Below are positions 1 through 30,397 of a stretch of 30,397 nucleotides of DNA, in pieces. The DNA is taken from assembly GCA_002494975.1 (NCBI GenBank), contig DADI01000031.1, forward strand, positions 882 through 31,278, in the 5' to 3' direction. The stretch comes from Euryarchaeota archaeon UBA556. Its GTDB lineage: Archaea; Thermoplasmatota; Poseidoniia; Poseidoniales; Thalassarchaeaceae. Position numbers and translations under genes: made by a program. The notes under the pieces were generated by a model. The model saw only the letters and a list, made by a program, of their open reading frames with translations, was not told the DNA's origin and made no database searches. Position 1 is the first letter of the stretch, and the number at the start of each line of letters is the position of its first letter.

Positions 1-2024
1 CCAGGGTAATTATGAGGGACGTCGCTATTAGAGTAAGACCAATACCACGAATGACCACCCATTATTAGTCCGCCACCATCAAGGAGAAACTCCTCAATTA
101 CAGAATTATCGCCATCATCATGCCCATTCCAAAATTCATCTACCAGACAATCAATTTCTGAAAGATCATCCGGAGTAACTGAGAGAAAAACATCATGACC
201 ACGCTCTTTCAAGTCATCTTCCCAGTCATCGAATCCTGCACCATATGCCAGACCTATGTTGGCAGATTGACCACACGCCCATTCTACTGCACGCATCGTG
301 AAATCATGATCTTGCATAACCCAACTTTCATGACCATAACCAACCATTTTTCCACGACCAACGTGTGATGCAGATACTACTGTATTATCATTAGAATCTC
401 TACCTAGGGGAAATGACCACTCGCCAATTGGCAAAATTAGCGAAGACCAACCCCCCCAGTCAGCATCTTCAATATCTCGCAATAATTCATTCTGATCAGC
501 CCTTAAGTCGTGTATGGCTATCCAAATATTAAGTCCCACTGCACCTCCAGTATTATTAGCCCAAATTGTATATTCTTGCCAATCTGTTCGCGAATTTGGA
601 ATTCCTTCAATTGAACCATTATCGAGTATTAAAAGGCCAGAAGGTAATTCCGGGTACACCTCCCAAGAATCAATTAAGGGACCATTATTTGTAGCCGGAA
701 TTAATACACTGTGATTAGATTTAAGAGCATATTGTGATTCAGGCCAGGAAATCTCATTAGGAGGTAAACTAACGACGCTTATTACTATCTGAGTGGTTGC
801 ATATCCTCCTGAATTATTTGCCCATATCTGATAATTCAAGGGCTCTTGTAATATCAAAGCGGTTCCAGAAATTATACCATTACGATAGTTCAAATTAAGC
901 CCAGAAGGGAGATTTGGAGAAATTTCCCAACTATCTGGTGAACCACCTGACCAATTAGGAGTTAAGTTGGATAAGTTTTCATTGACAAATAATTCTAGAA
1001 CATATGGTTCATAACGAATATTCTCAGGTGAAAAATCACTAACAGAGATGAGTATACTTGTTGTGATTGAACCGCCAGTATTTGTTGCAGTCACATAATG
1101 TTCCCTAATTGCATGTAATTCAGTAGGGTAACCAAATATTGTACCACTTTCTAAATTGAAAAAGAGACCCTCTGGTAAAGGAGGTTCGATGTCCCAAAGT
1201 ATAATTTCTCCGCCATCAAAAGTAGGGGTTTCATCTATCTCCTCACCGATAAGCCATTGAAATAAATGACCAGAGTAATAGAGATTTTCAGGAGATTGAT
1301 GAGTAGTTATTATTCGGATATTCGTTGAATTAGAGCCACCATCATTAGAAGCAGTGACTGTATGATTAGAATCACCAAGTTGCTGAGCAATACCATAGAT
1401 TTCTCCTGAACCAATAATTTCTAGACCTTCAGGCAGGTCAGGATTAACCACCCAACTCACAGGCAATCCACCGGAAACTTCTGGCATACCGATTCCACAG
1501 ATACTCTGAATGGTACAAAAAATTGTACTTTCGGAATAAGTTATCGAATCAGGAGGTGCTGGTAATATTGTTATACTGATGATGAAAACACTTGACCCCA
1601 TTGAGTTAGTGGCAATTATTGTGTAGCTTGTAAGCACAGACTCTACATCAGGATTTCCTGAAAGAACACCATTTTCAGAATCTAAACTCAAACCTTCAGG
1701 CAGCCTTGGATTAACCAGCCAATTCTCGGGACCATCTCCGATAAAACTAGGAGTTAATGGTTGCATATTTATTCCAACTGTTAATTGTAATGATTCTTCT
1801 CCAAAGTCCAAATTATCTGGTGGGAGCATCAATCTACAAATATCTCCAGTAAATATTTCATTGAATAAACAGTCATCTTCTGTTAGTTCTATCACTTCAC
1901 AACTAGGATCATTGGGTTCTAATTCACAATTTATTTCCATTGAATCATTGCCTTGACCCCATGGCATCGATAAACACCCTGGCGTTAGAAGAAGAAAAAC
2001 AAGTAAGAAAGAGATTGATTTCAT
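1..2024 (-). CDS. Partial surface lipoprotein: five Ig-like repeats plus TCAF/M60-type domain
   Basis: The frame is open from an ATG at 2024 to the window edge (674 codons), so the C-terminus is missing. The N-terminus is a lipoprotein-like signal peptide: a hydrophobic run from residues 4 to 13, then LTPGC with the candidate lipidated Cys17. Next come about five Ig-like (He_PIG type) repeats with a period near 88 residues. Each carries an LPEGL or LPSGL motif followed by NG-x-I/L-x-G, near residues 107, 196, 281, 370 and 459. From about residue 503 the sequence changes to a GRGKMVGYGHESW motif, then GGGLIMGGHSWYW and NYPG at the edge. This pattern matches the GATase-like domain that precedes M60/enhancin-type metallopeptidase domains in TCAF/FAM115 proteins. 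A zinc HExxH site would lie beyond the window. It is probably an outward-facing glycan- or protein-processing lipoprotein; the substrate is unknown. Confidence 0.8.
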   Translation of the reverse strand, partial: MKSISFLLVFLLLTPGCLSMPWGQGNDSMEINCELEPNDPSCEVIELTEDDCLFNEIFTGDICRLMLPPDNLDFGEESLQLTVGINMQPLTPSFIGDGPENWLVNPRLPEGLSLDSENGVLSGNPDVESVLTSYTIIATNSMGSSVFIISITILPAPPDSITYSESTIFCTIQSICGIGMPEVSGGLPVSWVVNPDLPEGLEIIGSGEIYGIAQQLGDSNHTVTASNDGGSNSTNIRIITTHQSPENLYYSGHLFQWLIGEEIDETPTFDGGEIILWDIEPPLPEGLFFNLESGTIFGYPTELHAIREHYVTATNTGGSITTSILISVSDFSPENIRYEPYVLELFVNENLSNLTPNWSGGSPDSWEISPNLPSGLNLNYRNGIISGTALILQEPLNYQIWANNSGGYATTQIVISVVSLPPNEISWPESQYALKSNHSVLIPATNNGPLIDSWEVYPELPSGLLILDNGSIEGIPNSRTDWQEYTIWANNTGGAVGLNIWIAIHDLRADQNELLRDIEDADWGGWSSLILPIGEWSFPLGRDSNDNTVVSASHVGRGKMVGYGHESWVMQDHDFTMRAVEWACGQSANIGLAYGAGFDDWEDDLKERGHDVFLSVTPDDLSEIDCLVDEFWNGHDDGDNSVIEEFLLDGGGLIMGGHSWYWSYSNSDVPHNYP

Positions 2025-2077
2025 AGATTCCACATTAATGGTATAGAAGATTTCTTCATAAACTATCTGTAAGTGAA

Positions 2078-3358
2078 TTATTCTAATCCAGGATAAGCGG
2101 GACCTTCATCGAAACAATACTTTACTGTTTGATAATTAGATTTGAATTCTCTAACATCTGACTTGATTTTAGACGTTTCTTCATTTTTTATTAAGGCACG
2201 TGCAAAGAAATTAGCCACATCTTTCATTTCATCAATTCCCATCCCTACTCTAGTAAGTTCGGGAACACCTAATCGTAGACCACTAGGTTGCATTGCTTTA
2301 GTATCTCCTGGAAGCATGTTCATATTAGTGATGATTCCCGATTTTTCAAGTAAATCTGCTGCTTTACGGCCCGCCCCTGAATCAATTTCACCATGGCGAG
2401 TAAGTACCTGGTGGCTTGCAGTATAACCTCTATCTTCTGCAAGTACATCGAAACCTTCTGCAGCTAGAGCAGACGCCAAAGATTGAGCATTGGAAACTAT
2501 GTTTTTAGCATAATCACTGCCAAATTCTTCAAATTCAGCCAGAGCAACTGCTTTCCCGGCTACGTGATGAAGATGATATGAGGAACAAGTCCCAGGGAAT
2601 ATTGAGTTATTCAATTTACGATGGAATTTTTCATCAGAAGAATCTGAAAGAACAAATCCACCTTGAGGACCAGGGAAGGTTTTGTGGCTACTACCTGTCA
2701 TGACATCTGCACCTTCTCTTAATGGATCTTGAAATTGCCCGCCTGCGATTAAACCTAGCACGTGCGCCCCATCATACATCACCTTGGCGCCTACTTCATG
2801 TGCAGCATCCGCTAACTCTCTTAGTGGTGTAGGGAACAGAAATACAGACTGCCCGAATAATGCCAAATTAGGCTTAGTTTCTCTGATTATCTTAATAGAC
2901 GCATCAATATCTGGCTCCATTCTATCTATGTCCCAAGGATAAGTGACTAGACCCAATCCACGAACCCCTACTGCTCCCATCCTTGCATGAGATATATGCC
3001 CACCATCTGCAGTAGATACTGCCGTAATTGTATCGCCTGGTTTCGCTAAAGCCTTGAGAGCAGCAATATTTGAAACTGTACCTGAAGTTGATTGGATATT
3101 TGTAAAATTACAATTAAATACTCTTTTTGCGGACTCTATACCTAGTGATTCTATACTATCAAAATCATCACACCCCTGATAATATCTCTTTCCAGGGAGA
3201 CCTTCTGCATATCGTCCATGAAGATCGGAATTAACTGCTTTAGCGACCATAGGTGAAAGTATATTTTCACTAGCAATCATTGGTAAACTATCTCGATAAT
3301 GTCGGCCCGAAGAATTCACTGAATCTAATATTGCAGTCGCCTGTGCCTTTTTGCCCAT
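2078..3358 (-). CDS. glyA: Serine hydroxymethyltransferase
   Basis: This 426-residue protein matches the usual length of the PLP-dependent enzyme that interconverts serine and glycine while moving a one-carbon unit to tetrahydrofolate or tetrahydromethanopterin. Visible family motifs are IASEN near residue 28, RYAEGLPGKRYYQG at 49-62, YDGAHVLGL near 195, and the PLP-lysine motif TGSSHKTFPGPQGG with K226. The start at 3358 gives the expected short lead before IASEN. It stands alone, divergent from the Asp-rich secreted protein across a 122-bp gap. The gcvT and gcvPA/gcvPB genes lie on the same strand further along, so glycine made here can feed the cleavage system and purine synthesis. Confidence 0.96.
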   Translation of the reverse strand: MGKKAQATAILDSVNSSGRHYRDSLPMIASENILSPMVAKAVNSDLHGRYAEGLPGKRYYQGCDDFDSIESLGIESAKRVFNCNFTNIQSTSGTVSNIAALKALAKPGDTITAVSTADGGHISHARMGAVGVRGLGLVTYPWDIDRMEPDIDASIKIIRETKPNLALFGQSVFLFPTPLRELADAAHEVGAKVMYDGAHVLGLIAGGQFQDPLREGADVMTGSSHKTFPGPQGGFVLSDSSDEKFHRKLNNSIFPGTCSSYHLHHVAGKAVALAEFEEFGSDYAKNIVSNAQSLASALAAEGFDVLAEDRGYTASHQVLTRHGEIDSGAGRKAADLLEKSGIITNMNMLPGDTKAMQPSGLRLGVPELTRVGMGIDEMKDVANFFARALIKNEETSKIKSDVREFKSNYQTVKYCFDEGPAYPGLE

Positions 3359-3423
3359 GATGTTTCATAGCCATTAGGTCAAAGAGTTTAGCGGAACAGA
3401 GTTCTCTATTGATTAAAGAACTG

Positions 3424-3480
3424 ATTAATATAGTCATGAATGGGTGAAGTACAAAAAGTAGTATTTTCGCGAAAGGACGT
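3424..3480 (+). promoter_or_regulatory. Candidate promoter and ribosome binding site of the Asp-rich secreted protein
   Basis: An A/T-rich TATA-like element (ATTAATATA, 3424-3432) lies about 50 bp before the ATG at 3481. A Shine-Dalgarno-like GAAAGGA sits at about 3471-3477, just upstream of the start. With archaeal TATA-to-start spacing, transcription would begin near 3455 and leave a leader of about 25 nt. This is a pattern match only. The rest of the 3359-3480 gap shows nothing else I can name and must also hold the glyA promoter. Confidence 0.3.
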
Positions 3481-6126
3481 ATGGCCTCTAAACAACGTAT
3501 ATCTGTAATTCTAGTTCTTTTACTAATCTTATCAGTTTCTGAAACAACATTAGGATATAGCGGAGGTAAAACTGGTTCAACTACTGCTGGTTGTGGATGC
3601 CATGGAGCAAGTGGGGGTGTCACTCCTACATTATCCGGTCTTCCAAGTTCGGGATACGAAGAAACTACTGAATACACGCTCAACATAGGAGGCACTGGAG
3701 GTCCATCAGGAACAAAAGGTGGATTCAATTTAGATGCTGATCAAGGTTCATGGTCAAACCCGGGTACAAATACTAAATTACAAAATGGAGAGGTGACACA
3801 TTCTAATTCTAATTCAAGAAGTTGGAGTGTTAATTGGACATCTCCAGCGAACGGTTCTGGTACTGTGACCTTTTATGTTGCAGTAAATTTTGCTAATGGT
3901 AACGGTGGTACATCTGGAGATGATTGGGCTACAAATTCATGGACTCTCGATCAAGTTACTACGTCAAATGGAGATACAGATGGAGATGGATGGTCAGATA
4001 CCGACGAATCAGCGTGTGGAACCGATTCAAATGACAATTCATCCATTCCAACTGATACCGACTCAGATGGAATCTGTGATCCAGTAGATACAGATGATGA
4101 CGGAGATGGATGGTCAGATAGTGATGAAACATCGTGTGGCACGGAAAGTAATAACTCTACCTCAATACCTACTGATACTGACTCAGATGGAATCTGTGAC
4201 CCAGTAGATACAGATGATGACGGAGATGGATGGAACGATACCGATGAAAGTGATTGTGGCACAAATTCAACTAACTCTTCATCAATTCCATTGGATACAG
4301 ATAGTGATGGTATATGTGATATTCTAGACTCAGATGATGATAATGATTCTTGGTTAGATACTGATGAAGATTTATGTGGCACCGATAGTAAAAATTCGAC
4401 ATCAATCCCTGAAGATACAGATGGAGACAGAATATGCAATTTCATCGATGATGATGATGATGATGACGGATGGCTCGATATTGATGAGTTGGCCTGCAAT
4501 ACTGATTCATTAGATAATAATTCGATTCCAGTAGATACTGACCTTGATTCCATATGTAATCTAATTGATGATGATGATGATGATGACGGATGGCTCGATA
4601 TTGATGAGTTGGCCTGCAATACTGATTCATTAGATAATAATTCGATTCCAGTAGATACTGATCTTGATTCCATCTGTAATCTAATTGATGATGATGATGA
4701 TAATGATGGATATTTGGACGATAACGATTTGTTCCCACTAGACAATACAGAATGGCAAGATAATGATGGTGATGGTAGAGGCGATAATTCTGATTTAGAT
4801 GATGATAATGATAGTTGGCTAGATGCTGAAGAGCATTCTTGTGGCACTGATAGTAATAACTCGACATCAATACCTGAAGATACAGATGGAGACAGAATAT
4901 GCAATATCCTAGATGAGGATGATGATGGAGATGGTGTAATCGACGCATTCGATGCCTTTCCACTAGATGTTAACGAGACCTCTGACTATGATTTAGACGG
5001 TATAGGAGATAATGGAGATGATGATGACGATAATGACAATTGGTCCGATTCTGACGAAGTAAATTGCGGCTCCGAACAGATGGATGCAAATTCAACACCA
5101 GACGACCTGGATATGGATATGATATGTGACATCATGGATTCGGATGATGATAATGATAATTACGAAGATTCACAAGATGATTTTCCAAGAGATCCAAATG
5201 AGTGGAGCGATTTTGATAATGATGGCTTAGGAGATAATGCAGATCTTGACGATGATAATGATAATTGGTCAGATTTAGATGAGTTCTCCTGTATGACTGA
5301 GTCACTAAACTATAACTCTACACCTATAGACTCAGATTCGGATAACTTGTGCAATCAAATTGATGAGGATGATGATGGTGACGGCATCAACGATTCTGAT
5401 GATGCCTTCCCACTAGACCCTACCGAATTTTCAGACTTAGATGGAGATGGTATAGGAGATACTATTGATCAAGATAGAGATGGAGATGGCGTAGAGAATA
5501 ATCTAGACCTATTTCCTGATGATATGTTAGAATCAGCAGATTATGATGGGGACCTAATAGGTAATAATGCTGATGAGGATGACGATGGTGATGGATGGAG
5601 CGATTTAGAAGAGATTGCAGCAGGATATAATCCATTGGACTCTGAGGAATATCCTCTTGATACAGATAATGATGGAATTGAAAATAAAATCGATGATGAT
5701 GATGACGGAGATGGAATTCCAGATACAACCGAAAGTTCTTGTCTAACAGATCCTCTTAATTCAGATTCAATACCAACTGATTTTGATAATGATGGTATTT
5801 GTGACTACTCAGATATTGATGACGATGGAGATGGAGCTGCTGATGAACTAGACGCATTTCCTTTTGACCCTACAGAATACTCTGATATTGACTCCGATGG
5901 GATAGGAAATAATGCTGATGATGATGATGATGGAGATGGATGGACTGATTATCAAGAAAACAACTGCATATCTAATTCTCAAGACCCAAATAGCGTACCT
6001 GTTGATTCTGACAACGATGGAATTTGTGACCAGATGGAATCGGAAGGCACATCGGGACTACCGGGTTTCGGTTTAATCTCTGCAATTACTATGCTAGCTT
6101 TCGCAGCATTCGCAAGGAAGGAATGA
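3481..6126 (+). CDS. Secreted Asp-rich thrombospondin-type-3 repeat protein with PGF-CTERM-like tail
   Basis: This 881-residue secreted protein has four parts. A Sec signal peptide (hydrophobic residues 9-20) ends near GYSGGK. A Gly/Thr-rich beta domain (about 26-160) opens with a GCGCHG motif (C38, C40, H41), resembling the 'choice-of-anchor V' domains of surface proteins. A long array (about 164-850) of DxDxDGxxD calcium-binding repeats of thrombospondin type 3 character follows, alternating with Cys-containing spacers of the SCGTDSNNS type. The C-terminus has LPGFG, a hydrophobic stretch and a basic ARKE end, similar to PGF-CTERM archaeosortase signals. The likely role is a rigid, calcium-loaded, cell-wall-anchored surface protein. 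Repeats 4441-4560 and 4561-4680 are near-identical. The choice-of-anchor assignment is tentative; the repeats and tail are clear. Confidence 0.9.
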   Translation: MASKQRISVILVLLLILSVSETTLGYSGGKTGSTTAGCGCHGASGGVTPTLSGLPSSGYEETTEYTLNIGGTGGPSGTKGGFNLDADQGSWSNPGTNTKLQNGEVTHSNSNSRSWSVNWTSPANGSGTVTFYVAVNFANGNGGTSGDDWATNSWTLDQVTTSNGDTDGDGWSDTDESACGTDSNDNSSIPTDTDSDGICDPVDTDDDGDGWSDSDETSCGTESNNSTSIPTDTDSDGICDPVDTDDDGDGWNDTDESDCGTNSTNSSSIPLDTDSDGICDILDSDDDNDSWLDTDEDLCGTDSKNSTSIPEDTDGDRICNFIDDDDDDDGWLDIDELACNTDSLDNNSIPVDTDLDSICNLIDDDDDDDGWLDIDELACNTDSLDNNSIPVDTDLDSICNLIDDDDDNDGYLDDNDLFPLDNTEWQDNDGDGRGDNSDLDDDNDSWLDAEEHSCGTDSNNSTSIPEDTDGDRICNILDEDDDGDGVIDAFDAFPLDVNETSDYDLDGIGDNGDDDDDNDNWSDSDEVNCGSEQMDANSTPDDLDMDMICDIMDSDDDNDNYEDSQDDFPRDPNEWSDFDNDGLGDNADLDDDNDNWSDLDEFSCMTESLNYNSTPIDSDSDNLCNQIDEDDDGDGINDSDDAFPLDPTEFSDLDGDGIGDTIDQDRDGDGVENNLDLFPDDMLESADYDGDLIGNNADEDDDGDGWSDLEEIAAGYNPLDSEEYPLDTDNDGIENKIDDDDDGDGIPDTTESSCLTDPLNSDSIPTDFDNDGICDYSDIDDDGDGAADELDAFPFDPTEYSDIDSDGIGNNADDDDDGDGWTDYQENNCISNSQDPNSVPVDSDNDGICDQMESEGTSGLPGFGLISAITMLAFAAFARKE
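4441..4680 (+). repeat. Tandem 120-bp duplication inside the Asp-rich array
   Basis: Positions 4441-4560 and 4561-4680 are two consecutive 120-bp units that differ at about five positions by my alignment. Each encodes 40 residues: an Asp run, GWLDIDELACNTDS, a LDNNSIPVDTD linker and a SICNLI-type end. Other units in the array are far more diverged at the DNA level, so this pair is a recent in-frame duplication. Both copies contain a pure GAT/GAC run, which is prone to slippage. Confidence 0.9.
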
Positions 6127-6202
6127 TGGCGCCGACAGCAGGACTCGAACCTGCGACCTGTGGATTAACAGTCCACCGCTCCACCAACTAAGCTATGTCG
6201 GC
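6127..6202 (-). tRNA. tRNA-Asn (anticodon GTT)
   Basis: On the minus strand the sequence folds as a full cloverleaf. The 7-bp acceptor is GCCGACA/TGTCGGC and the D-arm GCT...AGC. The anticodon stem GTGGA/TCCAC encloses loop CTGTTAA with anticodon GTT. The T-arm is GCAGG/CCTGC with loop TTCGAGT. The discriminator base is G, and the 3' CCA is encoded at 6129-6127. No intron is visible. The CCA lies directly against the stop codon (6124-6126) of the convergent Asp-rich protein gene, with no spacer. It lies 32 bp after the alkyltransferase gene in the same direction, so it may be part of that transcript. Confidence 0.97.
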
Positions 6203-6234
6203 CTAACCTGCCCGCCTGCTCTATCATTCATCAA

Positions 6235-6534
6235 TTAATCGGAAGTAAAAACACCCTCTTGAATTAATAATTTCTTCTTCTGAGCCACTCCACCTGCTCC
6301 ACTATACCCCCCTAAACTACCGTCAGACCTCAAAACTCGATGACAGGGTATCAAAGGGGGGTGAGGATTTTTACCGCATGCATTGGCAACGGCCCGATAT
6401 GATTTCGGGGAGCCGACTAGTTCGGCAATCTGCTTATATGTTCTAACTTCACCATAAGGGATTTTTTTTAATTCAGACCAGACCTTGATTTCAAAATCTG
6501 TTCCAATTAATTCTATTCTCTCACTCCCATTCAA
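6235..6534 (-). CDS. ogt: Minimal methylated-DNA--protein-cysteine methyltransferase
   Basis: This 99-residue protein consists only of the C-terminal DNA-repair domain of the MGMT/Ogt family, which removes alkyl groups from O6 of guanine onto an active-site cysteine in a one-time reaction. Visible motifs are IPYGEVRTYKQIA (25-37), the RAVANACGKNP region of the DNA-binding helix, the catalytic IPCHRV with C64, and GGYSGG-like GGYSGA near 77. The acceptor Cys is kept, unlike in the inactive alkyltransferase-like proteins. The usual N-terminal domain is absent. It overlaps the 3' end of the GMP synthetase gene by 14 bp, which suggests translational coupling in one operon. Confidence 0.93.
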   Translation of the reverse strand: MNGSERIELIGTDFEIKVWSELKKIPYGEVRTYKQIAELVGSPKSYRAVANACGKNPHPPLIPCHRVLRSDGSLGGYSGAGGVAQKKKLLIQEGVFTSD

Positions 6535-7468
6535 TTGTACCAGGAGGTTTGTGAGTTATATCATATACAACACGATTTACTTGCCCTTTTAGTGCATTAG
6601 TAATTTCGGTACTAATAGATGCTAGAACTTTATGAGGAATTGGCGAATACTTAGCACTCATTCCGTCAATACTAGTTACCGCTCTAACAACTATTGTTTC
6701 ACCATGTACTCTGGTATCCCCATGTACGCCAACAGATCGGACTGGCAATAGTGCAGCAAAATATTGCCAAGGTAAATCGCACTCACCGGCTAATGCGGAT
6801 TCTCGGATTCTTGTTTCAACAATATGACAAGCTTCTCTACAAGCTTCAACCCGTGATTCAGTTAAATCTCCGAGAACTCTTACTGCTAAGCCGGGACCGG
6901 GGAATGGTTGACGTTCACTAGATTTAATTTTCAATTGCCTAGCTATAGCTCTAACTTCATCCTTATAGAATTCTCTTAATGGTTCAACAATGTCTAAATC
7001 GACATCTTCAGGAAGTCCCCCTACATTATGATGAGATTTAATCACATCACGCTCGCCTCCACCAGATTCAATCCAATCAGGAGCTATAGTACCTTGAACT
7101 AAGAACTTAGCACCACATATTTTCTGTTCTTCTTCAAAAACTCGAATGAATTGTTCCCCAATTATTTTCCTCTTCTCTTCGGGATCAGTAACTCCTTCTA
7201 AACTTGAGAAAAACCTTTTCGAGGCGTTAACAACTTTCAGATCTATTCCCATTTCGGTAAACATTTCTGTAACTTCAGAACTCTCATTTTTCCTCATAAA
7301 ACCTGTATCTACATAGACACAATGCAGTAAACTACCAACTGCCCGGTGTGCTAATACTGCAGCTACAGAAGAATCTATACCTCCTGAACAAGCGATAATA
7401 GCGGTATCATTAATTTTATTCTGTAGTTCTTCGATCGCTTCATCTACTAACATTTCAGTTTTCATCAA
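6521..7468 (-). CDS. guaAB: GMP synthase (glutamine-hydrolysing), subunit B
   Basis: This 315-residue protein is the synthetase half of GMP synthase, which adenylates XMP and aminates it to GMP. The PP-loop SGGIDSS is at 28-34, the lid-like VYVDTGFMRKNES motif near 51-63, FPGPGLAVRVLG near 193-204, and the family C-terminus KPPGTIEWE is intact. The glutamine amidotransferase domain present in bacterial GuaA is missing, as expected for the split archaeal enzyme, so subunit A must be encoded elsewhere. It starts 2 bp after the purE stop codon and overlaps the alkyltransferase gene, so the three very probably share a transcript. Confidence 0.96.
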   Translation of the reverse strand: MMKTEMLVDEAIEELQNKINDTAIIACSGGIDSSVAAVLAHRAVGSLLHCVYVDTGFMRKNESSEVTEMFTEMGIDLKVVNASKRFFSSLEGVTDPEEKRKIIGEQFIRVFEEEQKICGAKFLVQGTIAPDWIESGGGERDVIKSHHNVGGLPEDVDLDIVEPLREFYKDEVRAIARQLKIKSSERQPFPGPGLAVRVLGDLTESRVEACREACHIVETRIRESALAGECDLPWQYFAALLPVRSVGVHGDTRVHGETIVVRAVTSIDGMSAKYSPIPHKVLASISTEITNALKGQVNRVVYDITHKPPGTIEWE

Positions 7469-7470
7469 AT

Positions 7471-7947
7471 TTATTCACCTCGGAGAGATTCATCATCTGA
7501 AATAACCTTAGCAGTTTTCATAACTCTCCAAGCATCATATTGCCTTGCTAGATCTGTATCAACTAGTGCAAGCATCTGTACTGCCAATGCACCCGCATTA
7601 TCGCCTCTATCTACCCCAACTGTTGCAACTGGCATCCCAGGAGGCATCTGAACAATAGAAAGAAGACTATCTAATGGTACTTTCCCCCCTACTGGAACAC
7701 CAATTACAGGGAGTGTAGTCATAGATGCGATAACCCCCGGTAAAGCGGCGGCCATTCCGGCCATACCAATAAAAATACGACAACCGGATTCGATTGACGA
7801 TTCTACTACTGATTCAAGATACTTGGGTGCACGATGCGCGGAGGCAACTCTTACTTCATGAGATATAGAAAACTCATTGAGTACAGATACACACTTTTCG
7901 GCAATAGGCAAATCAGATTTGGAACCCAATATTATACAAACGTCCAT
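7471..7947 (-). CDS. purE: PurE-type carboxyaminoimidazole ribonucleotide mutase
   Basis: This 158-residue protein matches the length of PurE, which forms CAIR in de novo purine synthesis. The nucleotide-binding GSKSD is at 8-12, the SAHRAP motif with likely catalytic H38 at 36-41, GMAGMAAALPGV at 61-72, and the DNAGALAVQML helix near 116. The long GxAGxAAxLPG form suggests the class I (N5-CAIR mutase) enzyme, but I cannot exclude direct AIR carboxylation because no purK is present in the window. It is followed 2 bp later by the GMP synthetase subunit, giving a purine pair. Confidence 0.95.
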   Translation of the reverse strand: MDVCIILGSKSDLPIAEKCVSVLNEFSISHEVRVASAHRAPKYLESVVESSIESGCRIFIGMAGMAAALPGVIASMTTLPVIGVPVGGKVPLDSLLSIVQMPPGMPVATVGVDRGDNAGALAVQMLALVDTDLARQYDAWRVMKTAKVISDDESLRGE

Positions 7948-8006
7948 GTCACTCCGATATGAAGACGGTTCAAATGCCTGCCGTTCATAGGGTTAGAGAA
8001 AAATGA

Positions 8007-8861
8007 TCATTCTTCTTCTCTAATTACTATCAAATTGGATGGCCATGATTCTCCTGAAATTTTCAGAGGAGGGGCTTTTAGAAGTCTGTTTAATTCTGTG
8101 TCAGATATAAAATTATGATTGAATGGATCATGGATTATCCTACCTTGATAAACTATGCTAAATGCTAAAAATTTATTATCTCCTCTGGTTAATCCTGTAA
8201 TCTCTGCCGAGTAATGAACCAGATCTTTTGAATATTTTGCAATTAAACCATTTCTGAAATTTCTAGTCAATAAAATCCATCCTTCATTGAAAATATCATC
8301 GGAAAAATCACTTAGTGAAATCGGTAATAACCATCTTGCAGAATTGACCGATAAAGAATTACTAATATTATTCACGGTTTTGAGCCAAGAATATAAGAAA
8401 AAAATATACCCTAACCAACCTAATTTAGGGTCAATCATAATATGTAAAATAAATAGAACTACCCCTAAGAAAAACGGTAAGGCCTCTAAAGGAAATAAAT
8501 TCAAACTCTCACTGTTCCCATTGGAAAACCACAAAAATGGCACTAAAACTAAAATCCATGAAATAGAAAAAAATATAATTGCAAGATTTTGGTCATCAAT
8601 AGGTGTTTCATCTGGAAATATTAGTGGAATTGCGCTAGCTATTAGGAAAAATAATGACCAAGCAGTCGTAAACAGAATCTGTGGCCCAACTGGTTGTAAT
8701 CTCTGTCTCATCCACCCTCTTCCACCAATATCTGGACTAGTGAAATCCCAAGAATCAGGAGGATTTATCTCATCTAATCTAACTATGCTCAGAACTCTTC
8801 CGGAATTAGGCCACCATAGAGGGCTGCCTAACAGCCAATCTTGGTCTGCCCCTTGCTGCAT
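8007..8861 (-). CDS. Unknown four-helix membrane protein between glycine-cleavage and purine genes
   Basis: I do not recognise this 284-residue protein. Residues 1-60 are soluble, with many Trp and Pro residues. Four likely membrane segments follow between about 60 and 170: the FTTAWSLFFLIA region, the IIFFSISWILVLV region, the LPFFLGVVLFILHI region and the LGYIFFLYSWL region. The last 110 residues are soluble and mixed alpha/beta, ending in a charged IREEE tail. It lies 37 bp after gcvPB and 59 bp before purE in the same direction, so it is probably co-transcribed with them. Nothing in the sequence identifies it as a transporter or enzyme. Confidence 0.75.
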   Translation of the reverse strand: MQQGADQDWLLGSPLWWPNSGRVLSIVRLDEINPPDSWDFTSPDIGGRGWMRQRLQPVGPQILFTTAWSLFFLIASAIPLIFPDETPIDDQNLAIIFFSISWILVLVPFLWFSNGNSESLNLFPLEALPFFLGVVLFILHIMIDPKLGWLGYIFFLYSWLKTVNNISNSLSVNSARWLLPISLSDFSDDIFNEGWILLTRNFRNGLIAKYSKDLVHYSAEITGLTRGDNKFLAFSIVYQGRIIHDPFNHNFISDTELNRLLKAPPLKISGESWPSNLIVIREEE

Positions 8862-8898
8862 TGTTCCTGCGAGTACGTTATGACTCTTGTTTTTTTGC

Positions 8899-10440
8899 TT
8901 AATCTTGGACAGTGTTATTACCTGGGTGGCGAAGGATTAAGTTTCTGGCAGCCCATACTTCATCGACTCTTCCGACATCAGTTGTATGTGGAGCAGTAGT
9001 GACAATTTCAGGATCTTCAGTTAAAATATTGAGGAAATCTTTAGCAAATTGATCAAGTACTTCTTTCGACTCTGTTTCTGTCGGTTCAATCATTAGGCAC
9101 TCAGGTACAATCATTGGAAAATATAGAGTAGGAGCCATGACACCATAATCCAGTAACCTCTTTGCTATATCTTTTCCAGTAATCCCTACTTTATCTTTTA
9201 ATTGTATCATAGATAATGTAAACTCATGCATAACAAAATCAGTAGGAGCACCATCTAGAGGCATGGCGTGAATATTAGAAGCGACTTCGGGGTCAGGATT
9301 CATTATCTTATATCTGAGATAATTGGCATTCAATACTGCATGTTCAGACATTCTTTCTAGTTCTCGACCATACCGTCTATAAAATGCCCAGCAACGTACT
9401 ACTGCTCCTGCATTACCATGCCATTGCTGAACTTTACCAATGGTTTTCTCAGGAGTTACCCAACTATACCAAAATCCATCGCCAACTCCTTCAGCATCAG
9501 AATCGTTTAGTTTTCTCCGAGATGCCAGAGGAGTAGGGAGATATTTTGCTAAATGGGCTTTGACGCCAATAGGTCCACTACCAGGGCCTCCACCTCCATG
9601 TGGCTGACTAAAGGTTTTGTGAAGATTATAGTGGACGGCGTCAAATCCCATCATCCCAGGGTCCGTTTTTCCAATTATTGCATTGAAGTTCGCACCATCA
9701 TAGTACATTTGACCTCCTGCAGAATGCACTATTTCTGATGCCTTGGCAATTTCAGGTTCAAAGACACCAAGAGTTGAAGGATTAGTAATCATCATTGCAG
9801 CAGTATCATCTCCAACTACAGATTGCAGAGCATCTAAGTCAATTCGGCCATCTTTACCACTTGGTATCTCAATTATTTCATAACCGCACATCGAAGCCGA
9901 GGCAGGGTTAGTTCCATGCGCAGAATCAGGAACTATGACTTTATTTCTGTGACCCTCTCCTCTTTCACGATGGAATTCTTGAATACACCTCATAGCTGTG
10001 AATTCTCCTTGAGCACCAGCAACAGGCTGTAATGTAACTTGATCCATTCCGGAACAGATTGCAAGCATCTCTTGCATCTCAAAGAAAATTGAAAGTATAC
10101 CCTGAATTTGATGTTCGGGTTGTAAAGGATGCATTCTATCTATTCCTGGCAGGTTAACTATTCTCTCGTTAACCCTAGGATTATGCTTCATAGTACACGA
10201 ACCTAGAGGATAAAAACCAGTATCAATTCCAAAATTTCTTCTTGACAGCCAAGTATAGTGACGAACTAATTCTGGCTCGCTCGCTCTTGGCCAAGCCGGT
10301 GGAATAGATCTCAACATAGATTTAGGGACCGTCTCTTTAATCTGAGAAAAGGACAAAATTGGTTTAGGCTGAGACCAACCTGCATTTGATGAACCATTGA
10401 ACGCGAAAATATCACTCAAAATTCCACCTCCTTTATCCAT
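8899..10440 (-). CDS. gcvPB: Glycine dehydrogenase (decarboxylating), subunit 2
   Basis: This 513-residue protein is the PLP-carrying half of the split P-protein. The complex decarboxylates glycine and passes the aminomethyl group to lipoylated H-protein. Visible motifs are GSCTMKHNPR near 80-89, PVAGAQGEF near 139-147, SAHGTNPASA near 173-182, and the PLP-lysine motif HYNLHKTFSQPHGGGG with K275. It overlaps the end of gcvPA by 25 bp, typical of tightly coupled subunit genes. Neither gcvH nor a lipoamide dehydrogenase gene is present in the window, so those parts must lie elsewhere. Confidence 0.97.
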   Translation of the reverse strand: MDKGGGILSDIFAFNGSSNAGWSQPKPILSFSQIKETVPKSMLRSIPPAWPRASEPELVRHYTWLSRRNFGIDTGFYPLGSCTMKHNPRVNERIVNLPGIDRMHPLQPEHQIQGILSIFFEMQEMLAICSGMDQVTLQPVAGAQGEFTAMRCIQEFHRERGEGHRNKVIVPDSAHGTNPASASMCGYEIIEIPSGKDGRIDLDALQSVVGDDTAAMMITNPSTLGVFEPEIAKASEIVHSAGGQMYYDGANFNAIIGKTDPGMMGFDAVHYNLHKTFSQPHGGGGPGSGPIGVKAHLAKYLPTPLASRRKLNDSDAEGVGDGFWYSWVTPEKTIGKVQQWHGNAGAVVRCWAFYRRYGRELERMSEHAVLNANYLRYKIMNPDPEVASNIHAMPLDGAPTDFVMHEFTLSMIQLKDKVGITGKDIAKRLLDYGVMAPTLYFPMIVPECLMIEPTETESKEVLDQFAKDFLNILTEDPEIVTTAPHTTDVGRVDEVWAARNLILRHPGNNTVQD

Positions 10441-11783
10441 TCTTTAATGGCACTAACAAGTGACGAAATATCTGATTCACTTGTTCTTTCATCACAGCCT
10501 ATTAGTAAGCATGAAGACATTTCACTCCACCATTGACCTAGTGGTAAGCCTGCCATTACTCCTTTGGAATCAATAAATGCTACCGCTTCTCCTGAGTCAC
10601 CAGGTAATTTAATTACAAAATCTCTAAAATTATGTGAATTCGGATGAACTAATTCTACACCTTTAATCGATTGAAGAGCCTTCTTAGTGACTTCCGTAGA
10701 TGCCGCTACTCTTTGAGATAAGACAGTGATACCATCTGGCCCTAAAAGAGACATGTGCATAGCGCCCATTAGAGCAATTAATGTCTCATTAGAACAAATA
10801 TTTGATGTGGCTCTATGTCTCCTTATGTGTTGCTCTCTTGTGGAAAGGGTAAGAGTAAATGCCATCTTTTCATTAGAGTCATGAGTTTGACCTACAATTC
10901 TTCCCGGCATCTGTCGAATGTATTTATCGGTACAAGCGAATATACCATAAATTGGACCACCAAAGGTAGGTCCTATACCAAAAGGTTGACCTTCCCCTAC
11001 AACAATATCCGCACCCCATTCACCCGGAGGAGAAACAATACCAAGAGAAACTGCATCTACACCGACTATTAAGGCAGTATTGTCGCCAATCAATTCTTTC
11101 AGCTTTAAAAGGCCTTCATCAAGTATTCCAAATGAGTTAGGTTGTTCCACATAAACTGCACAAGAACCATTAGCAATAGATGCTGAATCAATATCTAAAT
11201 GACCATTCTGGTCGTGCTTAAGGATTTGAATATTAATCCCTGCTCCCTGCACATAATTTTCTATGACTGACATTCGATGTGGAGGGACTAACTCGGAAAT
11301 ATAGATTGTTTCTTTCTGTGTGGCTTTTTTATTATGAACTCGAACTGCACAGGTGATTGCCTCGGCTGCTGATGTAGATGCATCATACATACTAACATTG
11401 GATATAGGTAAACTAACAAGTTCAGAAATCATGGTCTGGAATTCCCACATTGCTTGTAACATACCTTGACTAACTTCTGCCTGATAAGGAGTGTAAGAGG
11501 TCAAGAATTCTCCTCTGGTAGCTAGCATTCCTACCATAGTTGGGACAAAATTTCTAGATAACCCTGCTGAAAGAAAAGAGGGCCTAGAATCAAGATTAAT
11601 ATTCGAACCAAGTAGATGTTGAGCATCTCTCCAAATTTCTTCTTCAGACTGAGGTGGAGGTAGAGGTAATGGTTCGGTCCTCCTAACTTCGTCAGGAATA
11701 TTGGAAAACAGTTGATCTATGGATTTTAAGCCCATTATTGAGAGCATTTCTTGTTCACGACCTAAATTTGGTAATTGATCCAT
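10416..11783 (-). CDS. gcvPA: Glycine dehydrogenase (decarboxylating), subunit 1
   Basis: This 455-residue protein has the usual length of the PLP-lacking N-terminal half of the split P-protein. Motifs include LGREQEMLSIMG at the start, FLSAGLSRNFVPTMVG near 65-80, TSYTPYQAEVSQG near 94-106, MYDASTSAAEA near 131-141, and the STREQHIRRHRATSNICSNE region near 315-334. It is the first gene of a minus-strand run that continues through gcvPB, a membrane protein, purE, the GMP synthetase subunit, ogt and tRNA-Asn. It is divergent from an SDR-like gene across 122 bp (11784-11905), in which I see no defined element beyond A/T-rich stretches. Confidence 0.97.
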   Translation of the reverse strand: MDQLPNLGREQEMLSIMGLKSIDQLFSNIPDEVRRTEPLPLPPPQSEEEIWRDAQHLLGSNINLDSRPSFLSAGLSRNFVPTMVGMLATRGEFLTSYTPYQAEVSQGMLQAMWEFQTMISELVSLPISNVSMYDASTSAAEAITCAVRVHNKKATQKETIYISELVPPHRMSVIENYVQGAGINIQILKHDQNGHLDIDSASIANGSCAVYVEQPNSFGILDEGLLKLKELIGDNTALIVGVDAVSLGIVSPPGEWGADIVVGEGQPFGIGPTFGGPIYGIFACTDKYIRQMPGRIVGQTHDSNEKMAFTLTLSTREQHIRRHRATSNICSNETLIALMGAMHMSLLGPDGITVLSQRVAASTEVTKKALQSIKGVELVHPNSHNFRDFVIKLPGDSGEAVAFIDSKGVMAGLPLGQWWSEMSSCLLIGCDERTSESDISSLVSAIKEWIKEVEF

Positions 11784-11905
11784 CTATATCTCCCCGGTTG
11801 TATATGCCTTAGGAAGCGAAATAATGACTTAATTGTTCGTTGCTGAAAACTATACATTAGACCGATACGCTCTTAGAGTTTAGGAATTAGTCGAGGCATG
11901 TTAGA

Positions 11906-12748
11906 ATGAACGTTGCCATCACCGCCTCGGATGCTTTTGTCGCTCCATTTATAGTAGAAATGCTCGGAAAAAGTGCTGTAATCATCCCAGATGAAGTAAT
12001 TAGTGACCAGCTAAAACTGGATACAATGTTAACTCCTTGTAATGCACTAATACATATTAATTCAAGACCTGTAGAATCATCTTTTGAAAGGAATGACCGG
12101 CAAACAAAATTAGAGATGATGAATGCGGCAAGACCTATTCTAGATGCAGTAGATAGACACGGAAGTTTACATCTGATAATAATAGGTACGCTAAGAGTAC
12201 ATCCTCAATGGGAACCTGGAGAGCCGTTTTATGGTCTCGATTCAACTCTCGCTCCAAGAGATACTGCTGCAGAAGGTCAATTGTGGATGGAAGAAAATGC
12301 TTTGGACCGTGCCCAAACTGAAAGACCTGTTAGTGTAATTCGGGCTTCTAATGTTCAGGGGGTACCTCTCTCAGGACCGCCTGGAAATGGGCTTTTACAT
12401 CGCTGGGCTAACGAATGCCAAATGGGCTGGATAAACGTACCAGGAGATGGTTCGAATCCTAAAGATTTTATCCATGTAGAAGATTTAGTACAAGTAATAG
12501 GGGGTATTATTCAGAATCCACCACTTACTAGGGAAGAAATTGCAGTTGGTTCTGGCAAAGGTATATCAATGCATGATTTAGCGAATATTTTCCAATCAAA
12601 GACTGGATGTGAAATTGAACTAAATCAACGTGATGACGATGAAGTATTCGGAGTTGTTGATGCTTGGGTACTCGAAGAGAGATTGGGATTCAGACCTAGA
12701 ATTAGTCTTGAAGAAATGATTGACGAAGCATTTGAAGCAGCTCAGTGA
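11906..12748 (+). CDS. Degenerate extended-SDR (NAD-dependent epimerase-like) protein
   Basis: This 280-residue protein has the layout of extended short-chain dehydrogenases/epimerases: an N-terminal Rossmann half and a C-terminal substrate half with NPKDFIHVEDLVQVI (about 186-200), matching the family's fIHVdD motif. Key residues are lost. The TGxxGFxG nucleotide loop reads TASDAFVAP (7-15), and no YxxxK pair is visible where expected (region DSTLAPRDTAAEGQLW near 112-127). It may bind a nucleotide-sugar or protein without redox chemistry, or use an altered cofactor mode. The start follows a weak GAGG about 9 nt upstream. Its 3' end overlaps the convergent EF-hand gene by 7 bp. Confidence 0.75.
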   Translation: MNVAITASDAFVAPFIVEMLGKSAVIIPDEVISDQLKLDTMLTPCNALIHINSRPVESSFERNDRQTKLEMMNAARPILDAVDRHGSLHLIIIGTLRVHPQWEPGEPFYGLDSTLAPRDTAAEGQLWMEENALDRAQTERPVSVIRASNVQGVPLSGPPGNGLLHRWANECQMGWINVPGDGSNPKDFIHVEDLVQVIGGIIQNPPLTREEIAVGSGKGISMHDLANIFQSKTGCEIELNQRDDDEVFGVVDAWVLEERLGFRPRISLEEMIDEAFEAAQ

Positions 12749-14364
12749 AGATTAACCACTAGTCTTTTCCTAATGCCGTTCCAATCCGCAACTGATACTA
12801 CTGAATTCATCTCTGTACCAGATAATATCTTATCAGTATCTACATCTTTTTTCACTCTGACTTCAATTTCGTTAGAATCAGATGTCACAAGTAGAGTATT
12901 ACCACCCTTATATTCTTCAGATATTCCTATTCCAAAAGATCGGTCAATAGAATTAACTCTAAAAGATAATTCTAATATCTGTCCTTTAAATCGTGATAAT
13001 AACTCTCTTTGTTCATTCAAAAACCTTGCTTCACTCATTTGTTTGACTATTTCTTGTAACGGTAATACGAGATTATTAGATTCAGGGACTGATGGAGGAG
13101 TAGTAGAAGTACTAATTTGAGTTTCAATATTAGATTTAATTGAAGTGTCCTCTATCTCAGGAGAGTTATTTGAATAAGATAATGGCTCACTAACAGTAAC
13201 TCTATCTGGTAGTTCAACTCTCTCAGGTGCATCTACATTATGTTCTCTTCCCCATTCTTCAGAACTTATTTGATCAACAACCTCAACTCTGTCTGGAGCC
13301 TCTACATGGTGGGCATTGTGCCAAGATTGTTCATTGGTAACTGCCTCAGAGGACGATTCTTCTGGTAGAATGTCATTTACTTCTTCTCCAACTTGTGACT
13401 TAGCAGAAGCTTGTGCTGCTAATCCACCAACAGCCCCCACCACTCCTAAACCAGCCGCAATCTTAGCACTATCACCGGATAGTTGAGTTTTGGCTACAGT
13501 TACTACAGCATCTGACTTGATTTTCCATATTGCTCTGGCGGGAGCCTGTAAGATAACAGGCAATTGAGATACTTCTTGCTCAAATTTCTTAGTTGATTCT
13601 GAATGCATATTATCTATAAATTCAGAACTTGGAGGGTTTTCTATCATTTTTTCTAATTCTTCTGCCCACTTATCTACAGAAGTATTCATGTCAAATTCGG
13701 GCTCTACCACCTCTATTTCCTCGGATGGGATTTTATTTTGGCTACTATCTATTAATTGCTGATTATCATTTGTTTCCGAGATAGATGATGCAGAAATCGT
13801 AATCTTACCAGCTCCTACAAATCGACGAATACCAATAGGAATATTTCCATCGGCAGGAACTCTAGTCCATCCACCACCATACCAGTCATTACTACCATTT
13901 TGTTCCCTGTCATCTAAACTCCATGAAGGAGCGCCTCCATCATTAGCATTATAGAAATACAATCTACAACCGCTGTTATTCATATACCAACTTTTACCAT
14001 TTATCATACTAGATTGAATCAAATATTCACCATTATATTTCCCATCTGGATGGTCCGAGATAAAAACTGAAGAGGAGTTAACTGCAGTTTTATTCTCAAT
14101 CCCCAAGAGAGCCATTAACTCACTTTGTTCTAAGTTGCCGTTACCATTAATGTCTATTGCAGAAAATATAGGTTGAAGATAAGAGCGAGGAGCACTAGAG
14201 CCGGTCAACTTAGTTAGTCCTTGATCAAATTCATCAATATTTATCTTACCATCACCATCAAAATCAAATTTTGAAATCATTGATTCGGGGGTAAAACCTC
14301 TGCTGATTAGCAATTTTTCGAGATTTTTCATTGCTGCAGCAACTAGTTTATCTGAAATGTCCAT
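12742..14364 (-). CDS. EF-hand protein with an unidentified Trp-rich domain
   Basis: This 540-residue protein opens with a paired EF-hand module. The loops are D34-E45 (DFDGDGKINIDE) and D71-E82 (DINGNGNLEQSE), both with calcium ligands in the canonical places. Residues about 100-195 form a compact domain rich in Tyr, Trp and Gly (KYNGEYLIQSS, KSWYMNNSG, APSWSLDD, GGGWTRV) that I cannot name. The middle has a Gly/Ala hydrophobic stretch (IAAGLGVVGAVGGLAA, about 302-317) and a short repeat (HHVEAPDRVEV, then HNVDAPERVEL). The last 95 residues form another globular domain. No signal peptide is visible, so it appears cytoplasmic unless the Gly/Ala stretch inserts in the membrane. Function unknown; calcium sensing is an inference from the EF-hands. 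Confidence 0.8.
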   Translation of the reverse strand: MDISDKLVAAAMKNLEKLLISRGFTPESMISKFDFDGDGKINIDEFDQGLTKLTGSSAPRSYLQPIFSAIDINGNGNLEQSELMALLGIENKTAVNSSSVFISDHPDGKYNGEYLIQSSMINGKSWYMNNSGCRLYFYNANDGGAPSWSLDDREQNGSNDWYGGGWTRVPADGNIPIGIRRFVGAGKITISASSISETNDNQQLIDSSQNKIPSEEIEVVEPEFDMNTSVDKWAEELEKMIENPPSSEFIDNMHSESTKKFEQEVSQLPVILQAPARAIWKIKSDAVVTVAKTQLSGDSAKIAAGLGVVGAVGGLAAQASAKSQVGEEVNDILPEESSSEAVTNEQSWHNAHHVEAPDRVEVVDQISSEEWGREHNVDAPERVELPDRVTVSEPLSYSNNSPEIEDTSIKSNIETQISTSTTPPSVPESNNLVLPLQEIVKQMSEARFLNEQRELLSRFKGQILELSFRVNSIDRSFGIGISEEYKGGNTLLVTSDSNEIEVRVKKDVDTDKILSGTEMNSVVSVADWNGIRKRLVVNLH

Positions 14365-14426
14365 GCTATACCGTGAAAGGACACAGACATGATACTTGCG
14401 CCGACACTATTTCCCCTAAATAAGAA

Positions 14427-15566
14427 TTAAACAAATGGTGGTTTGACAACAATAGACCTAATTCTACGCCTTGAACTTGCTTGAATCCATAATTCTTGAT
14501 CTAAAACTACCGCTTCTAAATAACCCATAGCTATACCTGTTCGATTAAGACTTGGAGATGGACCTCCGCTAGTAACATAACCAACGATTTTTGCATTATG
14601 ATCAGAACCGTCATACACCAAGTGACCAGGGCGTGGAGAAGGACCCTTTTCTTGACAGAGAAGACCGTGCCATTTAGCACCCGAATCCATAGATTTGATA
14701 ACTGACTTTTTACCTATGAAATCATGATCCAAATTAAGTCCAAAAGGAACATTAGTTTCAGCAGAATTACGCGCTAAGAAGCCTTCTGGGAAATCAATTT
14801 CAGGATCTACTCCTAATCCTGGCCATAAAAAATCTTGACCTGAAAGAAGGTAGCCTTTCTCAAGCCTTAATGTATCTCTAGCACCTAATCCAACGGGTAG
14901 AGCTCCAGAATTAAGAAGAGCATCCCAAAGTATTGGGGCTTGAATTTCGGGAATAAAAATTTCAACACCCTTTTCACCTGTATATCCTGTTCCTTGAATC
15001 CATCCGGTTATCCCTAAGTCATTGACTGAAATCTCTTGACATCGAAATCGAGAAACTAGATTTTCTTTCCCAAGAACGATTTCTAAAATTGATGATGACT
15101 CGGGGCCCTGAAGGGCAATTATACTAGTATTATCAGATAGATCTCTCATAGTTATAGAATCATCATCAGGGAGGTTTGATTGAAACCAATCCCACATTAT
15201 TGAAATCATAGATGCATTAGGGACTCCAAGAACTCTATTTTTTGAGTCAACAGCAAAAATCATGTCATCTATTAGATGTCCATTATTATCAAGAAAATGA
15301 GTATAACCACATTGACCACTTGCGAAGTTAATATACTGTTGAGTACCTATAGAATTCAACCATGATAGAACTCCTTCACCGCAGAATTCAAAAAAACCCA
15401 TATGAGAAACATCGAATATGCCGGATTTTTCACGGCAGGAAAGATGTTCCTCTTGAATTGAAGTGTACCATATTGGCAATTCAAAACCGTGGAAATCAAC
15501 TATCTTTGCACCGGACTCTAAATGTTTCTCATAAAGTGCCGTTCTCACGAGCCCGCCATCTCCCAT
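14427..15566 (-). CDS. gcvT: Aminomethyltransferase (glycine cleavage T-protein)
   Basis: This 379-residue protein matches T-protein, which releases ammonia from the aminomethyl-lipoyl H-protein and forms methylene-tetrahydrofolate. Motifs are TALYEKHLESGAKIVDFHGFE at 8-28 (split here: TALYEKH, then DFHGFELPI), SGIFDVSHMGF near 48-58, GYTGEKGVE near 178-186, LGARDTLRLEKGY near 219-231, and a C-terminal GYVTSGGPSPSL. It lies about 2.6 kb upstream of gcvPA on the same strand, separated by the EF-hand and SDR-like genes. It is divergent from the TFB gene across 141 bp, where an A/T-rich element near 15640-15650 could serve as its TATA box. Confidence 0.96.
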   Translation of the reverse strand: MGDGGLVRTALYEKHLESGAKIVDFHGFELPIWYTSIQEEHLSCREKSGIFDVSHMGFFEFCGEGVLSWLNSIGTQQYINFASGQCGYTHFLDNNGHLIDDMIFAVDSKNRVLGVPNASMISIMWDWFQSNLPDDDSITMRDLSDNTSIIALQGPESSSILEIVLGKENLVSRFRCQEISVNDLGITGWIQGTGYTGEKGVEIFIPEIQAPILWDALLNSGALPVGLGARDTLRLEKGYLLSGQDFLWPGLGVDPEIDFPEGFLARNSAETNVPFGLNLDHDFIGKKSVIKSMDSGAKWHGLLCQEKGPSPRPGHLVYDGSDHNAKIVGYVTSGGPSPSLNRTGIAMGYLEAVVLDQELWIQASSRRRIRSIVVKPPFV

Positions 15567-15667
15567 ATATCTCTGGGCTTAGGAACAAGTGCAAGAATGT
15601 GGCGCCTCGAAAAACACAAATCGATATTAGAAAACACAACTATATTATGACTAATTATTACGAGAGG

Positions 15668-15707
15668 TTTAAATATAACCGGTCGTACTATACAACCAGA
15701 GGTTGAT
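15668..15707 (+). promoter_or_regulatory. TATA box and ribosome binding site of the TFB gene
   Basis: TTTAAATATAA at 15668-15678 is a good match to an archaeal TATA element. Counting about 25 bp puts the transcript start near 15700, giving a leader of about 8 nt or less before the ATG at 15708. A GAGGT at 15699-15703 resembles a Shine-Dalgarno site. The start is a tandem ATG-ATG (15708 and 15711). No clear BRE could be defined by eye. Confidence 0.5.
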
Positions 15708-16724
15708 ATGATGAATAGAGATAGGCATGAACAAGAAATATCTGTAAACCAGAACTCAAAAGAAGGTTCTAGGAATAAATCAATTACTCCTAACAAGAGA
15801 CCATCCAGGGCAAGAGGGACTGAAGCAGTCACAGGGAAATGTAAAATTTGTGGTTCTAATTCATGGGATACAGATGCGGTTAGAGGAGAAACCATATGTG
15901 CAGAATGTGGTTATGTTGCTGCTGAAAATATGATCGATCCTGGCGCGGAATGGACTAATCATTCAGGTAGTGAAGATAGGAGCAGAGTTGGTGCACCGAC
16001 GACATTAACTCTGTCAGACAAGGGGCTTTCAACTCACATCAGTAAATCCGATTTGACATCTGGTGCCGCTGCAAGACACGGCATGAGCGGTAAGAATCTA
16101 CGCGAGTGGAGGAGAAGGCAAAGAGTTGATCAAAGAAGTAAAACGAGAGATAGTAGGAGTAGAAATTTGACAACCGCTATGCAATTTATCAGAGATAACG
16201 GAGATCTCCCTCCTCAAATAGAGCAGGAGGCTGCTAATTTGTATAGACATGCTATGAAAGAAGGGATTGTTACTGGAAGAAGTATACGTGGAGTAACTGC
16301 AGCCTGTGTGTATATAGCGGCTAGACAAGCAGAAATTCCTCGAAGGATTGAAGTCATAGCAAAGGCATTCGATATGGTTACAGAAGTGGAAGAAAAGGAA
16401 CTAAAAAGAACTATCAGATTAGTAGCTAGGAAGATGAATACACACCATATCACAGGACCTGAAGAATATTTCGAAAAATTCCATTCGGATTTAGAATTAC
16501 CACCTTATGTACTTGGAGATACAAGGGATTTGTGGGATAAAGTTAGTCAAAATATGGTTTGGCAAGGAAAGAAGCCTTCAGGGATAGCAGGATGTATTTT
16601 ATACAAAGCATCACAGAATAGTAATTCGCCGAGAACCCAAAAAGAAGTGTGCGAAGTTTCGGGTATTAGTGAAGTCACACTTAGAGGTTTATTGAAGATA
16701 TTAAACCAAATGTTATCTGAATAA
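15708..16724 (+). CDS. tfb: Transcription initiation factor B (TFB/TFIIB)
   Basis: This 338-residue protein is the archaeal general factor that binds TBP-TATA DNA and recruits RNA polymerase. The zinc ribbon has CxxC at C45/C48 and CxxC at C64/C67 with 15 residues between the pairs. A B-reader/linker region (AEWTNHSG...SRVGAPT) follows, then two cyclin-like repeats from about 150 to 240 (AMQFIRDN..., RSIRGVTAACVYIAAR) and about 250 to 338 (KKPSGIAGCILYKAS, ending in a helix-turn-helix-like SEVTLRGLLKIL). A polar, basic extension of about 43 residues precedes the ribbon, longer than in typical TFBs. The overall length is otherwise normal. It is divergent from gcvT. Confidence 0.96.
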   Translation: MMNRDRHEQEISVNQNSKEGSRNKSITPNKRPSRARGTEAVTGKCKICGSNSWDTDAVRGETICAECGYVAAENMIDPGAEWTNHSGSEDRSRVGAPTTLTLSDKGLSTHISKSDLTSGAAARHGMSGKNLREWRRRQRVDQRSKTRDSRSRNLTTAMQFIRDNGDLPPQIEQEAANLYRHAMKEGIVTGRSIRGVTAACVYIAARQAEIPRRIEVIAKAFDMVTEVEEKELKRTIRLVARKMNTHHITGPEEYFEKFHSDLELPPYVLGDTRDLWDKVSQNMVWQGKKPSGIAGCILYKASQNSNSPRTQKEVCEVSGISEVTLRGLLKILNQMLSE

Positions 16725-16741
16725 GTTCAATTTACAGTTGA

Positions 16742-17191
16742 TTAATCTATTTCATGAATTGTAATTGGTATTTTCTCATCTCTGGCCAGATCTATTACAA
16801 TCCTTGTCCATTTACTAGTTTTGGACGGAATCGCTAGAATATCAGTTGAGGCAGTTAGAATTTTTTTGGTTAAAGTATTCGCTGCCTCGGGTCTCCCTCG
16901 ATCTTTCAGTGTCCTATTAGGATCACCCCATTCTTCTGTAAATACCGCTATTGGAATGGAATTATTGTCTGACCAACGTTCAGCCATGTAATCTACACCA
17001 CTAGCACCTCCAACAATTATTAGGTCGGGATATCCATTGACTGCAACCCAATCTTCTATAATATTTTCAAAAATTTCAAAATCATAAAATCTGCTACTCC
17101 CAACTATTGCTAAATTAATTACATTACCATCTAAATTCAAATCTTTTTTCCCAAAGGAATCTACCATATCTTGCCCCGCGTCAACTACCAT
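16742..17191 (-). CDS. DUF2493/SLOG-family Rossmann protein
   Basis: This 149-residue protein has the signature of the DUF2493 (YspA/YpsA-like SLOG) family: a first strand with AIVGSSRFYD (29-38), then LIIVGGASGVDYMAERW (57-73), a VFTEEWGDP segment and an arginine-containing RGRPEAANTLT segment. SLOG domains bind nucleotide-type ligands and are often linked to nucleotide signalling or defence, but no partner gene is present here. About 25 residues precede the fold; an internal start at M9 would also be possible. It converges on TFB with a 17-bp gap and is divergent from sufS. The molecular function is not established by sequence. Confidence 0.85.
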   Translation of the reverse strand: MVVDAGQDMVDSFGKKDLNLDGNVINLAIVGSSRFYDFEIFENIIEDWVAVNGYPDLIIVGGASGVDYMAERWSDNNSIPIAVFTEEWGDPNRTLKDRGRPEAANTLTKKILTASTDILAIPSKTSKWTRIVIDLARDEKIPITIHEID

Positions 17192-17247
17192 TAGTTGTAC
17201 CAGAGAGGTCTGTAAAGATAAACTTCGGGTTCAAGAAGAATACATTA

Positions 17248-17290
17248 TTTGATATCTTAACTCCATTTCGGACATATAGAGGAATACACG
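17248..17290 (+). promoter_or_regulatory. Candidate promoter and ribosome binding site of sufS
   Basis: A weak TATA-like TTTGATATCT lies at 17248-17257, about 35-43 bp before the sufS ATG at 17291. A GAGGAA at 17279-17284 sits 6 nt before the ATG and is a plausible Shine-Dalgarno site. Inferred from spacing and composition only. Confidence 0.35.
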
Positions 17291-18517
17291 ATGGCATTAG
17301 ATATTCAAGCAATTCGTTCTGATTTCCCCATATTGAATAGAATCTTGCCGAATGGAAAGCAATTAGTTTATTTTGATAATGCTGCTACATCTCAAAAGCC
17401 GCAGTGCGTCATTGATGCAATGACTAATTTCTATGAAAATTATAATTCAAATGCTCATCGAGCAAATCATACTTTGGCTGATGAAGCAAGTGCTGCACTG
17501 GAAAATGCTAGAACTCAAATATCTGATTTTTTCGGCGCGAAACCTGAAAACCTGATTTATACTAGTGGAGCTACTGAAGCAATAAATCTTGTATCGTTTG
17601 GATGGGCAAGAAATAATCTTAATGAGGATGATGTGATTGTAGTGACAGAAATGGAACATCACGCAGATATTGTACCATGGCAAGAACTTTCAAAGGAAAG
17701 AGGTGTAGAAGTAAGATATGTTCCGATTAATATCGAAACATTTGTTTTGGACATGGAGGCATTTGAAGTTGCTGTAGAGGGAGCATCTCTAGTTTGCGTG
17801 ACTCATACAAGTAATGTATTAGGAATAAGGAATCCGATAGAGAAAATAATTGATTTAAGTAAGAAATCAGGAGCTGCAGTTCTAATCGATTGCGCCCAGG
17901 GTGCACCTCATGAGAAAATAGAATTTGAACATTTAGGCGCAGATTTTATCGCGATATCCGCACACAAAATGGCAGGCCCTACCGGAATCGGATGTCTACT
18001 AACAACATCAGAAAGAATACAACAAATGAAACCATTTATGACAGGTGGATCTATTATTAAAAAAGTAACCATGGATGGAACTATTTTCAAGGATGGCCAT
18101 GAAATGTTTGAAACAGGTACGCCGAGAATTGCTGAAGCTATAGGTTGGGGAGCTGCTGTAGAATGGTTAGATCAATTTGAGATGAAAGATATCCATGAAC
18201 ATATCCACAATATTGCTTCTTTGGCAGGTAATGAAATGAGATCAATTCCTGGGATCCAAATTTATGGAGATCCAAATAATAAGGATTCAGCTGGTGCAAT
18301 ATCTTTCCTACATGAAACAATACAATCACAAGATTTGGCTATACTCTTAGATGAGGGAGGATTTGCTGTAAGAACGGGTCATCATTGCGCTCAGCCACTC
18401 ATGGATGCGTTGGGGGTACCATCGACAAATAGAGCATCTTTCTGGATATATAATACAAAGCAAGAAGTAGAAGCGTTTGTCAAACATTTGAGATATATTT
18501 GTGAGCGATTTTCCTAA
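17291..18517 (+). CDS. sufS: Cysteine desulfurase SufS
   Basis: This 408-residue group II cysteine desulfurase takes sulfur from cysteine for Fe-S cluster assembly using PLP. Motifs: VYFDNAATSQKP (26-37), AHRANH near 55-60, the PLP-lysine motif SAHKMAGPTG with K226, and the persulfide loop RTGHHCAQP with C366. Positions and length agree with the E. coli SufS type. It is the first gene of a set continuing with sufE 43 bp later and a DUF59 protein 2 bp after that. The SufBCD scaffold is not in the window. Confidence 0.97.
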   Translation: MALDIQAIRSDFPILNRILPNGKQLVYFDNAATSQKPQCVIDAMTNFYENYNSNAHRANHTLADEASAALENARTQISDFFGAKPENLIYTSGATEAINLVSFGWARNNLNEDDVIVVTEMEHHADIVPWQELSKERGVEVRYVPINIETFVLDMEAFEVAVEGASLVCVTHTSNVLGIRNPIEKIIDLSKKSGAAVLIDCAQGAPHEKIEFEHLGADFIAISAHKMAGPTGIGCLLTTSERIQQMKPFMTGGSIIKKVTMDGTIFKDGHEMFETGTPRIAEAIGWGAAVEWLDQFEMKDIHEHIHNIASLAGNEMRSIPGIQIYGDPNNKDSAGAISFLHETIQSQDLAILLDEGGFAVRTGHHCAQPLMDALGVPSTNRASFWIYNTKQEVEAFVKHLRYICERFS

Positions 18518-18560
18518 TTAAGATAAACAATTTCAATAAAAAAAACTTATACGGTGTAAT

Positions 18561-18989
18561 ATGACTAATAATTGGCCGGAAAATCTAAGGAAGATTATCG
18601 AGGAGTTCAAAGATTGTTTCGACTCTATGGAAAGGTATGAATTACTATTTGAATATGCTAAGAAAAACCCTAATTCCTTGTCAATGGAAGAATGGAATGA
18701 AGAAAATCAAGTCTTGGGTTGCCAATCAAGGGCACATGTCGAATGTATGTTAGATGAAAATGGTAATTTCTTATTAAAAACCGGGGCGGATGCCCAGATA
18801 GTTCAGGGATTGATGGCTATCACCGCAATTGCGGTTAACGGTTTATCATCGTTTGAGGTTTCTAAATTAAGCCCTAGTTATGTTGAAGAAATGGGGTTGA
18901 AATCATCATTAACTCCGAGTAGAGCAAATGGGTTTTTGAATATGTTCAGAAGAGTCATCTCAGAGGCAGAGATCCTAGCGGAGGCGTAA
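18561..18989 (+). CDS. sufE: Sulfur acceptor protein SufE
   Basis: This 142-residue SufE-family protein takes the persulfide from SufS and activates it. The acceptor motif VLGCQSRAHV places the reactive cysteine at C54, near the E. coli position. A GADAQIVQGLMAI segment (75-87) and the C-terminal helices typical of SufE/IscU-like folds follow. It follows sufS by 43 bp and precedes the DUF59 gene by 2 bp. A GGTG lies upstream of the ATG as a weak ribosome binding site. Confidence 0.96.
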   Translation: MTNNWPENLRKIIEEFKDCFDSMERYELLFEYAKKNPNSLSMEEWNEENQVLGCQSRAHVECMLDENGNFLLKTGADAQIVQGLMAITAIAVNGLSSFEVSKLSPSYVEEMGLKSSLTPSRANGFLNMFRRVISEAEILAEA

Positions 18990-18991
18990 TT

Positions 18992-19294
18992 ATGGTAAAT
19001 AAAGAAGAAGTAATCAAATCTTTGGTACAGGTAGAAGATCCTGAAATGAAAATATCTGTCATTGATTTAGGATTAATTTATGATGTTAAGATAGATAATA
19101 AGCATGCAGAAATTGATATGACTTTAACAAGTCCTGGTTGTCCAGTAGCTCCTGAATTAATGGCAGCAGTCCACAGAGCAGCCTTACTAACCAAGGGATT
19201 AGAGAGTGTTCATGTAAATCTCACATTTTCACCACTATGGGACCCTAAGAAACATGCAACTGAAGATGGGAGATTTGAACTCGGAATATTTTAA
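18992..19294 (+). CDS. DUF59/MIP18-family Fe-S assembly protein
   Basis: This 100-residue protein is a stand-alone DUF59 (MIP18/PaaD/SufT-like) domain. The start motif DPEMKISVIDLGLIYDV (17-33) and the conserved TSPGCPVAPEL with C50 are diagnostic. Family members help mature Fe-S proteins, some by binding a labile cluster through this cysteine. A GGAGG ribosome binding site overlaps the end of sufE, so it is almost certainly co-translated with sufS and sufE. Whether it acts in assembly or targeting cannot be read from sequence. Confidence 0.93.
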   Translation: MVNKEEVIKSLVQVEDPEMKISVIDLGLIYDVKIDNKHAEIDMTLTSPGCPVAPELMAAVHRAALLTKGLESVHVNLTFSPLWDPKKHATEDGRFELGIF

Positions 19295-19313
19295 AAAAAT
19301 ATTAATTTGATAA

Positions 19314-21938
19314 ATGAGACTATGGGATGGAGACTCGGGTGTCTGTATAGTGAATCCTGAAAATCGTATTTTTTCTTGGAAAAGTATACCTCGTTCATCG
19401 AGAATAATTCTAATTACAACTATGGTAATTGTAGTTCTGATTACACCAAATTTGGCTGAAGGATACTACGAAAGCTCTTGGGAACAAATAGAAAAGAATT
19501 CCGAAAATAATTATAATTCAGCAATAATAGATGAAAATGGAGACGCATGGGTATTCGGAGATAATGGAGAAATTGTTTTTGGAGAGAAAATGGAACAATG
19601 GGTGAATTTTGAATCTCCAACTAATGAAAATCTTGTAACTGCACATGCAAATAATGAACGAATTGTAGCTGCGGGCAATAATGGTATTGTGATATACAAA
19701 GAATATAATTCTGAAGAATGGATTGAAATTAGAATGGAGACTCAGATAGATATAAATTCGGTATCTATAAACTCTAATGATGAAATATTTGTAGTATCAA
19801 ATAATGGAGAAATATGGTGCTTTAAAGAAGATAATTGGGTTGAAATTGAAAGTTTAGTATCAGAAAAATTAAACGATATTGTATTTGAAGGAGAAAGAGG
19901 ATTGATTTCAGGATCTTCAGGTTTGATATTAGGTTCTGAGAATAATGGTGAAAATTGGGAAATTAGGGAGACCCCGGATGAGGTTACAGATTCTGAAATT
20001 ATTTCAATAGATTTCTATGGTATAAATAGAGGTTATGCGATTACATCTAATGGTGAAATATTAAAATCAACTCAAGAAGAACTTACTACGACTGTAGGTT
20101 ATAATTGGTACCTCAAAGAAATAGAATCCGAGAACCAAAGTACCAGTCTAGATGTTAATTTGACCTCATTAGAGGTCCTTAGTACTACGAAGATATTACT
20201 TTCAGGTGATAATGGATATATCGCTTTAAGTAAAGACGGAGGAAACATTGTGACCCCCCAACTATTACCAATAGAAGGAGATTTTTCCATAAATGATATT
20301 GCAATGAAGAATGCCTTTGTGGGAATAATTGTAGGAGATAATGGAACCATATTATACACTGAAAATGGAGGTGAAGATAGCGCAGTGGGATTCGAAATTA
20401 TTGACTTGAGTGATTTTAGCGAATTTGTAGATTTCACCAAAGATAATCTCCTAGAAGGGCTAAAGGCCACAGTTAAGATAGTGATTTTTGGGATATTATT
20501 GGGTTTCTTTATCGGAATTGCTCTAGCAATGTGTAAAACAGCACCGACGACACTGAAACAAATGATAGAGGGTGACCTAGAAAGAACCTTGACTTTATTC
20601 TGGGTAATCATCCCATCTACAATATTTTGTATACGAATTTACGGCCTTGGTTTAGGTATATTATCACTATCAGGACTAATTATTCTATTTTCATTATTGA
20701 ATTACTACATCAATAAAAACAAAATAGAGAAGGAGGGTTTCTTGAGTATTTCAATACCTAATGGATATAGAACTAATTTGATTCGTATACTTGGTTTGAC
20801 ATTATTGGTAGGAATGCCATTAATAGGGAAATGGGAGATTAAAGGTGGAATTGAACTTATTTATACCGCTCTATCAGATTTTTATAGCTTTCATTTAGGT
20901 TCTAATACATTCAAATTATCTGCTCAGATAGCATATATTTTCGCACCAATTGGAGACCCTAGCGCATTTATGAGATTAATATTAGGAGTCGGAGTGACAT
21001 ATCTTGGATTATTATTCCTAACTACAAATGGTACATTTTCAAAGAAATATATACCCTATGGGAAACTGGTATTTATTTCATTATTATGGGTAATAATACT
21101 AGCCGAGATTTTTATTGATCCCAATTCATCAGGCGATAAAATTACTTCATGGTTTGATTTGGGATGGAGACTTTTCCTAGTGCTGATAGGCCTATTAGTG
21201 ACGAAAAGAATCTTACCTAAAGAAATTAAATCTGTTCTAAAAAATTCTAACGATTATACACTAACTTTTGAACCTTGGAAAATAAGACCACTACAGGTGA
21301 TTGCGACATTATATACTGATTTTTTCAGGAATACACCACTATTAGTTCAGTTCATGTTCATTCATTTTGGGTTGCAATTAGGTAAACACATACAGAATAT
21401 AGGACTAGATCTAACAAGTGATTTAATTACTATATCGTCACTTTTAGGCCCATTAGATAGTTTATTACATCCAATTATAGATTATATCAGTGGAAGCTTA
21501 TTTGGTCCTGGAAAGAGATCATATCTTAGTGCAATTTTTGCACTGGGACTTAATTCGGCAGCATATCAATGTGAAACAATAAGAGGTGCTATCGCAGCAA
21601 TTCCTTCCGGTCAGATGGAGGCGGGTAGGAGTATTGGGTTGACTTATATGGGCACAATGAGATTGATTATTCTACCACAAGCAATTAGAATTTGTATACC
21701 ACCTCTTGGCAACGAAATGGTTAACTTAGTGCTTAATTCATCTCTAGCAAGTGTGATTGCATATACAGAATTAACAAGACAAGGGAAATTGGTTGTCGCA
21801 ATAACTTTCCAAATCTTTTGGACTTGGGGGATGGTCATGGTTGCATATTTCGTAGTTACTTGGTCGCTCGCGTTGTTATTAAGAAGGTTAGAAGAAAAGA
21901 CAAGAATACCAGGACTAGGAATCTCAGGAGGGAACTAA
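19314..21938 (+). CDS. ABC permease fused to an N-terminal seven-repeat beta-propeller
   Basis: This 874-residue protein is a fusion. A membrane segment (about 31-45) is followed by about 310 extracytoplasmic residues with seven repeats built on xxGDNGxI. These lie near 81, 120, 162, 200, 244, 297 and 340 and resemble YCF48/BNR-type propeller blades. A HisM/GlnP-type permease domain begins at about 379 (LLEGLKATVKIVIFGILLG). It is interrupted after about 410 by some 245 residues with several membrane helices, and resumes at YTDFFRNTPLLVQ (667-679). The ATPase-contacting EAA loop is intact (EAGRSIGL...ILPQAIR, 769-791). It lies 19 bp after the DUF59 gene and directly against the ATPase start codon. 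No substrate-binding protein is near, so the propeller may serve as receptor or sensor; that is inference. Confidence 0.88.
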   Translation: MRLWDGDSGVCIVNPENRIFSWKSIPRSSRIILITTMVIVVLITPNLAEGYYESSWEQIEKNSENNYNSAIIDENGDAWVFGDNGEIVFGEKMEQWVNFESPTNENLVTAHANNERIVAAGNNGIVIYKEYNSEEWIEIRMETQIDINSVSINSNDEIFVVSNNGEIWCFKEDNWVEIESLVSEKLNDIVFEGERGLISGSSGLILGSENNGENWEIRETPDEVTDSEIISIDFYGINRGYAITSNGEILKSTQEELTTTVGYNWYLKEIESENQSTSLDVNLTSLEVLSTTKILLSGDNGYIALSKDGGNIVTPQLLPIEGDFSINDIAMKNAFVGIIVGDNGTILYTENGGEDSAVGFEIIDLSDFSEFVDFTKDNLLEGLKATVKIVIFGILLGFFIGIALAMCKTAPTTLKQMIEGDLERTLTLFWVIIPSTIFCIRIYGLGLGILSLSGLIILFSLLNYYINKNKIEKEGFLSISIPNGYRTNLIRILGLTLLVGMPLIGKWEIKGGIELIYTALSDFYSFHLGSNTFKLSAQIAYIFAPIGDPSAFMRLILGVGVTYLGLLFLTTNGTFSKKYIPYGKLVFISLLWVIILAEIFIDPNSSGDKITSWFDLGWRLFLVLIGLLVTKRILPKEIKSVLKNSNDYTLTFEPWKIRPLQVIATLYTDFFRNTPLLVQFMFIHFGLQLGKHIQNIGLDLTSDLITISSLLGPLDSLLHPIIDYISGSLFGPGKRSYLSAIFALGLNSAAYQCETIRGAIAAIPSGQMEAGRSIGLTYMGTMRLIILPQAIRICIPPLGNEMVNLVLNSSLASVIAYTELTRQGKLVVAITFQIFWTWGMVMVAYFVVTWSLALLLRRLEEKTRIPGLGISGGN

Positions 21939-22682
21939 ATGGAAGAAATCGTACTTGAAATAGAAAATCTGGAGAAAATTTATCCGGGTGGAGTTCATGC
22001 AGTCAGAGGGATCTCTTTTAATGTCAAGAAAGGTGAATCAGTAGCAATAATTGGGTCATCTGGAAGCGGTAAATCTACGGTATTAAGATGTATTAATCGA
22101 CTTATTGAACCAACAAAAGGAACTATCAAATTGAACGACCAGATTGTAAATAATCCATTAGCAGATGTTAATGAGATTCGTTCAAAAATTGGCATGGTTT
22201 TTCAATCGTTCGAGTTATTTTCTCACCTAACGGTTCTCGACAATATCACCTTAGGATTACGTCATGTAAGAGGATTGAAAAGAGAAGAAGCAGAAGAGAA
22301 TGCATTGAAAGTTCTAGAAAGAGTAGATATGTTGGACCGTATTGAAGCGTTTCCAGGGAATCTTTCAGGGGGGCAAAAGCAGCGAGTAGCTATAGCAAGA
22401 GCCTTGGCAATGCACCCTGAAGCAATATTATTTGATGAACCAACCAGTGCATTAGATCCTGAACTAATTGGCTCTGTTTTACAAACAATAAGGAGTTTAG
22501 CAAATGAAGGAATGACAATGGTTATAGTGACTCATGAGATAAATTTCGCGAGAGATGTTGCAGACCGAATTATCTATATGGATAAGGGGATTATTGCAGA
22601 ACAAGGTCCTTCGAAAATCTTAGAAAGCCCTAAATCTGAAAGGTTAAAGCAATTCTTATCTTCAATGGATGAAGAAATATAG
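21939..22682 (+). CDS. Polar amino acid ABC transporter ATPase
   Basis: This 247-residue protein is a complete ABC ATPase of the GlnQ/HisP type. Walker A is GSSGSGKST (39-47), the Q-loop lies in MVFQSFELFSHLTV, the signature is LSGGQKQRVAIARALAM, Walker B is AILFDEPTSALDPE, and the switch histidine lies in VIVTHEINFARD. Its ATG directly follows the permease stop codon with no gap and is preceded by GGAGGGAA, a strong ribosome binding site. It is therefore the motor of the propeller-permease. The same family moves glutamate, glutamine, arginine and related amino acids. Its end lies 5 bp from the end of the convergent glutamate dehydrogenase gene. Confidence 0.97.
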   Translation: MEEIVLEIENLEKIYPGGVHAVRGISFNVKKGESVAIIGSSGSGKSTVLRCINRLIEPTKGTIKLNDQIVNNPLADVNEIRSKIGMVFQSFELFSHLTVLDNITLGLRHVRGLKREEAEENALKVLERVDMLDRIEAFPGNLSGGQKQRVAIARALAMHPEAILFDEPTSALDPELIGSVLQTIRSLANEGMTMVIVTHEINFARDVADRIIYMDKGIIAEQGPSKILESPKSERLKQFLSSMDEEI

Positions 22683-22687
22683 ATTGA

Positions 22688-24052
22688 TTATATTAATCCC
22701 TGAGCAGTCATTGCTTCCGCCACCTTGAGGAAACCCGCAATATTTGCTCCAGCGACATAATTACCAGGCATTCCATATTTCTCAGCAGTCTCAAATGCGT
22801 TCTTGTGGATATCAACCATTATTTGATCTAGTTTAGCATCCACTTCTTCACGAGTCCAATTATATCTCAGAGAATTTTGAGACATTTCAAGACCAGAAGT
22901 TGCAACTCCACCTGCATTACTAGCTTTACCTGGAGCAAACATCACTCCATTATTTAGGAACACTTCGACTGCTTCAGGGGTACAAGGCATATTCGCTCCT
23001 TCTGCTACTGCCATAACTTTGTTAGCAACTAACATTTTTGCTTCCTCACCATTGATTTCATTCTGAGTAGCACAAGGAAGTGCGACATCTACATTAACAT
23101 CCCATAGTCCGTTTGAAGAGGGTTCTGGTGCTGAAGCAGTAAAGATAGCGCTAGAGTATTTTTCAGCGTATTCGGAAATTCTACCTCGGCGATTATTCTT
23201 TAAATCCATTATCCAAGAAAGTTTCTCTCGATTAATCCCTTCTGAATCATAAACAAAACCGCTAGAATCAGACATAGTAACTGGTTTCCCACCAAGATCA
23301 AGTACTTTTTCACAGGCAAATTGAGCTACATTGCCTGAGCCTGAAATAGAAACGGTTGCTCCTTCAAATGATTTACCTTTAGCTCCAAGCATTTCACGTG
23401 CGAAATATACTAGGCCATATCCAGTTGCTTCTGGTCGAATTAAAGAACCTCCATATGAGCGACCTTTTCCAGTAAGTACACCTGTAAATTCATTTGCAAG
23501 TTTCTTATACATTCCAAATAAATATCCAATCTCTCTACCTCCTACACCGATATCACCAGCGGGCACGTCAAGATTAGCTCCAATATGTCTCCAAAGTTCC
23601 ATCATAAAAGATTGGCAAAATCTCATAACTTCTGCATCTGTCTTACCTTTAGGGTCAAAATCTGAACCACCTTTTCCACCACCCATAGGAAGGCCGGTTA
23701 GACTATTCTTGAATACCTGCTCGAAAGCTAGAAACTTTAGTATTGATTGATTAACGGTAGGGTGGAATCTTAAACCACCTTTGTACGGTCCAATTGCACT
23801 GTTCATTTGAATTCTGAAACCTCTGTTAACATGTAATTTACCACTATCATCAAACCAAGGGACACGGAACTGAATGATTCTCTCTGCTTCAACCATTGAT
23901 TCAACGACTGGTAAATATTCAGGGTGTTCCTGAATTACTGGAACTAGGCTCTCCAGTACCTCTTCCACGGCTTGGTGGAATTCAGGTTGGTTCGGATCTC
24001 TTGCAATTACACTTTCATATACTTTTTTCATTGTATTATCCATGGGATTCAC
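22688..24052 (-). CDS. gdhA: NADP-type glutamate dehydrogenase (hexameric, bacterial-like)
   Basis: This 454-residue protein has the length of the hexameric 450-residue class that normally runs in the aminating, NADPH-linked direction in bacteria and fungi. It joins ammonia and 2-oxoglutarate to form glutamate. Motifs: GPYKGGLRFHP with K91, the catalytic LPMGGGKGGSDFDPKGK with K127, GRSYGGSLIRPEATGYG near 197-213, and GSGNVAQFACEKV of the Rossmann domain. Most archaeal GDHs are nearer 420 residues, so transfer from bacteria is likely. The start is ambiguous among Met residues 1, 4 and 8. It converges on the amino acid transporter. Confidence 0.95.
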   Translation of the reverse strand: MNPMDNTMKKVYESVIARDPNQPEFHQAVEEVLESLVPVIQEHPEYLPVVESMVEAERIIQFRVPWFDDSGKLHVNRGFRIQMNSAIGPYKGGLRFHPTVNQSILKFLAFEQVFKNSLTGLPMGGGKGGSDFDPKGKTDAEVMRFCQSFMMELWRHIGANLDVPAGDIGVGGREIGYLFGMYKKLANEFTGVLTGKGRSYGGSLIRPEATGYGLVYFAREMLGAKGKSFEGATVSISGSGNVAQFACEKVLDLGGKPVTMSDSSGFVYDSEGINREKLSWIMDLKNNRRGRISEYAEKYSSAIFTASAPEPSSNGLWDVNVDVALPCATQNEINGEEAKMLVANKVMAVAEGANMPCTPEAVEVFLNNGVMFAPGKASNAGGVATSGLEMSQNSLRYNWTREEVDAKLDQIMVDIHKNAFETAEKYGMPGNYVAGANIAGFLKVAEAMTAQGLI

Positions 24053-24071
24053 CAGGGTTCCGAGTTTGTGC

Positions 24072-24080
24072 TACTATATC
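24072..24080 (-). promoter_or_regulatory. Candidate TATA element of gdhA
   Basis: On the minus strand GATATAGTA lies 20-28 bp before the ATG at 24052, which would give a leaderless or nearly leaderless transcript. The gap 24053-24144 between gdhA and the HD-domain gene shows no other element. Pattern match only. Confidence 0.3.
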
Positions 24081-24144
24081 GGCAGTACTTCGACTCACTT
24101 ACCCCTTTTCAATAGTATGGATATGAAGGTTAAGACTTTACCAA

Positions 24145-25461
24145 TTATGAGAATATATATTCATCAGCAATGCGAGATACAATCTTTTCGGAACCCGGGA
24201 TAGTCATAACATAAACAGCTGATTGAGACACCTGTCGTTTCCTCAATGCTTCGGCTATTGGAGTATGGTCCCTAAACCATCGCGTTTTTTTGTCATCCCC
24301 AATTATTCTAATGTCGACTTGTGACATTCTTGGTTCAGATAATAATAATTTGACCGAGGGGACATCTATTGCAACATATCCTTCTTCAATACCAGCACGA
24401 TTGGCAATTTCATTTTCAAACTCAATTCTTTTTTCTGAATTAGATGCTAAGTCAACTAATCGTTCAATGATTTCATCAGTTAAATCTTGCCTTCTACGGC
24501 TTGTAGCAACTTTCAATAATTGACGATATTTTAATCTCCTAATCATATCCTTAGCATAATCTCCTGCGTTATATAATGCATCCCAAATTTCAGCATCAAC
24601 CCTTCTCTGCAAGTCAACTGAATCAGGTAATTTGTCCATACTTCTCTCAACCGCTCTAGAAAGCATGATTTCAGTGACTCTGGTGACTCTATGGAAGTAG
24701 ACTGCACTATACATCAACCCTCGAGCCATCAACATACCTTCTAGTGCAGGAAGCCCACCTTCCTCAACCGCTATATCTCCGCTATGTCTCTCTAAACATT
24801 CTATAAGTCGATGGTGATCAATTATGCCGTGTTTAACGCCCGTGAAATGAGAGTCTCTCAGCAAATAATCCATTTGGTCGCAATCAATTGGCCCATGAAC
24901 TAGATGCGATAACGTATTATCTTGAGATACAAAATCTTGTTTCCCTTCCGTCCATTGCAATAAGTTTCTTTCAGTACCGCCTGCACCAGGGCCTCGAATT
25001 AGACCTGCTACTTCTTTGGGAACAATATCAAAAGACTCTAGGATCTCAGGTATACTTCTACGATTCCTAACAGATTTTTCCTCACCCTCTCTTAGTACGT
25101 CGTATTCCCCCAATATAATTCCTTCAGTAATTGACATATGATCGAGCCCCCCTCTTTCATGAAGTATGTGTTCAAGTGTATGTGAATACGGACCATGTCC
25201 TACATCATGGAGCATTCCTGCGACCTGAACTGTAGATTTCTCATGAGGATCTAGAGAAATAGAATCTGACATTAAACCACCTATATGAGATACCCCCAGA
25301 GAATGCTCGAAACGAGTATGATGAGCACCCGGAAATACTAGGTGAGCTAAGCCTAACTGTTTGATGTGACTTAGTTTATTCATTTCTGGTGTTTTGAGTA
25401 ATTCTTCCCTAACTCCATCAATACGGAATTGGCCATGTATTGCATCATTAATGACTTTCAC
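24145..25461 (-). CDS. HD-domain phosphohydrolase (SAMHD1/dNTPase-like)
   Basis: This 438-residue protein belongs to the HD superfamily branch that includes SAMHD1 and bacterial dGTPases. The N-terminal VINDAIHGQFRID (3-15) is typical of the family. The metal site is seen as HTRFEHSLGV (48-57, H53), HDVGHGPYSH (85-94) and DCDQMDYLLRDSHFTGV (193-209, D198 region). All expected His/Asp ligands are present, so it should be active, probably releasing triphosphate from a (deoxy)nucleoside triphosphate. The substrate is not certain. Its start is divergent from the RHH regulator across 170 bp. Confidence 0.93.
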   Translation of the reverse strand: MKVINDAIHGQFRIDGVREELLKTPEMNKLSHIKQLGLAHLVFPGAHHTRFEHSLGVSHIGGLMSDSISLDPHEKSTVQVAGMLHDVGHGPYSHTLEHILHERGGLDHMSITEGIILGEYDVLREGEEKSVRNRRSIPEILESFDIVPKEVAGLIRGPGAGGTERNLLQWTEGKQDFVSQDNTLSHLVHGPIDCDQMDYLLRDSHFTGVKHGIIDHHRLIECLERHSGDIAVEEGGLPALEGMLMARGLMYSAVYFHRVTRVTEIMLSRAVERSMDKLPDSVDLQRRVDAEIWDALYNAGDYAKDMIRRLKYRQLLKVATSRRRQDLTDEIIERLVDLASNSEKRIEFENEIANRAGIEEGYVAIDVPSVKLLLSEPRMSQVDIRIIGDDKKTRWFRDHTPIAEALRKRQVSQSAVYVMTIPGSEKIVSRIADEYIFS

Positions 25462-25547
25462 GACTCTACCTCATACACTTCGAATAGATGGAGGGTATTG
25501 AATCGCTCTATTGATTGATCATAAATTCAAATTAATAAAAAAAAACA

Positions 25548-25598
25548 AAAGGTAATTTTTGTATTTCAATTGCATTTCATTTGCATTACCTTTATGTG
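25548..25598 (+). promoter_or_regulatory. Repeat-rich operator-like region upstream of the RHH regulator
   Basis: A perfect 9-bp inverted repeat AAAGGTAAT (25548-25556) and ATTACCTTT (25585-25593) flanks two adjacent 11-bp direct repeats, TTTCAATTGCA (25564-25574) and TTTCATTTGCA (25575-25585), differing by one base. The right arm runs into TTTATG, a possible TATA element 35-40 bp before the ATG at 25632. Ribbon-helix-helix proteins bind tandem short repeats, so autoregulation is a reasonable inference. The same 170-bp gap (25462-25631) also carries the promoter of the divergent HD-domain gene. Confidence 0.5.
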
Positions 25599-25631
25599 CC
25601 TGACGCTCTCTGCTTAGCCTGAGGCACAAGT

Positions 25632-26003
25632 ATGTCAGGTCACAGCCCCATGGTTTCGCTTAGGATTCCAGAGGACCACTTACTAGCTCTCGATCAGAGA
25701 GTTGGGTTCGATGGAATGAGAAATCGATCTGACGTGATTAGAGATGCAGTACGCCGATTACTAGAACTACCCTTGATTGGACATGGAGAAAAGGTCCAAG
25801 TGAATTTAGGACCAGAATTAACAATTTTAATGAGGGATTTTTGCAAAATACATGCAGAAAGCCCTGAAACTATACTGAAATTCGCTGCCCGAGACTACAT
25901 TCGTCGAGAATCAATAGAGGGTATGTCAGTCACTAGACTTTTACAAAAGCGCATGGATGAACTTAGTGCGCGATTTGATGATGATTCGAACGCTCAGAGG
26001 TGA
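25632..26003 (+). CDS. Ribbon-helix-helix (CopG/NikR-like) DNA-binding protein
   Basis: This 123-residue protein starts with a ribbon-helix-helix domain: the beta strand MVSLRIPEDHLLALD (7-21), then two helices with NRSDVIRDAVRRLLEL (31-46). This is the DNA-binding part shared by CopG and NikR regulators. The remaining 70 residues show no metal-binding His/Cys cluster like that of NikR, so the ligand, if any, is unknown; they are probably an oligomerisation domain. A 7-nt perfect Shine-Dalgarno (GAGGTGA, 25997-26003) at its 3' end leads straight into the next small gene, which suggests one operon. Confidence 0.9.
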   Translation: MSGHSPMVSLRIPEDHLLALDQRVGFDGMRNRSDVIRDAVRRLLELPLIGHGEKVQVNLGPELTILMRDFCKIHAESPETILKFAARDYIRRESIEGMSVTRLLQKRMDELSARFDDDSNAQR

Positions 26004-26007
26004 GAGA

Positions 26008-26217
26008 ATGAGCGAGGATGGGATGCACAAAAACGTGGGGGGGCAGGAAAAACGCCCCCTCACCCAAGTGCAATCTACAAAATCTAAGATAATAATTGGG
26101 TTCTCCGGAGTCCGTAGTAGAGCAAAACTAAGCAATGCAGTAGGATATGACGCAAGAGAGGTTCCACGTGAAAAACGTGGGAAATATCGCGTCACAGATA
26201 GAGAAAAATTACTCTGA
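26008..26217 (+). CDS. Small basic protein, unknown function
   Basis: I chose the ATG at 26008, giving 69 residues, over an earlier in-frame ATG at 25957 that lies inside the RHH gene. GAGGTGA, a full 7-nt Shine-Dalgarno match, ends 4 nt before 26008. The product is rich in Lys and Arg, with a short hydrophobic SKIIIGFSGV (27-36) and a charged tail of the type EVPREKRGKYRV. No family is recognised. The DNA is richer in G+C (about 45%) than its neighbours and carries two strong hairpins at 26035-26063 and 26164-26180. This leaves open that the region is also, or instead, a structured RNA. Confidence 0.55.
   Translation: MSEDGMHKNVGGQEKRPLTQVQSTKSKIIIGFSGVRSRAKLSNAVGYDAREVPREKRGKYRVTDREKLL
26035..26063 (+). 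repeat. Strong G/C hairpin inside the small gene
   Basis: Positions 26035-26044 pair with 26054-26063 over 10 bp, with six G-C/C-G pairs in the core, one G-U and a 9-nt A-rich loop. By inspection it is among the most G/C-dense structures in this AT-rich window. It could shape mRNA stability, translation or a separate RNA. Confidence 0.7.
26164..26180 (+). repeat. Hairpin with an alternative upstream partner
   Basis: CCACGT (26164-26169) pairs perfectly with ACGTGG (26175-26180) around a 5-nt GAAAA loop. The same ACGTGG with its A-run also occurs at 26033-26038, so CCACGT can pair either way. The upstream copy is then in competition with the first hairpin. Confidence 0.6.
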
Positions 26218-26234
26218 TACTCTAAACACACACC

Positions 26235-26257
26235 GCTCCGTATCATTCATACGGAGC
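26235..26257. repeat. Perfect 9-bp hairpin between the small gene and the helicase
   Basis: GCTCCGTAT (26235-26243) and ATACGGAGC (26249-26257) form a perfect 9-bp stem with a 5-nt CATTC loop. It lies 18 bp after the small gene's stop codon and 50 bp before the helicase start. No T-run follows, so it does not look like a simple terminator. It may be an RNA processing or stability element, a protein binding site, or part of the helicase leader. The rest of the 26218-26306 gap shows an AGGT near 26296 as a weak ribosome binding site. Confidence 0.65.
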
Positions 26258-26306
26258 ACCCCTCAAGGCCAATCTTCTTGGTCGTTCTATTCTCAGGTCT
26301 AATTCC

Positions 26307-28334
26307 ATGACGGGTGGGGTCCATTCTGAAGTCGGCAAATTTATTGCTCACGAAAAGTTGAGGCCTGCACAGGAAAAGATGGTGATCGATGGAATAAATG
26401 CACTCGACCATCAAGGCTTCCTGTTAGCTGCAGCACCTACTGGAATAGGAAAAACTGCTGCATCTTTAGCAGCAGCATTAGAAATTGCAAGGAGCAATAT
26501 AAATCACCAACATATATTATTTTTGACGGGAAGGCAATCTCAACATAAGATTGTAATTGAAACTGTGAAAGATATTAATTCTAGATTAGATAGGGAAATA
26601 CCTAGTGTGAAAGTTGTTGATATTATTGGTAGAGAATCTATGTGTGAAAATGTAGATCGAATGACGTCAAAGTGCTCATGTGAAGAAGGAATTGTGGAGG
26701 GAACTAGACAATCAAGAAGAGATGACATGAAAGAATACATTCTAAGAAGTCCTAAACATGTAGACGAGGTGATAAAATCAAGTAATAAGAAAAAGATTTG
26801 CCCTTGGGCTGCAGCCAGGTCCGCAGTGAAGGAATGCGACATACTAGTATGCGACTATAATCATGTATTCGTTGAAGATGTTAGAGAACGTTCTCTGCCT
26901 GCAATGAATATAAATCTTGAAAATACTATTCTAATCATTGATGAAGCACATAATCTACCAGATAGAATCCGTAATGGCTTAGAAAGAAGAGCGACGGTTA
27001 AAGTATTCAGAGATGCTAGATTAGAACTTGATGAGTTCTTAGGAACTAAAGAAAGTATGATGAGAAAACTAGATATTTCAGAAATTCAAGATAATTTCGA
27101 ATTAAAAAACATACAAGATGCACTTAGGCAAATGAAGAAAATGGAAAAACAAATGAATATTTGGTATAAGAAAAAGCAAGGAGAATTAGTATCTACTGGG
27201 AAAAATGATATGAAGATTTCAACAACTGAATTCATTGGAGAGATTGATTCAATATTAAATGAGGATATTGAGGTTAAAATAGATAATAATTACACCATAT
27301 TGAAAAAAATGATACAACAGTTGTACAAAGTAGAAGTAGATCAAGATGAGGACGATGATGAAAAAGAGACCGCTAGTACTAGATTGGCAGATATGCTATC
27401 AATAATATTAGAATATTTAAATAATTCAGCATTAGTATTAGTTTTTGATTTACTCAGCGATGAAGGAAGAGTGAGGAGTTTTCTGTTAGACCCAGGAGTA
27501 GTGGGAGGACCAATACTGAACGAGACAAACGGGGCCATACTAATGTCAGGGACGTTATTCCCTCCTGAGATGTATGCAGATCTATTACGTATACCTAAGG
27601 GAAAGAAAATTATTATGAACGAATATGAGTCATCATTTTTGGGGGATAAGAGACCTGTTTTAGTAGCCAAAGACGTCACTACAAAATATACTGAAAGAAC
27701 TCCTCAAAATACTGAGAGAATAAGAAAACATATTTTATCGGTCGTCAATAATACCTCTGGACATATCGCATTTTTCGCACCAAGTTATGCAATGCTACAA
27801 GATATACTCGGAGACGCCACCTGGTTACCCGGTTTTATTGAAATTAGAGAAGAAGAAAATAGAATGCCAAAAAGAAAAATTACAAAAACATTAGATGAAT
27901 TACATGAATATAGAACAAATAAAAGACAAGTTTTACTTGCTGGAGTTTTGAGCGGTAAATTTGCTGAGGGTGTAGATTACCCAAATAATATTCTTGATGC
28001 TGTAATCTGTTTAGGATTACCTTTAGCCCCTCCTAGCGCACGGCAAAATGCTTTGAAAGAGTACTATGTTGAGCGTTTTGGAAATAACAAAGCGTGGAGA
28101 TATACAAGCACACAGCCAGCGATAAACAGTATAATGCAGGCTATAGGGAGACCTATTCGAAAATCAGGAGACAGAGCCATAGTAATATTATTAGAAAAAA
28201 GGATTATGATGAGACAGTTTCGGAATTGCTTACCTAAAAAAATAGATATTATTCAGTCACCCGACGAAAATAGAACAGGGAGACTTACTAAAAATTTCTT
28301 CAAAAGGCATCCAGAACCTGCTATTGAGAGATAA
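26307..28334 (+). CDS. XPD/Rad3-family DNA helicase
   Basis: This 675-residue superfamily 2 helicase resembles XPD/Rad3/DinG 5'-3' helicases used in DNA repair. Motifs in order: a Q-motif-like LRPAQEKM (18-25), Walker A TGIGKT (45-50), a Cys-rich insertion (C113, C123, C125, C165) where XPD holds a 4Fe-4S cluster, CDYNHVF near 182-188, DEAH at 212-215, and late motifs GKFAEGVDYPNN and QAIGRPIRKSGD. Length is in the family range. An acidic patch (DQDEDDDEKE, about 345-354) interrupts the middle. The cysteine spacing is unusual (C-x9-C-x1-C-x39-C). It lies downstream of the RHH regulator and small gene, possibly in one unit. Confidence 0.95.
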   Translation: MTGGVHSEVGKFIAHEKLRPAQEKMVIDGINALDHQGFLLAAAPTGIGKTAASLAAALEIARSNINHQHILFLTGRQSQHKIVIETVKDINSRLDREIPSVKVVDIIGRESMCENVDRMTSKCSCEEGIVEGTRQSRRDDMKEYILRSPKHVDEVIKSSNKKKICPWAAARSAVKECDILVCDYNHVFVEDVRERSLPAMNINLENTILIIDEAHNLPDRIRNGLERRATVKVFRDARLELDEFLGTKESMMRKLDISEIQDNFELKNIQDALRQMKKMEKQMNIWYKKKQGELVSTGKNDMKISTTEFIGEIDSILNEDIEVKIDNNYTILKKMIQQLYKVEVDQDEDDDEKETASTRLADMLSIILEYLNNSALVLVFDLLSDEGRVRSFLLDPGVVGGPILNETNGAILMSGTLFPPEMYADLLRIPKGKKIIMNEYESSFLGDKRPVLVAKDVTTKYTERTPQNTERIRKHILSVVNNTSGHIAFFAPSYAMLQDILGDATWLPGFIEIREEENRMPKRKITKTLDELHEYRTNKRQVLLAGVLSGKFAEGVDYPNNILDAVICLGLPLAPPSARQNALKEYYVERFGNNKAWRYTSTQPAINSIMQAIGRPIRKSGDRAIVILLEKRIMMRQFRNCLPKKIDIIQSPDENRTGRLTKNFFKRHPEPAIER

Positions 28335-28374
28335 GAAGCGTCGGGTTCATCTGAGGTAAGATGTTCGAAACAAC

Positions 28375-28851
28375 ATGGACAATGTGTGGCGACGTCATGA
28401 GATACAACTCTCGGAAAATAAAAAAATACTAGGGATATCCTTAGATTCGTCAGAAAATAGTCTTAATTCTAATGCACAAGATATGCATAGAAATTTTTTA
28501 CTAAACCTAAACCACCTAGCAGAAGTGCAGAAAAAGCATGAAAAAATTGTTTCAAGTATGACTACAGATTTAGAAGAAACAAAAATGAAAATAAGAGACC
28601 TAGATACTATTGATGAAATTTTGACAGAATTTGGAGGATTAAAAACTGATTTGGGTATAAATTTACCATTCCCCTCTGAGACTCCGAGTGACTTAATCCT
28701 TCAAACTAGATACGAGGAAGATACACAAATCGTACAAATAATTTCTTCAGAAATTTTTGGTGGCCTTCTTAGAACTTTTAGGCTACCACCTAACAAAGAG
28801 ATAGAAAAAATAACTTGGAATAATGGTATAATAGAACTATCATTCATGTGA
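28375..28851 (+). CDS. Coiled-coil protein ending in an Hsp20-like motif
   Basis: This 158-residue protein has no clear full-length relative that I recognise. Residues about 35-85 are a charged amphipathic helix region (HLAEVQKKHEKIV, then TDLEETKMKIRDLD) that fits a coiled coil. The last 35 residues (GGLLRTFRLPP, then EKITWNNGIIELSF) closely resemble the end of an alpha-crystallin/Hsp20 domain: the RxFxLP strand and the NGxLxI strand. The front of that domain is not clear. The ATG at 28375 is the first possible start in frame. A GAGGTAAG at 28353-28360 is better placed for an out-of-frame ATG at 28361, so the real start is not settled. It is 40 bp after the helicase. Confidence 0.7.
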   Translation: MDNVWRRHEIQLSENKKILGISLDSSENSLNSNAQDMHRNFLLNLNHLAEVQKKHEKIVSSMTTDLEETKMKIRDLDTIDEILTEFGGLKTDLGINLPFPSETPSDLILQTRYEEDTQIVQIISSEIFGGLLRTFRLPPNKEIEKITWNNGIIELSFM

Positions 28852-28855
28852 TTAA

Positions 28856-30397
28856 TTATTCTGAAGCAATATAATCATCTCTAACAGGGATTTCTTGTAA
28901 TTGATCTATCTCTTGTAATACGGCATTTAGAGCTATTTGTGCGTTTTGACGATGTCCCTCGCCTAATACATGACTAGAATAACGAGCCTCTTCGAATATT
29001 CTATCTAAAGCAATTAATGATTGTTCACTAATTGGTAATGCAGAACGAATAGCTATTTCGAATTCTCTGACAGTTTCAAAGTCTCGACGTAAAAATCCTC
29101 TACGCATTAAAATTTGACAAAGACTCTCATAGCAGTTGTATATTGCCTCCCTAAATTCGTCTCCTGCAGCAAGAAGCTCAGCAGTGTAACTAAATATCCC
29201 TGCTAATTCATCTATTGCAGCACTTCTACGGCGTTGATAATATAACGCACTGCCTGCTAGACCTACAATTACAATTACAAATAATATTACAACGAATAAA
29301 GATTGGAATATCGAGGATTCTGCTGTTTGTTCGTATTCAATATCTATGCCTCCATGCTGAGTTGTTAACCAAGTTCTATTAGACGGATCTATGAATAAAG
29401 AATCGGTGCTAAAAGTAATACTTAATTCGCCCCAAAAGTCTTGATTCCATAATGTAGGCAGACCTTCTATGGATTTGAACTCATAAGTAAACAGGCCATC
29501 TTGGTCAGTCATTTCTGTAACTCTGAAGTGAGTTTGACCAGATGATGCATTAATCAGAGAAGCAGTCATGGAAATATTAGAAACTGGTTCAAATGAATCA
29601 GTAGATGTGACGTTTACAGTGCCTCTGATTATTCGATCATCTTTACCCAATTTAATCTTATCAGGAGTGAATTTGAAATTAACTGGGACCATTATAGAAA
29701 CCGATAAGTCTTCTGAACCACCATTTAGATATCTGGAAGAATCAGATTCAACTCTTATTTCTAAATCAATAGGGCCAGGAGGCATAGGGTAATGAGCATT
29801 AGATTGTATTCTGAAATGCCCTGTAGCTTCATCCCATTCTAGATTCGCATTTTCAGGACCGTTAGAAAGCCAATGCAAAGTCAGAACCATATCTTGTAAT
29901 ACGCTTCCTCCCCCGCCTATTTCTAAAATTCTTCCTTCAATCTTAATCGGGTGTTCAACATCACTTCGAATTATTGTTTCTGAAATCCAGAGAATCTCAA
30001 GATTAATGTCGGATCTAGCGTAAACACTCATGTTATATTCTATCGGAAGGTAATATGTTTCCCCTATGAATTCAACTAATATCTCATGTTCCCCTCTATC
30101 AATTGAGTAACCTAATTCATGATTGAATGAATAGAAACCATTTTCCAGAGTTATTGTCCGTCCAATTTCTTGGCCGTCAAGATAAATAATTACCTCACGA
30201 TTATCTAGGCCAGGTAAACCATCAGAATCCGCATCATAAAGTCGACCAGTAAAGTTCCACTGACCGCCCCTTGTTACAATACTGGAATCTACTTGAAGTG
30301 AAATACCAGAATGATAGGCTATTGTCAAATTTACTTCTGAAGTTCCTTCACGGTAATATCCTTGTTGAGGCGCCTTCACTGTCACTAAGTGAGTACC
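28856..30397 (-). CDS. Partial membrane-anchored protein with DUF4129-like C-terminus
   Basis: The frame is open to the window edge (514 codons) with its stop near 28856; the N-terminus is missing and the GTG at 30385 is not needed as a start. Residues 1-350 are extracytoplasmic beta-sandwich modules, including a DADSDGLPG calcium-like loop and EITVEF-like strands typical of Ig or carboxypeptidase-regulatory folds. One membrane helix follows (about 366-388, SLFVVILFVIVIVGLAG), then basic YYQRRR, then a cytoplasmic helical domain with YNCYESLCQILMRRGF and REFEIAIRSALP. That domain matches DUF4129, which often sits at the C-terminus of transglutaminase-like membrane proteins. A transglutaminase domain, if present, lies beyond the window. 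It converges on the coiled-coil gene with a 4-bp gap. Confidence 0.8.
   Translation of the reverse strand, partial: GTHLVTVKAPQQGYYREGTSEVNLTIAYHSGISLQVDSSIVTRGGQWNFTGRLYDADSDGLPGLDNREVIIYLDGQEIGRTITLENGFYSFNHELGYSIDRGEHEILVEFIGETYYLPIEYNMSVYARSDINLEILWISETIIRSDVEHPIKIEGRILEIGGGGSVLQDMVLTLHWLSNGPENANLEWDEATGHFRIQSNAHYPMPPGPIDLEIRVESDSSRYLNGGSEDLSVSIMVPVNFKFTPDKIKLGKDDRIIRGTVNVTSTDSFEPVSNISMTASLINASSGQTHFRVTEMTDQDGLFTYEFKSIEGLPTLWNQDFWGELSITFSTDSLFIDPSNRTWLTTQHGGIDIEYEQTAESSIFQSLFVVILFVIVIVGLAGSALYYQRRRSAAIDELAGIFSYTAELLAAGDEFREAIYNCYESLCQILMRRGFLRRDFETVREFEIAIRSALPISEQSLIALDRIFEEARYSSHVLGEGHRQNAQIALNAVLQEIDQLQEIPVRDDYIASE

What the first reader, a model, noticed from the sequence alone, without database searches (positions are those of the whole stretch)
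19314..21938. ABC permease with a built-in extracytoplasmic seven-repeat beta-propeller
Seen: one uninterrupted reading frame joins a signal-anchor helix, seven xxGDNGxI-type repeats near residues 81-345 and a HisM-type permease with an intact EAA loop. Known: polar amino acid importers normally use a separate Venus-flytrap substrate-binding protein. None is encoded beside this permease or its ATPase. Inferred: the propeller may bind substrate, gate transport or hold a partner, giving an importer layout I do not know as a described class.
Basis: partly seen in the sequence, partly recalled or inferred. Interest (0 to 1): 0.87.

Follow-up and report, generated by a model that had tools for sequence, protein, structure and literature searches.

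The report
Propeller-fused archaeal amino acid permease
In uncultured marine archaea the membrane part of an amino acid importer carries a built-in seven-bladed propeller on the outside of the cell; some relatives encode an unusual rearranged binding protein right beside it, so the propeller is more likely a helper or docking part than a replacement for the binding protein.

Summary
Confirmed: 19314-21938 is one 874-codon frame joining a signal-type helix, a Ycf48-type propeller (PF14870; seven blades in the AlphaFold model; best PDB match Ycf48) and a HisM/GlnP-type permease with an intact EAA loop, followed by a GlnQ-like ATPase. It is no assembly artefact: 61 of 193 genomes of the order and 5 of 21 of a related order match strongly. 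No binding protein (SBP) was found in the window.

Not supported: that the layout as such lacks an SBP. All 5 fusions of the related order have a circularly permuted SBP_bac_3 protein head-to-head with them. A diverged homologue, which has lost the key Arg position, sits head-to-head in 13 of the 61, and the window's sister clade has it. The window's closest relative lacks it there but encodes a related permuted SBP module elsewhere, in a lipoprotein with two LivK-type domains.

Best reading: a type I polar amino acid importer whose permease carries a propeller, probably a docking or stabilising platform for tethered SBPs. Architecture, conservation and gene linkage are shown; docking, substrate and the role of the lipoprotein module are inferred. 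New variant of a known kind; ten literature searches found no description.

The parts
19314..21938 (+). Propeller-fused ABC permease, 874 aa
19386..19442 (+). Hydrophobic helix, residues about 25-43 (signal peptide or signal anchor)
   Evidence: hydropathy scan; helix 27-42 in the model; several relatives end the helix in AxAQ-like sites (read), so cleavage is possible
19464..20369 (+). Seven-bladed Ycf48-type propeller, residues 51-352
   Evidence: PF14870; model; Foldseek; profile search of the PDB, Ycf48 4.6e-21
20370..20447 (+). Conserved linker between propeller and TM1, residues 353-378
   Evidence: mean conservation 0.73 over 353-380, more than the propeller (0.61); G353, G359, F360, F368, F371 invariant in 41 sequences
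20448..20549 (+). TM1 of the permease, residues about 379-412
20568..21263 (+). Poorly conserved insert with extra hydrophobic helices between TM1 and TM2, residues about 419-650
   Evidence: conservation 0.40, gaps 0.28; absent from the 610-619 aa fusions L103-L105
21264..21935 (+). Permease core, residues 651-874
   Evidence: PF00528; Art(QN)2-type permease 4yms_D 2.3e-35 with the profile (the name Art(QN)2 is recalled)
21579..21689 (+). EAA-type coupling loop, residues about 756-792
   Evidence: sequence; most of its positions invariant in 41 sequences; the motif name is recalled
21939..22682 (+). GlnQ-like ATPase, starts directly after the permease stop codon
   Evidence: PF00005 129.6 bits; best NCBIfam GlnQ 287.4 bits, under its equivalog cut-off 379; an ATPase of this cluster follows the fusion in 50 of 51 loci, the exception (L033) ending about 150 nt after it
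22688..24052 (-). Glutamate dehydrogenase-type protein, convergent neighbour (context only)
   Evidence: PF00208/PF02812; the neighbour varies in relatives

Best explanation
The locus encodes a type I ABC importer of the polar amino acid class: probably two copies of the fused permease and two of the GlnQ-like ATPase. The N-terminal propeller lies outside the membrane, tied to TM1 by a conserved linker. It does not replace the Venus-flytrap SBP; it is an accessory platform that most likely docks SBP modules, which in these archaea are tethered and circularly permuted, or that stabilises or gates the permease. In the window's clade the gene head-to-head with the permease was lost or moved; a related permuted SBP_bac_3 module sits, in the closest relative, in a lipoprotein with two LivK-type domains, and it may serve this permease. 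Shown: fusion, propeller fold (model), conservation, ATPase, gene linkage of a permuted SBP family in relatives, the module elsewhere in the closest relative's genome. Inferred: homodimer, outward facing, docking, amino acid substrate, loss in the window's clade, use of the multi-domain SBP.
For: Fusion conserved: 61 of 193 genomes of the order at E<=1e-100 by my count of the table (in 60 of the 61 a listed match reaches the propeller part, in G123 the match begins at the linker beside a contig end; 17 more genomes have only weak matches, E 3.9e-4 to 2.3e-21), and 5 of 21 of a related order. Linkage: all 13 genomes with the diverged permuted SBP have it head-to-head with the fusion, 98-183 nt between match ends; all 5 fusions of the related order have the permuted SBP head-to-head, 124-157 nt. 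In the 3 of these 5 that I read, the SBP keeps the T-K-T-x-x-R stretch and the lobe-two Asp (roles of these residues recalled). In the tree the window's clade is sister to L013/L017, which have the SBP (100/100 branch); the SBP label needs 4 changes, also when the two rows without an upstream flank are left out. The lipoprotein module of the window's closest relative (L084) matches the linked SBP of L103/L104 along one collinear permuted stretch at 49-52% identity, and occurs in 53 of 61 fusion genomes against 3 of 132 others. The linker to TM1 is better conserved than the propeller. Ycf48 binds a protein partner (PMC10403576, passages).
Against: No complex was modelled, so docking is untested. 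The window's own genome is not held. 48 of 61 fusion genomes show no linked SBP at E<=1e-30, though some are fragmentary. G002 has one PF00497 match, in an AapJ-like frame, and neither permuted form; G010 likewise has only an AapJ-like hit (not in the draw). The diverged linked SBP has lost the Arg position in 26 of 26 aligned sequences (Ile or Val there) and the Asp in 21 of 26, so it may not bind an amino acid. The co-occurrence of fusion and lipoprotein module is confounded by kinship. The module is as similar (49-51%) to a canonical-order SBP in L052/L053, and in L083 that gene lies near a BPD_transp_1 permease and an ATPase, so its client permease is uncertain.
Confidence: 0.6

Rival explanations
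1. The propeller replaces the SBP: it binds the substrate itself and hands it to the permease (an SBP-independent importer, at least in genomes without a linked SBP).
For: No SBP found in the window; no linked SBP in 48 of 61 fusion genomes; G002 has only an AapJ-like SBP_bac_3 hit.
Against: Permuted SBP genes are linked to the fusion in 5 of 5 fusion genomes of a related order and in 13 of 61 here, and the tree is compatible with loss in the window's clade. All 17 of the 17 fusion genomes searched (17 chosen from 51 loci) have SBP_bac_3 genes. Invariant propeller positions are mostly Gly/Trp/Phe of the repeat motifs and one DGGN stretch (not mapped in 3D, so a pocket is not excluded).
Confidence: 0.1
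2. The propeller is a built-in assembly or stability factor for the permease, as Ycf48/HCF136 is for photosystem II, with no part in the transport cycle.
For: Same fold and Pfam family as Ycf48; the linker to TM1 is conserved; Ycf48 aids assembly of a membrane complex (PMC10403576 passages).
Against: Four Arg of a Ycf48 chain (5ojr) that read Glu in 5ojp align with d, i, l and d of the fusion profile, so that Ycf48 surface does not look kept; other permeases of the class need no such factor (general knowledge).
Confidence: 0.2
3. The fused permease is a second permease for the general AapJ-type SBP found elsewhere in these genomes.
For: AapJ-like frames occur in 9 of the 17 genomes by my reading of its frame lengths and match positions; aapJ is among the most transcribed genes of two Ca. 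Thalassarchaeaceae MAGs (PMC9723583 passages).
Against: In L074 the AapJ-like SBP lies beside two BPD_transp_1 permeases and an ATPase of its own; the SBP linked to the fusion is of another, permuted kind.
Confidence: 0.1

Closest known systems
GlnPQ / Art(QN)2-type polar amino acid importers (type I, PAAT)
   Same: Permease core (PF00528, TIGR01726; 4yms chain D 2.3e-35 with the profile), EAA loop, GlnQ-like ATPase. In GlnPQ the permease also carries N-terminal extracytoplasmic domains (recalled; GlnPQ appears only as a cited reference, and a passage mentions importers with an SBP fused to the transport domain).
   Different: The N-terminal domain here is a propeller, not Venus-flytrap SBP domains; extra helices between TM1 and TM2; the linked SBP of relatives is circularly permuted and ends in a hydrophobic anchor.
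Ycf48 / HCF136 photosystem II assembly factor (PF14870)
   Same: Seven-bladed fold; best PDB structure match; family score over the Pfam cut-off.
   Different: Fused to a permease in archaea not known to have photosystem II (recalled); far under the NCBIfam equivalog cut-off (56.4 against 326); four sampled Arg positions not kept.
AapJQMP general amino acid importer
   Same: Same permease superfamily; an Aap-like set exists in the closest relative's genome (L074; the name Aap rests on my reading and on PMC9723583 passages).
   Different: Separate locus with its own SBP, two permeases and ATPase; by BLAST the fusion shares only an 88-residue stretch at 43% identity with the AapQ-like and an 82-residue stretch at 29% with the AapM-like protein.
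TpMglB-2, a circularly permuted sugar-binding lipoprotein of Treponema
   Same: A tethered SBP with circularly permuted topology (PMC4990184, abstract and passages).
   Different: Another SBP class (Type I/Cluster B sugar binder against SBP_bac_3); no propeller-fused permease in the passages seen.

Membership tests
Type I polar amino acid ABC importer (PAAT) | BPD_transp_1 permease with HEQRo 3TM domain | tested here: met
   PF00528 54.7 bits; TIGR01726 46.5 against cut-off 42.2
Type I polar amino acid ABC importer (PAAT) | EAA coupling loop | tested here: met
   Residues about 756-792, most positions invariant in 41 sequences
Type I polar amino acid ABC importer (PAAT) | Dedicated ATPase beside the permease | tested here: met
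   21939-22682; best match GlnQ but under its equivalog cut-off
Type I polar amino acid ABC importer (PAAT) | Cognate Venus-flytrap SBP | tested here: inconclusive
   None found in the window; linked permuted SBP in 13 of 61 fusion genomes of the order and in 5 of 5 of a related order
Type I polar amino acid ABC importer (PAAT) | Transport of an amino acid | not testable with these tools
   -
Ycf48/HCF136 | Seven-bladed propeller of PF14870 | tested here: met
   48.5 bits; model and Foldseek
Ycf48/HCF136 | Equivalog NF010237 cut-off | tested here: not met
   56.4 against 326 bits
Ycf48/HCF136 | Conserved Arg patch | tested here: not met
   Four Arg sampled face d, i, l, d of the profile; that these four belong to the six-Arg patch of PMC10403576 is my inference from their being Glu in another PDB entry; the other two were not located
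SBP-fused permease (GlnPQ/OpuA type) | Extracytoplasmic domain of the permease is a Venus-flytrap SBP | tested here: not met
   The domain is a propeller
SBP_bac_3 (linked gene in relatives, not in the window) | PF00497 match over its cut-off | tested here: met
   87.5 bits (L103) and 42.0 bits (L013) against 26.4
SBP_bac_3 (linked gene in relatives, not in the window) | Lobes in canonical order | tested here: not met
   BLAST of L103 against the canonical SBPs L107, L108, L052 and L053: its second half matches their first part and its first half their second part; L013 is collinear with L103; after rotation one PF00497 stretch covers 1-131 (L103) or 9-131 (L013) of 132

The most novel reading that the evidence does not exclude
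In the window's clade, which has no linked SBP gene, the outer propeller has taken over reception: it either binds the amino acid itself or receives it from a shared multi-domain lipoprotein (one SBP_bac_3 module plus two LivK-type modules) that serves two unrelated permeases at once, so that one receptor feeds both a polar and a branched-chain importer.
Probability: 0.2. Interest if true: 0.85.

Novelty: new variant of a known kind. Interest (0 to 1): 0.6.

Why it matters
Polar amino acid importers are well-studied ABC machines, and the outer domains fused to their permeases are known to me only as Venus-flytrap SBPs. A conserved propeller in that position, together with circularly permuted anchored SBPs, in uncultured ocean archaea would show another way to arrange substrate capture, and gives a defined gene set for testing how an accessory outer domain affects a type I importer. 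These archaea are described as abundant and thought to metabolise dissolved organic matter such as lipids and peptides (PMC9723583, start of abstract, passages).

Tried and rejected
Assembly join or frameshift between the halves: rejected; the fusion recurs in many separate MAGs and in AG-/AH- isolates that I take to be single-cell genomes (recalled naming), and 47 of 51 loci have an ORF of 600 aa or more, the other four (L009, L026, L034, L046) starting at a contig end. 'One TGA inside' in five genomes: it is the ordinary stop at the C-terminus. AapJ as the obvious SBP: it has its own permeases. Second AlphaFold model (diverged linked SBP, L013): mean pLDDT 66.9, pTM 0.58; Foldseek's first hits are LysR-type effector domains and a glutamine-binding protein, periplasmic-binding-like folds, but with TM-scores mostly of 0.2-0.3, as might be expected for a permuted chain; I count this only as weak support. 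Rotation test: the PF00497 score rose only from 87.5 to 92.0 (L103), 94.4 to 94.5 (L084, still two stretches) and 42.0 to 45.2 (L013) bits, so the case for permutation rests on the order of the matched stretches and the collinear alignments, not on score. The propeller's conserved residues were not mapped on the 3D model: no coordinate file was in the Python box. Tree: of the 51 rows, L007 and L010 lack the upstream flank and were first labelled 'no SBP'; with both left out the count is still 4 changes. Literature: ten searches listed no paper that I could recognise, from titles and abstract starts, as describing the fusion or permuted SBP_bac_3 proteins in these archaea; the library lacks most subscription papers.

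Full report
WHAT IS THERE. The frame 19314-21938 (+) is 874 codons without interruption. Residues 25-43 form a hydrophobic helix. Residues 51-352 match the Ycf48 family PF14870 with 48.5 bits for the whole protein; ten-residue pLDDT means are 80-93 over 61-350 except two blocks at 70 and 77, and the strands form seven blades by my reading. The first PDB match is Ycf48 (5oj3, E 5.1e-12) among 1508 matches at E<=0.001, as propellers resemble each other. With the profile of 41 sequences, Ycf48 chains are found at 4.6e-21 and the permease 4yms_D at 2.3e-35. Residues 379-412 are TM1, about 419-650 a poorly conserved insert with extra hydrophobic helices, and 651-874 the permease core with an EAA loop. 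The ATPase at 21939-22682 starts directly after the stop codon and is GlnQ-like. Of 24 window ORFs scanned against Pfam, out of 35 of 100 aa or more, none is an SBP.

IT IS REAL AND CONSERVED. One scan of genome contigs found 51 loci, the nearest being L005 (isolate AG-313-L18, by recall a single-cell genome; 93% identity in the best segment). 47 of the 51 have an ORF of 600 aa or more; the other four start at a contig end. In the protein collection 71 proteins matched and 63 carry both domains in the precomputed Pfam column (my count). Two of them (P0010, P0039) are already named 'ABC-type amino acid transport system permease subunit/photosystem II stability/assembly factor' by their source, so the two halves have been annotated before. 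In the window's order, 78 of 193 genomes match the fusion profile; 61 do so at E<=1e-100, and 17 only weakly (my count). The 20 genomes without a match that the table shows, of 115, are 1.6-2.2 Mb, larger than most that match; this fits, by recall, the family Poseidoniaceae, so the fusion looks like a trait of Ca. Thalassarchaeaceae, but the tool told no family. In a sample of the phylum, 75 of 389 match at E<=1e-30; three beyond the genomes are fusions (G267, G277, G333), and 33 others hit the permease core alone, 32 in frames of 153-274 codons and one in 435 (my count). In the order of G277, 5 of 21 genomes have the fusion.

RELATIVES HAVE A LINKED SBP. The three distant fusions read in full are 610-619 aa and lack the insert. 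Head-to-head with each lies a 319-331 aa protein with a signal-type helix, a C-terminal hydrophobic segment (found by the scan in L103 and L104; L105 not scanned but similar by eye), and SBP_bac_3 lobes in swapped order, lobe two first (L103 3456-4415, L104 2771-3766, L105 2631-3593). It keeps the T-K-T-x-x-R stretch and the lobe-two Asp that bind amino acids in this class (roles recalled). All 5 fusion genomes of that order have a match to this SBP head-to-head, 124-157 nt between match ends; a sixth, G431, has a partial SBP match and no fusion match at E<=1e-30. In the window's order a diverged homologue (27% identity and E 8e-21 for L013, 22% and E 1e-6 for L035, against L103) occurs in 13 of 193 genomes at E<=1e-30, all 13 head-to-head with the fusion, 98-183 nt between match ends. 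In an alignment of 26 such proteins the Arg position is Ile or Val in all 26 and the Asp is Ser in 21, so it may be a partner rather than a working receptor. Its AlphaFold model is of middling quality (mean pLDDT 66.9) and supports a periplasmic-binding fold only weakly.

THE WINDOW'S OWN CLADE. Of the 51 loci, 33 have a SAICAR synthetase gene (PF01259 tested on one member) directly upstream of the fusion, 5 the SBP, 7 (L001-L006, L014, as the window) a suf gene set, and 6 no upstream flank (my count). On a maximum-likelihood tree of 51 fusions (47 loci, the window, L103-L105) the eight rows with suf genes, the window among them, are sister to L013/L017, which have the SBP (100/100 branch). 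The SBP label needs four changes; 0 of 500 shuffles were as low, although near-copies favour clustering. With L007 and L010, which lack the flank, left out it is still four. Loss or displacement in the window's clade is the plain reading; independent gains are not excluded, since the root is a midpoint.

WHERE ITS SBP MAY BE. The window's genome is not held. The genome of the closest relative, G003, has three PF00497 matches in two genes. One is an AapJ-like protein beside two BPD_transp_1 permeases and an ATPase of its own (L074). The other is a 1073 aa protein (a lipoprotein by its lipobox-like start, my reading) whose first module is a differently permuted SBP_bac_3 and whose rest matches Peripla_BP_6/ANF_receptor in two stretches, that is two LivK-type domains. 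In L085 (G001) the corresponding gene is followed by a 1287 aa BPD_transp_2 permease and two ABC ATPases, one with the branched-chain-type C-terminus. The first module keeps the Arg and Asp in the 15 sequences aligned (T42, T44, R47, D131 invariant). It aligns with the linked SBP of L103/L104 along one collinear stretch, lobe two, linker and start of lobe one, at 49-52% identity. It occurs in 56 of 193 genomes at E<=1e-30: 53 of the 61 with the fusion and 3 of the 132 without (2 of the 17 with only the weak match; my count), and in 11 of the 13 with the linked diverged SBP. This is suggestive but confounded by kinship. Against it: a canonical-order SBP in L052/L053 is as similar (49-51%), and L053's gene lies near a BPD_transp_1 permease and an ATPase (L083); and G002 has the fusion but neither permuted form.

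HOW IT LIKELY WORKS. By class, the permease should dimerise and be driven by two ATPases, with an SBP delivering substrate from outside (general knowledge of type I importers). The N-terminus of this class faces outward (recalled), so the propeller sits outside, and its linker to TM1 is more conserved (0.73) than the propeller (0.61), which argues for a defined placement. A propeller beside a tethered, permuted SBP is most simply a docking surface; no complex was modelled. The Ycf48 comparison is of fold only: of four Arg of Ycf48 that read Glu in another PDB entry, none is matched by Arg in the profile consensus, and the NCBIfam equivalog cut-off is missed by far. Substrate: an amino acid by family; glutamate dehydrogenase as a neighbour is a weak hint, since the neighbour changes in relatives.

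NOVELTY. Ten literature searches listed no paper recognisable as an account of the fusion. Permuted SBPs are known from a sugar-binding class (PMC4990184, abstract and passages). PMC9723583 (passages) reports aapJ and livK as highly transcribed in Ca. Thalassarchaeaceae; I did not establish that its livK is the three-module protein.

Noticed in passing
L084:607-3828 (-), L085:7250-10375 (+): A protein of 1041-1073 aa joins a permuted SBP_bac_3 module with two LivK-type domains (domains tested on L084); in L085 it lies before a BPD_transp_2 permease and two ABC ATPases, so one protein may feed two classes of importer. The module is found in 56 of 193 genomes of the order.
   Followed up: partly
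L103:3456-4415 (+), L104:2771-3766 (+), L105:2631-3593 (+): A family of circularly permuted SBP_bac_3 proteins with a C-terminal anchor: 418 proteins match the profile at E<=1e-3, the 120 listed at 68-100% identity; the few with a taxon name include Candidatus Poseidoniia. Permutation was checked only in the loci.
   Followed up: partly
L052:1-2678 (-), L053:28-3636 (+): SBP_bac_3 in canonical order inside proteins of at least 892 and of 1202 aa with repeated CDNGEEIPASWxNDGExDCxDGSDE-like segments, which resemble LDL-receptor class A repeats (resemblance recalled).
   Followed up: no
P0047: The longest fusion listed (1183 aa) has, inside the TM1-TM2 insert, a DxDGDG-rich stretch like calcium-binding thrombospondin type 3 repeats (recalled); the insert seems a hot spot for added material.
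   Followed up: no
L074:3106-6923 (-): The AapQ- and AapM-like permeases of the closest relative are also enlarged (763 and 509 aa), with PF00528 only near the C-terminus.
   Followed up: no
window:12742-14364 (-): 540 aa protein with an EF-hand (PF00036, 41.1 bits), near glycine cleavage genes.
   Followed up: no
G014: 19 BPD_transp_1 matches against 3-10 in the other 16 genomes; perhaps contamination of that MAG.
   Followed up: no
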